NCBI GenBank assembly: GCA_902618245.1
Contig: CACMZR010000008.1
Location: 31,973 to 95,972, forward strand
Origin: an uncultured Bacteroidota bacterium
Lineage (GTDB): Bacteria; Bacteroidota; Bacteroidia; Flavobacteriales; Flavobacteriaceae
Length of the DNA stretch: 64,000 nt
Direction of reading: 5' to 3'
Under the pieces are notes generated by a model that had not been told where the DNA came from, did no database searches, and saw nothing but the letters and a program-made list of their open reading frames with translations. Below are positions 1-64,000 of the stretch, piece after piece. Position 1 is the stretch's first letter. Every line of letters begins with the position of its first letter. The position numbers and the translations under genes were made by a program.

Positions 1-636
1 ACTCTCAATAAATTTACCCCAAGCAGACATTGAAGCTTTATTAGATTGTCTAAATTTTCCAACATCAAATGCTTCCATAAAACTTTCAACTCCTACAAGA
101 ATATAATGTGTTTCTCCGTATGGACTTCTACCTAAATTGAAACTACCAAGAGTTACTCTTCGGTTTTTTGGCGCGTATTTTTTCTGATAATCTCCAAACC
201 CTTTTGCAAATTGAGAGGCATTTTTAACCTTCATCCAATAAACGGCTTGTATTGGATAGTTGCCAGGAGTACCGATTGAGACAAGACTTTTTCCAGCTGC
301 TGATGAGTGACTTTTGGTTAATTGGCCCATCTTTGTTAGATAAAGTTGAAAGTCTGTATTTTGACCACTAGAATATTGACTTCCCATTGCCTCCTGTGTG
401 CCGTAAAAGACAAGTGAATGTGACGCATTAATAGTACCGTCTCTAAAGTGATTCTCAAAAAGGAAAACCGTTACACCATCAGATTTACTTCCCTCTTTGC
501 TGAAGTAATCATCAGTTAGTTTTCCCACAGTTTCTACGTCTTCTGGGGCAACGTTAAAACTGTAGCTAGTCCAATAGTATTCTTGAGAAAAGAGAAAACT
601 ACTTGAAAATATAAATATTAGTATAAATTTTTTCAT
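1..636 (-). CDS. Secreted protein of unknown function, truncated by window edge (C-terminus missing)
   Basis: Manual reverse-strand reading gives an open frame from ATG at 636 to base 1: MKKFILIFIFSSSFLFSQEYYWTSYSFNVAPEDVETVGKLTDDYF... with a signal peptide. Absent from the ORF track, probably because no stop lies inside the window. Confidence 0.8.
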   Translation of the reverse strand, partial: MKKFILIFIFSSSFLFSQEYYWTSYSFNVAPEDVETVGKLTDDYFSKEGSKSDGVTVFLFENHFRDGTINASHSLVFYGTQEAMGSQYSSGQNTDFQLYLTKMGQLTKSHSSAAGKSLVSIGTPGNYPIQAVYWMKVKNASQFAKGFGDYQKKYAPKNRRVTLGSFNLGRSPYGETHYILVGVESFMEAFDVGKFRQSNKASMSAWGKFIES

Positions 637-729
637 TTTAATTGATTTATGGTTAATAAGTAGTAATATACAAAATACTCCCTGAAAATAATGAAGTATA
701 ATATATCCAAATCCTTAATGTTAAATTGA

Positions 730-1311
730 TCACAAAAATAGGCAGCCTTCTTGCTCAATTATTTCACCTGTGTCAATTAATTCTCTTGAGTAGTTTTTGT
801 CAGAGGGATGGAATATAAATTCCTGACCCTCTGAATTTGAAAAATGGAGTAAACCATCAATTACTTCATATTTATAAGTTATAGTATATTCAATTTCTTG
901 ACCTGTTCCATAGTAATCATAATCAAACCATAAAACATCCTCTTCATTCGTTTTAAATGTAATATTCCATTTTATCCCATCATAAACATTTTCGTCTCCT
1001 TTCCATCCTTTGCAATATGACACATCATTATTAATGTTGAAGAATGATATAAATACTGGCCCACCTCTTTTAAATTTGATATCTGAAAAGTCACTGTAAT
1101 AATTATCTGTATCTGCCCACATTGTATCATCATATTTGCTTAAAAATCTAGCACCACTAAATGAATTATATTGTTTCGGTAATCGATTAACTTGATAACC
1201 ACTTGTTTTAGTAAATGGATCTTGATTCCAAGACTCATATTGCCTAACATCAGTTTTAAAACAAGAAGAAATTAAAAAACTCAATAAGGCAGCTGCTAGT
1301 GATTTTTTCAT
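730..1311 (-). CDS. Tandem-family putative lipoprotein, copy 1 (unknown function)
   Basis: Signal peptide ending ISSC-FKTD; shared core SDFSDIKF...YFISFF.I.NDVSYCKGW...IEYTITYKYEVIDGLLHFSNSEGQ.FIFHPS..NYS..LIDT.EIIEQEGCLFL. Lacks the internal Cys pair found in the other copies. Confidence 0.85.
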   Translation of the reverse strand: MKKSLAAALLSFLISSCFKTDVRQYESWNQDPFTKTSGYQVNRLPKQYNSFSGARFLSKYDDTMWADTDNYYSDFSDIKFKRGGPVFISFFNINNDVSYCKGWKGDENVYDGIKWNITFKTNEEDVLWFDYDYYGTGQEIEYTITYKYEVIDGLLHFSNSEGQEFIFHPSDKNYSRELIDTGEIIEQEGCLFL

Positions 1312-1383
1312 TGATTTATGATTATCAAATATAATTTATAAACTTAATTAAAATTATAGATTATTATTTTTAGTTTATCCTAA

Positions 1384-1974
1384 TTATAAAAATAAACACC
1401 CTTCTTGTTCAATTATTTGGTTTGTATCAATTAATTCTTTTGAGTAATTTTTTTTTGATGGATGAAAAATAAATGATTGATCTTCAGAGTTGGAAAAATG
1501 GAGTAAACCATCAATTACTTCGTATTTATAGGTTATTGTATATTCAATTTCTTGGCCAGTCCCGTAATAATCAAAATCAAACCAAAAAACATCCCACTCA
1601 TCTTTTTTGATAGTTATGTCCCATTTTATTCCATTATAAATATTTTCACCTTTTTGCCATCCCTTACAATATGAAACGTCATTATCAATTTTAAAGAAGG
1701 ATATAAAATATGTAGCTGCGTTTTTAAATTTTATATCCGAAAACTCACTGTAATAATTATCTGTATCTGCCCACATTGAATCATCATATTTGTATAGAAA
1801 TTTGCAAGTCTTTACTCCACCACAGAAAACGTTATATTGTTGCGATAAACTGTTTATTTGTCCTCCACTTGCCCATTGACGTGGATCTAAATTTGCTGTA
1901 CCGTGTTGAATTACATCTGTCTTATAACAAGTAAAATGTATTAAGCACAAAGAAGCTACAAATATTTTTTTCAT
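1384..1974 (-). CDS. Tandem-family putative lipoprotein, copy 2
   Basis: Same core as copy 1; N-terminus MKKIFVASLCLIHFTCYKTDV; Cys pair FCGGVKTCKFL. Confidence 0.85.
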   Translation of the reverse strand: MKKIFVASLCLIHFTCYKTDVIQHGTANLDPRQWASGGQINSLSQQYNVFCGGVKTCKFLYKYDDSMWADTDNYYSEFSDIKFKNAATYFISFFKIDNDVSYCKGWQKGENIYNGIKWDITIKKDEWDVFWFDFDYYGTGQEIEYTITYKYEVIDGLLHFSNSEDQSFIFHPSKKNYSKELIDTNQIIEQEGCLFL

Positions 1975-2624
1975 CTGTTAATGATAATTACTTAAAACTA
2001 GAGGAACATACATCCCTCTAATTCAATTATTTCACTAGTATCAACAATATCTTTTGAATAATTTTTATCAGATGGGTGGAAAATAAATTCTTGACCCTCT
2101 GTATTTGAAAAATGAAGTAAACCATCAATTACTTCATATTTATAAGTTGTGGTATATTCAATTTCTTGACTTGTCCCATAATATTCATAATCAAACCAAA
2201 ACTCATCCCATTCATTTTTTTTTATTTTTATATTCCATTTTATTCCATCATAATTATTTTCACCTGGTCTCCATCCTTTGCAATATGAAACATCATTATT
2301 AATATCAAAGAAGGATATGAAATATGCAATGTTTAAAAATTGTACATCTGAAAAGTCACTATAATAATTTTCTGTATCTGCCCATATTGTACCGTCATAT
2401 TTAGATAAAAATTTACAACCTTTTCTTCCAAGACCTGCTGGATTGCAGAAGTATGTTAAGTCTTTTGGTTTTGTTGGGAGTTGTTGTCCACTAGCGAATG
2501 TGGCAGGATCTAAATTTTTTGAACCATATTGAACTATATCTGTTTTAAAACATGAAAACATGACTAAACATAAAGAAGCTACAAATATTTTTTTCATCTG
2601 TTAATGATAATTACTTAAAACTAG
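1951..2624. repeat. Direct repeat within lipoprotein array, period 623 bp; exact 51-bp repeat at 1951-2001 and 2574-2624
   Basis: agaagctacaaatatttttttcatctgttaatgataattacttaaaactag is present at both places; high similarity continues for roughly 200 bp on the higher-coordinate side. Confidence 0.85.
1998..2597 (-). CDS. Tandem-family putative lipoprotein, copy 3
   Basis: MKKIFVASLCLVMFSCFKTDIVQYGSKNLDPATFASGQQLPT; Cys pair FCNPAGLGRKGCKFL; shared core. Confidence 0.85.
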   Translation of the reverse strand: MKKIFVASLCLVMFSCFKTDIVQYGSKNLDPATFASGQQLPTKPKDLTYFCNPAGLGRKGCKFLSKYDGTIWADTENYYSDFSDVQFLNIAYFISFFDINNDVSYCKGWRPGENNYDGIKWNIKIKKNEWDEFWFDYEYYGTSQEIEYTTTYKYEVIDGLLHFSNTEGQEFIFHPSDKNYSKDIVDTSEIIELEGCMFL

Positions 2625-3220
2625 TAGAACATACATCCCTCTAATTCAATTATTTCACCAGTATCAACAATATTTTTTGAATAATCTTTATCAGATGGGT
2701 AGAAAATAAATTCTTGACCCTCTGTATTTGAAAAATGAAGTAAACTGTCAATTACTTCATATTTATAAGTTATGGTATATTCAATATCATTGCTAGTACC
2801 GTAATAATCATATTCAAACCATAACTCATCCCACTCATCTTTTGTGATCTTTATATCCCATTTTTTTCCATCTAAAATATTTTCACCTGTTCTCCATCCT
2901 TTGCAATATGAAACATCATTGTTAATATCAAAGAAGGATACAAAATATACCCAATTTAAAAAATGTACATCAGAAAAGTCACTATAATAATTTTCGATAT
3001 CTGACCAGAATGTATTATCATATTTGGCTAAAAACTTGCAGCCCTTTCTACCCAAACCTCCTGGATTACAAAATCGAGTATAACTTTGTTGCGCAGTAGG
3101 AAGTTGTTGTCCACTAGCGAATGTAGCAGGATCTAAATTTTTTGACCCATATTGAACTATATCTGTTTTAAAACACGAAAACATAACTAAACATAAAAAG
3201 CTAATGAATAACTTTCGCAT
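2621..3220 (-). CDS. Tandem-family putative lipoprotein, copy 4
   Basis: Segment CLVMFSCFKTDIVQYGSKNLDPATFASGQQLPT identical to copy 3; shared core. Confidence 0.85.
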   Translation of the reverse strand: MRKLFISFLCLVMFSCFKTDIVQYGSKNLDPATFASGQQLPTAQQSYTRFCNPGGLGRKGCKFLAKYDNTFWSDIENYYSDFSDVHFLNWVYFVSFFDINNDVSYCKGWRTGENILDGKKWDIKITKDEWDELWFEYDYYGTSNDIEYTITYKYEVIDSLLHFSNTEGQEFIFYPSDKDYSKNIVDTGEIIELEGCMFY

Positions 3221-3295
3221 TGATTTATGATTTGACTTAAATTTAATTATTGTTTTAAGATTAATGAAATTGCTATTCTTAATTCTTAGTCTAAT

Positions 3296-3856
3296 CTAAT
3301 TATAAAGCATGCAATCAACAAAATCTTTTATTTCATCAGTCCGATAAAAAATTAAAGAATCTCCTTCTGAGTTTGAAAAATGAAGTAAACTATCAATTAC
3401 TTCGTATCTATAGGTTATGGTGTATTCAATTTCTTGGTCTGTTCCATAATAATCATAGTCAAACCAAAACTCATCCCACTCATCTTTTTTGATTTTAATA
3501 TTCCATTTTATCGCACCGGATGTATTATCTCCTTTTTTCCATCCTTTACAATATGAAATATCTTTATCAATATTAAAAAAAGAGATGAAATATGGACCAG
3601 CATTCAAAAATCTGACACTTGAAAAATCACTGGAATAATTTTCTGTATCTGACCAGAATGTGTAATCATATTTGAATAAAAATTTACAGTTTTTTGGTGC
3701 ATTACAAAAACTTGTGTAGCTACGAGGAGCCGTTGGGTAAACTTGTCCATTATGCATACTGGCAGGATCTGTATTAGCTGTTTGGGATTGAACTATATCT
3801 GACTTAAAGCAAGAAGAAATTACAAAAAACGGAATTAGCAAAAGAATTTTTTTCAT
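3296..3856 (-). CDS. Tandem-family putative lipoprotein, copy 5 (shortened C-terminus)
   Basis: Start taken as ATG at 3856 (MKKILLLIPFFVISSCFKSD) instead of track start 3874; forms an ATGA overlap with the copy 6 stop; C-terminus diverged (DEIKDFVDCMLYN). Confidence 0.82.
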   Translation of the reverse strand: MKKILLLIPFFVISSCFKSDIVQSQTANTDPASMHNGQVYPTAPRSYTSFCNAPKNCKFLFKYDYTFWSDTENYSSDFSSVRFLNAGPYFISFFNIDKDISYCKGWKKGDNTSGAIKWNIKIKKDEWDEFWFDYDYYGTDQEIEYTITYRYEVIDSLLHFSNSEGDSLIFYRTDEIKDFVDCMLYN

Positions 3857-4464
3857 GCTCCGTAAAACGTACATCCTTCCATTTCAATAATTTCACCTGT
3901 ATCGATAGAATCTTTTGAATAATTTTTTTCTGAAGGGCTAAAAATAAAATTTTCATCATCAGAACTTGAAAAATGAAGTAAACTATCAATTACTTCATAT
4001 TTATACAGTATAGTGTATTCAATTTCTTGACTTGTCCCATAATACTCATAATCAAACCAAAATATATCCTCCTCATCTCTTTTGATTTCTATGTTCCATT
4101 TTATTCCATCATAAGTATTTTCACCTGGCCTCCATCCTCTGCAATATGATACATCATTAGTAATATCAAAGAAGGATATAAAATATCCAGAGTTTAAAAA
4201 TTGTATATCCGAAAAGTCACTGTAATAATTTTCTGTATCTGCCCAAAATGTATTATCATATTTTCGTAAAAATCGACAAAACTTTCTTCCAAGACCTGCT
4301 GGATCACAAATTATTGCTGTGTCAGTCATACCTCCAATACCACCATATTGAAGTCCACTCGCATCTCTAGGGGCAAGCTTATTTTTTTTCTCGAATTGAA
4401 CTATATCTGTTTTAAAACACGAAAATATTATAAAACATGATGCAGTTACAAATATCTTTTTCAT
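3853..4464 (-). CDS. Tandem-family putative lipoprotein, copy 6 (first in the array)
   Basis: MKKIFVTASCFIIFSCFKTDIVQF...; Cys pair ICDPAGLGRKFCRFL; shared core. Confidence 0.85.
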   Translation of the reverse strand: MKKIFVTASCFIIFSCFKTDIVQFEKKNKLAPRDASGLQYGGIGGMTDTAIICDPAGLGRKFCRFLRKYDNTFWADTENYYSDFSDIQFLNSGYFISFFDITNDVSYCRGWRPGENTYDGIKWNIEIKRDEEDIFWFDYEYYGTSQEIEYTILYKYEVIDSLLHFSSSDDENFIFSPSEKNYSKDSIDTGEIIEMEGCTFYGA

Positions 4465-4536
4465 TTAGAATAATTGCGTTTTGAAAATTACTAATAACTA
4501 TGCTATTTGTGATGATTTTAAACACTCAAATAAATT

Positions 4537-4551
4537 ATGAAACCGTTTCAT
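4537..4551. promoter_or_regulatory. Candidate operator: palindrome ATGAAACCGTTTCAT
   Basis: Perfect 7+1+7 inverted repeat (ATGAAAC-C-GTTTCAT) about 73 bp upstream of copy 6 start, in the ung/lipoprotein intergenic region; no T-run, so unlikely to be a terminator. Confidence 0.4.
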
Positions 4552-4565
4552 TTAAAATAAATTCA

Positions 4566-5240
4566 CTAATCTAGTGACCAATTTATTTCATTTTTACCTA
4601 CCTCTTTTAAGTAGCTGTTACATTTACTAAAATGTTTATTCCCAAACCAAAAGCCTCTGTTAGCACTCAGTGGTGACGGATGACCACTTTTCAGAACACA
4701 ATGTTTAAGACTATCTATTAAGTTAGTTTTTTGTTTTGCATAACTACCCCACAACATAAAAACGATATTTTCCTTTTTCTCAGAAATTATTCTAATAACC
4801 GAATCAGTAAATGTTTCCCATCCTATTTTTTGATGACTGCCCGCTTTATTGGCCTCAACAGTTAATGTTGCATTTAGTAAAAAGACACCTTGCCTTGCCC
4901 ATGGAGTCAGGTCACCACTTTTTGGATATTCGAGTCCTAAATCCATTTGAATCTCTTTAAAAATGTTAATTAATGAAGGTGGATGAGAAATTGAATTAGA
5001 AACTGAAAAACAATAACCGTGAGCTTGTTTTGGACCATGGTATGGATCTTGCCCAATAATAACAACTTTAACATCATCTAATGGACATTCGTTGAACGCT
5101 CTAAAAATATCTTTACCAGGTGGATAGCAAACAGTTTTGCTATATGCATTTTTAACGAAATCTACTAAATCAGTGAAATAAGGCTTTCTAAATTCAGAGT
5201 TTAAAAGTTTTTCCCAATTAGAATTTATTTGAACCTTCAT
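4566..5240 (-). CDS. ung: Uracil-DNA glycosylase
   Basis: Motifs VVIIGQDPYHGPKQAHGYCFSV, LLNATLTVEANKAGSH, HPSPLSANRGFWF. Confidence 0.97.
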   Translation of the reverse strand: MKVQINSNWEKLLNSEFRKPYFTDLVDFVKNAYSKTVCYPPGKDIFRAFNECPLDDVKVVIIGQDPYHGPKQAHGYCFSVSNSISHPPSLINIFKEIQMDLGLEYPKSGDLTPWARQGVFLLNATLTVEANKAGSHQKIGWETFTDSVIRIISEKKENIVFMLWGSYAKQKTNLIDSLKHCVLKSGHPSPLSANRGFWFGNKHFSKCNSYLKEVGKNEINWSLD

Positions 5241-5256
5241 GAATTTACTACTTTTG
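5229..5256 (+). promoter_or_regulatory. Putative Bacteroidota promoter for mutS2 (TTG-N17-TACTTTTG)
   Basis: -7-like TACTTTTG at 5249-5256, TTG at 5229-5231, GTG start at 5276. Confidence 0.4.
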
Positions 5257-5275
5257 TGAGGCTAAGTTAAGAAAA

Positions 5276-7450
5276 GTGGAAAGTCTTATTCCTAATAAAA
5301 CCCTTGAAGATTTAGAGTATATTGAAGTTTTAAATCAATGCGCAAACTTTGCAATTACTCAATTAGGGAAAGATGCAATACAGAAATTGCAACCCTCTGT
5401 AGACACAGAACAAATTGAAAAGCAGTTAAAATCTGTATCTGAATTTAAATCTTCATTTGATAATGAAAATAGAATACCAAACCATGGATTTGAATCACTT
5501 TTGGATATTATCCCTTTACTAAAAATTGAAAATAGTGTCTTAGCAATTAGCTCGTTTCGGAATATGGCCACAAATACTGAGACAACTAATAAGCTAATTA
5601 AATTTTTAATAAAGTTTCAAGCTTACTATCCGACGCTTTATGAATTTAGTAATAATATTAGCATTGAAAATGATATTATTCCAGCAATAGAAAGAGTCAT
5701 TGACCGTTTTGGTGAAATAAGAGATAAGGCATCTGATAATTTGTTTTCAATACGTAAAAAATTACAGCAATTACGAGGTAAAATAAGTAGTAGTTTTAAC
5801 AAATCACTTAGCCAGTATAACGGAGCAGATTACTTAGATGACATAAAAGAATCAATTGTCAATAATAGAAGAGTTCTTGCTGTTAAAGCAATGTATCGTC
5901 GAAAGGTAAAAGGGACTATAATGGGAAGCTCAAAAACAGGTAGCATCGTTTTTATTGAGCCTGAAACCACATATTTACAAAACCAAGAATTACAGAATCT
6001 GCTATTTGAAGAAACAGAGGAAATAAAAAAAATATTATCCGAATTAACTGATTTTTTTCGTCCTTACCTCCCCTACTTTCAAAACCAACACAGCTTTTTA
6101 CTCAAGTTTGACATTATTTATGCAAAGGCTTGTTATGGTAACGAAATTGACGGAATTTTTCCCAAAATAAATTCAGATGAAAAAGAGATCAATTATAAGA
6201 AGGCCTTCCACCCTCTTTTACTTCAGACAAATAAATTACAAAATAAATCTACTTATCCGCAAGATATAAAACTCAATTCTGAACACCGAATTATCGTAAT
6301 TTCTGGACCTAATGCTGGAGGAAAAAGTATTACATTAAAAACAGTCGGCTTATTACAACTAATGTTACAAAGTGGAATGCTTATTCCAGTAAAAGAAAAC
6401 AGTGTTGCGTGTATTTTTGAATTGATTTTAACTGATATTGGAGACAATCAGTCAATAGAAAATCAGTTAAGTACCTATTCTTATCGTTTAAATAATATGA
6501 AGTATTTTTTAAAAAAATGCAATTCGAATACTTTATTTTTAATAGATGAATTTGGGACTGGTTCTGATCCAGAATTAGGCGGAGCACTAGCTGAGGTTAT
6601 TTTGGAAGATTTTTATGAAAGAGAGGCATTAGGATTAATAACCACACACTATTCTAACCTAAAAGTCTTAGCAACAGAGCTTCCAAAAATGATTAATGCT
6701 AATATGCAATTCGATAGCAAGACATTAGAACCAATTTTTAAACTAGTTTTAGGTGAAGCAGGTAGCTCATTTACTTTTGAAGTAGCACAAAAAAATGGAC
6801 TTCCATATAACCTTGTTAATCGTGCAAAAAAGAAAATTGAAAAGGGTAAGGTCAGATTTGACGCTACAATTGCTAAACTTCAAAAAGAACGTAATCAACT
6901 TTTAAAAACTGGGGAAAGTTTGAAGAAAAAAGAATCAAAAGCTGAAGAGCAAAGTGAACAAACGGCTCAAATTAAGGCCAAATTAAAATCTAAACTCTCA
7001 AGCTATCAAGAACTTTTTGACCACAATCAAAAAATGATTGTTCTAGGAAATAAATTTAATGAAATCGGTGAGCGCTTTTTTAAAAACAATAAAAAAAGAC
7101 CATTAATATCAGAACTTTTAAAATTGGTTGAAAATGAAAACTCAAAACGTAAAAAAAAGTCAAACCTTTTGCTTAAAACTGAAAAAGAAAAGAAGAAAAA
7201 AATTAATGAGCAGGTAAATAAGGAAATTGCTCTGGTTAGAAAGGAAAAAAAGAAAAATAAAATTGATAAGCCGAAGAAATCAAATATTAAACTTAAAGTT
7301 GGTGATAGTGTAAGAATGTTTGACGGTCGATCCGTGGGATCTATTGACCTGATAGAAAAAAATAAAGCAATTGTGAATTATGGAGTCTTTAAAACACAAG
7401 TCAGCTTAGATCTTTTAGAGATAGTTGAAGATAAACAAAATAAGAAATGA
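5276..7450 (+). CDS. mutS2: Endonuclease MutS2 (DNA mismatch repair family ATPase)
   Basis: Walker A ISGPNAGGKSITLKTVG, LIDEFGTGSDPELGGALAEVIL, THYSNLK; GTG start; lysine-rich linker. Confidence 0.93.
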   Translation: MESLIPNKTLEDLEYIEVLNQCANFAITQLGKDAIQKLQPSVDTEQIEKQLKSVSEFKSSFDNENRIPNHGFESLLDIIPLLKIENSVLAISSFRNMATNTETTNKLIKFLIKFQAYYPTLYEFSNNISIENDIIPAIERVIDRFGEIRDKASDNLFSIRKKLQQLRGKISSSFNKSLSQYNGADYLDDIKESIVNNRRVLAVKAMYRRKVKGTIMGSSKTGSIVFIEPETTYLQNQELQNLLFEETEEIKKILSELTDFFRPYLPYFQNQHSFLLKFDIIYAKACYGNEIDGIFPKINSDEKEINYKKAFHPLLLQTNKLQNKSTYPQDIKLNSEHRIIVISGPNAGGKSITLKTVGLLQLMLQSGMLIPVKENSVACIFELILTDIGDNQSIENQLSTYSYRLNNMKYFLKKCNSNTLFLIDEFGTGSDPELGGALAEVILEDFYEREALGLITTHYSNLKVLATELPKMINANMQFDSKTLEPIFKLVLGEAGSSFTFEVAQKNGLPYNLVNRAKKKIEKGKVRFDATIAKLQKERNQLLKTGESLKKKESKAEEQSEQTAQIKAKLKSKLSSYQELFDHNQKMIVLGNKFNEIGERFFKNNKKRPLISELLKLVENENSKRKKKSNLLLKTEKEKKKKINEQVNKEIALVRKEKKKNKIDKPKKSNIKLKVGDSVRMFDGRSVGSIDLIEKNKAIVNYGVFKTQVSLDLLEIVEDKQNKK

Positions 7451-7845
7451 AAGAACTCATAGTCTTTTATGATGGGCCATGTATATTGTGTAACTCGATA
7501 ATTCTAAAGTTGTGCAAATGGGATAAAAATGACAATATCAGATTTACCAATCTTGATAGTGACTATGCAAAGTCCTTTTTTAAGAATAATCCAAGTTCAA
7601 TTCTAGATTGCGATTCAATAATTTCTTGGGATAGTGAAAAGCAATATTGTTCAGAAGCAAAAGCTGTATTTAGAGTTTTAAAATATTTGAATGGCTTCTG
7701 GAATTTATTTTTAATTTTTAATCTTCTACCAACGAGTTTATTAAATATAATATATCGATTTATAGCAAAAAATAGGTATAATTGGTTTGGGAAGCACGAT
7801 ATTTGTCCATTACCAGAAAAAAAATATGCTCACAAGTTTTTATGA
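7447..7845 (+). CDS. DUF393 / thiol-disulfide oxidoreductase DCC family protein
   Basis: N-terminal FYDGPCILCNSIILKLCKWD; ATGA overlap with mutS2 stop. Confidence 0.85.
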   Translation: MKELIVFYDGPCILCNSIILKLCKWDKNDNIRFTNLDSDYAKSFFKNNPSSILDCDSIISWDSEKQYCSEAKAVFRVLKYLNGFWNLFLIFNLLPTSLLNIIYRFIAKNRYNWFGKHDICPLPEKKYAHKFL

Positions 7846-7877
7846 CTCTAGATCTTAACGCTCAAGAAAAAATTCAT

Positions 7878-9143
7878 TTAGTCTTTTAACTTACCTATTG
7901 ACTTTCCTACAATCATTGAAACAGCTGCATCTCCAGTTACATTTACAATTGTTCTGCACATATCTAAAGGCCTATCAATTGCAAAAATAAGGGCTAAGCC
8001 AGCTTCAGGAATTCCTGCTTGAGCCAAAACAATGACTAACATAACTATGCCTGCACTTGGTACTGCTGCTGTACCTATTGATGCAAGCGTAGCAGTAAAG
8101 ACAATACCCAGCTGTGCAGAGAGACTAAGATCTAATCCAAAAGCTTGCGCAATAAAAACGGCTGCAACTCCCTGGTAGACTGATGTTCCATCCATATTAA
8201 TTGTTGCACCTATAGGGAGGACAAAACTAGCTACCTCTTTATCTACTCCTAAATTTTCTTCAACACATTCCATAGTTACAGGTAAGGTTGCAGCACTAGA
8301 ACTTGTAGAAAATGCTAGTAACTGTGCTGGAGCAATACCACGGACAAAAAAAGAAATTTTTCGTTTGGTTAAAAGTTGAACAATCAAAACATAAATTATA
8401 ATCATTACAGCAAGGCCTAATAGCAAGGTTATCGCATAGAGTGCTAATGCTTTGAATAATTCTAAGTTTGGGGCTTCCACTACTAATGCTGCCAATAACG
8501 CAAAAACACCATATGGGGCAGAGAGCATTATTAAATCAATTAGCTTTAGAATGATAGAATTGAAGGAGTCAAAAAAATTCTTAACTGGAGCTACTTTTTT
8601 TTCATTTAGAAGAATCATTCCTATACCAAAAAATAATGCGAAAAAGATCACTTGCAACATATTTCTATTATTTGAAGCGGCTAAGAAGATGTTTGACGGT
8701 ACCATATCAACTAGTGCCTGTAATGGACCTAATTCCTGCTGTTTTGCTGCTGCTTTTTGCTTTGCTTGGGTATCGGTTGCATAAGCTTCAACGAGTTCAT
8801 TTCTAGTATCGACACTGATCGATTTTCCTGGTTTGATTACATTAACTAAAATTAAGCCAATAGTCACGGCAGTTAATGTTGTGATTAGGTAGGTAACAAT
8901 AGTTCGACCTCCCATTTTTGATAATTTAGAAATATCTTTTAAATCTGATATTCCTTTTATTAAGGATGCTAAAATAAGTGGTACTGCTATCAGCTTTAAT
9001 AAATTGATAAAAATTGTCCCAAAGGGCTTGATATAATTTGCGATAAATAAGTCCCCGCTTGGAATAAAAGAAAAGCTAATGCCAAACAATACTCCAAGGC
9101 TCATTCCAATTAATATTTTCCAGTGTAAAGCTATTTTTCTCAA
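7878..9143 (-). CDS. Dicarboxylate/amino acid:cation (Na+ or H+) symporter, DAACS family
   Basis: AFSTSSSAATLPVTMECVEE, LPIGATINMDGTSVYQGV, FAIDRPLDMCRTIVNVTGDAA. Confidence 0.93.
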   Translation of the reverse strand: MRKIALHWKILIGMSLGVLFGISFSFIPSGDLFIANYIKPFGTIFINLLKLIAVPLILASLIKGISDLKDISKLSKMGGRTIVTYLITTLTAVTIGLILVNVIKPGKSISVDTRNELVEAYATDTQAKQKAAAKQQELGPLQALVDMVPSNIFLAASNNRNMLQVIFFALFFGIGMILLNEKKVAPVKNFFDSFNSIILKLIDLIMLSAPYGVFALLAALVVEAPNLELFKALALYAITLLLGLAVMIIIYVLIVQLLTKRKISFFVRGIAPAQLLAFSTSSSAATLPVTMECVEENLGVDKEVASFVLPIGATINMDGTSVYQGVAAVFIAQAFGLDLSLSAQLGIVFTATLASIGTAAVPSAGIVMLVIVLAQAGIPEAGLALIFAIDRPLDMCRTIVNVTGDAAVSMIVGKSIGKLKD

Positions 9144-9149
9144 ATTAAA

Positions 9150-10214
9150 TTATATTTTATTTGTTCTCTTAATTAAAGAAAAGTCTGCTAGAACAAGAGC
9201 AGCCATAGCTTCTACAATTGGTACTGCACGTGGTACTACACAAGGGTCGTGTCTACCTCTACCCTGCATTTCAACTTTTTCACCTTTTGAATTTATAGTT
9301 TCTTGATTTTGCATAATGGTTGCTACGGGTTTAAAAGCAACATTAAAATAAATATCCATTCCATTAGATATGCCACCTTGAATCCCACCCGAGTGATTAG
9401 TTTTTGTAGTCCCATCTTCATTAAACAAATCGTTGTGTTCGCTTCCCTTGATTTTTGTTCCACTAAAACCGCTTCCATATTCAAAACCTTTTACTGCGTT
9501 GATTGAAAGCATAGCTTTGCCTAGTTCGGCATGAAGTTTATTAAAGACTGGTTCTCCAAGACCAATTTTTACATTTTTAATAATACAAGTTATAATCCCT
9601 CCGACTGTATCTCCTTCTTTTCTTATTTTTTTGATAAAGTCTTCCATTTTTAAAGCCATCTTTTGGTCTGGACAGCGAACAGGATTTTTTTCTATGAGGG
9701 ATAAATCAACGTTAGATGGGTTTCTGTCAAGTGATAAAGGTCCTACTGCTGAAACATATGCGTTTATCTTAGTAGGAGATAAAAACTGTTTCGCTATAGA
9801 ACCAGCAACTACCCTACTAGCTGTTTCTCTTGCTGAACTTCTTCCTCCTCCCCTATAATCACGTATACCATATTTTTGATCATAAACATAATCTGCATGT
9901 GATGGTCTGTAGGAGTCTTGAATATGGGAATAGTCCTTTGGTTTTTGGTTTGTATTATTTATCGTAAAACCTATAGGTGTGCCCGTTGTTTTACCATCAA
10001 ATACTCCAGAAAGTATTAAAACTTCGTCAGATTCTTTTCGTTGAGTAACAATTGAAGATTGTCCAGGCTTTCGCCTATCTAAGTCTTCTTGGATAGATTC
10101 TAGGTCTAATTCAATTCCTGCAGGACAACCCTCTAAAATTCCTCCTATAGCAGGGCCATGTGATTCACCAAAGGTTGTGAGTTTAAAAAGTGAGCCAAAA
10201 ATGTTACCAGCCAT
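9150..10214 (-). CDS. aroC: Chorismate synthase
   Basis: [64 protein letters not shown]. Confidence 0.97.
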
Positions 10215-10325
10215 ATTACCAAATATGCAACAAAGATAAACCTTTATGTGTTATTTAGTATTCAAAAGTGTTATAGGTAATATTTCTATTTGACAAAAAT
10301 CAGTTGAGATAAAACAAATTAACAT

Positions 10326-12014
10326 TTAAGCCCAATTTTTATTTTTACTTGTTCTGCCAATTCCAGGATTAAAACCATTTGTAGGATCAAGTTCCTTATA
10401 GAATTTTTTTAATGACGGTTTTGCTGAATATTCATGGCCAACATTATGTTCTGCCGGATATTCAGCCCCCCTTTTATCGTATAATTTTAAGAGCTTGTTT
10501 TTTAATTTTTCACCATCAATTCCTTTTTTAACAATGTAGTTTTGATGGAGGACATGACAAAATAAATGGCCATAATAAAGTTTCATTTCAAGCATATCAT
10601 CAATATCCTTAGGCAACTTTTCAAACCAATTTTTTTCGTTTCTAGGAAATGCAATGTCTAGTGACATCATCTCCCCATGAGTTTCAGAATTTAGAATATG
10701 ATACCTCCCTATTGCACTTGCAGAAACAAATCTATGTAGGGATGCTTTTTTTGATTCAAAATCATTACATTCAAAAAAATCACCATCATTGTTTTTAAAA
10801 AATTTACTAAAGTAATTTCTTGCCTCATTTATCCCTTCATCTGACATTTCTATAATCCAATGGTGTTCATATAAATCTCTAAATCTATCCATCCTTTTAG
10901 GCAAATGATTAGGGAAAAGTTTACTTAAAAATTGCATTAATCTATCAGAAAAATTGTCAGGTAAAATCTTTAGCTTCTTGGCTATAATATCAACCCTCCT
11001 CTTTAGTTCAAATAATGTTGGCAGAAATGTTGTTCCTAATCTTTCAATAACTAGAAATGTATCCTTACTATACTTTTTTGCTGCATCATAACAGTCTCTA
11101 TGCAAATAATCTCCTAGTGTTGGAAGAGTTTTAAATTTTGAAAGAATATCCCTTCTAATTTTCCAAAACACATCTGGATTGTTTGTTCCGACGTAGAATA
11201 CTTTATTTTCAGTTGGGGAAACATAGGTATCTAGTCTTACAGCAAAAACTGCAATTTTTCCTGCACTGCCAGAAGCTCCATACAAAAGCCGACTGTCAGA
11301 ATTATATCTTGCAGGTGTGCTTTTATCTATCTCTCTTACAATTTCTGAATATTTGTTATCTGATCCCAATTGATCTGTTTCATGAATATCCGATTCATCA
11401 TAATTTTGATTTTGTAGATTATCTAAAATTTCTTCTGGATTTGAACCTAAATTTATTCCTAACTCATTTACCAGCTCTAATTTCCCTGTTTTACTAATTC
11501 TAGCATAGAGCGCCATTTCAGTGTAAGAGGGACCCCTTTGGACTAATGACCCTCCTGCATTATTACAGATTCCCCCTATTATTGAAGCTCCAATAGAAGT
11601 AGATCCAATAATAGAATGGGGTTCTCTTCCATAAGGTTTTAATTTTCTCTCTAACCCATATAGTGTACTTCCAGTCAATCCAACTATCTGACTGCCTTCT
11701 TTTATTATATGAATATCTTTAATACGCATTGTATTTATTATTACAATAGGTCTATCGTAGTCACTTCCAAAAGGAGTAGATCCTCCAGTTAAACCCGTAT
11801 TTGCTGCTTGCATTATGACAATTAAATCACTTTCAACACAAATCTCTAATATCTTCCATATCTGAGTCAATTTGCCAGGTTTCAATACAGCCAACGCGTT
11901 TCCCATGCCATATCTCCAGCCTTTGGTGTGTGGTAATTTATTCCACTCTTTGGTAAGTACAAATTGAACACCTATTAGGTCTTTAAACCTTTCAATAATA
12001 TTAGAGAAATTCAT
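10326..12014 (-). CDS. dld: FAD-binding oxidase, quinone-dependent D-lactate dehydrogenase-like
   Basis: FAD-binding ANTGLTGGSTPFGSDYDRPIVIINT, IGGICNNAGGSLVQRGPSYTEMALYA; C-terminal AEHNVGHEYSAKPSLKKFYKELDPTNGFNPGIGRTSK. Confidence 0.85.
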   Translation of the reverse strand: MNFSNIIERFKDLIGVQFVLTKEWNKLPHTKGWRYGMGNALAVLKPGKLTQIWKILEICVESDLIVIMQAANTGLTGGSTPFGSDYDRPIVIINTMRIKDIHIIKEGSQIVGLTGSTLYGLERKLKPYGREPHSIIGSTSIGASIIGGICNNAGGSLVQRGPSYTEMALYARISKTGKLELVNELGINLGSNPEEILDNLQNQNYDESDIHETDQLGSDNKYSEIVREIDKSTPARYNSDSRLLYGASGSAGKIAVFAVRLDTYVSPTENKVFYVGTNNPDVFWKIRRDILSKFKTLPTLGDYLHRDCYDAAKKYSKDTFLVIERLGTTFLPTLFELKRRVDIIAKKLKILPDNFSDRLMQFLSKLFPNHLPKRMDRFRDLYEHHWIIEMSDEGINEARNYFSKFFKNNDGDFFECNDFESKKASLHRFVSASAIGRYHILNSETHGEMMSLDIAFPRNEKNWFEKLPKDIDDMLEMKLYYGHLFCHVLHQNYIVKKGIDGEKLKNKLLKLYDKRGAEYPAEHNVGHEYSAKPSLKKFYKELDPTNGFNPGIGRTSKNKNWA

Positions 12015-12107
12015 CTATTTTAAATAAATCATACTTAAGGAGTAAAAATAATGATAAGTTTTCCATTTCCAATCAATTGATTAATTTTACCAATATCAAT
12101 CAGGATC

Positions 12108-13226
12108 ATGAATAAATATTTTTTTTCACTTATTATTATTTTCATATTACTAAACTCTTGTCAAAGTAATAACTCTAATACTTTAAGAATTAAAGGTGAA
12201 ATTGACATTGATAGTCAAACCAGTATTTATCTAATCGTTGCTGATCTAAATAATCAACCTGTAACACTTGATACAATTATTTCAAATAATGGGAAATTTG
12301 AATTAGAAACTGAGATAATTGAACCTAATTTTTACTTTCTCCAGATCGCAGGAGATAATAATACCTTCCCTTTTATAGCTGAAAGTGGGACAGTAAATAT
12401 TTCATTATTTAAAGATAGTTTAGGTCTTTCAAAAGCTAAAGGAACTACCTCAAATGATGATTTTATGCGATATAAGTCAGAAACCAAAAAATACATAGAA
12501 TCATTAAATGGAATTGGCAATGATTTACAACAAGCAATGATCTTAAGGGATAGTTTATTAGCTCAAGATCTTCAAGAACAATATAAAGAGGTACGTGAAC
12601 AAATTCAGGATTATGAACTTGATTTTTTAAAAGCATCTCCAAATTCACTGCTATCAATTTTAATCCTAGAACGTTTCATATCTAGTAAAGTTATTCCAAT
12701 AAATGAAGCAAAAAATCTTTTTGATTCCCTTGAAGAAAGAATTAAAAATACTAGATCTGGTAAATCTGTAAAAAATCAACTTGAGCAAAGCGTTGACTCT
12801 GTAGAAGTTGGGCAAATAGCTCCTCGCTTCGATGGTAATAGCCCTAGTGGTAAACCTTTTGTATTTGAAAATAGTTTAGCCAAGGTGACAATCATAGATT
12901 TTTGGGCAAGCTGGTGTCGACCATGTAGAATCGAAAATCCTAATTTAGTTCAATTATACCATAGAAATAAAGATCGTGGTTTAAATATAGTTGGAGTTTC
13001 TCTCGATAAAGAAAGAAATAAATGGTTAAAAGCAATCGAAGATGACGGTTTGGTTTGGGACCATGTATCAAATCTTATGTTTTGGAATGATCCAATCGCT
13101 AAATTATACAAAGTTTCTGCCATCCCTGCTACATTTGTTCTAGATGAAAATGGAGTAATAGTTGCTAGAAATTTACGTGGTGCAGCGCTATATAAAAAAA
13201 TAGAAGAATTACTTTCCAATATATAA
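12108..13226 (+). CDS. TlpA-like thiol-disulfide oxidoreductase lipoprotein (DUF4369-type N-terminus)
   Basis: Lipobox LLNSCQSN; thioredoxin motif IIDFWASWCRPCRIENPNLVQLY; VSAIPATFVLDENGVIVARNLRG. Confidence 0.9.
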   Translation: MNKYFFSLIIIFILLNSCQSNNSNTLRIKGEIDIDSQTSIYLIVADLNNQPVTLDTIISNNGKFELETEIIEPNFYFLQIAGDNNTFPFIAESGTVNISLFKDSLGLSKAKGTTSNDDFMRYKSETKKYIESLNGIGNDLQQAMILRDSLLAQDLQEQYKEVREQIQDYELDFLKASPNSLLSILILERFISSKVIPINEAKNLFDSLEERIKNTRSGKSVKNQLEQSVDSVEVGQIAPRFDGNSPSGKPFVFENSLAKVTIIDFWASWCRPCRIENPNLVQLYHRNKDRGLNIVGVSLDKERNKWLKAIEDDGLVWDHVSNLMFWNDPIAKLYKVSAIPATFVLDENGVIVARNLRGAALYKKIEELLSNI

Positions 13227-13228
13227 TC

Positions 13229-13882
13229 CTATTTTCGTTTAATGTAAAGTAAAAAGCCTGCAATAAGTGTGGTCGCGCATAAGATGCTTAACATTAATTT
13301 TGAATTGTTTATAACTTCAAAATCATAGAACAATGTTAAAATTACACCTCCTATAGCTCCACCAAAATGAGCAGAATGCCCGATATTATCGTTTTGTGCT
13401 CCTATTCCATAAAGTGTATATAAAATATATCCAATACCAAAAATATATCCTGGAATAGGTATAGGTATAAAGAAAATCATTAATTCAATTGATGGGAAAA
13501 GTAATAATGAACTAAATAAAACACCTGTTACAGCACCACTAGCTCCTACTGCACTGTAATTAGGCTGATTGAAATGAATCATTAAAGTTAAAAGATTTCC
13601 TATTATTAAACTTGCGAAGTATAGTATTAGAAATGAGATTCCACCTAAAGAATACGTTACAAAAGAGACAAAAAAGTATAGTGTAATCATATTAAATATT
13701 AGATGAGTAGTGTTTACATGAAGAAATCCTGAAGTTAGCAACCGATAATATTCTCCTTTTCGAATTTTATCAATTTCGAAACTATAGTTTTCAAAAAATC
13801 TTCTATCCCGAAAACCTACTATACTAGATAAAATATTTATAATTACAATGATTGCTCCAACTAGTGGAAATGTTTCGAGCAT
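13229..13882 (-). CDS. Rhomboid family intramembrane serine protease
   Basis: HLIFNMITLYFF, AVGASGAVTGVLFSS (GASG catalytic Ser), GHSAHFGGAIGGV (catalytic His). Confidence 0.92.
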   Translation of the reverse strand: MLETFPLVGAIIVIINILSSIVGFRDRRFFENYSFEIDKIRKGEYYRLLTSGFLHVNTTHLIFNMITLYFFVSFVTYSLGGISFLILYFASLIIGNLLTLMIHFNQPNYSAVGASGAVTGVLFSSLLLFPSIELMIFFIPIPIPGYIFGIGYILYTLYGIGAQNDNIGHSAHFGGAIGGVILTLFYDFEVINNSKLMLSILCATTLIAGFLLYIKRK

Positions 13883-13890
13883 TTAATTGC

Positions 13891-15423
13891 TTATATTTTG
13901 AAGTTAATACCCTGTGCTAAAGGGACTTGATTGGAAAAATTTATCGTGTTAGTTTGTCTTCTCATGTATACCTTCCAAGCATCAGAACCGCTTTCTCTAC
14001 CACCTCCTGAATCTTTTTCGCCTCCGAAAGCACCACCTATCTCAGCACCAGAAGTTCCTATATTCACATTTGCAATCCCACAGTCACTGCCCCAACTTGA
14101 TAAAAATGTTTCTGTTTCCTTAACATTAAGAGACATTATCGATGATGAAAGCCCTTGTTTAACTTCATTCTGAATTGAGATTGCTTCTTCAATATCACCT
14201 TTATATTTAATTATATATAAAATAGGAGCAAATGTTTCATTATGAACTATTTTAGCCTCGTGATCAATAATTGCAACTGCTGGTTTAACATAGCATTTAC
14301 TACCGTAATCATTTTCAGACAAAACACCTCCCTTGATTAACCAAGTACCCCCTTGATTTTCAATTTTTTTTAAAGCATCAGAATAGATCGACACAGCATT
14401 TTCATCAATCAAAGGGCCAATGTGATTTTTTTCATCAATTGGATTTCCAATTCTCAATTGCTCATAGGATTGTTTTAAAATTTCTGTGAATTTAATGAAT
14501 ATCGATTCATGAACAATTAATCGTCTTGTTGACGTACAACGTTGACCACAAGTACCAACTGCCCCAAAAATACTCGCACGAATCGCAATATCTAAATCCG
14601 CGTTAGGTGTTATTATAATTGCATTATTACCACCTAATTCTAATATGGTTTTACCAAGTCGCGCGCCTACTTTTTTTGATACATTTACTCCCATTTTAGT
14701 AGATCCAGTAGCTGAAACAAGCGATATACGTTGGTCATCTGCTATCCAGCTGCCTACTTCAGCTCCACCATTAACTACACACGAGACTCCTTCGTCAATA
14801 TTATTTTCTTTTAAAACATCTATAATTAAGTTTTGGCATGCAACACTACAAAAAGGTGTTTTTTCACTAGGTTTCCAAATACACACATTACCACATACCC
14901 ATGCTAGGGCCACATTCCAACTCCAAACTGCAACTGGAAAGTTAAATGCAGAAATAATACCTACTAGACCTAAAGGATGATATTGTTCGTATAATCGGTG
15001 TGATTCTCTTTCTGATGTCATTGTAAATCCATATAATTGTCTAGAAAGCCCAAGTGCAAAGTCACATATATCAATCATTTCCTGAACTTCACCCAATCCT
15101 TCTTGAATGGATTTTCCCATTTCCCATGAAACCAAATGTCCTAGACTTAATTTATTTTCACGAAGCTTATTGCCAAATTGTCTTACAAGTTCTCCCCTTT
15201 TAGGAGCAGGAATTTTCCTGAAATTTTTAAAAGCTTTCTCTGCTTTGCCAATAACTATTTCATAATCTTGAATAGAGGTCATTTTTAATTTTCCAAGAAG
15301 ACTTCCGTCAACAGGACTGAAAGAACAAATTTCATCACCTGATCCAAACCACTCAACTCCAACATTACATCCACCCTGAAGAGATTTTATCCTTAGATTT
15401 TCAAGTATTTGTTTAACCTCCAT
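13891..15423 (-). CDS. amaB: Aldehyde dehydrogenase, ALDH7/antiquitin type (L-aminoadipate-semialdehyde dehydrogenase)
   Basis: LELGGNNAIIITPNADLDIAIRASIFGAVGTCGQRCTSTRRLIVHE; NVNIGTSGAEIGGAFGGEKDSGGGRESGSDAWKVYMRRQTNTINFS. Confidence 0.9.
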   Translation of the reverse strand: MEVKQILENLRIKSLQGGCNVGVEWFGSGDEICSFSPVDGSLLGKLKMTSIQDYEIVIGKAEKAFKNFRKIPAPKRGELVRQFGNKLRENKLSLGHLVSWEMGKSIQEGLGEVQEMIDICDFALGLSRQLYGFTMTSERESHRLYEQYHPLGLVGIISAFNFPVAVWSWNVALAWVCGNVCIWKPSEKTPFCSVACQNLIIDVLKENNIDEGVSCVVNGGAEVGSWIADDQRISLVSATGSTKMGVNVSKKVGARLGKTILELGGNNAIIITPNADLDIAIRASIFGAVGTCGQRCTSTRRLIVHESIFIKFTEILKQSYEQLRIGNPIDEKNHIGPLIDENAVSIYSDALKKIENQGGTWLIKGGVLSENDYGSKCYVKPAVAIIDHEAKIVHNETFAPILYIIKYKGDIEEAISIQNEVKQGLSSSIMSLNVKETETFLSSWGSDCGIANVNIGTSGAEIGGAFGGEKDSGGGRESGSDAWKVYMRRQTNTINFSNQVPLAQGINFKI

Positions 15424-15425
15424 AT

Positions 15426-16334
15426 TTATGATTTTTTTATTTGAGAAGTAAATGTACTTTCAAAAATACGATCAGCATTTGACGTTTCGAACCCTTCTCG
15501 ACGATGCTCTCTTTTTAATTTGTTTGATTTTAAATTTCTAAACTCCGGTAATGGGCTTCTTTCAGCAAATTCAACATAACTGCCGGCAATTTTTTTTGTA
15601 TTTCCGTTAGTGAAATTTGCTCTTACCGTATTAGCTACAGAACTACTCTGCCGAAGTAATTGATCCTTGCTAGTTTTTATTATTCCGCCTGATGTATTCA
15701 GTTTTATTCCTATATCGCTCAAAAACTCGTTAAATGACTCAAGTTTATTATAAGGATTTGGAAGATCATGTACGCTTATTGTATAATGATTTAAGTAATA
15801 TCTATTATATATGACCCATGCTGCATACTCACTTTCACTTAACAATTGTTCGTAATCTTTTAATGAAGGAAGATCCCAAAGAGGTGTTTGAAAATATTTT
15901 GCAACAGCTTTATAATCATCTAAATTTAATTTATCAACTGGATCTTGAACAATAGAATCGGTATAAAACCTTATGATATTTTGAACTTTTGGTGAAAGTT
16001 TTTCTACTTTAAGTTCACTAATAAAAATTCGAGGAAGATCTTCTGTAGGAGGAGAATACCAATAAGCATCTAATTTTTTTATAGCAAAATGATAGAAATC
16101 CATACGTTTATAACCGTTTGCCAAAAAAATCTTTTCAAATGACGATATACCTAGATTTGGAACACCCATAGTTCTAAAAGCTATGTGATCGTTAATTATT
16201 TCATTTTGGCTTGAAACCATTCCTCTTTCTATCATAGCACTTGTAATTTTTTTCACATCAGGAACTCGTTTAGCATAAATATTAAAAAGTTCATCTAAAA
16301 TTCTTGTCATCACAGTATCACTAGAAAATTTCAT
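15426..16334 (-). CDS. DUF1338 family protein (2-oxoadipate dioxygenase/decarboxylase HglS-like)
   Basis: Metal/substrate-motif-like NDHIAFRTMGVPN, HYTISVHDLPNPYNKLESFNEFL and SYVEFAERSPLPEF; adjacent to amaB. Confidence 0.82.
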   Translation of the reverse strand: MKFSSDTVMTRILDELFNIYAKRVPDVKKITSAMIERGMVSSQNEIINDHIAFRTMGVPNLGISSFEKIFLANGYKRMDFYHFAIKKLDAYWYSPPTEDLPRIFISELKVEKLSPKVQNIIRFYTDSIVQDPVDKLNLDDYKAVAKYFQTPLWDLPSLKDYEQLLSESEYAAWVIYNRYYLNHYTISVHDLPNPYNKLESFNEFLSDIGIKLNTSGGIIKTSKDQLLRQSSSVANTVRANFTNGNTKKIAGSYVEFAERSPLPEFRNLKSNKLKREHRREGFETSNADRIFESTFTSQIKKS

Positions 16335-16481
16335 ATCAAATAAGGTATATCTTATAAAAGTAAATTACCTAAAGCAATATTCAATAATTTTTAAGAGGAA
16401 TTTAATTCTGAAAAAATTTTACATTAGAAAAATTTTACTGCCCGTAAATATTATAAAGCATAATTTTGAAATAAACTTCAG

Positions 16482-17351
16482 ATGGATCGAATAACTTATA
16501 TTATAATTTATCCATATTTATATTTAATATCCCGAATGCCGTTTAATATTCTATATATCTTTTCTGATGTAGCTTGTTTTTTTATTTACAGAATTATCAG
16601 GTATAGAAGAAATATTGTAAGATCAAATCTAATAACTGCTTTTCCCAAGGTTAATATATCTAAGATTAAAGAAATTGAAAAAAAATTCTACTCACATTTT
16701 TGTGATATTTTCTTGGAAATAATCAAATCTATGGCTATGTCTAAAACAGAAATGCTAGAAAGATTTAATGTTCAAAACCTTGAAGTATTGAAATTATTTG
16801 AAAAAGAGAACCGTTCAGTATTTTTACTCTGTGGTCATTATTCTTCCTGGGAATGGATGATGTCATTAGGATATCATATAAAACACAAAGGTTATGGTAT
16901 TTATCGTCCAATAAGAAACCCCTATTTCGATAGACTTATTAATAAAATAAGAAGAGTTCACAACTCTGAAATGATACCTCAAAAAAAAGCTATAGAAATT
17001 ATAAAATCAAAAGAATTGAAAAAAGAACTAGGAGTTTATGGTTTTGCTAGTGACCAATCTCCAAGACCCAAAAGCTCTACATATTGGATAAGTTTTTTAG
17101 GCAAAAAAGTACCAGCATATACTGGTGCAGAACGTCTTTCTCGAGATTTAAATATACCTGTTGTGTACTCAAAAATTAATAGAGTAAAAAGAGGTTATTA
17201 TAATGTTGAATTTAAAATTTTATCAAGGATTCCCATAAAGACAAAGCAAAATGAGATAACAAATACTTATACAAAATGGCTTGAAAAACAAATCTTTGAG
17301 GACCCTACTCAATATTTATGGACTCACAAGAGATTTAAATTTTCTCAATGA
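16482..17351 (+). CDS. Lysophospholipid/lipid A acyltransferase (LpxL/HtrB family)
   Basis: FLLCGHYSSWEWMMSLGYHIKHKGYGIYRPIRNPYFDRLI, FASDQSPRPKSSTYWISFLGKKVPAYTGAERLSRD, YLWTHKRFK. Confidence 0.9.
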   Translation: MDRITYIIIYPYLYLISRMPFNILYIFSDVACFFIYRIIRYRRNIVRSNLITAFPKVNISKIKEIEKKFYSHFCDIFLEIIKSMAMSKTEMLERFNVQNLEVLKLFEKENRSVFLLCGHYSSWEWMMSLGYHIKHKGYGIYRPIRNPYFDRLINKIRRVHNSEMIPQKKAIEIIKSKELKKELGVYGFASDQSPRPKSSTYWISFLGKKVPAYTGAERLSRDLNIPVVYSKINRVKRGYYNVEFKILSRIPIKTKQNEITNTYTKWLEKQIFEDPTQYLWTHKRFKFSQ

Positions 17352-18750
17352 GATGATTAATTTTTGAAATAAATTTATTCGATAATTTATCGGCTTCTGA
17401 TTTTGTAGTTGCTTCAGTGTATATTCTAATTACAGGCTCAGTATTTGACTTTCTTAGATGTACCCACATTTCTGGAAAATCTATTTTTAAACCATCTACT
17501 ACTGAAATTCTCTCATTACTGTATTCTTTAGCTAATTGATCTAATATGCTGTCCAAATTAACATTTTCATTAGCCGATATTTTATTTTTACTCATAAAAT
17601 AACTCGGATAAGATGATTTTATCTCAGAAACACTTTTTTGTTTACTTGTAACTAATGACAAAAATAATGCTGTACCAACCATTGCATCCCTTCCATAATG
17701 AAGTTTAGGATATATTACACCACCATTACCTTCTCCTCCTATAACAGCACTAACTTTTTTCATTTCCTTGACAACGTTTAATTCACCAACTGCACTCGCA
17801 AAACATGACTCGCCATATTTTTTAGTAACATCAGAAAGAGCACGTGTAGAGGAAAGATTAGAAACTGTTTTACCTTTATGCTGCGATAGTATGTAATCAG
17901 CGCAAGCAACTAGAGTATATTCTTCGCTAAACAGCTTCCCTTTTTCATCTACAAATACAAGACGATCGACATCTGGATCAACAGCTATTCCAAGATCAGC
18001 ATTGTTTTCTAACACAGCATCACATAGTTCTCTAAGATTTTCTGCTAGCGGCTCTGGATCGTGAGCAAAATTTCCATTTGGATTACAATTAATTTTAACA
18101 ACTTCAACATTTAAAGAGTCAAGAAGTTTTGGAATTGCTACGCCACCAATTGAATTTATTCCATCGACAACTATTTTAAATTTAGAATTTTGTATTCCAA
18201 CTTTATCCACAGATTCTAATTTTAATATCTTGTTTATGTGTTTCTCAATATAATCGTCTCGGGATGTAATTGTTCCCAGTTCGTCAATATTTGCGTAATT
18301 GAAATTGACTTTATCAGCATATTTTATAATTTTAATTCCATCTTCTTCATTTATGAATTCCCCCTTTGAATTAAATAGCTTTAATGCGTTCCATTGCTTT
18401 TTATTATGACTAGCAGATAGCATGATACCTCCGCTAGCTTTTTCTGAGTTTATAGCTATTCCTAAGGTAGGAGTTGGTGACACACCTAAATCAACAACGT
18501 TAATTCCAATTCCAACAAGAGTGTTATTAACCAATGAATGAGCCATAGAACCAGAAATTCTTGAATCTCTTCCAGTATAAACCATTATCTCTCCTGATCT
18601 ATTTTCTTTAATCCATTTTCCATAAGCTGAAGTAAATCGAACAATATCTAATGGAGTAAAATTTTCCCCAGGTATACCCCCTATCGTCCCACGAATTCCT
18701 GAAATTGATTTTATTAAGGTCATATTATTTGAAACATTAAAACCTTGCAA
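17335..18750 (-). CDS. glmM: Phosphoglucosamine mutase
   Basis: Phosphoserine loop ASGGIMLSASHNKKQWNALKLFNSKGE; DPDVDRLVFVDE; GEGNGGVIYP; RKSNTEPVIRIYTEA. Likely start is the internal MTLIKSISGIRGTIGG. Confidence 0.93.
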   Translation of the reverse strand: MQGFNVSNNMTLIKSISGIRGTIGGIPGENFTPLDIVRFTSAYGKWIKENRSGEIMVYTGRDSRISGSMAHSLVNNTLVGIGINVVDLGVSPTPTLGIAINSEKASGGIMLSASHNKKQWNALKLFNSKGEFINEEDGIKIIKYADKVNFNYANIDELGTITSRDDYIEKHINKILKLESVDKVGIQNSKFKIVVDGINSIGGVAIPKLLDSLNVEVVKINCNPNGNFAHDPEPLAENLRELCDAVLENNADLGIAVDPDVDRLVFVDEKGKLFSEEYTLVACADYILSQHKGKTVSNLSSTRALSDVTKKYGESCFASAVGELNVVKEMKKVSAVIGGEGNGGVIYPKLHYGRDAMVGTALFLSLVTSKQKSVSEIKSSYPSYFMSKNKISANENVNLDSILDQLAKEYSNERISVVDGLKIDFPEMWVHLRKSNTEPVIRIYTEATTKSEADKLSNKFISKINHLIEKI

Positions 18751-18880
18751 TTTAAATTATAATAAGCAAATCTAGCCGCTTGACAAGTTTTTATTATAAT
18801 ATTCAATTCAATAATGGAAAATCATTTTACCCAATTATAAATTCTTAAAAAAAAGTTATTAAAAGAATTAATTTAGCGGG

Positions 18881-19465
18881 ATGAATTTTTTAGGTCACAT
18901 TTATTTGTCAGGTCAGGATACAGAATTAGCTATAGGCAATCTAGTCGCTGACCAAATAAAGGGAAATAGAATTTCAGAACTGCCCGATAAAATAAAAAAT
19001 GGGATTGTTTTACACAGATTAATTGATGAATTTACAGATAATCATATCTCATACAAAAAATGTGTTCGTAAATTATTTCCAAAATACAGACACTACAGTA
19101 GAATTATTATTGACATGTATTTTGATCATTTTTTAGCTACTAACTGGGATAATTTTCACAAAACACCTTTAAAAATTTATTCAAATAGTTTTTATGAGAA
19201 ACTTGAAAAATCGTGTTTTTATTTCAATGATCAGGTTCAATACTTTATATGTAATTTGATTAATCAAAAATGGCTAGAAAAATATTCAAATCTTAAAGAT
19301 CTTGAGGCTATTTTGAAGCAAATGGAAGGAAGGACAAAATTCCCTTCTAAATTAGCAGCTTCAACTTATGATTTAATTGAAAAATATACCTATTTTGAAA
19401 GCCATTTTTTCCATTTTATGGAGGATGTAATTTTTTTTTCAAAAAATAAATTAAAAGATTTATGA
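18881..19465 (+). CDS. Acyl carrier protein phosphodiesterase (AcpH family)
   Basis: MNFLGHIYLSGQDTELAIGNLVADQIKG..., GIVLHRLIDEFTDNH, MYFDHFLATNW. Confidence 0.88.
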   Translation: MNFLGHIYLSGQDTELAIGNLVADQIKGNRISELPDKIKNGIVLHRLIDEFTDNHISYKKCVRKLFPKYRHYSRIIIDMYFDHFLATNWDNFHKTPLKIYSNSFYEKLEKSCFYFNDQVQYFICNLINQKWLEKYSNLKDLEAILKQMEGRTKFPSKLAASTYDLIEKYTYFESHFFHFMEDVIFFSKNKLKDL

Positions 19466-21150
19466 TAGTTAGAATTTTAACAAAGTTCACATATATAATA
19501 TTAAGCCTTTCTTTCCTTTTAAGTGGTTGTAATAAGACTAAAGATATTAAAGCAGCTGTTGTAAGTGCACGTAAAGAGGCTTCAGATATAGGAATAACTA
19601 TATTGAATAAGGGCGGATCTGCATTTGACGCTATGATAGCAACCGATTTAGCTCTTACCGTTTGCTTTCCAAATGCAGGAAATATTTCTGGAGGTGGATT
19701 TTTAGTATACAGAACTGCCTCAGGTGAAGTTGGTAGTTTGGATTATCGTGAAAAGGCTCCACTAAATGCATATGAAAAAATGTATTTGGATGAAAATGGA
19801 GACGTTATTCCTGAAAAAAGTACATTGGGTGGACTGGCAGTTGGTGTTCCAGGAACGGTCGCAGGTTTAGCTGAAATTCATAGCAAATTTGGCACATTGC
19901 CTTGGGAAGATCTTGTTAAACCCGCTATTGATCTTGCTATGAACGGGTATATAGTTACTGAGAAACAGGAACGAAGCTTTAGAAATAAAAAAGATGATTT
20001 TATCAAAATTAATGGTGAAAACACTTTTTATGCTCAGGATTTTAAAGCTGGTGATACAGTGAAAAACATAGCTTTAGCTGAAACACTTAAACGTATCTCT
20101 AAATACGGTGCTAAAGGATTTTATGAGGGCCCTGTAGCTGAATCATTAATTAAGAGAGTTCGTGAAGCTGGAGGAATAATTACTCACGAAGATTTAATTA
20201 AATATAAGCCTGTTTGGAGAAAGCCTTTAAATTTCAAATATAAAAACTTAAATATATATTCAATGGGCCCGCCATCAAGTGGTGGAGTTTGTCTTGGTCA
20301 AATACTTAAAATGATTGAGCCATTTAACATAGGTCAGTATTATCATAATTCTGAAAAGGCAATCCAGCTCATAGTTGAAGCTGAACGTAGATCATATTCA
20401 GATAGGAGTAAACATTTAGGAGATCCTGATTTTAATAAAATACCTTATAATCAAATAATTAGTAATAAGTACTTAAATAATAGGATGAAGTCATTTAGCT
20501 TCGATCTAGCCTCTCAATCAAAAGACATTCAAGCTGGTAAAATTTCTTGGACAGAGAGTGAGGAAACTACTCATTACTCAATATTAGACCAAAAAGGAAA
20601 TGCAATTTCTGTCACAACAACTCTAAATGGGAGCTATGGATCAAAGGTATTTGTTGAAGATGGAGGATATTTTCTCAACAATGAAATGGATGATTTTAGT
20701 ATTAAGCCAGGATTTGCAAACATGTTTGGCTTGATCGGTAGCGAAGCAAATTCAATAAAACCAGAAAAAAGAATGTTGAGTTCTATGACACCAACAATAG
20801 TAATGAAGGATGATAAGCTCTATATGATTCTTGGAACTCCAGGAGGATCAACAATTATCACATCTGTACTCCAAACAATACTAAATGTTTTCGAATTTGG
20901 AATGGATATTCAATCAGCGATAAATGCCCCACGCTTTCATCATCAATGGCTACCAGAAAAGATCGAATTCGAAAATGGTGTATTTGACGAGGTTTCGATG
21001 AAAAAACTTCAAGAAAAAGGGTATGACATAAAGCAAGATTATACTAGAGTGATTGGACGAGTGGATGCTATTTTAATTTCAAAAAATGGAATTATAACAA
21101 CTGGTGCAGACCCACGTGGTGACGATAAAGCATCCCATTTGTATCATTAA
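19462..21150 (+). CDS. ggt: Gamma-glutamyltransferase (lipoprotein-like N-terminus)
   Basis: NAGNISGGGFLVYR, LDYREKAPLNA, catalytic-Thr region ESEETTHYSILDQKGNAISVTTTLNGSYGSKV, LGTPGGSTIITSVLQTILN. Confidence 0.95.
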   Translation: MIVRILTKFTYIILSLSFLLSGCNKTKDIKAAVVSARKEASDIGITILNKGGSAFDAMIATDLALTVCFPNAGNISGGGFLVYRTASGEVGSLDYREKAPLNAYEKMYLDENGDVIPEKSTLGGLAVGVPGTVAGLAEIHSKFGTLPWEDLVKPAIDLAMNGYIVTEKQERSFRNKKDDFIKINGENTFYAQDFKAGDTVKNIALAETLKRISKYGAKGFYEGPVAESLIKRVREAGGIITHEDLIKYKPVWRKPLNFKYKNLNIYSMGPPSSGGVCLGQILKMIEPFNIGQYYHNSEKAIQLIVEAERRSYSDRSKHLGDPDFNKIPYNQIISNKYLNNRMKSFSFDLASQSKDIQAGKISWTESEETTHYSILDQKGNAISVTTTLNGSYGSKVFVEDGGYFLNNEMDDFSIKPGFANMFGLIGSEANSIKPEKRMLSSMTPTIVMKDDKLYMILGTPGGSTIITSVLQTILNVFEFGMDIQSAINAPRFHHQWLPEKIEFENGVFDEVSMKKLQEKGYDIKQDYTRVIGRVDAILISKNGIITTGADPRGDDKASHLYH

Positions 21151-21165
21151 TCTTTATATTATTGC

Positions 21166-24012
21166 ATGCTAGAAAATAACTACATAAATATTGAGGGAGC
21201 CCGCGTTCACAATCTAAAAAATATTGATTTAAAAATTCCAAGAAATAAATTAGTAGTTATTACAGGGCTTTCAGGAAGTGGAAAATCCTCACTTGCATTT
21301 GATACAATTTATGCGGAAGGACAAAGACGCTACATGGAAACTTTTTCAGCTTATGTAAGGCAATTTTTAGGAAATATGGAACGTCCTGAAGTTGATAAAA
21401 TAGATGGTCTTTCACCAGTGATTGCAATAGAACAAAAAACCACCTCTAAAAGTCCAAGATCAACAGTAGGAACAATAACGGAATTGTACGACTACTTCAG
21501 ACTATTATTTTCAAGAATTGGAGTTGCGTATAGCTATAAATCAAATCAAAAAATGATTAGCTACTCTGATTCACAGATTCAAGAATTAATTATTGAAGAA
21601 TATTTAAACAATAAAATATCTCTCTTAGCACCAATAATTCAGTCGAGAAAAGGTCATTATAGAGAGTTACTGGATTCACTATCGAGGCAAGGATTTTCAA
21701 AAGTAAGGGTGGATCAAAAAATAATTGATTTATCACCTGGATTAAAATTAGATCGATACAAAACACATGATATAGAATTAGTAATTGATCGCTTTGTAGT
21801 CAAAAATAATAATGAGTTTAAAAAACGTCTTGAAGAGTCAATAAAAACTGCAATGTATTACGGTGATGGAACTGTATTGATATTTGATTTAGAAAAAGAA
21901 TATACACGCTATTTCAGTAAAAACTTAATGTGTCCCTCTTCAGGGATTTCTTATCCATCACCAGAACCAAATACCTTTTCATTCAACTCGCCAAAAGGAA
22001 TGTGTCCCGAATGTAAAGGTTTGGGGATTCAACACAAAGTGAATCTAAAAAAGATAATTCCGAATGATGAGCTCTCAATCGCTCAAGGTGGTCTTGCACC
22101 CTTAGGAACAAAAAAAAATAGTTGGACTTATCGTCAGATTGAAACCATTGCAACTTGCTATGGTTTTAATTTGACTGATCCGATAAAAATAATTCCAATC
22201 GAGGCAATGGAAGTTATATTGAAGGGAAGCAAAAAGAAGTTTGAAATCCCATCTAAAAATTTAGGAATTACACGAACATATAATATTGATTTTGAAGGAA
22301 TAGAGAACTATATCAAAAATATTTATGTGGAATCACCCACAGCAAGCCTAAAAAGGTGGGCAGATGAGTTCATGGATAAGTTTCAATGCGAACAATGTTT
22401 TGGATCAAGATTAAGGAAAGAAGCGCTTAATTTTAGAATTAACAATAAAAATATATCCGAACTCACTAAAATGGATTTGAATGATCTCTTTAATTGGATA
22501 AAATCACTTTACAAATATTTAAATGAAAATGAGAGAAAAATTGCAACAGAAGTTATAAAGGAAATATCAAATCGATTAAAGTTTTTACTTGATGTAGGTC
22601 TTAATTATCTTCAGCTTAGTAGATCATCTAAATCTCTTTCTGGCGGAGAATCCCAAAGAATAAGGCTTGCTACTCAGATTGGATCGCAATTGATGAATGT
22701 ATTATATATACTAGACGAACCAAGCATTGGTCTACACCAAAGGGACAATCAGAGGCTTATTAGCTCCTTAATTAGATTAAGGGATTTGGGGAATTCAATT
22801 TTAGTAGTTGAACACGATAAGGACATGATGTTATGTGCAGATCATCTTATTGATATGGGACCTTTAGCTGGAAAAAAAGGAGGTGAAGTTATATCTCAAG
22901 GGAAACCAAAACAAATTCTTTTAGACAATACTTTAACTGCAAATTACCTAAATGGAAACTTACAAATTAGTATTCCCGATTTTCGTAGAAAAGGAAATGG
23001 TAAAAAAATTAATTTAGTTGGTTGTTCAGGAAATAATTTGAAAAATATAAATATTGAATTCCCACTTGGTGTTATGATTGCTATAACAGGAGTTTCAGGA
23101 AGTGGAAAATCCTCTTTAATAAATGAAACCTTGTACCCTGCAATAAGTAACCATCTGTATAATTCATTTAAAATTCCACTCCCCTATCAAAGTATTAGTG
23201 GACTAGAAAATATTGACAAAATAGTTGATGTAAACCAAAGTCCTATTGGAAGGACTCCAAGAAGTAATCCTGTTACTTATTGCGGGGCTTTTAGTGAAAT
23301 CAGAAGTTTATTTGCAAAAACCCCAGAAGCACAAATTAGAGGTTATAAACCAGGACGATTCAGTTTTAATGTAATCGGTGGTCGTTGCGAAAATTGTCAA
23401 GGAGGAGGAATGAAAATAATTGAAATGAATTTTTTACCCGATGTTCACGTTGAATGTGAAAGTTGTCGTGGAAAGAGATTTAACCGAGAAACCCTTGAGG
23501 TCAGATACAAAGGAAAATCTATTTCAGATGTTCTTAATATGTCGATAAATGAAGCTTGTGATTTTTTTGAACAAATTCCAAAAATATTTAGAAAACTTAA
23601 TGCATTACAAGAAGTTGGTTTAGGCTATATCAATCTAGGACAACCTTCAACAACACTTTCAGGAGGAGAGGCACAAAGAGTGAAACTTGCTTCTGAACTT
23701 TCTAAAAAAGATACGGGTAATACATTATTCATTTTAGATGAGCCTACAACTGGCCTTCATTTTGAAGATATACGTGTTCTTATGGATATTTTAAATATTT
23801 TGGTTGATAAAGGAAATACGGTTATGATTATTGAGCATAATCTCGATGTAATCAAGCAGGCAGATTGTGTTTTTGACATAGGACCCGAGGGTGGAATAAA
23901 TGGAGGTGAATTAACATGTAAAGGTACTCCCGAAGAGCTAATACTGAATCAAAACAGTCACACTGCAAAGTTTTTAAAGAAAGAATTAGAAATGAAATAC
24001 ACGACGACTTAA
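21166..24012 (+). CDS. uvrA: Excinuclease ABC subunit A
   Basis: VITGLSGSGKSSLAFDTIYAEGQRRYMETFSAYVRQFL, LSGGESQRIRLATQIGSQLMNVLYILDEPSIGLHQRDN, CENCQGGGMKIIEMNFLPDVHVECESCRG. Confidence 0.98.
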   Translation: MLENNYINIEGARVHNLKNIDLKIPRNKLVVITGLSGSGKSSLAFDTIYAEGQRRYMETFSAYVRQFLGNMERPEVDKIDGLSPVIAIEQKTTSKSPRSTVGTITELYDYFRLLFSRIGVAYSYKSNQKMISYSDSQIQELIIEEYLNNKISLLAPIIQSRKGHYRELLDSLSRQGFSKVRVDQKIIDLSPGLKLDRYKTHDIELVIDRFVVKNNNEFKKRLEESIKTAMYYGDGTVLIFDLEKEYTRYFSKNLMCPSSGISYPSPEPNTFSFNSPKGMCPECKGLGIQHKVNLKKIIPNDELSIAQGGLAPLGTKKNSWTYRQIETIATCYGFNLTDPIKIIPIEAMEVILKGSKKKFEIPSKNLGITRTYNIDFEGIENYIKNIYVESPTASLKRWADEFMDKFQCEQCFGSRLRKEALNFRINNKNISELTKMDLNDLFNWIKSLYKYLNENERKIATEVIKEISNRLKFLLDVGLNYLQLSRSSKSLSGGESQRIRLATQIGSQLMNVLYILDEPSIGLHQRDNQRLISSLIRLRDLGNSILVVEHDKDMMLCADHLIDMGPLAGKKGGEVISQGKPKQILLDNTLTANYLNGNLQISIPDFRRKGNGKKINLVGCSGNNLKNINIEFPLGVMIAITGVSGSGKSSLINETLYPAISNHLYNSFKIPLPYQSISGLENIDKIVDVNQSPIGRTPRSNPVTYCGAFSEIRSLFAKTPEAQIRGYKPGRFSFNVIGGRCENCQGGGMKIIEMNFLPDVHVECESCRGKRFNRETLEVRYKGKSISDVLNMSINEACDFFEQIPKIFRKLNALQEVGLGYINLGQPSTTLSGGEAQRVKLASELSKKDTGNTLFILDEPTTGLHFEDIRVLMDILNILVDKGNTVMIIEHNLDVIKQADCVFDIGPEGGINGGELTCKGTPEELILNQNSHTAKFLKKELEMKYTTT

Positions 24013-26838
24013 ATGAAAAAGAAATTCGATCCTTTCATTTGTATCTTTATTTTTTTGCTACAATTCAAAGTAATATCTCAAACTAACTATAATATTTACT
24101 GTGAATTAGATTCAAAAGAAAAAACAATAACAATTTCTCAAACAATAACATTTAAAAACACATCAAATAATAAATTAGATAAAATTTATTTAAATGATTG
24201 GGCCAATTCATATGAAGGTACAGAATCTCAGCTTGTAAATCATTTAGCAAACCAATTTAATCGCAGTTTTTATTTTAGCGCAAAAAATAAGCTTGGATAC
24301 AGTGAAATTGAAAGAATAAATGGTAACCAAGGTATTTTAATATGGTCAAGGCTTAAGGATCAGCTTGACATAATCGAAGTTATACTACACGATCCCTTGA
24401 ATCCAGGCGAAATAACAAATTTTTCTATTAATTATAAAGTTAAACTACCAGACGATAAATTTACTGGATATGGTGTAAATTCAAATAATAAGATATTCTT
24501 CAGAGATTTTTTTATAAGCGTTAGTCCTTTGAAAAAGGATTCTTGGATTTTACAGAGTAATCTTGGTTTAAGGGACAACAGTAACCCTCCTTCTAGTTAT
24601 TTTATTAACTGGAAATATCCTAGTAACTACAATTTAGTTTCAAACTTAAAAAACATATCAAAAAAAAATTATGCTGGTGATCTAATATCCAATCAATTTG
24701 AAGCAGCCAAATTATCAAGTCCTGAATTTATATTTGATGAAAAGAATGATTTTAAGAAAATAGTTTTTAGCGATGGATTTATTGTCGAGACTGATATTTT
24801 GCCAAAAAAAAATGGAAACGTCAAGCTAGAAAAATCTTTACAAAAAATTTATTTATTCACAAAAAATATCTTAGGTCCATTGGAAAGAGATAGATTACTA
24901 GTTCTCAGGAAAGACTATATCAAAAATCCTTTAGTCGGGATAAGTGAAGCCTTCTCATTTTTAAAGCCGTTTAGTGAAGAGTTTATTTTTGAAACAAAGT
25001 TTATTAAAGCATTTTTGGCATCATATTTACACGAACTTTTAGATATAAATAAGAGAAAAAATCATTGGATTCCTGGGGGTATTCAAACATATATAATGAT
25101 GAAATACGTTGAAAAATTTTATCCTGAAACAAAATTTCTCGGAGCTTTAAAGGATTTTAAAATTTTAGGAATTCCATTTTTTAAAGGGTATAGTGCTCCC
25201 AAAATTGGATTTAATGAAAGTTTTTCTTTTATATATGAGTTTGGGGAACATGCAAATAACCAGCAATCAGATACTCTAGGCAGAGAAAAATTGACAAAAT
25301 CTAATGAGCTTTATACCTCACCCTATCATGTTGGATCAGGTTTATTTTATCTTGATCAATATTTAGGGAAAAATATATTAGAAGAAGGTCTGCGTGAATT
25401 CTCTTCGAGCAATGGAAAAGATTCGTTTAAAATAATTTTAGAAAATAAATCTAGCAAAAATCTAAATTGGTTTTTTAGTGACTATATAACCGACAGAGAG
25501 GCATTTGACCTTCACATAAAAAATACTTTAAAAAATAAAACAACAACTTTGATTACAATTAGCGAGAAGAACGGTAGAAAATTACCATTTAAATTAGATT
25601 TTATTAAAAATGACAGCATTATAAAAGAGAAATGGTATTTTCATTCAGGTAAGGATTCAATATACAAATTAAAAAGAGGTGAATATGATTATGTGGCTAT
25701 AAATTCTAACCGGTACTTACCTGAAAAAAACAGACATAATAATTGGAAATACTTAAAACCATCTCATGGTATTAAACCCCTCAAATTAACATTTTATGGT
25801 GACAGTGAAAACCTAAAACGTAATCAACTATTTTATCACCCAATATCAGATTTTAATGTATATGACGGGTTTACTGCAGGGATGAGAATTTATAATACAA
25901 GAGTAAAAAATCAACCTTTCGAACTTGATGTACATCCGCAATACTCATTTAAGGAAAATGATTATGTTGGTTTCTTTAGAACACGATACAGGTTTATCAA
26001 CCATAAAAGTAAAAATTATCTAAATCAGGCTTTTATAACAGGTAAAAGTTATCATTACAATACAAATTTAAGATATACCTCGATACAACCCTCTTTTTCA
26101 ATGTATTTCAGACCTTTAGATTTGAGATCCAACAAGAGACAACAATTAAATGTTTCATGGTATAACGTTTTTAGAGAAAGAGATCCTGAAATTGTAGTTA
26201 ATCCTGATTACAGTGTACTAAGTTTTCTTCATCGTTACAATAACTCTGATGCGGTAAATGTTTTTTCAACAACATCAAATCTTGAAATATCTGGTAAATT
26301 TGGTAAAATTCATTTTACAAGTCAATACAGAAAATTATTTCCTAGCGGTCGCCAGTTTTCAGTTCGTTTTTTTGCTGGAAAATTTATTTGGCATAATACA
26401 CTTGAAACTCAATTTTTTGATTTTAATCTTAATCGTTCACCTGATTATCTTTTTCGTTATGATTATTTAGGTAGATCTGATGAAACTGGTATTTGGAGTC
26501 AACAATTTGTTCCTGCAGAAGGTGGATTTAAGTCATTTTTTGATGAGTCCTCATCGAATAATTACATGCTATCGATTAATGCCTCAATAGGAATCTGGAA
26601 ATGGATAGAGCTTTATGGTGATATAGGGACTCTAAAAAATCAAGGAAGAAATTCAGTAAGTTATTTTGATTCAGGAATTAAATTAAATCTTGTTCAAGAT
26701 TATTTTGAACTGTTTTTTCCTCTTTATTCTTCAAATGGTTTTGAACCATCACAAGACTTCTACTCCACTAAAATTAGATTTCTTTTTTATCCTAGGTTAA
26801 GCACATTAAGTAGTCTTTTTACTCGAAAATGGTTTTAA
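24013..26838 (+). CDS. M1-peptidase-like (gluzincin fold) protein with probable C-terminal outer-membrane beta-barrel; catalytic motif degenerate
   Basis: N-terminal M1-like beta domain (ITISQTITFKNTSNNKLDKIYLNDWANSY); YLHELLDINKRKNHWIPGGIQTYIMMKYVE sits where HExxH...WxxEGxxxY is expected; C-terminus rich in alternating aromatic strands ending RKWF. Confidence 0.75.
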   Translation: MKKKFDPFICIFIFLLQFKVISQTNYNIYCELDSKEKTITISQTITFKNTSNNKLDKIYLNDWANSYEGTESQLVNHLANQFNRSFYFSAKNKLGYSEIERINGNQGILIWSRLKDQLDIIEVILHDPLNPGEITNFSINYKVKLPDDKFTGYGVNSNNKIFFRDFFISVSPLKKDSWILQSNLGLRDNSNPPSSYFINWKYPSNYNLVSNLKNISKKNYAGDLISNQFEAAKLSSPEFIFDEKNDFKKIVFSDGFIVETDILPKKNGNVKLEKSLQKIYLFTKNILGPLERDRLLVLRKDYIKNPLVGISEAFSFLKPFSEEFIFETKFIKAFLASYLHELLDINKRKNHWIPGGIQTYIMMKYVEKFYPETKFLGALKDFKILGIPFFKGYSAPKIGFNESFSFIYEFGEHANNQQSDTLGREKLTKSNELYTSPYHVGSGLFYLDQYLGKNILEEGLREFSSSNGKDSFKIILENKSSKNLNWFFSDYITDREAFDLHIKNTLKNKTTTLITISEKNGRKLPFKLDFIKNDSIIKEKWYFHSGKDSIYKLKRGEYDYVAINSNRYLPEKNRHNNWKYLKPSHGIKPLKLTFYGDSENLKRNQLFYHPISDFNVYDGFTAGMRIYNTRVKNQPFELDVHPQYSFKENDYVGFFRTRYRFINHKSKNYLNQAFITGKSYHYNTNLRYTSIQPSFSMYFRPLDLRSNKRQQLNVSWYNVFRERDPEIVVNPDYSVLSFLHRYNNSDAVNVFSTTSNLEISGKFGKIHFTSQYRKLFPSGRQFSVRFFAGKFIWHNTLETQFFDFNLNRSPDYLFRYDYLGRSDETGIWSQQFVPAEGGFKSFFDESSSNNYMLSINASIGIWKWIELYGDIGTLKNQGRNSVSYFDSGIKLNLVQDYFELFFPLYSSNGFEPSQDFYSTKIRFLFYPRLSTLSSLFTRKWF

Positions 26839-26913
26839 TAATTTAAATAAAAAATTTTTTAATTTAAGTCTAAGGTAATTTAAGGCCACCTTTTTTGTAT
26901 TTTGCAGCAGCTT

Positions 26914-29334
26914 ATGAATATTGAAAATAAAGGAGAGGAACTTAAGATTTCATATGATGATTTTAAAGGCCAAGTAATTAGTGATTATAAAATTGCTGTA
27001 ACGAGTAGGGAGTGTAGTGTACTTGGAAGAAGAGAGGTTTTTTCTGGGAAAGGAAAATTTGGAATTTTTGGAGATGGGAAGGAATTACCTCAATTAGCCT
27101 TAAATCATTTTTTTAAAAAAGGTGATTATAGAGCAGGATATTATAGAGACCAGACCCTCCTAATGGCACAAGGACTCCTTACTACATCGAATATTTTTGC
27201 ATCCTTGTATGCTGACTTAGATCTTAAAAGAGAACCTATGTCAGGAGGAAGGCAAATGGGTGGCCACTTCATGACAGCCAACAAAAATCAAAATAATGAA
27301 TGGTTAAACTTATTAAAAATCAAAAATCATAGTGGAGATATTTCACCCACTGGATCCCAGATGCCAAGACTATTGGGTCTTGCCCAGGCATCAAAAATTT
27401 ATAGAGACCTTAATATAAAAAACAGTAAAAACTTTTCAGATAATGGAAATGAAATTGCATGGGGAACGATTGGAAATGCAAGTACAAGTGAGGGAATGTT
27501 TTTTGAGGCGATAAATGCTGCAGGTGTTCTTCAGGTTCCAATGGTAGTAAGCATTTGGGATGATGGTTATGGGATTTCAGTTTCAAATGAAGAGCAAACA
27601 ACAAAACAAAACATTTCCGAGGCACTCAAAGGTTTTCAAAGGACCGATAGTGAAAAGGGTTTTGAAATATTGTCGGTAAATGGATGGGATTACTTAAGCT
27701 TAATCGAGACGTATAATTTTGCTTCAAAAATTGCAAGGTCTGAACATGTACCGGTTTTGATTCATGTAAAAGAGTTAACTCAGCCATTAGGACATTCATC
27801 TTCTGGATCACATGAAAGATATAAAACTAAATCACGTCTTGAGTGGGAAAAAGAGTATGACTGCAACCTTAAAATGAGAGAATGGATAATAAGTGAAGGC
27901 TTAGCAACTGAATTAGAATTAGAGAATATCGAAAAACAAATTGTAACTGAGGTAAGGAACATAAGGCGTGAAGCATGGAATAACTATCAGTCTCCAATAA
28001 TCAAAGAAAGAGAAAACTTGATAAAATTTGAATCAGCACTAAAAAAAATTACACAAAATGACCCACAAATACACTTAATTTTTTCGCATTTAGAAAAAAT
28101 AGATGAAATTGGATATAAGGATCTTATATCTGCAGGTAGAAAAATAAATTTAATTCTTGCAAAATACGATTACAGTGGTTTTGAAAATTATATGAAATGG
28201 TTTAGAGACTTATATCAATTCGTGTCAAACAAAATTTCATCTGACTTATATAGTGTCTCTGTAAATGATTTGGAAAAGATTAACAATATTCAGCCAATTT
28301 ATAAAAAAGAGTCAGGAACTGTTGACGGGAGAATAATTATAAGAGACAATTTTGATGCATTATTTAAAAAGTATGACAATATTATAATGTTTGGAGAAGA
28401 TGTTGGAAAAATTGGTGATGTAAATCAGGGTATGGAGGGTATGCAAAAGAAATATGGAAAAATTAGAGTATCAGACACTGGGATTAGAGAGTCAACAATT
28501 ATTGGACAGGGAATAGGATTGGCGTTCCGTGGACTTCGTCCAATAGCAGAGATCCAATATCTGGATTACATTCTTTATTGTTTACAAATATTAAGTGATG
28601 ATTTAGCTTCAATGAGCTATAGAACTGTAGGGAAACAATTTGCGCCTTTAATAGTAAGAACAAGAGGTCACCGTTTAGAAGGAATTTGGCATTCAGGTTC
28701 ACAAATGGGTGGTTTAATTAATTTACTAAACGGTATTTATATACTGACACCGCGTAATATGACTCAAGCTGCTGGTTTTTACAATATGCTTATGAAAATT
28801 AAGCAGCCTGCTATAGTGATTGAATCTCTAAACGGATACCGAGTTAAAGAAAAAATGCCAGAAAATTTAGGTGAGTTTACTATTCCAATAGGCAAAATTG
28901 AAACTATTTTAGATGGAAATGATATTACAGTTTTATCTTATGGCTCTACATTGAGAATTGTTGAGAATACAGCAAAAAGGTTATTGCAGGAAGGAGTTTC
29001 AATTGAAATAATTGATTTGCAGTGTTTGATACCTTTCGATATTAAAAATGAAATTAAAGAAAGTATAAGAAAAACAAATCGATTATTAATTGTAGATGAA
29101 GATGTTCCAGGAGGTGCTTCGGCATATATACTGCATCAACTACTTGAAAAACAAAACATATTCAATTTACTTGACTCAACTCCCAAATTGTTAACAGCAA
29201 AGGCACATAGACCCGCTTACGGAAGTGATGGTGATTATTTTTCAAAACCTTCTGAGGACGATATTTTTGAGGCAGCTTATGAAATTATGAATGAACATAA
29301 TCCTATTAAATATCCTATTGTGTCTGGTAAATAA
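26914..29334 (+). CDS. 2-oxo acid dehydrogenase E1 component, fused alpha-beta subunits (branched-chain/2-oxoisovalerate type)
   Basis: E1-alpha motifs (FGDGKELPQLALNHFFKKGDYRAGYYRDQTLLMAQG, GTIGNASTSEGMFFEAINAAGVLQVPMVVSIWDDGYGISV) followed by E1-beta (IIMFGEDVGKIGDVNQGMEGMQKKYGKIRVSDTGIRESTIIGQGIGLAFRG). Track start 26902 is TTG; the first ATG in frame is 26914. Confidence 0.92.
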   Translation: MNIENKGEELKISYDDFKGQVISDYKIAVTSRECSVLGRREVFSGKGKFGIFGDGKELPQLALNHFFKKGDYRAGYYRDQTLLMAQGLLTTSNIFASLYADLDLKREPMSGGRQMGGHFMTANKNQNNEWLNLLKIKNHSGDISPTGSQMPRLLGLAQASKIYRDLNIKNSKNFSDNGNEIAWGTIGNASTSEGMFFEAINAAGVLQVPMVVSIWDDGYGISVSNEEQTTKQNISEALKGFQRTDSEKGFEILSVNGWDYLSLIETYNFASKIARSEHVPVLIHVKELTQPLGHSSSGSHERYKTKSRLEWEKEYDCNLKMREWIISEGLATELELENIEKQIVTEVRNIRREAWNNYQSPIIKERENLIKFESALKKITQNDPQIHLIFSHLEKIDEIGYKDLISAGRKINLILAKYDYSGFENYMKWFRDLYQFVSNKISSDLYSVSVNDLEKINNIQPIYKKESGTVDGRIIIRDNFDALFKKYDNIIMFGEDVGKIGDVNQGMEGMQKKYGKIRVSDTGIRESTIIGQGIGLAFRGLRPIAEIQYLDYILYCLQILSDDLASMSYRTVGKQFAPLIVRTRGHRLEGIWHSGSQMGGLINLLNGIYILTPRNMTQAAGFYNMLMKIKQPAIVIESLNGYRVKEKMPENLGEFTIPIGKIETILDGNDITVLSYGSTLRIVENTAKRLLQEGVSIEIIDLQCLIPFDIKNEIKESIRKTNRLLIVDEDVPGGASAYILHQLLEKQNIFNLLDSTPKLLTAKAHRPAYGSDGDYFSKPSEDDIFEAAYEIMNEHNPIKYPIVSGK

Positions 29335-29337
29335 AAA

Positions 29338-30339
29338 CTAGTTTTTGATTGAAAAAAGTTTCAATACCAGTTCTTCAAGAACTGTTTCATTCTTTTTGTT
29401 GTATCCACCAACACCCTTTGATTTTAAATCAGCTTTCATAATATATTCAAGTGCTTGAGAAATTTGTATTATAGAAAATCTTTCTGAAACTCTTTTATAT
29501 TCATCCATAAAGTATGGATTAATACCAACTCTGCTTAAGTCATTTCCAACAGTTTTCAACAAAATCAGTTTTTGAAAATAAGTGTGTAATGATCCCAAAA
29601 TAAGGACAATTGGGTTTTCTCTTAAATTACTACCTAAGAATTTTGCAATTTGAAATGCCTTTGAAAAATATCCTAGCCCAATTGCGCTTTGTAATTCGAA
29701 AACATTAAAATTTTTACTTATCCCTATATATTTTTCAATGTGTTCGTCATTTACTATTTCTCCTTCTGAAATTATAATTTTTAATTTTTTTAATTCACTG
29801 TCTAAACGGCTTAAATTATTTCCAATATTCGATACAAGTAACTCAGTTGCAATAGGAGAAATTTCTAATCTAATATTATTAGCACGATCTCGTATCCAAT
29901 TTAGTAGCTGATTATCATTTATACTTCTGAAGTTTCCAATCTCGCCATGAATTTTGACATTTTTGTATAGCTTTTTTCTTTTATCAAATTCTTTATTTTT
30001 GTAACAAAAAATTATAATCGAATGCTCAGAAGGTTGAGATACGTATTTTGCCAAATAATCATATTCAGATATGCGCATATTTTGAGCCTCATTTACTATT
30101 ATCAGATTATATTTTGATAACATTGGAAAACGCCTAGCCGATTCAATAATTTCAGATGCACTTGTATCTTGCCCATAAAATTTTGTGAAGTCGAACTCTT
30201 TTGAAGATTCTTGAACAATTTTATTTACAATGATAGATGAAATAGAATCTATAAAATAATTTTCTTTTCCCGATAGAAGATAGAAAGGTGAATAGTTCTC
30301 CTTTTTAATATTTAAGAGTATTTTATTATAATCTTGCAT
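29338..30339 (-). CDS. holA: DNA polymerase III delta subunit
   Basis: MQDYNKILLNIKKENYSPFYLLSGKENYFIDSISSIIV; LIIVNEAQNM; SRLDSELKKLKIIISEGEIV. Confidence 0.9.
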   Translation of the reverse strand: MQDYNKILLNIKKENYSPFYLLSGKENYFIDSISSIIVNKIVQESSKEFDFTKFYGQDTSASEIIESARRFPMLSKYNLIIVNEAQNMRISEYDYLAKYVSQPSEHSIIIFCYKNKEFDKRKKLYKNVKIHGEIGNFRSINDNQLLNWIRDRANNIRLEISPIATELLVSNIGNNLSRLDSELKKLKIIISEGEIVNDEHIEKYIGISKNFNVFELQSAIGLGYFSKAFQIAKFLGSNLRENPIVLILGSLHTYFQKLILLKTVGNDLSRVGINPYFMDEYKRVSERFSIIQISQALEYIMKADLKSKGVGGYNKKNETVLEELVLKLFSIKN

Positions 30340-30366
30340 CTAAAAATTTTGTTGCACCTTTATACA

Positions 30367-30819
30367 ATGGAAGAATTAAAATTTCCAAAATATAATCTAC
30401 AAATTAAAAATATAGAAAATAAAAAATATATTTTCGAACCCATACGTAAAAAATGGCTTTTGTGCACACCTGAAGAATGGGTAAGGGTCAATTGTATTAA
30501 TTATATTATTCATACTAAAGGGTATCCACCTTCTTTAATTAGTGTTGAGCACCAAATAGATGTTTATGGATTAAAAAAGAGGTTTGATTTATTAGTCTAC
30601 AATATCGATCTGTCACCCTTTATTTTAATAGAATGTAAATCACCTGTTGTAAAAATAAATCAAAAAGCATTTGATCAAATTATTCAATATAACCTTAAAC
30701 TCAAATGTCCTTATCTTATGATTACAAATGGCCTAAATCATTATTTTTGCAATGTAATTCAAAATGAAAAAAAAATTGAGTTTGTAGATTCTGTTCCTTC
30801 TTATTCGAAAGAAAAATGA
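30367..30819 (+). CDS. Stand-alone type I restriction enzyme R N-terminal (HSDR_N)-like PD-(D/E)xK domain protein
   Basis: RKKWLLCTPEEWVRVNCINYIIHTKGYPPSLISVEHQIDVYGLKKRFDLLVYNIDLSPFILIECKSP...QIIQYN. Start revised from 30334 to ATG 30367 (MEELKFPKYNLQ). Confidence 0.85.
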   Translation: MEELKFPKYNLQIKNIENKKYIFEPIRKKWLLCTPEEWVRVNCINYIIHTKGYPPSLISVEHQIDVYGLKKRFDLLVYNIDLSPFILIECKSPVVKINQKAFDQIIQYNLKLKCPYLMITNGLNHYFCNVIQNEKKIEFVDSVPSYSKEK

Positions 30820-31820
30820 AACGAGTTGCAGTTGTTCTTCTAAATTTTAATGGTTTAGAATTATTAAAAAAATTCTTAGAGGATACAATTTTATATAGTG
30901 CTGAGGCAGATTTTGTTTTAATTGACAATTGTTCAACCGATAATTCAGTATCTTGGTTTAAATCAAAATATCCAAATTTACTTTGTATACAATTAGATAA
31001 AAACTATGGATATGCAGGGGGTTATAACAAAGGGCTTAAATACGTAAAAAACAAATATTATGCCCTTTTAAATACTGATTTGATTGTTACAAAAAATTGG
31101 CTTAATCCGATTATCAAAAAATTAGAGACTAGTAGTAAAATAGGTGTTATTCAACCCCACATTTTAGATTTCAATAATAAAAATTATTTTGAATATGCAG
31201 GAGCTGCAGGAGGATATATTGATAAATATGGTTTCCCATATTGCAGAGGCAGAATATTTAGAACTGCTGAGGTAGATAAAGGTCAATATAATTTACCTAA
31301 AGAAATTTTTTGGGCTAGTGGTGCTTGTTTTGTAATAAAAAGTAAATTATTTTGGGAATTAAATGGTTTTGATTCTGACTTTTTTGCGCATCAAGAGGAA
31401 ATTGACCTATGTTGGAGAATTTTCAATCGGAACTATAAAATATATGCAATAGGTGAGTCTAAGGTCTATCATATAGGTGGCGCTACTTTACCAAAATCTC
31501 CAAACAAAACATATTTAAACCACAGAAATTCACTTTTCATGTTAATAAAAAACCTTCCAAATAAAAATAAATTTAATATTTTGATTGTACGATTATTGAT
31601 AGATTACTCTATTATTTTTTATTATCTATTTTCATTAAAATTATTGAATATAGTTTCTATACTTCGTGCACATATTGCATTTTATGCTTCATTTAGAAGA
31701 TTTGCTGCTAAAGAGATTAAAGTGAACAAAAAATCAGATTATTTTAAATATAAAAGCATTTTACATGCATATTTAGTTAGAGGACACTCATATTTCGGAG
31801 ATTTAAAGCACAAAAATTAA
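30816..31820 (+). CDS. Glycosyltransferase family 2
   Basis: VAVVLLNFNGLELLKKFLED, LIDNCSTDNSVSWF, YALLNTDLIV, FFAHQEEIDLCWRIFNRNYKI; ATGA overlap with upstream gene. Confidence 0.93.
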   Translation: MKRVAVVLLNFNGLELLKKFLEDTILYSAEADFVLIDNCSTDNSVSWFKSKYPNLLCIQLDKNYGYAGGYNKGLKYVKNKYYALLNTDLIVTKNWLNPIIKKLETSSKIGVIQPHILDFNNKNYFEYAGAAGGYIDKYGFPYCRGRIFRTAEVDKGQYNLPKEIFWASGACFVIKSKLFWELNGFDSDFFAHQEEIDLCWRIFNRNYKIYAIGESKVYHIGGATLPKSPNKTYLNHRNSLFMLIKNLPNKNKFNILIVRLLIDYSIIFYYLFSLKLLNIVSILRAHIAFYASFRRFAAKEIKVNKKSDYFKYKSILHAYLVRGHSYFGDLKHKN

Positions 31821-31868
31821 ATAAATTCGTTTAATTTGTAAAATAAAAATTTTTAAAACAAATTTATT

Positions 31869-32720
31869 ATGAAAAGAGCTATAACTTTATTAATATCTGG
31901 GGTTTTACTTGCATCATGTGTATCGCAAAAAAAATTCACAGAATTAGAAGAATTACAGCAAAACACAAAAGATCTTTTAGATTCAACAACTGTAAAATTA
32001 AATGCTACTAGCGAAGAAAAAGAGGCTGCATTAGCACAACTTGCCACTCTCACTGAACAAAATAAGTTTTTAAAAGAAAATAATCAAGATTTGATCGATA
32101 ACATTGGAAATCTTACAACTCTTTCCAAAAAGGGTGCGGAAAACCTAGAAATGTCTCTAGAAAGCATGAAGGAAAAGGATGTTCGAATCCAAAAAATGCA
32201 AGACGCTGTTACAAAAAAAGATTCAGTCACCCTAGCACTAGTCACAAGTCTTAAGGGTGTACTTGGAAACCTTAGTGATGATGACATAGAGATAAATGTC
32301 GAAAAAGGTGTTGTTTATGTTTCAATTTCAGATAAACTATTATTTAGAAGTGGTAGTTATACTGTAACAACCAGGGCAAAAGAAGTTTTGGGAAAGGTTG
32401 CTAAAGTCGTAAATGAAAAACCTGATATCGAATTTATGGTTGAAGGTCATACAGATAACGTTCCTATTAAAATTGACGGAATTCAAGATAATTGGGAACT
32501 TTCCGTTAAGCGTGCAACAGCTGTTGTAAGAATTTTAGAAAAAGATTTTGGTGTTGCACCATCAAGAATGACTGCTGCGGGACGAAGCTATTACTTGCCA
32601 GTTGCAGATAATGATACTGCGTCTAATCGTGCGAAAAATAGGAGGACTAGAATTGTTGTCCTACCAAAATTAGACCAATTTTACGATCTTATAGATCAAG
32701 GTATGCAGTCTGCCCAATAA
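31869..32720 (+). CDS. OmpA family lipoprotein with coiled-coil linker
   Basis: Lipobox LLASCVSQ; coiled-coil; OmpA C-terminal FMVEGHTDNVPI...NWELSVKRATAVVRIL...SRMTAAGRS...NRAKNRRTRIVVLPK. Confidence 0.95.
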   Translation: MKRAITLLISGVLLASCVSQKKFTELEELQQNTKDLLDSTTVKLNATSEEKEAALAQLATLTEQNKFLKENNQDLIDNIGNLTTLSKKGAENLEMSLESMKEKDVRIQKMQDAVTKKDSVTLALVTSLKGVLGNLSDDDIEINVEKGVVYVSISDKLLFRSGSYTVTTRAKEVLGKVAKVVNEKPDIEFMVEGHTDNVPIKIDGIQDNWELSVKRATAVVRILEKDFGVAPSRMTAAGRSYYLPVADNDTASNRAKNRRTRIVVLPKLDQFYDLIDQGMQSAQ

Positions 32721-32745
32721 GCGGATTTATAAAAAACTAAGAAAG

Positions 32746-32774
32746 GGCTACTCATACAAGTAGCCTTTTTTTTT
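32746..32774 (+). terminator. Rho-independent terminator after ompA-like gene
   Basis: Perfect 7-bp stem GGCTACT / AGTAGCC with 6-nt loop (cataca), followed by 9 T. Confidence 0.85.
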
Positions 32775-32832
32775 AAGTAAATTTCCTTCCTTTGAATAAG
32801 GGAATATTAATCTTATCACACTCTTAAAATTG

Positions 32833-33471
32833 ATGAACATTGAAAATAACATAAGTAATTTAAAAAATAGTATTCCGGACAATGTTGATATTGTTGCTGT
32901 ATCAAAAACCAAACCCATAAATGACTTAATTAAAGCTTATCAAGCCGGTCAGAGAATATTTGGTGAAAATAAAGTTCAAGAAATGGTAGCAAAATTTGAG
33001 CAATTACCAAAAGATATAGAGTGGCACATGATTGGACATGTACAAACAAATAAAGTAAAATATATGGCCGCTTTTGTAAATACTATACAGTCGGTCGATA
33101 GTCAAAAACTACTTAAAGAAATTCAAAAACAAGCATATAGAAACAGACGAATAATAAGATGCCTCATACAAATCAGGATTGCTGATGAAGACACCAAATT
33201 TGGTATAGAGCCTTCAGAGTTAAATGATTTTTTAAATTTTTCTAAAATGCTACCAAATATTAAGATCACAGGACTAATGGGGATGGCAAGTTTTACAAAC
33301 AATAAAAATCAGATTAGAAATGAATTTAGAATGCTTTCAAACCTTTATGATGATTTTAGTGATCTTAAAGTATTATCAATTGGTATGAGTGGCGACTATC
33401 AGATAGGAATTGAAGAGGGCTCAACAATGATAAGAATTGGAAGTAAAATTTTTGGAGAGAGAAACTTTTGA
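32833..33471 (+). CDS. YggS family pyridoxal phosphate-dependent protein
   Basis: VDIVAVSKTKPINDLIKAYQAGQRIFGENKVQEMVAK, EWHMIGHVQTNKVKYMA, SIGMSGDYQIGIEEGSTMIRIGSKIFGER. Start revised from TTG 32830 to ATG 32833. Confidence 0.95.
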   Translation: MNIENNISNLKNSIPDNVDIVAVSKTKPINDLIKAYQAGQRIFGENKVQEMVAKFEQLPKDIEWHMIGHVQTNKVKYMAAFVNTIQSVDSQKLLKEIQKQAYRNRRIIRCLIQIRIADEDTKFGIEPSELNDFLNFSKMLPNIKITGLMGMASFTNNKNQIRNEFRMLSNLYDDFSDLKVLSIGMSGDYQIGIEEGSTMIRIGSKIFGERNF

Positions 33472-33472
33472 A

Positions 33473-34801
33473 ATGTATGCCATTTTAGATATTGAAACAA
33501 CTGGGGGTGATTATGATGAAGAAGGAATTACAGAAATTGCAATATATCAATATGATGGTTATAAAATTACAGACCAATTTTGTAGTTTGATTAATCCCAA
33601 AAAACAGATTCAACCATTTGTAAGAAAACTTACTGGAATAAATGAAAAGATGCTGCGAAATGCACCTATTTTCTTTGAAGTTGCTAAACGAATTGTAGAA
33701 ATTACAAAGGATTGTATAATTGTTGCTCACAATGCCGCTTTTGACTATAGAATATTAAAAACTGAATTCAAAAGACTTGGTTACGTCTATGAAAGGAAAA
33801 CAATTTGCACAATAAATTTATCAAAGGAACTACTACCCGATCAAAAAGCGTTTAGCTTAGGAAAGCTAGCTAGTAATCTTGGTATTCCCTTTTCAGAAAG
33901 ACATAGAGCATTTGGAGATGCCCAAGCAACTCTTAAACTCTTTGAATTACTTATTGAAAAAGATATAGGTAAAAATATAATTAGAGAACATACAAAGATT
34001 TTAAAGAATAATAAAACACCAAAAAGGTATCTTAAAATTATTGACAAATTACCATCTAAAATGGGAATATATTATATTCTTGATGCAAATAACGAAATTA
34101 TATACATCGGGAAAAGCAAAAATATCAAACAATCTGTTATTCAGGATTTAACCTCATCAAACAAAAAATCTATGATAATTCAAGATAAAATATCTAAGGT
34201 CTCTTTTTCTATTACTGGCGGAAAACTAACCATACATCTAAAGCAACAAAATGAAATAAAAATTAATCGTCCTAAATTAAATGGTTCCGCTAAATATAGA
34301 ATTTATCCAATTGGAATCAGAATTGATAATACAAAAACCTATCATAGTATAATTGTTGAGCAAGTCAAAAATAATTTTGAATATTTATCTGTCTTTAAAA
34401 ACAAAAATTTAGCAGAAAAGACAGTATCAATTTTGGCAGACGAATTTAAAATACAGCTCAAAAATTCAAACAGCATAAATTCAGATAGTAACAAGACAAT
34501 TCAAAAAAAAGATACACCTAAACAGCATAATAAAAAAATCATGGAATTATGTAAGTCATTTTCATATCCTTTCCCTGATTTCTTGTTCACCGAAAACGGT
34601 AGAAAACATGGAGAATTCACTTTTATTTTAATAAAAAATAATCAATTTAAAGGTTATGGATATTTTGAATTATACCATCAAATTAAATCAATGTCACAGA
34701 TAGAATCTCGTCTTGTTTCAATGGAAGAAAATAATGATGTTAAAAAATTAATTTATAGTTTTTTAATAAAAAAGAAATATTTAAAGTTGATAAATTTATA
34801 A
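33473..34801 (+). CDS. DnaQ/PolC-like DEDDh 3'-5' exonuclease fused to a GIY-YIG-like domain
   Basis: AILDIETTGGDYDEEGITEIAI, VAHNAAFDYRILKTEF, HRAFGDAQATLKLF; then LPSKMGIYYILDANNEIIYIGKSKNIKQSV. Start revised from 33437 to ATG 33473. Confidence 0.88.
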   Translation: MYAILDIETTGGDYDEEGITEIAIYQYDGYKITDQFCSLINPKKQIQPFVRKLTGINEKMLRNAPIFFEVAKRIVEITKDCIIVAHNAAFDYRILKTEFKRLGYVYERKTICTINLSKELLPDQKAFSLGKLASNLGIPFSERHRAFGDAQATLKLFELLIEKDIGKNIIREHTKILKNNKTPKRYLKIIDKLPSKMGIYYILDANNEIIYIGKSKNIKQSVIQDLTSSNKKSMIIQDKISKVSFSITGGKLTIHLKQQNEIKINRPKLNGSAKYRIYPIGIRIDNTKTYHSIIVEQVKNNFEYLSVFKNKNLAEKTVSILADEFKIQLKNSNSINSDSNKTIQKKDTPKQHNKKIMELCKSFSYPFPDFLFTENGRKHGEFTFILIKNNQFKGYGYFELYHQIKSMSQIESRLVSMEENNDVKKLIYSFLIKKKYLKLINL

Positions 34802-34854
34802 GTATTCAGAAAATATAATAGATTTTAATTAGAAGTTTACTTTAATTTATAATA

Positions 34855-35667
34855 ATGAAAAGATTGCAACATCGTCTTCACACAATAATATATGAAGCTG
34901 ATACTCCGGCGGGAAGACTTTTTGATGTTTTATTATTGATAACTATATTATTAAGTGTTTTTTTTGTTTCATTAGAAAGTATTGAATCAGTAAGTAATGT
35001 TTATAGTGAATACTTGAATATAGCAGAATGGGTAGTTACAATTTTATTTACAATTGAATATTTACTGAGAATTATATGCGTTCGGAGACCACTCAGTTAC
35101 ATTTTCAGTTTTTATGGAATAATTGACTTTGTTTCAATTGTCCCAAAATACCTTTCTTTGATTATAATTGGGACAAACAGTTTAGTAGCTTTAAAAGCAC
35201 TTCGTCTATTAAGAGTATTTAGAATACTTAAGCTTGCGCCATATATAGGCGAGTCTAATGCCTTATTAAAAGCTTTAAGAGCAAGCGGAAGGAAAATATT
35301 CGTGTTTCTTTTTAGTGTAGTCATTTTGTGCATCATTTTTGGAAGTATTATGTATCTTGTTGAAAGTGAAAAAAGTGGTTTTACTAGTATACCAAGTAGT
35401 ATTTACTGGTGTATAGTAACTCTAACAACTGTTGGTTACGGTGATATTGCACCTGTAACTCCATTTGGGCAATTTTTAGCATCAATAATAATGGTTTTAG
35501 GTTATGGTATAATAGCTGTTCCAACCGGAATTGTTACAGCTGAAATGACAAAAAACAAGAATGTAGATTTAAATACCCAATCTTGTCCATATTGTATGAA
35601 TTCTGATCACAAAGAAGGTGCAATTTATTGTCACGAGTGTGGTAAAATACTTAATGATGAAAAATAA
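34855..35667 (+). CDS. Voltage-gated-type potassium channel / ion transporter with C-terminal zinc-ribbon-like tail
   Basis: S4-like ALKALRLLRVFRILKLAPY, pore TTVGYGDIAPVTPFGQ, tail QSCPYCMNSDHKEGAIYCHECGKIL. Confidence 0.9.
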   Translation: MKRLQHRLHTIIYEADTPAGRLFDVLLLITILLSVFFVSLESIESVSNVYSEYLNIAEWVVTILFTIEYLLRIICVRRPLSYIFSFYGIIDFVSIVPKYLSLIIIGTNSLVALKALRLLRVFRILKLAPYIGESNALLKALRASGRKIFVFLFSVVILCIIFGSIMYLVESEKSGFTSIPSSIYWCIVTLTTVGYGDIAPVTPFGQFLASIIMVLGYGIIAVPTGIVTAEMTKNKNVDLNTQSCPYCMNSDHKEGAIYCHECGKILNDEK

Positions 35668-36562
35668 TACTTTAATTTATGTTGCTGGACCAACAAGTGT
35701 CGGTAAGACTAAATTCAGTATTGAGCTTGCTAAAAAATTTAAAACGGAAATACTTTCATGCGACTCAAGACAATTTTACAAAGAAATATCTATTGGTACG
35801 GGTGTTCCGAGTAAAGAGGAATTATCAGCGATTAAGCACCACTTTATACAACATAAGTCAATAAGAGATATATATACTGTAGGAGACTTTGAAAAAGAAA
35901 TTATTCATAAAATAAATAAGCTTTTTAAAGATAATAAGACACTTATAATGGTTGGGGGATCAGGCATGTATGCGGATGCGGTTATGTTTGGCTTAGATAA
36001 ATTCCCTAAAGTTTCAAAAGAAACAAGAAAACAAATTAATTATTACTACAAAGCCCATGGTCTAAAATCATTGCAAAAATTACTTTATCAAAAAGATCCG
36101 ATTTATTTCAATATGGTTGACAAGGAAAATCCCGTTCGCCTTATAAGAGCATTAGAAGTTTCGATTAGCTCTGGTATACCCTATTCCTCATTTTTAGGAA
36201 AGTCAAATAAAAAACGTCATTTTGTTTCTAAAATGATTCTTCTTCAGTGTCCGAGGGAAAAACTTTATAATAAAATTAATAAACGGGTCGATTTAATGCT
36301 ACACAATGGACTCAAGGAAGAAGCATATAATTTAATGAAATATAGAAATTTAACACCTTTAAAAACTATTGGGTATAAAGAACTTTTTAATCATTTTGAG
36401 GGAATACTTTCTTTTGATGATGCTATCAATGAGATAAAAAAAAATACAAGAAGATTTGCAAAAAAACAAATAACGTGGTTCAAAAAATATGATAATGCAT
36501 TCAGGTTTTCTTCTTCGAAATCTGCTTCAGAAGTTTTTAATATTTTAAATGATTTAAATTAA
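35654..36562 (+). CDS. miaA: tRNA dimethylallyltransferase
   Basis: IYVAGPTSVGKTKFSIELAKKFKTEILSCDSRQFYKEISIGTGVPS, NPVRLIRALEV, TIGYKELFNHFEG, RRFAKKQITWFKK. Start revised from 35618 (inside the channel gene) to ATG 35654 (or 35657). Confidence 0.95.
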   Translation: MMKNNTLIYVAGPTSVGKTKFSIELAKKFKTEILSCDSRQFYKEISIGTGVPSKEELSAIKHHFIQHKSIRDIYTVGDFEKEIIHKINKLFKDNKTLIMVGGSGMYADAVMFGLDKFPKVSKETRKQINYYYKAHGLKSLQKLLYQKDPIYFNMVDKENPVRLIRALEVSISSGIPYSSFLGKSNKKRHFVSKMILLQCPREKLYNKINKRVDLMLHNGLKEEAYNLMKYRNLTPLKTIGYKELFNHFEGILSFDDAINEIKKNTRRFAKKQITWFKKYDNAFRFSSSKSASEVFNILNDLN

Positions 36563-36621
36563 GTTGTCAAGACTTTATAATTTAAAGTCAATAAAATTCT
36601 TCCAGTTTTATGAAATATATT

Positions 36622-37575
36622 TTATAAGTTTTCTAAGTAATCATTTAAATTTTTTTGCACTCTATTTAATATATCGGGTGAAGAGTTTTTTATGAAAGAT
36701 TTACCCATAATCTTTTCATATAATTCTATATATCGTTTTGAAACAGATGAGACAAAGTTGGCATTCATTTTAGGTAATTTTTGTCCAGGAAGTCCTTGAA
36801 AATTATTATCGATAAGCCATTCTCTAACAAATTCTTTTGATAGTTGTCTTTGACTTTCTCCTTTATCTTGTCTTAGAGAATAACCTTTTTCGTAAAAATA
36901 TCTAGAAGAATCAGGTGTGTGAATTTCATCAATCAATACAATCTCTCCTTCTGTAGTTTTACCAAATTCGTACTTTGTATCAACTAGTATTAATCCTTGT
37001 TTTTTTGCAATAGCAGTACCACGTTCAAACAATTTTTTAGTGTAAATCTCTAAAGCCTCATAATCAGACTTACTAACGATTCCCCGAATAATTATTTCTT
37101 CCTTAGAAATATCTTCATCGTGACTACCCTTATCTGCTTTAGTTGAAGGTGTTATAATAGGCCTTTCAAATTTATCATTTTCTTTCATGCCGTCGGGAAG
37201 ATTAATACCACATATTTTTCTATGACCTGATTTATAAAGTCTTGCAGCGTGACCTGTCAGATATCCCCTTATCACCATTTCAATTTTAAATGGCCTACAA
37301 ATTTTCCCAACAGAAACGTTTGGATCAGGTGTCGCTAGTAGCCAATTGGGTACAATATCCTCTGTCATAGAAAGCATATTATTAGCTATCTGGTTTAGTA
37401 TTTGACCCTTATACGGTATGCCTTTAGGTAAAACTACATCGAAAGCTGATATCCTGTCTGTCACAACAATGACTAACAGATTATTTTTTAATTTGTAAAC
37501 ATCACGAACTTTTCCAGTGTACTTTTTATTTAGTCCCTGAATTTTGAGATCTGTTTTTACTAATACATTAGACAT
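36622..37575 (-). CDS. purC: Phosphoribosylaminoimidazolesuccinocarboxamide synthase
   Basis: [89 protein letters not shown]. Confidence 0.96.
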
Positions 37576-37581
37576 TTTTAT

Positions 37582-38529
37582 TTATTGTTCAGTCTTTTTA
37601 TATGCTTCAATTATTTTTTTCACAAGTGCGTGTCTAATCACATCTTTTTCATCAAGCTTTATGATTCCTATTCCATTTGAATTTTTAAGTATCAAAAGAG
37701 CCTCATTTAGCCCTGACATTATGCTCTTAGGAAGATCAATTTGTTCTGGATCACCAGTGATCATAAATTTTGAATTTACACCCATTCTAGTTAAAAACAT
37801 TTTCATTTGTGAATGAGTTGAATTTTGTGCTTCATCAAGAATTACAAAAGCATCATCTAGGGTTCTTCCCCTCATAAAAGCCAATGGAGCTATTTGAATT
37901 GTGCCTTTTACTAAATAGTTTTGCAGGGATTCATTTGGAATCATATCGCGTAATGAATCATATAATGGCTGCATATAAGGATCAAGTTTTTCATTTAAAT
38001 CACCGGGAAGAAAACCTAGATTTTCTCCTGCTTCAACTGCAGGTCGTGTTAAAATTATTCTTTTAACTTCTTTATCTTTTAAAGCTTTTACTGCTAAAGC
38101 GACTCCAGTGTAAGTTTTTCCAGTTCCAGCAGGGCCAATCGCAAATACCATGTCATTTTTATCCATCGATTCTACTAACCTTTTTTGGTTAAGTGTCTTG
38201 GCTTTAATAATTTTCCCACCTACTCCATGTAAAATATTAACTTCCGTTCCACCATTCAATACTTTTTTTTCTTTTTTGTCAGCAAAAATAATTCTTTCAA
38301 TTATCTCATCATTTAAAACATTGTATTTGCCATAATGTGCAATAAGCATATCCGTTTTAATAGAAAATTCTTGAAGAATATTTTCCTCTCCATATGCTTT
38401 AAGGGTGTTACCCCTGGCAACTATCTTAATCTTTGGAAAATAAGTTCCTATTTTAATGATATTTGCATTCTGATTACCAAAAAATTCTTGAACGCTTACT
38501 CCAGATAAGTCAATTTTAATTTCATTCAA
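37582..38529 (-). CDS. phoH: PhoH-like ATPase
   Basis: VFAIGPAGTGKTYTGVALAVKALK, RIILTRPAVEAGENLGFLPGDLNEKLDPYMQPLYD, FVILDEAQNSTHSQMKMFLTRMGVNSKFMITGDPEQIDLP. Confidence 0.96.
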   Translation of the reverse strand: MNEIKIDLSGVSVQEFFGNQNANIIKIGTYFPKIKIVARGNTLKAYGEENILQEFSIKTDMLIAHYGKYNVLNDEIIERIIFADKKEKKVLNGGTEVNILHGVGGKIIKAKTLNQKRLVESMDKNDMVFAIGPAGTGKTYTGVALAVKALKDKEVKRIILTRPAVEAGENLGFLPGDLNEKLDPYMQPLYDSLRDMIPNESLQNYLVKGTIQIAPLAFMRGRTLDDAFVILDEAQNSTHSQMKMFLTRMGVNSKFMITGDPEQIDLPKSIMSGLNEALLILKNSNGIGIIKLDEKDVIRHALVKKIIEAYKKTEQ

Positions 38530-38627
38530 AGGCTATAAATTTAAAATGGTTTATTTTTATATTTAGTTAATTTCTATTTTATAAAATTAGATATTTTTAA
38601 CATAATTAATAATTATAAACTCACTTT

Positions 38628-39458
38628 ATGCCAATAGTAACTTTAACTACAGATTTTGGACATAAAGACTACTCTGTTTCAGTTATTAAAGGGGCTTTGA
38701 TACAACAAATTTCTAATGTAAGAATCATAGATATATCTCATGATATTAGTCCTTATAACCCATCAGAAACTGCATACATTTTGAAAAATGCATTTCGATC
38801 ATTTCCAAAAGGAAGTATACATATTATTGGTGTAGAATCTGAATGGACACCAGAAAATTCTCACCTAGTTATGGAATTTCAAGAACACTATTTCATATCT
38901 TCTGACAATGGAGTATTATCATTAATAAAAGAAGATTTTATTGCAACTAAAATTGTTGAAATCAATATCCATAAAAAAGTGATCTCTGCATTTCCTGTTT
39001 TAGATGTTTTTATAAATGTCGCTGCTCATATTGCAAGAAACGGAAAACTCGAAGTCATTGGTAAATCAGTTACCAAGATCAAAGAATTGACAAATATTAA
39101 ACCTGTCATAAATAAAGATAAAAACCAGATTTTAGGTAGTGTTATTTACATTGATAATTATGGCAATTTAGTTACGAGCATTAAAGAATCTCTTTTCCAT
39201 GATGTTGGCAAATCAAGAGGCTTTACAATTTTTGCAAGAAATGTAAAATTTAAAAAAATATATAAAAGCTACAGCCAGGCAATTAATTTCAGATTACCAA
39301 AAGAAAAAAGAGAAGAGGATGGAAAAAAAATCGCTCTGTTTAACACTGCTGGTCATCTTGAATTGGCTGTTTACAAAAGTAATCCACTAACAGTTGGTGG
39401 AGCTGGATCTCTTTTTGGATTGGGTTACCGTGACCCTGTAACTGTTCAATTTGATTGA
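38628..39458 (+). CDS. SAM hydroxide adenosyltransferase / SAM hydrolase family (DUF62)
   Basis: ITLTTDFGHKDYSVSVIKGAL (as VTLTTDFGHKDY), VRIIDISHDISPYNPSETAYILKNAFRSFPKGSIHIIGVESEW, YIDNYGNLVTSI. Confidence 0.9.
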   Translation: MPIVTLTTDFGHKDYSVSVIKGALIQQISNVRIIDISHDISPYNPSETAYILKNAFRSFPKGSIHIIGVESEWTPENSHLVMEFQEHYFISSDNGVLSLIKEDFIATKIVEINIHKKVISAFPVLDVFINVAAHIARNGKLEVIGKSVTKIKELTNIKPVINKDKNQILGSVIYIDNYGNLVTSIKESLFHDVGKSRGFTIFARNVKFKKIYKSYSQAINFRLPKEKREEDGKKIALFNTAGHLELAVYKSNPLTVGGAGSLFGLGYRDPVTVQFD

Positions 39459-39459
39459 T

Positions 39460-40194
39460 ATGTGGTATATAGCAAAGAATGAATTTAATTTTTATTTTAA
39501 CAGCTTTACAGCGTATTTGGTGATAGGATCTTACTTAACAATCAACACATTAATTTTGTGGTTTTTTGACACACCTTACAATTTTTTAAATTACGAGATT
39601 GTAGATATAAATTTATTTTTTGAAATAAGTCCTTGGCTCTTAATGATTTTAATTTGCTCATTGTCAATGGGAAGTTTTTCTCGAGAGGTATCAAGTGGAA
39701 CTATAGAATTATTAGTCACAAAACCCCTAAATGCAAATGAAATATTTGAAGGAAAGTTTTTAGGTATTACTTTTATTTTCTGTGTATGCATTTTTATGAA
39801 TATTTTTAACATAGTAGCACTGAATTCCTTATTGACATTTGAGTCAGAATTAGATTTGTCATTAATATTTTCTTCCTACTTCGGATTATTTCTTATCGGA
39901 ATTATATTTATAAGTATAAGCTTATTTTGCTCAATTTTATTTGGAAATCAAGTCGCATCATTTTTAACAGCTTTTATCCTATGTAATTTTCAATATTTTT
40001 TTTGGGATTTCTTGGCTAGTTTTGTCACTAACCCTTGGAGTTTCAAAATAGTATCTAATATTGGCATAAAAACACATTATGTAGGACTATCACATGGTAT
40101 TATAAAACTTGAAGACATTGTATATTTAATTGGTTTAATAGTAATTATTCATATGCTCGGTATTAATCAAATTAAAAAAGGTCAACTTAAATGA
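39460..40194 (+). CDS. gldF: Gliding motility-associated ABC transporter permease GldF
   Basis: ABC-2 permease topology; FSREVSSGTIELLVTKPLNANEIFEGKFLG; followed immediately by gldG-like gene. Start revised to ATG 39460. Confidence 0.9.
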   Translation: MWYIAKNEFNFYFNSFTAYLVIGSYLTINTLILWFFDTPYNFLNYEIVDINLFFEISPWLLMILICSLSMGSFSREVSSGTIELLVTKPLNANEIFEGKFLGITFIFCVCIFMNIFNIVALNSLLTFESELDLSLIFSSYFGLFLIGIIFISISLFCSILFGNQVASFLTAFILCNFQYFFWDFLASFVTNPWSFKIVSNIGIKTHYVGLSHGIIKLEDIVYLIGLIVIIHMLGINQIKKGQLK

Positions 40195-41843
40195 AATTGA
40201 ATCATAAACTACTATTAACAATTTTATTGATTATAATTTTAATGTATTTAAGTAATATGTTTTTTATTCAAATTGATTTTACAAATGATAAAAGATATAG
40301 TCTTTCCAAAAGTTCACTCAATGAACTAAAGAAAATAGACGAGCCGCTAATAATTGATATTTTTTTAACAGGAAATTTGCCAAAAGCATATTTACCATTT
40401 CGAAATGAGTTAGATGCAATATTAAATCGGTTAAAGTATTATAATAATAAAATCATTCTTAAATATACTGATCCTTTAGAATATGCAAATTCAGAGTCTA
40501 TAAATGAAGATATGCTAAAGTTTGGATTAGCACCAGAAATTGTAGTTCAGAATAAAAACGGAAATCGTGAAGAAAATATAATTTTTCCATGGTTAATTTT
40601 TAATTATAAAGGAAAATCTGAAAAAATAGGACTTTTAAAAAAACAACTTGGAAATACTCAAAATGAAAATATTTATCATTCCATTCAACTTCTTGAGAAT
40701 GAGATCATGGATGGAATATATAGAGTTAGTTTAAGAAATAAGAGAAATATTGCTTTTTTAAGTTCACACGGCACTACAAAAAAAATTAAAATCGCAGACT
40801 TATTAAAAAACTTAAAACCGTATTATAATTTGTCAGGATTTAATCTAAAAAATTCAAAAGCTACACCTTTACAAAGATTAAATGATTTAACGATGTTTGA
40901 TTTACTTATAATTTCAAATGCCTCTAAAAAATTCTCCCCAATTGATAAGTATATTTTAGACCAGTATAGTCTTAGAGGTGGAAAATTGATATGGATGATC
41001 AATGGAGTGGCGGTAAATAAAGATAGTCTTGTTAATGGATCTGGGGAAACTTATGCTTTGCCTCAAGAACTTAATCTTGAAGATTATTTTTTTCATAAAG
41101 GCATTAGAATAGAAAAAACATTAATTCAAGACCTATATTGTGCTCCTATTGTTCTTGCAAGTGGTTATGAAAATGATGTTCAATACATTCCTTATCCATG
41201 GGTATACTATCCAATAATAAAACCTAAAGACTCAACAATTGGAAAAAATACTGGTCCAATTCTTTGTCGATATGCAAGTCCAATTAAGACTATAGAAAAT
41301 AAATTTTCTAAATTTTTGCTTTTGAAAAGTTCAGATTTCATAAAAACATCCTCTTTTCCTGCAGTGATAAGTTTAAAAAAAGCTACTAGTAAAATTGAAC
41401 CCTCAACTTTCCTTCAAAAATCAAATGCAATTAGTTATTTAGTTGAAGGCCAAGATTATTCCCTATTTAGAAATAGGATTAAACCATTCAAATTTAATGG
41501 TAATATTGAAAAAGGGAAATTTGAAATGGTAATTATAAGTGATGGTAATATTGCTGAAAATCAAATTGATAAGGGTATACCCTTATCATTAGGCTACGAC
41601 AAATGGACAAACAATTTCTATTCCAATAGAGCTTGGATAATAAATGTTATTCATTTTTTAGCTGGTAATAAAAATTATCTTAGCACAAAAGGTAAAAAAT
41701 GGAATTTTGCTTTCTTTGATATTTCTAAAATAAATAAGTTTGGATCTTTTTGGAAATGGTCATTAATTCTTTTTCCCTACATAATTGGAATACTTAGTTT
41801 ATTGATTAGTAATAGGCTAAGAAATAAACAACTGAAAATATAA
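40191..41843 (+). CDS. gldG: Gliding motility-associated ABC transporter substrate-binding protein GldG
   Basis: FTNDKRYSLSKSSLNELKKIDEPLIIDIFLTGNLPKAYLPFRNEL; VIISDGNIAENQ..G.PLSLGYDKWTNNFYSNRAWIINVIHFLAG; overlaps gldF. Confidence 0.93.
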   Translation: MKLNHKLLLTILLIIILMYLSNMFFIQIDFTNDKRYSLSKSSLNELKKIDEPLIIDIFLTGNLPKAYLPFRNELDAILNRLKYYNNKIILKYTDPLEYANSESINEDMLKFGLAPEIVVQNKNGNREENIIFPWLIFNYKGKSEKIGLLKKQLGNTQNENIYHSIQLLENEIMDGIYRVSLRNKRNIAFLSSHGTTKKIKIADLLKNLKPYYNLSGFNLKNSKATPLQRLNDLTMFDLLIISNASKKFSPIDKYILDQYSLRGGKLIWMINGVAVNKDSLVNGSGETYALPQELNLEDYFFHKGIRIEKTLIQDLYCAPIVLASGYENDVQYIPYPWVYYPIIKPKDSTIGKNTGPILCRYASPIKTIENKFSKFLLLKSSDFIKTSSFPAVISLKKATSKIEPSTFLQKSNAISYLVEGQDYSLFRNRIKPFKFNGNIEKGKFEMVIISDGNIAENQIDKGIPLSLGYDKWTNNFYSNRAWIINVIHFLAGNKNYLSTKGKKWNFAFFDISKINKFGSFWKWSLILFPYIIGILSLLISNRLRNKQLKI

Positions 41844-41958
41844 CTGTTGATAAGTTTCTTTTATGATTATAAGGTTTTCAAATATATTTGAAGATTATCA
41901 CAAACTTTTAAAAATTACCAACTATCTATATTCTAATTAATATAAATTATTTAAAGAG

Positions 41959-43077
41959 ATGAAATTTATTGCCTCAAGTAGCTTACTTCTTAGAGAACTT
42001 CAAATGATAGGGGGTATTATAAATAACACAACTACCCTTCCTATTTTAGAAAACTTCATGTTTGACATAAACAACGATAAGTTGACTCTAACCGCGTCTG
42101 ATCTTGAGACAACTTTTTCAACACAAATAAATATAGAATCTGTAGATAATGGTAGAATTGCACTACCTGCCAAATTATTGTTAGATACGTTAAAAACATT
42201 TCCAGATCAACCTCTTACTTTTTTGAAAACTGAAAAAAATACAGTTGAAATTAATGCTAATAGTGGTAAATATTCTGTGGCATATGTTGATGGAAGTGAA
42301 TTCCCGTTAGCAGCTCAAATTACAGATTCAATAAAAACAGTTATACCAAGTACTATTTTACATAGAGCAATTAATTCTACACTTTTTGCAACCGGTAATG
42401 ATGATTTAAGACCAGTAATGAGTGGTGTATTTTTCCAATTTGATTCAGAATCACTCAAATTTATTGCAACCGATGCACATAAACTTGTGAAATACACAAG
42501 AAACGACCTAAAAACTGATCAAACTTCTGAATTCATAATGCCCAAAAAACCACTCCAGCTTCTTAAAGGAATAATGCAAGGATTAGATATTGATATAACT
42601 ATTGAATATAACGATACTAATGCTCAATTTAGATTTGGTAATTCAATTTTAACCTGTAGACTTATTGATGGAAAATATCCTAACTATGAGGCTGTAATAC
42701 CTAAAGAAAATCCAAATGAAATGGTTGTAAATCGAATGCAATTCTTAGATTCTGTCCGAAGAGTCAGTATTTTTTCAAATAAAACAACTTATCAAATTAG
42801 TCTAAGTATTGCTGGAGCACAAATTATAATATCTGCAGAAGACATTGATTATAGCAATAGTGCTGAGGAACGTTTAAATTGTGATTATCAAGGAGATGAT
42901 ATAAAAATTGGGTTTAACTCAAGGTTTTTAATTGAAATGTTAAACGGTTTAATTTGTGATGAAATCAAATTATCAATGTCACTCCCTAATAGGGCAGGTC
43001 TAATAACTCCTTTGGACAGCTTCGATAAAGGTGAAGAAGTTACGATGTTAGTAATGCCTGTCATGCTAAATTCTTGA
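41959..43077 (+). CDS. dnaN: DNA polymerase III beta subunit (sliding clamp)
   Basis: MKFIASSSLLLRELQMIGGIINNTTTLPILENFMFDI; RPVMSGVFFQF; FIATDAHKLVKY; VMPVML C-terminus. Confidence 0.97.
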   Translation: MKFIASSSLLLRELQMIGGIINNTTTLPILENFMFDINNDKLTLTASDLETTFSTQINIESVDNGRIALPAKLLLDTLKTFPDQPLTFLKTEKNTVEINANSGKYSVAYVDGSEFPLAAQITDSIKTVIPSTILHRAINSTLFATGNDDLRPVMSGVFFQFDSESLKFIATDAHKLVKYTRNDLKTDQTSEFIMPKKPLQLLKGIMQGLDIDITIEYNDTNAQFRFGNSILTCRLIDGKYPNYEAVIPKENPNEMVVNRMQFLDSVRRVSIFSNKTTYQISLSIAGAQIIISAEDIDYSNSAEERLNCDYQGDDIKIGFNSRFLIEMLNGLICDEIKLSMSLPNRAGLITPLDSFDKGEEVTMLVMPVMLNS

Positions 43078-43141
43078 TCATAAAACATAAGCATCCCAAA
43101 TCATATTAAATTTTTAAGAAATTAAAAATTTGATACTACAA

Positions 43142-44395
43142 CTATATGGTTGATTTAACTAGTTCAGATAAACGCTTGTATGTACCATTTTCCAATTTTT
43201 CTCTTATACCCGCAAATGCGTTCAAAGTTATATCTACGTCTTCAAGTGAATGAGTTGCAGTTGGAATTAAACGCAATAAAATTAATCCTTTAGGAATAAC
43301 AGGATATACAACAATTGAACAAAAAATTCCATAGTTTTCTCTCAAGTCTTGAACGAGTGCCATTGCCTCAGGTATGCTTCCCTTTAAATAAACAGGAGTT
43401 ACGCAACTCTGAGTAGTTCCAATATCAAATCCTCTTTTAATAAGTCCGTTTTGTAAAGCATTTACATTTTCCCAAAGTTTTTCTTTAAGCTCCGGTCTAG
43501 AGCGTAACAAATCTAGCCTTTTTAGTGCACCTTTTACAAGTTGCATTTGCAATGATTTTGCAAACATTTGAGAACGCATATTATATTTCAGATAATCAAT
43601 TATTTCTTTATCAGCTGCTACAAAAGCGCCAGTTGATGCCATAGATTTTGCGAAAGTTGCAAAATAAACATCTATTTGATCTTGTACATCCTGCTCGTTA
43701 CCAGCACCTCTACCGTTTTCCCCTAAAGTACCAAAACCATGAGCATCATCTACTAAAAATCTAAATTTATATTTTGATTTTAATTTTACTATTTCTTTAA
43801 GTTTACCTTGCTCACCTCGCATCCCAAACACTCCCTCTGATATAACCAAGATACCTCCACCAGTTTGCTCAGCAACTTTTGTAGCCCTTTGCAAATTTTT
43901 TTCTAAACTTTCAACATCATTATGTTTATAGGTAAAACGTTTTCCTATATGAAGCCTAACTCCGTCAACAATACATGCATGGGCATCTACGTCATATACA
44001 ATTACATCGTCTTTACTAACTAGGGTATCAACAGTGGAAAGAATTCCTTGGTATCCAAAATTCAAAAGATAAGCGGACTCTTTGTCTACAAACTCAGCTA
44101 ACTCTTGCTCTAGCTGTTCGTGGAGTTCAGTGTGACCTGACATCATTCTAGCTCCCATTGGATAGGCTGACCCAAACTCAGCTGCAGCTTCAGCATCAGC
44201 TTTTCTGATCTCAGGTAAGTTAGCTAATCCTAGGTAGTCATTGACACTCCATGTTATAACCTCTTTACCTTTGAATTTCATTCTATTTGAGATTGGTCCT
44301 TCTAGCTTTGGAAATACAAAATACCCCTCTGCTTGAGATGCCCATTTACCTAAGGGACCTTTATTTTCGTGTATTCTATCAAATAAATCTTTCAT
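43142..44395 (-). CDS. Alpha-oxoamine synthase family PLP enzyme (serine palmitoyltransferase / cysteate acyltransferase-like)
   Basis: [96 protein letters not shown] (PLP Lys). Confidence 0.88.
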
Positions 44396-45447
44396 TTTTT
44401 TTCATTTAGCTCATTTACATATTCTATCTGTTGATGTGATTCATGATCAGAATCAAAAAAACCTTGCTTCTCCATCCAATCTTCACTATAAATTTTACTC
44501 ATATATCTGGAACCGTGATCGGGAAACATTAAAACAACTTTACTGTCATGGTTAAAGTAATCTTCGTTTACCAACTGGATTGTTGCCTGCATTGCTGCTC
44601 CAGAGGTGTAGCCTACGAACATGCCTTCATTTTTAGTAACGCTTCTTGCTGCATGTGCACTGTCTTGATCTGTAACTTTAATAAAATGATCAATATAATT
44701 AAAATACGTTGTTTCTGGAATTAAATTTTTCCCTAATCCTTCTATTCTGTATGGGTAAATCTCATTTGGATCTAATTCGTTTGTTTCATGATATTTTTTT
44801 AGTATTGAGCCATAAGCATCGACACCAATAATTTTAATGCTTGATTTTTTTTCTTTGAGAAATTTAGCGACTCCCGAAATAGTACCACCAGTTCCGCTAG
44901 ATGCAATAAAATGAGTGATTTTACCTTTTGTTTGTTTCCATATTTCAGGACCAGTTGAATTATAGTGAGCTTCAACATTAAGTTGGTTAAAGTATTGATT
45001 TATATAAAGTGAGTTTTTAATTTCACTATTTAACCTTTTCGCTACTTCGTAATAAGAACGGTGATCATCAACTGGAACATTCGCAGGGCAAACGTGTACT
45101 TCAGCACCCATTGCACTAAGCATGTTAATTTTGTCTTGAGATGATTTTGAAGTTACTGCTAAAACACAATTATAGCCCTTAATCATAGAAACCATAGCAA
45201 GACTAAAACCTGTGTTTCCGGATGTAGTTTCAATAATAGTTGAACCTTTTTTCAATAAGCCAGTACGCTCGGCTTCTTTTACAATATGGTAGGCGATTCT
45301 ATCTTTATTAGAATGACCTGGGTTAAAAGCTTCAAACTTGGCAAAGTATTGACCAGGGAAATCCCTCACTGTACGGTTAAGCTTGATAAGTGGTGTGTCT
45401 CCTATTAATTCTAAAATATTTTGATAGGCATTCACAGAATGATTCAT
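44392..45447 (-). CDS. Fold-type II PLP beta-synthase (cysteine synthase/CBS-like; possible cysteate synthase)
   Basis: [33 protein letters not shown] (PLP Lys), [34 protein letters not shown]. Start revised to ATG 45447; 4-nt overlap with the downstream alpha-oxoamine synthase. Confidence 0.87.
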
Positions 45448-45490
45448 AGTTAAATCAAATACAAAATTGTGCAAATTTAATGAAAAAAAA

Positions 45491-47632
45491 TTAGTCTACC
45501 TTTCCTTCTAATTGTAACACAAAAGCGTACTGATTTGCAACTTCTTTTAGGGAATTAAATCTACCTGAAAGTCCACTATGACCTGCTTCCATATTGGTCA
45601 ATAAAAACAATACGTTAGAGTCAGTTTTATTGTCCCTTAATTTTGCTACCCATTTTGTAGGTTCCCAGTACTGTACCTGAGAATCATGATATCCTGATGT
45701 AACCATAATATTGGGGTAATCTTGTTTTTTTACATTATCGTAGGGTGAATAAGAAATTATATAATTGTAATATTTTTCAAAATTTGGATTTCCCCACTCA
45801 TCGTATTCACCAGTAGTTAATGGAATACTTTTGTCAAGCATTGTAGTAATAACATCTACAAATGGTACAGATGCTATTACACTTTTATATAAAAAGGGTG
45901 CTTCATTTAATATTACTCCCATTAATAATCCGCCTGCAGATCCACCCATTGCGTGGATGTGATCAGCACTAGAAATTCCACTATTAATTAAAAATTTAGT
46001 AGAATCAATAAAGTCATTAAATGTATTTTTCTTATTCAACAACTTACCCTTTTCATACCAAGTACGCCCCAAATATTGTCCACCACGAACATGAACGATG
46101 GCGTAAATAAAACCTCGATTAAGGAGACTTAAACGATTTAAGGAAAAATATGGATCAATCGTATAACCGTAGGAGCCATAAGCGTAAACAAGTAATGGAG
46201 TGTTAGAATCTAGCTCTGTATCCTTATGATAAACTAAAGAAATAGGGATTTTTTCTCCATCTCTACTATTTGCCCAGAGTCTTTTTTCAATATAATTAGC
46301 AGATTTAAAATTTGAATTAGGAACTGATCTTTGCTTTAACATTTTTTTTGTTTTTGAATTCATGTCGTATTCAAAAATTGTTGTTGGGATTGATAATGAA
46401 GTATAACCGAAGCGAAAATTTGAAGTTTCAAAGTTAGGGTTAAACGACCCTGATAATGAATAAGTTTCACCTGTTACTGGTATGTAGTAATCTTCTGTTT
46501 CATCCCATCGTTTTACTTTTATTCTTGTAAGACCGTTCTCACGTTCAGTTACAACCCAATGATCACTAAAAATCTCAAAATCTTCTAACAAAACCTGGTC
46601 TCGATGTTCCAAAATATCAATCCAATTTTCACTTGAAGGATTATCAATCGAGGTTTCGGAAATCTTATAGTTATATGCTCCATCTTTATTATTCATTATG
46701 TAAAATTTATCTTTAAAATGTGAAACAGAATATTCAAGATTTCTTGTTCTTTTTTGAATTAATTTGAAATCAGAAAATGGTTCAGATGATTTAATAAATT
46801 GATATTCCGAGGTTAATGTACTATAAGATGATAAAAAAATATACTCTTTAGATTTAGACTCATCTATATATACGGAAAATGTTTCATCTTTTTCTTCATA
46901 GATAAGTGCATCCAAATTATCAGGCTTTGAAATGTCGTGTAGAAATACTTTTTCTGGTCTTAGTGTTTGTTCATTTTTTTTTACGTAAAAAAAATTATTA
47001 TTATTTGATGACCAAGCAGTTGACCCTGTTGTATTTTTAATATTTGTCTCAAGTACCTCGTTTGTTAGTAAATTTTTTACATAGAGTGTATACTTTCGCC
47101 TTGACTCAAGATCAATTCCATATATAACTTTAGTATTATCTGGACTTACATTAACACCAACTAGCTGAAAATAGTCATGTCCCTTTGCTAGCTTGTTACA
47201 ATCAAATAAAATTTCTTCATCTGCAGTTAAAGAATCTTTTTTTCTTGTGTAAATAGGGTACTGTTTCCCCTTTTCATATCGAGTTATATACCAGAAGCCA
47301 TTCGAAAAATATGGTACGGACTCGTCTTCTTCTTTTATTCTTTTCTTCATTTCAATGAACAAATCTTCTTTTAAGGATTTTGAACTTTTTGTCATTCTTT
47401 GGTAATAATCATTCTCTCTTTCCAAGTAATCAATAACTTCAGGATTTTCTTTTTCTTTAATCCAATAATAATTATCTACTCTAATATCACCGTGCTTTTT
47501 TAGCTGATATGGAATTTTCTCAGCCCTTGGAGCATTAATAGTTGAATCAAATTTCATTACAATTTTCTTTTTACAGCATACAAATGTAGATATGATGATC
47601 ATTATTTTAATAATCCTAAGCATAATATTCAA
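45491..47632 (-). CDS. ptrB: Prolyl oligopeptidase / oligopeptidase B family S9 peptidase
   Basis: [80 protein letters not shown]. Confidence 0.92.
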
Positions 47633-48647
47633 TTTTAGGCAATGTTTTTAAAAGGTATGCATGTTGATCTTCTGTATAGTCTCTATGGGTTACAATTCGT
47701 AATTTTCCTTTACCAAGGCTCATTATTAATATGTTTTTATTTTTTAATTTTTCAACAAACGAAACTTCATCATATTGTTTCTTTAGCGAAAAAATAATAA
47801 TGTTTGTCTCAACCGGATTTATCTCATTTACATATGTGCAGTTCTTAAGTGTGCTAGCGATCTCTTTTGCTTTTTTATGATCAGTATTAAGGTCTGAACG
47901 ATGATGTTTTAATGCATAACTTCCAGCAGCTGCTAAATATCCCGCTTGTCTCATTCCACCTCCAAATACCTTTCTAATTCTTAATGCTTTATTAATATTT
48001 TTTTTAGATCCTACTAGAACTGAACCCACTGGACAACCTAAACCCTTACTTAAACAAAGGGAGATTGTGTCAAAAAGTTCGCCGTATTGTTTTGGACTTT
48101 CTTTGGTAACTTCCAATGCGTTCCAAAGTCTTGCCCCATCTAAATGTAAACCAAGTTTTTTTTTGTCGCATAGTTCTCTGATTTTGACTATTTCATTTAA
48201 ATCATAAATAGCCCCACCCCCCTTATTGGTTGTGTTTTCTAAACACACCAAACTTGTTTTAGGACTATGGTAAAAATCGGGTGGATTAATAGATTCATTA
48301 ATCTGTTCAGCTGTAATTCTTCCCCTATCACCTGAAATCATTTTACAGGAAACACCAGAGTTAAAGCTAACACCACCACCTTCATAATTAAATATATGTG
48401 AAAAATGATCACATATAATTTGTTCTCCTGGTTGGGTATGAATTTTTATAGCTGTTTGATTTGTCATAGTTCCAGAGGGAAAAAAAAGTGCAGATTCTTT
48501 TCCAAATAATGAAGCTAAGTCTTGTTCAAGCTTATTGACCGAAGGATCTTCTTTGAAAACATCATCTCCTACAGGAGCTGAAAACATGGCCTCAAGCATT
48601 TTAAAAGAAGGCTTTGTTATTGTATCGCTAATTAAATTGACAATCAT
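47616..48647 (-). CDS. Low-specificity threonine aldolase family (GntG-like PLP lyase)
   Basis: NLISDTITKPSFKMLEAMFSAPVGDDVFKEDPSVNKLEQDLASLFGKESALFFPSGTMTNQTAI; LHLDGARLWNALE; SLCLSKGLGCPVGSVLVG. Confidence 0.92.
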   Translation of the reverse strand: MIVNLISDTITKPSFKMLEAMFSAPVGDDVFKEDPSVNKLEQDLASLFGKESALFFPSGTMTNQTAIKIHTQPGEQIICDHFSHIFNYEGGGVSFNSGVSCKMISGDRGRITAEQINESINPPDFYHSPKTSLVCLENTTNKGGGAIYDLNEIVKIRELCDKKKLGLHLDGARLWNALEVTKESPKQYGELFDTISLCLSKGLGCPVGSVLVGSKKNINKALRIRKVFGGGMRQAGYLAAAGSYALKHHRSDLNTDHKKAKEIASTLKNCTYVNEINPVETNIIIFSLKKQYDEVSFVEKLKNKNILIMSLGKGKLRIVTHRDYTEDQHAYLLKTLPKIEYYA

Positions 48648-48650
48648 AAA

Positions 48651-51086
48651 TCAAAAATCACATGAATAATTTCCTATTGGAGATCCATCAGGAAGTTTCT
48701 TGGTGCTAGGCAATCTAATTGAAAGGGGATCAGTAAAGAATTTATCAATTTGGGAACGATATACTTCTGAAAAACCGTATTCATTTTGTGCTGCAAGCCA
48801 GCGATCTAATTCAATTAGTTGATTAAAAACAGTAGCTTTTACTATTGTATTTGCATTTTTTTGAAGACCCAATATAATTATATGCTTAAGAATATTATTT
48901 TTCACTATATCGTTCAATTGCTGAAAATGTTTATTTCTATATTCAGCCTTAAAATGTGAGTCAATTAAATTATTTAATGTCTCACTTAAAGAAAGTTGAT
49001 TACTGTCAAAACCATATTGAGTGACTAATCGGTTAGCACGCTCAGGATGAAGTAACATTTTTATAAAGTTTTCACTTGTAATATTTGCAACACCTAGATA
49101 ATCGAATGTTATACCTGTATCGGATAAAAAATTTTCTCTAGTTCGTGGATTGAAAAAAGAACGAGGCGGAAGAAGATCACGCAAATTTTCTGGAATAGTT
49201 AAAGATTCAGGAGATAATGCTTTTTGGAAAGCTAATAGAGCATTCCTCTGATTTGTACCATCAACAACTTTCACTTTATACTTTTGTGATCCCTTTACAG
49301 CATAATCATAATCAACCCCTCCGATTAATTTAACAACCGCTTCCATTTGATATCTGTGGAGCAAATAAATTGGAACCATTCGATCTTCAAGCGTACTATA
49401 AGTTTCACCATCTCTTAGATGATTTATGGAAAAGTTTTGAAGGGCCTTCTTGCGAATGTCTAACAAACGTATAAGCTCTGTTGTAGGGTTACTACCATTA
49501 TCCCATAAGTGAGCAAGTGGATGAGCACCACCAATGGGTCTTGCGTCTTTATCGGTAATAAATCGGTGTCCATTCAAAGCACTTTTATTTAAAATAGAAT
49601 CAAGAGCTTTTTTTTCATTAATATCTTTTGGGAAGTGACTATATGAATAAGCTACACTAATTTTATCCCATTCACCTATACCTTTTTCATACGCCTCAGA
49701 AATAGAAATTTCTCCATTACTAAACATAATATTAGGATGCGGATAATCCATGACTGAGCTTCTTAAATTTGAACTTGCTGTAAAATTGTGCGCAAAGCCT
49801 AATGTATGACCGATTTCGTGTGCTGATAACTGACGTATCCTAGATAATGCCATTTCAAGTGCAATATTTTCTTTATTGTTGTCTTCTAAGAAGGGTTGCT
49901 CAATAAGTCCAAGGGCTATCATAAAATCCTGTCTAATTCGAAGACTCCCTAATGTTACGTGTCCTTTGATAATTTCACCTGTTCTTGGATCTATAACACT
50001 TGAACCATAACTCCATCCTCTTGTAGAACGATGAACCCATTGGATTACGTTATACCTGATATCTAACGGATCAGCATCATTAGGTAACATTTTTATTTGA
50101 AATGCATTTTTAAACCCAATATTTTCAAAAGCCTGTTTCCACCACATTCCACCTTCTATCAGAGCACTTCGAACAGGCTCAGGAGTTCCATTATCTAAAT
50201 AATAAACAATTGGTTCAACAGGTTCACTAAAATTGGCAGATGGATTTTTTTTTATAAGACGATGACGTAATAGATATTGTTTTTTTGTAGGTTGGCTAAC
50301 AGGGGTTGTATAGTCATAAAAGGTCAATGCGTTTGCGCCAGACCTAGGATCAAATTGACGTGGTTTGTAATTTGAATCAGGTAATGAGACAAATGAATGA
50401 TGCTGATTCAGTGTAATTGACTCTGGGGTTGGTGTTACAGATGATATTAATGAGCCAGAAGGTGTTCCAGAAAAGGTTAACATTATGTCAAATTCAATAT
50501 TTTTTGGAAAAGCTTTAGTTCTAGGTAATGAAATTGCAGACCGTTTAGGATCTATTTCATAATCACCTTCACCCATTAGACTTAGCCGATTGGCCACCCC
50601 ATGAGCATCTTGCATCAAAAAAGGGGTTAAATCAATTACATATCCACTTTCAGAAATTTCAACTATAGGAAAACCAAAAAGGACCGATCTTGCAAATGCC
50701 TCATTTACAGATTTTTTTTCCTTTGGATTTTCTGATGTTGAACGATAGCTAAGGTTTGGTTGAATAAGCATCAATTTGTCACCAAATTTTGAAAAATATA
50801 CAATACGCTGATTCCCAAGTTGACCTCGGTCAAGACCAATATCATTGTTGCCCATACCAGAGCTTAGACTGTTAACATAAAGGAATTCTTTTTCAAGTTC
50901 ATTTACTGTTAAATAGATAAGATCTTTATCATAATTATAAGTGAAATCAAAAAAGCCAGAAAAAGTTAAATTTTTTTCTGAAAATTTATTTGATTTTAAT
51001 TTGCCTTTATTTTGCGCTGAGTTGATGAAAGAAATCAGGAAAAACAAAAAGCATAAAAATGTTTTAATTTTCATTGAACTTTTCAT
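48651..51086 (-). CDS. Zinc-dependent metalloprotease (metzincin-like, DUF5117/DUF4953 type)
   Basis: QLSAHEIGHTLGFAHNFTASSNLRSSVMDYPHP (HExxHxxGxxH plus Met-turn). Track start 51218 overlaps the prfB start; likely start is ATG 51086 or 51074 with signal peptide MKIKTFLCFLFFLISFINSAQ. Confidence 0.88.
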   Translation of the reverse strand: MKSSMKIKTFLCFLFFLISFINSAQNKGKLKSNKFSEKNLTFSGFFDFTYNYDKDLIYLTVNELEKEFLYVNSLSSGMGNNDIGLDRGQLGNQRIVYFSKFGDKLMLIQPNLSYRSTSENPKEKKSVNEAFARSVLFGFPIVEISESGYVIDLTPFLMQDAHGVANRLSLMGEGDYEIDPKRSAISLPRTKAFPKNIEFDIMLTFSGTPSGSLISSVTPTPESITLNQHHSFVSLPDSNYKPRQFDPRSGANALTFYDYTTPVSQPTKKQYLLRHRLIKKNPSANFSEPVEPIVYYLDNGTPEPVRSALIEGGMWWKQAFENIGFKNAFQIKMLPNDADPLDIRYNVIQWVHRSTRGWSYGSSVIDPRTGEIIKGHVTLGSLRIRQDFMIALGLIEQPFLEDNNKENIALEMALSRIRQLSAHEIGHTLGFAHNFTASSNLRSSVMDYPHPNIMFSNGEISISEAYEKGIGEWDKISVAYSYSHFPKDINEKKALDSILNKSALNGHRFITDKDARPIGGAHPLAHLWDNGSNPTTELIRLLDIRKKALQNFSINHLRDGETYSTLEDRMVPIYLLHRYQMEAVVKLIGGVDYDYAVKGSQKYKVKVVDGTNQRNALLAFQKALSPESLTIPENLRDLLPPRSFFNPRTRENFLSDTGITFDYLGVANITSENFIKMLLHPERANRLVTQYGFDSNQLSLSETLNNLIDSHFKAEYRNKHFQQLNDIVKNNILKHIIILGLQKNANTIVKATVFNQLIELDRWLAAQNEYGFSEVYRSQIDKFFTDPLSIRLPSTKKLPDGSPIGNYSCDF

Positions 51087-51183
51087 AAAAATAAAATTAC
51101 TAAAAACTAATAACATCATATACAGTAATATACTAGTAAAAAGTTGAAACCTCTGACTAAATATATTTTTTTTAAATTTAAAA

Positions 51184-52285
51184 ATGATTACTACAGAGCA
51201 GTTTAAAGATATCATCAATCGCCTTGGTGCCCTAAGACGCTATCTTTGACATTGATTCAAAAGAAATAGAAATAGAGAACGAAGAAGAAAAATCTTTGTC
51301 CCCAGACTTCTGGAATAACGTTCAGGAAGCTGAAAAGCACATGAAAAAACTACGTAACCTTAAAGAATGGGTTACTAATTTTAATGAACTCAAAAGTAAA
51401 ATTGAAGAGTTAGAGATTTATTTGGAATTCGCTAAAAATGGTGAATCTAATCCTAACGAAATTTTAATTATTTATAACGAAACATTGGGTTTACTTGAAA
51501 ATCTTGAATTTAAAAATATGCTTTCAGATGAGGGTGATAATTTAAGTGCTGTTATACAAATCACTGCTGGAGCGGGTGGTACCGAAAGCTGTGACTGGGC
51601 TGAAATGTTAATGCGGATGTATTTAATGTGGGCTGAAAAAAAAGAATTTAATATAAGAGAACTGAATAATCAGGCTGGTGATGTTGCTGGATTAAAAACC
51701 GTAACTTTAGAGTTAGAAGGTGAATTTGCATTTGGCTGGCTAAAAGGGGAAAATGGAGTTCATAGATTAGTTCGTATTTCACCTTTTGATAGTAATGCAA
51801 AAAGACACACTTCTTTTGCATCTGTTTATGTTTATCCATTAGTTGACGATAATATACAGATCAAAATTAATCCTTCTGATATTTCTTGGGAAACAATGCG
51901 AGCTAGTGGTGCTGGTGGCCAAAATGTGAATAAAGTAGAAACAGCTGTTAGACTTCGTCATAAGAACAGTGGTATAATAATTGAAAATTCTGAAACTAGA
52001 TCACAACTAGAAAATAAAAATAAAGCGATGCAGCTTTTACGTTCACAGCTATATGAGATAGAACTTCAAAAAAAATTTGCTGAAAGAGATAAGATTGAAG
52101 CTGAAAAAAAGAAAATTGAGTGGGGATCACAAATACGAAATTACGTAATGCATCCTTATAAACTTGTAAAAGATGTTAGATCTCAGCACGAGGTTAATGA
52201 CGTAGATGCTGTAATGAATGGACAAATTGATTCTTTTTTAAAGGCCTATTTAATGACAACAAAACAAAATGACCAAAAAAAATAG
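51184..52285 (+). CDS. prfB: Peptide chain release factor 2, expressed by programmed +1 frameshift (join 51184..51246, 51248..52285)
   Basis: Zero-frame MITTEQFKDIINRLGALRRYL followed by in-frame TGA in TAT CTT TGA C; +1 shift continues DIDSKEIEIENEEEKSLSPDFWNNVQEAEKHMKKL...; GAGGTESCDWAEMLMRMYLMWAEKK, RASGAGGQNVNKVETAVRLRH. The track started at TTG 51296. Confidence 0.95.
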
Positions 52286-52904
52286 TACTTCAGATATAAA
52301 AAACATAATCTTTGATCTTGGAGGAGTACTCATTGATTGGAATCCTGATTATGTTTTTTTAAAAGTTTTTAAGGGTGATAAGTTAAAATTAAAGGAGTTT
52401 TACGAAAAAGTATGCACTTTTGAATGGAATGAAAATCAAGATGCAGGATATCCACTTGACAAAGCGACCGAAGACAGAATTAAAATATTTCCTGAATATG
52501 AGGATCAAATTAGAATGTATTATGGCAAATGGGAGGAAATGATTGGTGGAGAAATCAAAGAGGTCGTGACAATATTAAAAAATCTTGTTAAAGAAAATAA
52601 TTTTCGTGTTTTAGCTTTAACTAATTGGAGCGCAGAAACCTTTCCAATAGCTTTGAAAAAATTTGATTTTCTGCATTTATTTGAGGGAATAGTTGTATCA
52701 GGTACTGAAAAAACCAGAAAACCATTTTCCGACATTTATGAAATAATTTTGAATAGATATAATTTAATAGCAACCGAATCTATTTTTATAGATGATAATA
52801 TTCGCAATATTAAAGCTGCTAATAAATTTGGTATCAAAACAATTCATTTTAAAGATCCATTACAATTAAAAACAGATCTAGAAATTAATGGAATCTTGCA
52901 ATAA
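52269..52904 (+). CDS. HAD family hydrolase (HAD-IA)
   Basis: NIIFDLGGVLIDWNPDYVF, LALTNWSAETFPIAL, VVSGTEKTRKPFSDIYEIIL, FIDDNIRNIKAANKFGIKTIHF. Confidence 0.93.
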   Translation: MTKKNSTSDIKNIIFDLGGVLIDWNPDYVFLKVFKGDKLKLKEFYEKVCTFEWNENQDAGYPLDKATEDRIKIFPEYEDQIRMYYGKWEEMIGGEIKEVVTILKNLVKENNFRVLALTNWSAETFPIALKKFDFLHLFEGIVVSGTEKTRKPFSDIYEIILNRYNLIATESIFIDDNIRNIKAANKFGIKTIHFKDPLQLKTDLEINGILQ

Positions 52905-53429
52905 ATGATAAAATCCTTTATTTTAAGATTAATATCAATTGATGATTTAAATGATTTAAGATCAATCTCAATAGAAACTTTTAAGCAAACATTTGCAGCA
53001 CAAAACACTAGAGAAAATATTCGTTTATACCTAAAAAATAAAATCAGCACAAAACAGTTAAGAAAAGAAATTTGTGATCCAAATTCTAAATTTTACTTTG
53101 TTTACCAAAAAAATAAAATTATTGGTTATTTAAAGATAAATTTTAATGATTCCCAAAGGGAGAAAATGTATCTACATAATGGCTTTGAAATTGAAAGAAT
53201 ATATTTAATCGCAGAATTTCAAGGCAAGGGTCTAGGAAAAAAACTTTTAACTAAAATTTTAAATATGGGTAAAGAAATGGGCTACAAGAAAGTATGGTTA
53301 GGTGTTTGGGAGAACAACTTTAGAGCTATTAGATTCTATAAAAAATACGGGTTTAAAAAATTTGGACAACACAATTTTTTGTTGGGAAATGACTTACAAA
53401 CTGATTATTTGTTGGAAATGGATGTTTAA
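52905..53429 (+). CDS. GNAT family N-acetyltransferase
   Basis: FEIERIYLIAEFQGKGLGKKLLTKILNMGKEMGYKKVWLGVWENNFRAIRFYKKYGFKKFGQHNF. Confidence 0.93.
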   Translation: MIKSFILRLISIDDLNDLRSISIETFKQTFAAQNTRENIRLYLKNKISTKQLRKEICDPNSKFYFVYQKNKIIGYLKINFNDSQREKMYLHNGFEIERIYLIAEFQGKGLGKKLLTKILNMGKEMGYKKVWLGVWENNFRAIRFYKKYGFKKFGQHNFLLGNDLQTDYLLEMDV

Positions 53430-53436
53430 ATAAAAT

Positions 53437-54975
53437 TTAAAAAGGTGAAAGCTTATCAGGTTTATTATCGCCAAACTCTGAGTCAAAATCATCAGAATCT
53501 TTTGAGTTTCCAGATTCTATTCTTTCGTTACTATTAGGATTCATTTTAGATTGAAATTCAAATGGAGTATCGAATGTTTCAAGATCCTCAAATTTACCAA
53601 GATGAGGGATAAATTTCATTCTAATATTATCCAAACCACCATTTCTATGTTTAGCTATAATTAATTCTGCTTGACCCTGAGAAGGTGTATGTTCATTATC
53701 ATCCCATTCATCTATATTGTAATATTCTGGACGATATATAAATGAAACTATATCAGCATCTTGCTCTATTGCTCCAGACTCTCTTAAATCAGATAACATA
53801 GGTCTTTTAGTTCCACCACGTGTCTCTACAGCTCTAGATAATTGTGATAAAGCTATTACTGGTATATCAAGTTCTTTAGCTAGAGATTTTAAATTTCTAG
53901 AAATTATTGAAATTTCTTGTTCTCTATTTCCAGCTTTACTATTTGTACCAGATGTCATCAATTGTAAATAGTCGACAATGATGAGTTTAATTCCATTTTG
54001 AGAAGCTAGGCGTCGAGCCTTTGCTCTTAGATCAAAGATTGACAAAGAAGGAGTATCATCTATAAAAAGTGGAGCTTTTTCTAGATCAGTTACTTTGATG
54101 TTCAATTGCTGCCATTCATGATCTAATAATTTACCTGTTCTCAATTTTTCGGATGATAGTCCAGTTTCGGCAGATATTAATCTTGTAATAAGCTGTACAG
54201 AGGACATTTCTAAAGAGAAAAATGCAACTGGAATTCCTTTTGTTACTGAAATTTTTCTTGCCATTGAAAGAGTCAATGCTGTCTTACCCATACCTGGTCT
54301 AGCAGCGATTATTATTAAATCACTAGATTGCCAACCTGATGTCAATTTATCAAGCTTTTCAAAACCTGTTGAAATACCACTTAAGCCCTCTCGGTTGGAA
54401 ATATCTTCTATACGTTTTTTTGCTTCTAAAACAAGATTTTGTGCCGTTTCAGATGATTTTTTTATATTTCCTTGAGTTACGTCATACAATTTTGATTCTG
54501 CCTGGTCAAGTAAATCAAAAACATCAGTACTTTCTAAATATGCAGTTTCTATAATTTCATTTGAAATTCTAATTAAACTACGTTGAATAAATTTTTGTAG
54601 AATTATTCTTGCATGAAATTCTATGTGAGCAGATGAGGCTACTTTTTGTGACAATTGAACCAAATAAAACTCTCCTCCTACTTGGTCTAATTTTCCTTCT
54701 TTTCGTAATGCAGATGAAACAGTAAGAAGATCTATTGGTTGGGAGTCATGAAAAAGACTATATATTGATTCAAAAATGAACTGATGAGCTTTCTTATAAA
54801 AAGCTTCTGGTTGCAATATATCAATTACTTCATCTACACCTTTTTTGTCAATTAACATTGCCCCTAAAACAGCCTCCTCTAATTCAACAGCTTGCGGAGG
54901 TATTTTTCCTTTTTGTAGATTTATAACGGTAGGTTGTATAATTTTTTTTAGACCTTCAGGTTTCTTGTTTTCCAT
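53437..54975 (-). CDS. dnaB: Replicative DNA helicase
   Basis: PPQAVELEEAVLGAMLIDKKGVDEVIDIL, SDLIIIAARPGMGKTALTLSMA, VDYLQLMTSG, LRESGAIEQDADIVSFIYRPEYY. Confidence 0.97.
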   Translation of the reverse strand: MENKKPEGLKKIIQPTVINLQKGKIPPQAVELEEAVLGAMLIDKKGVDEVIDILQPEAFYKKAHQFIFESIYSLFHDSQPIDLLTVSSALRKEGKLDQVGGEFYLVQLSQKVASSAHIEFHARIILQKFIQRSLIRISNEIIETAYLESTDVFDLLDQAESKLYDVTQGNIKKSSETAQNLVLEAKKRIEDISNREGLSGISTGFEKLDKLTSGWQSSDLIIIAARPGMGKTALTLSMARKISVTKGIPVAFFSLEMSSVQLITRLISAETGLSSEKLRTGKLLDHEWQQLNIKVTDLEKAPLFIDDTPSLSIFDLRAKARRLASQNGIKLIIVDYLQLMTSGTNSKAGNREQEISIISRNLKSLAKELDIPVIALSQLSRAVETRGGTKRPMLSDLRESGAIEQDADIVSFIYRPEYYNIDEWDDNEHTPSQGQAELIIAKHRNGGLDNIRMKFIPHLGKFEDLETFDTPFEFQSKMNPNSNERIESGNSKDSDDFDSEFGDNKPDKLSPF

Positions 54976-55078
54976 TGGACTAAAATAAATAATTTTATCA
55001 ACGCCTACATAAATTGGTTATCCCCAATCTATGAAAAAGACCTGTTTATAAGTTACACGTTTTTGTTAAGAACCATAA

Positions 55079-56032
55079 TTATTCTAAAATCTCACCCATC
55101 CGAATAAATTTGTTCCGCCGATGTTCGATTCTTGTTCGTGATCCAATTTTTGAAATTTGTTTGAAAGCAGAAATAATTTCTTTTTTCACGTTTAAAAATG
55201 TTGTTTCTCTATCAAAGTGTGCTCCACCAAGAGGTTCTTTAATGATTTTATCTATTAACTTATTTTGTAACATGTCTTTAGAGGTCAACTTAAGTGCTTC
55301 TGCAGCTTCCTCTTTATGCTCCCAACTTCTCCATAATATTGAAGAACACGATTCAGGTGATATTACCGAATACCATGTATTCTCAAGCATAAATATTTTA
55401 TCACCCACTCCAATACCTAAGGCACCTCCAGATGCACCTTCACCGATAATAATCACAAAGATTGGAACTGATAATGACATCATTTCATATATATTTCGTG
55501 CAATTGCTTCGCCTTGTCCCCTTTCTTCAGCCTCTAAACCAGGAAAAGCTCCTGGAGTATCAATAAAAGTGATGATGGGGATATCAAACTTCTCAGCAGA
55601 CTTCATTAATCTTAAGGCTTTACGGTATCCTTCGGGATTAGCCATTCCAAAATTCCGGTATTGCCGAGTTTTTGTATTATATCCCTTTTGAGTTCCAATA
55701 AACATGAATGATTGTGAATCTATTTTACCAAGGCCCCCTACCATAGCTTTGTCATCAGCTACATTTCGATCTCCGTGAAGTTCTAGAAAGGTTCCATTTG
55801 TTAAAGAGTTAATGTAATCTAAAGTATAAGGTCTAGAGGGATGGCGTGATAACTGAACTCGTTGCCAGGCTGTCAAATTACCGTAAATTTGCTTTTTTAC
55901 TTTTTCAAGTTTTTTTTCAATTTGTGAACATGTTTCAGATACATCAACATTGCTTTCTGATCCAATCAATTTACATTTTTCGAGTTGCTCTTGCATCTCC
56001 TTAACTGGTAATTCGAATTCCAAATATTCCAT
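55079..56032 (-). CDS. accA: Acetyl-CoA carboxylase carboxyltransferase subunit alpha
   Basis: [43 protein letters not shown]-like (FLELHGDRN), [78 protein letters not shown]. Start revised to ATG 56032. Confidence 0.96.
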
Positions 56033-56050
56033 ACACTTTGATTGTAAAAA

Positions 56051-56058
56051 CAAATGTA
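56051..56058 (-). promoter_or_regulatory. Putative -7 promoter element TACATTTG upstream of accA
   Basis: Plus-strand CAAATGTA at 56051-56058, 18 nt before ATG 56032; no clear -33 TTG partner. Confidence 0.35.
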
Positions 56059-56078
56059 AAAATTCTTCACAATTAGAT

Positions 56079-56969
56079 TTAAATTATTTCAGACTCTTTG
56101 TTCCTCTTATAAAAAGTATCCATTAAAATAGAAGATAAAACAATAGCAAATCCAATATAAAAATTTAAACTTAAAAATGCTTCATCTTTCCATATTAAAA
56201 TAGAAAAGATTATACCATAAATTGGTTCAAGATTTATTATCATCATAACTGTAAAAGAAGAAAGATGTCGCAAGACTTTTATAGAAGCATTAAAAGCATA
56301 CGAAGTACAAATAATTCCTAATATTAAGATCCACAAAAAATCATAACCTTTTAGTTTAAAATCAAATGATTTAAAATCATTTGTAAAAAGATAAAAAATT
56401 AGGCAAGCCAATCCCCCTATCAATAATTCATAAAAGGATAATGTTATAAAATTATTTCTTCTTACTAAATTACGGTTAAGAATTGTAAATATGGATGACA
56501 AAAAAGCCGATAATAATGCAATAGTTATTCCAGTTAAATACACAAACTCAGCACTATAAATAACAATAACACCTATAATTGTTATACATCCAAAAAAAAT
56601 CTCATAGGGTGATATCTTTTTTCTGTTATAAACAGGATCAATAAATGCAGTTATTAAAGCTCCAGCAGACATCATACTCAAAGTGATTGAAATAGTCGAT
56701 ATTTTAATTGCATAAAAAAAAGTCACCCAATGTGCACCTATAATTATACCGGAAAAAAAAACTTTTTTAAAAACCTTTTTATTAATCCTAAAATAGGTAG
56801 GGTTAATAATAAGAAAAAATATAGCTAGACCTGCAGCCCCAATTAACATTCGATAAATTACAATTGGTAAAGCTTTAAGAGAAATTAGTACGCCTAAAAT
56901 TGAAGTGAATCCATAAAGAAAAACGATGAAATGGTATAATAGTAAATTTTTATTTCTATCGTTTAGCAT
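56079..56969 (-). CDS. DMT/EamA family transporter
   Basis: Ten hydrophobic segments; [62 protein letters not shown]. Confidence 0.9.
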
Positions 56970-58029
56970 GACGTAATAAAAAGAAAGCTAAAGACCCAAA
57001 AAGAATAAGAGGTAACCAAGCTGCTAGAAAAGGTGAAAACGTAGATTTATTTACCATTACACCAAAAATTTTATCAAAAAAGATAAAAAGGAAACCTAAA
57101 CTTATACCAAATGCTAAATTAACTCCCATACCGCCTCTCCGCTTAAAAGACGAAACTGCTACAGCAATTAATGTCAAAATAAATGATGAAATCGGTATAC
57201 TCCATCTTTTGTGTCTAACTAATAAATGATTGTTTATAAGAGGAGATCCTCTTTGTTTTTCCTCATAAATAAATTTGTTAAGCTGTCCATAGGTTAGAGT
57301 TTCAGCTATATAATTCACTGGGGCTAAGTCATTAATTTCAAAATCAAATATTGTATCCTTCCTTGATTGATCCTCGTAAATTTCTTTATCTCCTTTAAAT
57401 ATTCTTTTTTTATAACCAGATAGTCTAAAAATACTATCTTTTTCAATCCAACGGATTCTTCTGGCAGCAATTTTAAATTTTAAATTGTTTTGTTCAAAAT
57501 GTTCTAATGTAAAATTTGAAGCTTGTTTGCGAACAGGGTCATAGCTATTTACGTAGATATATTCATTTTCATTAATTTGTAAGTATACTTTATCAGTATC
57601 TCTAGCTTCCTTTTTCACAAGGTATTTGTATCGAAAATCATTAAATCCCTTATTTGATTTAGGAACAATAAACATTCCTGATAAAAACGAAAAAACTGCA
57701 ATAATTGATGCGCTAATTAAAAAGGGTCTCAAATATCTAAAAAACGAGATTCCCGAACTTAAAATTGCTATTATTTCGGTATTATTTGCCAATTTTGAAG
57801 TAAACCATATGACAGAAAGAAATAAAAAAATAGGGAAAAGAAGATTTGCAAAATACCATGTAAAATCTATGTAGTACTCTAAGATGCTACTTAGTGGTAC
57901 TTCTTTTTCTTTAATTTTATCAATTTTTTCAGCAATATCAACCATTATTCCAATGGGAATGAATAACAAGATCATCACCAAGAATGTACTTATGTAGCGT
58001 TTAATTATATATAAATCAATTATTTTCAA
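56956..58029 (-). CDS. LptF/LptG family permease (YjgP/YjgQ)
   Basis: MKIIDLYIIKRYISTFLVMILLFIPIGIMVDIAEKIDK; RHKRWSIPISSFILTLIAVAVSSFKRRGGMGVNLAFGISLGFLFIFFDKIF. Confidence 0.92.
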   Translation of the reverse strand: MKIIDLYIIKRYISTFLVMILLFIPIGIMVDIAEKIDKIKEKEVPLSSILEYYIDFTWYFANLLFPIFLFLSVIWFTSKLANNTEIIAILSSGISFFRYLRPFLISASIIAVFSFLSGMFIVPKSNKGFNDFRYKYLVKKEARDTDKVYLQINENEYIYVNSYDPVRKQASNFTLEHFEQNNLKFKIAARRIRWIEKDSIFRLSGYKKRIFKGDKEIYEDQSRKDTIFDFEINDLAPVNYIAETLTYGQLNKFIYEEKQRGSPLINNHLLVRHKRWSIPISSFILTLIAVAVSSFKRRGGMGVNLAFGISLGFLFIFFDKIFGVMVNKSTFSPFLAAWLPLILFGSLAFFLLRHAKR

Positions 58030-59160
58030 TTATATACGTTGTTGCATATTTTTTACCATTTTTTCTTTCCAACTATAATAGCTTCCCTCTAATATATGCT
58101 TTCTAGCTTCGCGAATCAACCACAAATAAAAACTTAAATTGTGGAGTGATACTATTTGTTTTCCAAGCATTTCATTAACACTAAATAAGTGCCTTACATA
58201 TGCTTTGGTGTAATCATGATCAACATAGGAATATCCGAAACTATCTAGTGGAGAAAAATCATTTTGCCATTTTTTATTTTTTATGTTGATAGTTCCCTCG
58301 GAAGTAAACATCATTCCATTTCTACCGTTTCGTGTTGGCATAACACAATCAAACATATCTACTCCTAAAGCAATATTTTCTAATAAATTTATTGGTGTAC
58401 CAACGCCCATTAAATAACGAGGTTTATTTTTTGGAAGTATTTCGCATGCATCATTTGTATTAGAATACATTTCATCTACTGGCTCACCTACTGACAACCC
58501 CCCAATAGCATTGCCATAGGCATTTTGTTCAGCAACAAAATAAGCAGATTCTTTTCTTAGCTCAGAATAAACACTTCCTTGTACTATAGGAAAAAGTTCT
58601 TGATTATATTTATATGTAAAGGGTAATCTTTTATGTTTTTCTAAAGAACGTTTAAGCCATCTATGGGTTCTATCCATAGACTCCTTTGCATATTCGTAGC
58701 TACAAGGGTATGGTGTGCATTCATCTAGAGGCATAATTATATCAGCTCCTATTTGTCTTTGTACTTCAATAACATTTTCTGGAGTAAACATGTGGTATGA
58801 TCCATCAATATGTGACTTGAATTTTACGCCTTTTTCTTCAATTTTTCTATTTGCAGAAAGTGAATAAACCTGATATCCACCTGAGTCTGTCAAAATTGGA
58901 AGATTCCAGCCCATAAATTTATGAAGACCCCCTGATTTTTTTATTGTATCTATTCCAGGTCTTAAATATAAATGGTAAGTATTCCCCAAAATTATTTCTG
59001 CATTAACATCATTTTGTAATTCTCTATTATGAATTCCTTTTACTGAGCCTATAGTTCCAACTGGCATAAAAATCGGTGTTTCGATTGTACCATGGTCGGT
59101 AATTAATTTTGCTGCTCTCGCATTAGTATGATTGTCAGATTTTATAATATGAAATTTCAT
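58030..59160 (-). CDS. tgt: tRNA-guanine transglycosylase
   Basis: ETPIFMPVGTIGSVKGI, ILTDSGGYQVYSLSANRKIEEKGVKFKSHIDGSYHMFTPENVIEVQ, GGLSVGEPVDEM, DCVMPTRNGRNGMMFTSEGTINI. Track start is TTG 59169; ATG is at 59160. Confidence 0.96.
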   Translation of the reverse strand: MKFHIIKSDNHTNARAAKLITDHGTIETPIFMPVGTIGSVKGIHNRELQNDVNAEIILGNTYHLYLRPGIDTIKKSGGLHKFMGWNLPILTDSGGYQVYSLSANRKIEEKGVKFKSHIDGSYHMFTPENVIEVQRQIGADIIMPLDECTPYPCSYEYAKESMDRTHRWLKRSLEKHKRLPFTYKYNQELFPIVQGSVYSELRKESAYFVAEQNAYGNAIGGLSVGEPVDEMYSNTNDACEILPKNKPRYLMGVGTPINLLENIALGVDMFDCVMPTRNGRNGMMFTSEGTINIKNKKWQNDFSPLDSFGYSYVDHDYTKAYVRHLFSVNEMLGKQIVSLHNLSFYLWLIREARKHILEGSYYSWKEKMVKNMQQRI

Positions 59161-59166
59161 TGGTTG

Positions 59167-59174
59167 CAAATATA
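59167..59174 (-). promoter_or_regulatory. Putative -7 promoter element TATATTTG upstream of tgt
   Basis: Plus-strand CAAATATA at 59167-59174; only 6 nt between the element and ATG 59160. Confidence 0.4.
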
Positions 59175-59255
59175 GTGTCTTAATGAAAAAAGTTAATCGA
59201 AATTGTATTTGTTAATTATTTAATGAAAGATCATAAGAAAATTTGGAAATTGATC

Positions 59256-59286
59256 TTTGATAATGCTTTGACTTAAGTTACATTTG
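59256..59286 (+). promoter_or_regulatory. Putative Bacteroidota promoter TTTG-N19-TACATTTG for transketolase N gene
   Basis: TTTG 59256-59259, 19-nt spacer, TACATTTG 59279-59286, ATG at 59292. Confidence 0.55.
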
Positions 59287-59291
59287 TTTAT

Positions 59292-60137
59292 ATGTCGGAC
59301 TTAGATTTTCTAGAAAGCTTAACAATCCAAGTTAGAAGAGACATTCTAAGGATGGTTCACAGAGTAAACTCAGGGCATCCTGGGGGCTCACTGGGTTGTG
59401 CAGAGCTTTTCGTTATACTATACTTTAATCAAATGGAATATAACCTACCATTTTCTATGGATGGTGAAAACGAAGACTTATTCTTTTTATCAAATGGACA
59501 CATATCCCCAGTCTTTTATAGTGTACTAGCTAGAAAAGGTTTTTTTCCTGTAAGAGAACTTAACACGTTTAGGCTTATTAATTCTAGACTGCAAGGACAC
59601 CCTACAACACATGAAGGACTACCAGGTGTAAGAATTGCATCAGGCTCGCTTGGACAGGGCCTATCTGTAGCAATAGGCGCTGCATTATCAAAAAAATTAA
59701 ATAATGATCCAAAAACTATTTACGTTCTTATGGGTGATGGTGAATTACAGGAAGGACAAAATTGGGAAGCTATTATGTTTGCTGCAGGAAAAAAAGTTGA
59801 TAATTTGATTGCAATAATTGATTTAAATGGTAAACAAATTGACGGAAATACTGATGATGTGCTTCCAATGGGAAGTTTAAAAGATAAGTTTATAGCTTTT
59901 GGCTGGCAAGTCCATGAGATTGAAAATGGAAATTCCATTCCACTCCTCATTAAAACAATTGAGCTTGCCAAATCAGATCTTGGCTCGAAAAAACCTATTG
60001 TTTTATTAATGAAAACGGAAATGGGAAATGGTGTTGACTTTATGATGCATACACATGCTTGGCATGGAAAAGCTCCAAACGATGAACAATTATCAATCGC
60101 ATTGAGTCAAAATAAGGAGACCCTTGGTGATTACTAA
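59292..60137 (+). CDS. Transketolase, N-terminal subunit
   Basis: HRVNSGHPGGSLGCAELFVILYF, GHISPVFYSVLA, GSLGQGLSVAIGAALSKKL, YVLMGDGELQEGQNWEAIMFA, ThDP-binding region. Confidence 0.95.
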   Translation: MSDLDFLESLTIQVRRDILRMVHRVNSGHPGGSLGCAELFVILYFNQMEYNLPFSMDGENEDLFFLSNGHISPVFYSVLARKGFFPVRELNTFRLINSRLQGHPTTHEGLPGVRIASGSLGQGLSVAIGAALSKKLNNDPKTIYVLMGDGELQEGQNWEAIMFAAGKKVDNLIAIIDLNGKQIDGNTDDVLPMGSLKDKFIAFGWQVHEIENGNSIPLLIKTIELAKSDLGSKKPIVLLMKTEMGNGVDFMMHTHAWHGKAPNDEQLSIALSQNKETLGDY

Positions 60138-60151
60138 TATTAAAAATCTAA

Positions 60152-61105
60152 ATGAGAGTATATTCAAATCTGGGAAATAATGATACCCGTTCAGGTTTTG
60201 GAGAAGGATTAGCTGAATTAGGAAGGACTAATCCCAATGTTGTTGCGTTATGTGCGGATCTTGTTGGATCCTTAAAAATGCAAAAGTTTATCGATGAAAA
60301 TCCTAGCCGTTTTTTTCAAGTTGGTATAGCTGAAGCAAATATGATGGGCATTGCAGCTGGTTTAACAATCGGAGGTAAAATTCCTTTTACAGGCACATTT
60401 GCCAATTTTTCCACAGGACGCGTTTATGATCAGATAAGACAATCTATTGCATATTCGAATAAAAATGTAAAGATATGCGCTTCACATGCTGGCATAACCC
60501 TCGGAGAAGATGGGGCTACACATCAAATACTAGAGGATATTGGTTTAATGAAAATGATTCCTGGAATGGTAGTGATAAATCCATGTGATTTCAATCAGAC
60601 AAAACTTGCTACTTTAGCAGTGGCGGAATATAAAGGTCCAGTTTATTTACGTTTTGGGCGCCCAGCTGTTCCAAATTTTACTACAAATGATCTTAGTTTT
60701 AAAATAGGTGAAGGAATACTCCTTAGACCGGGTTCTGATGTAACAATTGTAGCAACAGGTCATCTTGTCTGGGAAGCACTACAGGCCTCTGTTGAATTAA
60801 AAAATTATGATATTGACTCAGAAGTTATTAACATTCATACAATAAAACCACTAGATGAAAATATTATATTAAATTCAGTAAAAAAAACGGGGTGTATTGT
60901 AAGCGCTGAAGAACATAACTACATGGGTGGTTTAGGTGAAAGTATTGCAGGATTACTAGCCACAAAGTATCCAACTCCTATGGAATTTGTTGCTACACAA
61001 GACACTTTTGGTGAATCTGGTACACCTGCTGAATTGATGGCCAAATATGGATTAAATAAAGACACCATTATTCAAAAAGTTTTAGAACTAAAAAAACGCT
61101 TGTAA
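60152..61105 (+). CDS. Transketolase, C-terminal subunit
   Basis: NDTRSGFGEGLAELGRTNPNVVALCADLVGSLKM, FFQVGIAEANMMGIAAGLTIGGKIPFTGTFANF, HAGITLGEDGATHQILEDIGLMK, SAEEHNYMGGLGESIAGLLA. Confidence 0.95.
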   Translation: MRVYSNLGNNDTRSGFGEGLAELGRTNPNVVALCADLVGSLKMQKFIDENPSRFFQVGIAEANMMGIAAGLTIGGKIPFTGTFANFSTGRVYDQIRQSIAYSNKNVKICASHAGITLGEDGATHQILEDIGLMKMIPGMVVINPCDFNQTKLATLAVAEYKGPVYLRFGRPAVPNFTTNDLSFKIGEGILLRPGSDVTIVATGHLVWEALQASVELKNYDIDSEVINIHTIKPLDENIILNSVKKTGCIVSAEEHNYMGGLGESIAGLLATKYPTPMEFVATQDTFGESGTPAELMAKYGLNKDTIIQKVLELKKRL

Positions 61106-61115
61106 ATCAAATAAT

Positions 61116-61709
61116 ATGAATCAAGTTAAAAAATATTTCTATTTCTTAATTTTAACATCAACAGTTAGTTTTGCTCAACTCGAATACGGAATTAAAGGTG
61201 GTATAAATATAACTGCCTCTGGCCAAATAGAAAACGCCGTTATCGATTTTACTTCAGCAGAAAACCTAAAAGAGAATCTAACAGGTTATTTTATTGGTGG
61301 ATACGCTTCATTAAAATTATTATTTCTTTACATAAGGCCTGAGTTTCAATTTTCACTTCAAAACAGAAATTTCAATTCGTTAAAACTAAATCAATCTAAA
61401 TTAGAAATACCAGTTTCGTTAGGTTATAAATTGATACCAATACTAAGCGCATTCGGAGGCCCAAATTTTCAATATAATTTCAATCCTAAAATTGATGAAG
61501 TAAGTTTATCTGAAGTTCAACAAAATACTGATTTAGGTCTACATCTTGGAATTCGATTACATTTAGGTCCCTTAAATGCCGACATAAGATATGATAGGGG
61601 ATTAAATTCAAATGAAATATCTCTATTAGAAAAAAACAATATACCTATTGTCGGTAATGTTGATCTGCAGTCAAATATTTGGAGTATTGGATTTTCATAT
61701 AAGTTATAA
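61116..61709 (+). CDS. Outer-membrane beta-barrel (porin-like) protein
   Basis: Signal peptide ...TVSFAQ then LEYGIKGGINITASG, alternating-strand pattern, C-terminal NIWSIGFSYKL. Confidence 0.82.
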   Translation: MNQVKKYFYFLILTSTVSFAQLEYGIKGGINITASGQIENAVIDFTSAENLKENLTGYFIGGYASLKLLFLYIRPEFQFSLQNRNFNSLKLNQSKLEIPVSLGYKLIPILSAFGGPNFQYNFNPKIDEVSLSEVQQNTDLGLHLGIRLHLGPLNADIRYDRGLNSNEISLLEKNNIPIVGNVDLQSNIWSIGFSYKL

Positions 61710-62471
61710 TTAATCTTGATCAAGATAGTCCGCTAAACCGTCTTCGTCGGTGTCATCTGGCAAACCATCTCCGTCATTGTCATATTCAAGGCCTGAGAGT
61801 ATACCATCTCCATCATGATCTGTTTTTTTTACTAAATACAGATTGATTATAAAAATTAGGGGTGAGTATTCCGGGATGGCACCTGAGTTTTGATTATAAT
61901 AACCAAGGCCTGATGGCATAAATATTATGCCTTGACCATAATTTGAAAATGTTGCTATATTATTTTGATCAACAGTAAAATCTCCTGATTTAAAGGCACC
62001 AAGTCCTTCTCTAAATCCTCTTACCACAGTAGTTAAATCGAACCAAATTGGCTCAAAAGACCTGTCAAATTGGTTTTTATTTAATAATATACCTTCATAT
62101 GAAACGTAGGTTGAATCAGCTCTAGAAGGTGATTGGCCAGAACCTTCTTTTGCTACAAGAGTATAAATTGGATGATCAATTAAATCACCACTTGAAGTCT
62201 TCACCTTTACATTTTTTTTTACTACTTGATTAATTAGTGCTGTTTTATTATCGTTCGGCGGTGCAATGGTGTCTATTGATATTTCGATTGGAAAATCACT
62301 AGATTGAAATTGCTCATAATTATAAAAATGTGAAGATAAAAACTCTTCTAATTTTACTTCCTCTTCAGAGGCTTGTTCTGCGACATCTCTAGGAGGCGTA
62401 ATTTCTTCTTCTTTTTTACACGAAGAAAGCAAGGTTATAAATATAATTATAGAAAAAAATATCTTTTTCAA
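61710..62471 (-). CDS. FKBP-type peptidyl-prolyl isomerase-like lipoprotein with Asp-rich calcium-binding-like C-terminal tail
   Basis: Lipobox LLSSCKKEEE; SRADSTYVSYEGILLNKNQFDRSFEPIWFDLTTVVRGFREGLGAFKSGD...IIFMPSGLGYYNQNSGAIPEYSPLIFIINLYLVKKTDHDGDGILSGLEYDNDGDGLPDDTDEDGLADYLDQD. Confidence 0.88.
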   Translation of the reverse strand: MKKIFFSIIIFITLLSSCKKEEEITPPRDVAEQASEEEVKLEEFLSSHFYNYEQFQSSDFPIEISIDTIAPPNDNKTALINQVVKKNVKVKTSSGDLIDHPIYTLVAKEGSGQSPSRADSTYVSYEGILLNKNQFDRSFEPIWFDLTTVVRGFREGLGAFKSGDFTVDQNNIATFSNYGQGIIFMPSGLGYYNQNSGAIPEYSPLIFIINLYLVKKTDHDGDGILSGLEYDNDGDGLPDDTDEDGLADYLDQD

Positions 62472-62510
62472 GAATACTCTATTTTTAATGTCGAAGATAC
62501 AATTTTACTT

Positions 62511-62518
62511 TATTTTTG
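62511..62518 (+). promoter_or_regulatory. Putative -7 element TATTTTTG upstream of S4-domain gene
   Basis: TATTTTTG matches TAnnTTTG, 25 nt before ATG 62544; no convincing -33 TTG. Confidence 0.3.
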
Positions 62519-62543
62519 CGAACTTCTTAATTAAGTTTTAAAC

Positions 62544-62906
62544 ATGCGTATTGATCAATTTTTGTGGTGTGTAAGACAATTTAAATCAAGAAACTTAGCA
62601 AGTTCTTGGTGTAAAAAAAGTAATATAAAAATTAATAACATATTAGTTAAACCCTCCAAAGAAGTTATCATCAATGATACGTTACAGATAAGAAAAAATC
62701 AAATGTGGCGTACATATAGAATTACAGATATTCCTGCGGGACGTATGGGACCGAAATTAGTAAATCTTTATATTAGTGAAACAACCGATAAGTATATTTT
62801 AGATAAAGAAAATCTTAAAAAACTCTCATGCAGAATAGAAAGAGATCCAGGAAAAGGGAGACCAACAAAAAAAGAAAGAAGAGAAATAGATGATTTAAAT
62901 AAATAA
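62544..62906 (+). CDS. RNA-binding S4 domain protein (Hsp15/HslR-like)
   Basis: MRIDQFLWCVRQFKSRNLASSWCKKSNIKINNILVKPSKEV; C-terminal basic GKGRPTKKERREIDDL. Confidence 0.92.
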   Translation: MRIDQFLWCVRQFKSRNLASSWCKKSNIKINNILVKPSKEVIINDTLQIRKNQMWRTYRITDIPAGRMGPKLVNLYISETTDKYILDKENLKKLSCRIERDPGKGRPTKKERREIDDLNK

Positions 62907-62934
62907 AACTAAAAAATTACAATAATATTGAACA

Positions 62935-63438
62935 ATGAAATCAACCGGAAGTAAGATCAAAAATTTAAAAGATATACATTCAAGCATTGAGAGGATCGCT
63001 TATCAGATTTATGAAAGTAATTCTGAGGAGAAGGTCGTATTTATTGTTGGGATTGGAGAGAAAGGGAAAGTTCTTAGTTCATTAATTGGTAAATCATTAA
63101 GCTCAATCAGTAAGATAAAAGTTGAGTTAATAACATTATATATTGACAAAAAAAATCCTCTAAATAGAATCAATTCTGATAAACCCTTAAATGTTTTAAA
63201 AAATAATTCGGTTGTAGTGGTTGACGATGTCTTGAATACAGGTAAAACTCTGATTTATGCAGTATCATATTTTTTACAGGCTCCTGTTAAATCTATAAAA
63301 ACTGCGGTAATGGTTAACAGAAACCATAAAAAATTTCCTATAAAAGCAGACTTTAAAGGAATTTCATTGGCAACAACCATAAATGAACACATTAGCGTAA
63401 TTTTAGATGGACCTGATCCAGGGATTTTTTTAACCTAG
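62935..63438 (+). CDS. Phosphoribosyltransferase (PyrR-like PRTase fold)
   Basis: PRPP-binding-like VVVVDDVLNTGKTLIYAV; PVKSIKTAVMVNRNHKKFPIKADFKGISLATTINEHISVIL. Confidence 0.88.
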   Translation: MKSTGSKIKNLKDIHSSIERIAYQIYESNSEEKVVFIVGIGEKGKVLSSLIGKSLSSISKIKVELITLYIDKKNPLNRINSDKPLNVLKNNSVVVVDDVLNTGKTLIYAVSYFLQAPVKSIKTAVMVNRNHKKFPIKADFKGISLATTINEHISVILDGPDPGIFLT

Positions 63439-63960
63439 AGATTTAATTATCTCATTGGCAATATTTAAGATTGTTTTACTATCGGTGTTTATCTTTTTTT
63501 CAGACTTTTCATAGAAATGATTTCTTTCCAATAAATGTTTCCCAATAAACTCTTTAATTTCTAATTCCGTTTTTAAATGTGAAATTAGAGGCCTTTTAAT
63601 TTTTGAGTTTCTAAGACGGTTATATATCGTATTGATTGTTGATTTTAAAAAAAAAGTTTTTGTTTCATTAAATGAATTTAAGAAGTCAATAGTATCAAAA
63701 TAACAGGGTGTTCCTCCCCCTAATGAAAGTACGAGATTCTTTTTTATTCTTATGATTTTTTCGAGAGACTTGCGCTCTATTTCTCTAAAATAAATTTCTC
63801 CTCTTGTTTTAAAAATATTTTCTATGCTTGTGTTGTAATTTTTCTCAATAAAATTATCTAGATCGTAATAATCATAATCTAATAACTTGTGTAACACCTT
63901 ACCAACAGCAGATTTACCAGATGCCATGTATCCCACCAAAATTATTTTTGTGATGTTCAT
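63430..63960 (-). CDS. aroK: Shikimate kinase
   Basis: IILVGYMASGKSAVGKVLHKLLDYDYYDLDNFIEKN, IYFREIERKSLEKI, LSLGGGTPCY, RPLI. Confidence 0.94.
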   Translation of the reverse strand: MNITKIILVGYMASGKSAVGKVLHKLLDYDYYDLDNFIEKNYNTSIENIFKTRGEIYFREIERKSLEKIIRIKKNLVLSLGGGTPCYFDTIDFLNSFNETKTFFLKSTINTIYNRLRNSKIKRPLISHLKTELEIKEFIGKHLLERNHFYEKSEKKINTDSKTILNIANEIIKSLG

Positions 63961-64000
63961 AAAAATTTAGAAACTAATGCAAATTTATATTAAATGAGAA

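What the first reader, a model, noticed from the sequence alone, without database searches (positions are those of the whole stretch)
730..4464. Tandem array of six diverged paralogous lipoproteins of unknown function
Seen directly: six consecutive same-strand ORFs share signal peptide-Cys-(F/Y)K(T/S)D, a conserved core (SDFS..RF/QF...YF(I/V)SFF.I..D(V/I)SYC(K/R)GW...IEYT.(T/L)YKYEVID.LLHFS) and mostly a terminal IIE.EGC.F. The segment after the signal peptide, up to C..C(K/R)FL.KYD, varies strongly in length and sequence. I do not recognise the family. Inference: a lineage-specific expanded surface or periplasmic lipoprotein family with a conserved scaffold and a variable exposed segment, as seen for inhibitors, immunity-like proteins or adhesins. 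Function is unknown. This is the best candidate in the window for something undescribed.
Basis: partly seen in the sequence, partly recalled or inferred. Interest (0 to 1): 0.72.

Follow-up and report, generated by a model that had tools for sequence, protein, structure and literature searches.

The report
Tandem lipoprotein array in marine flavobacteria
Some NS5 marine flavobacteria carry an inserted, recombining row of up to seven copies of one small membrane-anchored protein that matches no catalogued family, is probably a tethered binding or protective protein rather than a classic surface protein, and whose actual job is still unknown.

Summary
Six same-strand (minus) lipoprotein genes, 55-80% identical, fill window 730-4464; a seventh copy lies about 1.35 kb beyond the window's left edge. 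The genome is an NS5 marine-group relative (Flavobacteriaceae). The family matches no Pfam, NCBIfam, PADLOC or PDB entry. It occurs in 11 of 38 genomes of the genus, in two other sampled genera and singly in Aquimarina; a 397-genome phylum sample shows only this genome.

The array is an accessory insertion: eight relatives have ung directly beside a SUI1-like gene, this clade has the array between them, and other species carry it elsewhere. Copies form ortholog groups with conserved A-D-B/C order, an ATGA overlap, chimeras and at least one between-species core exchange (about 98% DNA identity against 64% for ung, 81% for recA).

The segment differs between paralogs but is under purifying selection within ortholog groups, and the residues after the lipid cysteine (CFKTDI, net charge 0) do not meet the Bacteroidota surface-export signal that SusD proteins of these genomes have. 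Best reading: disulfide-stabilised, probably all-beta, periplasm-facing binding or immunity-type lipoproteins. Function unproven.

The parts
730..1311 (-). copy 1, lipoprotein, 193 aa; ortholog group F; linker lacks the Cys pair
1384..1974 (-). copy 2, lipoprotein, 196 aa; ortholog group E
1998..2597 (-). copy 3, lipoprotein, 199 aa; group B; its core is 95-98% identical at DNA level to a gene of a divergent species (G019)
2621..3220 (-). copy 4, lipoprotein, 199 aa; group C; 80% identical to copy 3, with no synonymous difference in the tail
3296..3856 (-). copy 5, lipoprotein, 186 aa from the inner ATG (192 aa from ATG at 3874); group D; shortened tail; start overlaps the stop of copy 6 by 4 nt
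3853..4464 (-). copy 6, lipoprotein, 203 aa; group A; first gene of the array
1..636 (-). part of the inserted block inside the window: 231-aa secreted protein with no Pfam match; the block continues left of the window with a DUF3500 gene, copy 7 and a 176-aa lipoprotein up to the SUI1-like gene
   Evidence: replaced by other genes in G010
4566..5240 (-). ung (uracil-DNA glycosylase), border of the insertion; in eight relatives ung directly abuts the SUI1-like gene

Best explanation
An accessory, recombining, operon-like array of paralogous outer-membrane lipoproteins inserted between ung and a SUI1-like gene. Each protein has a lipid anchor, a tether of about 40 residues that distinguishes the paralogs, and a conserved extracytoplasmic core of about 115 residues, probably all-beta, closed by an invariant Cys106-Cys196 disulfide. 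Most copies carry a second disulfide loop in the tether. I propose that the core is a binding domain held at the inner (periplasmic) face of the outer membrane, and that the paralogs form a small repertoire of inhibitor or immunity-type binders acting on incoming or secreted factors, kept and exchanged as a set. Shown: array, lipobox, family limits, ortholog groups, empty site, chimeras, between-species exchange, cysteine pattern, selection. Inferred: disulfides, all-beta fold, outer-membrane anchor, periplasmic orientation. Conjectured: the binding/immunity role and its target.
For: Lipobox and array. Cys106 and Cys196 in 52/52 members; tether Cys51 and Cys61 both present in 39 and both absent in 13, never one alone. 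Empty site ung-SUI1 in eight relatives, filled in G000, G010 and G016 and partly visible in G031. Six ortholog groups, with A-D-B/C order conserved at different genome sites. Copy 3 against the G019 gene: 95-98% DNA identity over about 420 bp, falling to about 50% in the flanks, against ung 64% and recA 81%. Chimeric G031 gene. Cargo between copy 1 and copy 7 differs between species. Purifying selection in core and tether within orthologs. CFKTDI net charge about 0 against SusD -2.5. Precedent for tandem lipoproteins as immunity proteins: S. aureus DUF576/TilA (PMC10730906).
Against: No toxin, effector or secretion gene was recognised next to any array examined. No PADLOC hit. Orphan immunity genes reported elsewhere show positive selection (PMC12247911); these do not. 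AlphaFold models are poor (pLDDT 37 and 41), so the fold is uncertain. Hydrophobic lag-2 periodicity of the core is not significant. In C. canimorsus a single K-D pair still gave weak surface display (PMC5080379), so surface exposure is not excluded.
Confidence: 0.33

Rival explanations
1. Lipocalin-like (calycin) ligand-binding lipoproteins: each paralog carries a small beta-barrel that binds a different small hydrophobic molecule or lipid in the periplasm, as transport or stress proteins.
For: Low-confidence model is all-beta with 10 short strands; many of the top Foldseek hits are calycins (retinol-binding protein, FABPs, Bacteroides lipocalin-like BT_0869, avidin-like), none significant (best E of any hit 0.14). 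Core is 23% aromatic.
Against: No Lipocalin_4 match by HMM; hhalign against 18 Lipocalin_4 proteins gave 0.04% and 5% probability; no GxW motif (the residue before T-x-W is not conserved); patchy distribution and between-species exchange are not typical of a housekeeping carrier.
Confidence: 0.27
2. Surface-exposed lipoproteins whose paralog-specific tether faces outward, acting as phage receptors or decoys, adhesins or antigen-like variants.
For: Tether entropy is about twice the core's (1.66 against 0.81); gene conversion and copy-number change; Aquimarina-group members have C-(S/T)-E-S-D after the Cys, closer to an acidic export signal.
Against: Genus members lack the K-(D/E)2 or acid-rich signal present in SusD of the same genomes (PMC5080379); tether pN/pS within orthologs is 0.17, no diversification.
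Confidence: 0.2
3. Selfish or neutral expansion: the array is a recombination hot spot whose copies persist by homologous exchange with no paralog-specific function.
For: Chimeras, a copy with an in-frame stop (G019 C16), differing cargo and copy number.
Against: Orthologs are kept open with pN/pS near 0.2, with stable group identity and order across species.
Confidence: 0.12

Closest known systems
Staphylococcus aureus tandem lipoproteins (Lpl/Csa, DUF576; TilA)
   Same: Tandem, copy-number-variable array of paralogous lipoproteins at a variable locus; one member, TilA, is a proven immunity protein (PMC10730906).
   Different: No sequence relation (no DUF576 hit), different phylum, and no lipase toxin recognised next to any array examined here.
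Lipocalin_4 (PF13648) Bacteroidota lipoproteins and BT_0869
   Same: Small Bacteroidota lipoproteins with a predicted beta-rich core; one lies beside the single family copy in G880.
   Different: HMM and profile-profile tests negative; no GxW; two conserved core/tail cysteines.
[quoted passage not shown]
   Same: Accessory arrays of divergent genes without toxin partners, shared between strains and species.
   Different: Those described are SUKH-domain proteins in recombinase-associated clusters and show positive selection (PMC12247911); here lipoproteins with no Pfam hit, an integrase fragment only beside the G012 copy, and purifying selection.

Membership tests
Bacterial lipoproteins | signal peptide with lipobox and invariant Cys | tested here: met
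   Lipid Cys in 52/52 aligned members after a hydrophobic signal
Bacteroidota surface lipoproteins (LES) | K-(D/E)2 or Q-A-(D/E)2, or an acid-rich stretch, right after the +1 Cys | tested here: not met
   CFKTDI/CYKTDV, mean net charge -0.08 over +2..+6, 8% with two acids; 13 distinct SusD N-termini of the same set of genomes -2.46, 100%; rule from PMC5080379
Lipocalin / Lipocalin_4 | family HMM match | tested here: not met
   No Pfam hit for window copies or distant members; hhalign 0.04-5%
Lipocalin / Lipocalin_4 | GxW motif at the first strand | tested here: not met
   (G/N/D/E/Y)-T-x-W; glycine not conserved and spacing differs
Lipocalin / Lipocalin_4 | eight-stranded barrel fold | tested here: inconclusive
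   pLDDT 41; calycins frequent among non-significant Foldseek hits
S. aureus Lpl/TilA (DUF576) | DUF576 domain | tested here: not met
   No DUF576 hit at E <= 10
Immunity proteins (TilA or rAID type) | cognate toxin nearby, or measured neutralisation | tested here: inconclusive
   No toxin-like neighbour recognised in the loci examined; neutralisation not testable here
Tandem recombining paralog array | head-to-tail copies, chimeras, copy-number change | tested here: met

The most novel reading that the evidence does not exclude
NS5 marine flavobacteria share, across species, an accessory array of orphan immunity or inhibitor lipoproteins whose conserved cores are swapped by recombination while paralog-specific tethers are kept: an undescribed periplasmic protection repertoire in abundant bacterioplankton.
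Probability: 0.18. Interest if true: 0.66.

Novelty: new member of a known kind. Interest (0 to 1): 0.4.

Why it matters
NS5 is among the most widespread bloom-associated flavobacterioplankton and was described in 2018 as uncultured (PMC6013644). A protein family that matches no catalogued family, inserted at a defined site and exchanged between species, gives a concrete accessory trait to test. If the proteins are inhibitors or immunity factors, they would point to antagonism in the open ocean; if calycins, to a lipid or small-molecule binding role. Either way the set gives a well-defined family (52 sequences, six ortholog groups) for naming and structure work.

Tried and rejected
Pfam, NCBIfam, PHROGs, PADLOC and PDB sequence searches: nothing meaningful; the weak PHROG hits (best E 0.005) were not followed up. 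Phage, plasmid and viral-contig searches: no relatives, so a phage-borne origin is not supported. Weak family-level hits in G041, G066, G282, G337 and G401 match mainly the signal peptide and the segment after it: rejected as relatives. Weak hits at E > 0.03 around Aquimarina relatives: the ones inspected (L079, L080, L081) gave no similar lipoprotein: rejected. AlphaFold on the full protein and on the core: low confidence, so Foldseek results are only a hint. Lipocalin_4 profile comparison: negative, though the family profile is shallow (Neff about 2). Hydrophobic periodicity test for beta strands: not significant. Promoter and terminator scan: no more than chance. Papers on tandem paralogous lipoproteins in Flavobacteriia: none found.

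Full report
Observation. The six genes are as described, on the minus strand. A search of the whole genome finds seven members, all on contig C8; the seventh lies about 1.35 kb left of the window behind a 231-aa protein and a DUF3500 protein. Copies 6 and 5 overlap as ATGA and the other gaps are 23-75 bp, so co-transcription is likely; this is inference, since promoter scans gave only chance counts.

Host. A relative that carries the same array (L040, contig QFDA01000005.1) is the single-cell genome SCGC AAA795-G10, described as NS5 marine group (PMC6013644). By its gene coordinates and sequences this is G010 of the genome search. The window's genome has 97.5% recA DNA identity to G010, so the window is from an NS5 relative.

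Family limits. Relatives occur in 11 of 38 genomes of the genus, in two other sampled genera of the family (g83: G119 and G403 with three copies each; g191: G444 with one), and as one copy in Aquimarina algiphila and two related genomes. A phylum sample of 397 genomes shows none besides this one. Nothing is known by sequence: no Pfam, NCBIfam, PADLOC or PDB match, and only weak PHROG hits. Phages, plasmids and viral contigs are empty.

Insertion. In eight relatives examined the order is mutS2, ung, SUI1-like gene, DinB-like gene, with ung and the SUI1-like gene adjacent. Four of those eight (G001, G012, G019, G037) carry the family at another site. In the window's clade the array sits exactly between ung and the SUI1-like gene. 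The contents differ: G016 has only five copies there; G010 has all seven, with a 242-aa and a 150-aa gene between copies 1 and 7; G000 has the 231-aa and DUF3500 genes in that place; G028 has five copies followed by those genes (its ung side is off the contig). Some copies elsewhere lie next to tRNA-Arg genes (G015, G001) or an integrase fragment (G012).

History. The tree of 52 members groups copies mainly by type, not by genome: A (copy 6), B (copy 3), C (copy 4), D (copy 5), E (copy 2), F (copies 1 and 7). G001 and G015 have F-A-D-B/C order at other sites. So most duplications predate these species. Recombination is clear. The G000 copy 3 and the G019 gene share 95-98% DNA identity over about 420 bp, dropping to about 50% outside, while ung of these two is 64% and recA 81% identical; the G019 gene shares its neighbour genes (MBL-fold hydrolase, cupin) with the single G027 gene, which fits replacement of a resident gene body. 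The G031 gene joins a copy-4-like start to a copy-3 body. Copies 3 and 4 have no synonymous difference in the tail, and copies 1 and 7 have an identical tail protein, which suggests gene conversion.

Anatomy and selection. After the lipid Cys there is a tether of 37-47 residues, then a core of about 115 residues, then a tail ending near Cys196. Cys106 and Cys196 are in all 52 members. Cys51 and Cys61 are both present in 39 and both absent in 13; the tree suggests few loss events, so this supports a disulfide but does not prove it. The tether has twice the entropy of the core over the family and diverges 2.5 times faster between paralogs (pN 0.38 against 0.15), but within ortholog pairs pN/pS is 0.17 for the tether and 0.21 for the core. 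That is paralog identity under constraint, not an antigen-like segment.

Location. The Capnocytophaga export signal needs two acids after a Lys or polar residue; one K-D pair is very weak (PMC5080379). The family has C-(F/Y)-K-(T/S)-(D/E)-(I/V), net charge about zero, while all 13 distinct SusD N-termini examined in the same set of genomes have two or more acids. I infer an outer-membrane anchor facing the periplasm. This is a prediction.

Fold. AlphaFold gave low confidence (37 and 41), all-beta. Foldseek returned calycins frequently among non-significant matches. Profile comparison with Lipocalin_4 was negative. The fold is open.

Mechanism. The anatomy fits a set of tethered binders. Among tandem lipoproteins with a tested function, S. 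aureus TilA (DUF576) is an immunity protein against a secreted phospholipase (PMC10730906), and gut Bacteroidales keep orphan immunity arrays (PMC12247911). The patchy presence, exchange and copy change here resemble these. Lack of a toxin neighbour and purifying selection count against. I put immunity or inhibitor binding first by a small margin over calycin carriers, with low confidence.

Verdict. A real, previously unnamed family and a well-defined accessory insertion; the kind (tandem lipoprotein array) is known; function remains open.

Noticed in passing
L040 10673-11944 against L008 16697-18609: The genes between copy 1 and copy 7 differ between close species (242-aa and 150-aa genes in G010; 231-aa and DUF3500 genes in G000), so copies 1 and 7 bracket exchangeable cargo.
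   Followed up: partly
L091 1405-2046 (G012): A tyrosine-recombinase N-terminal part (Arm-DNA-bind_5) lies directly beside the single complete G012 copy.
   Followed up: partly
L045 12699-12773; L090 7287-7361: tRNA-Arg genes lie 0.2-0.3 kb downstream of family genes in G015 and G001, possible integration sites.
   Followed up: no
L044 1977-2591 (G019 C16): One family copy is split by an in-frame TAG, a probable pseudogene.
   Followed up: no
L075 2204-2608: A Lipocalin_4 lipoprotein sits next to the single family copy in G880 but not in G947, where a CAAX-protease-like gene takes its place.
   Followed up: partly
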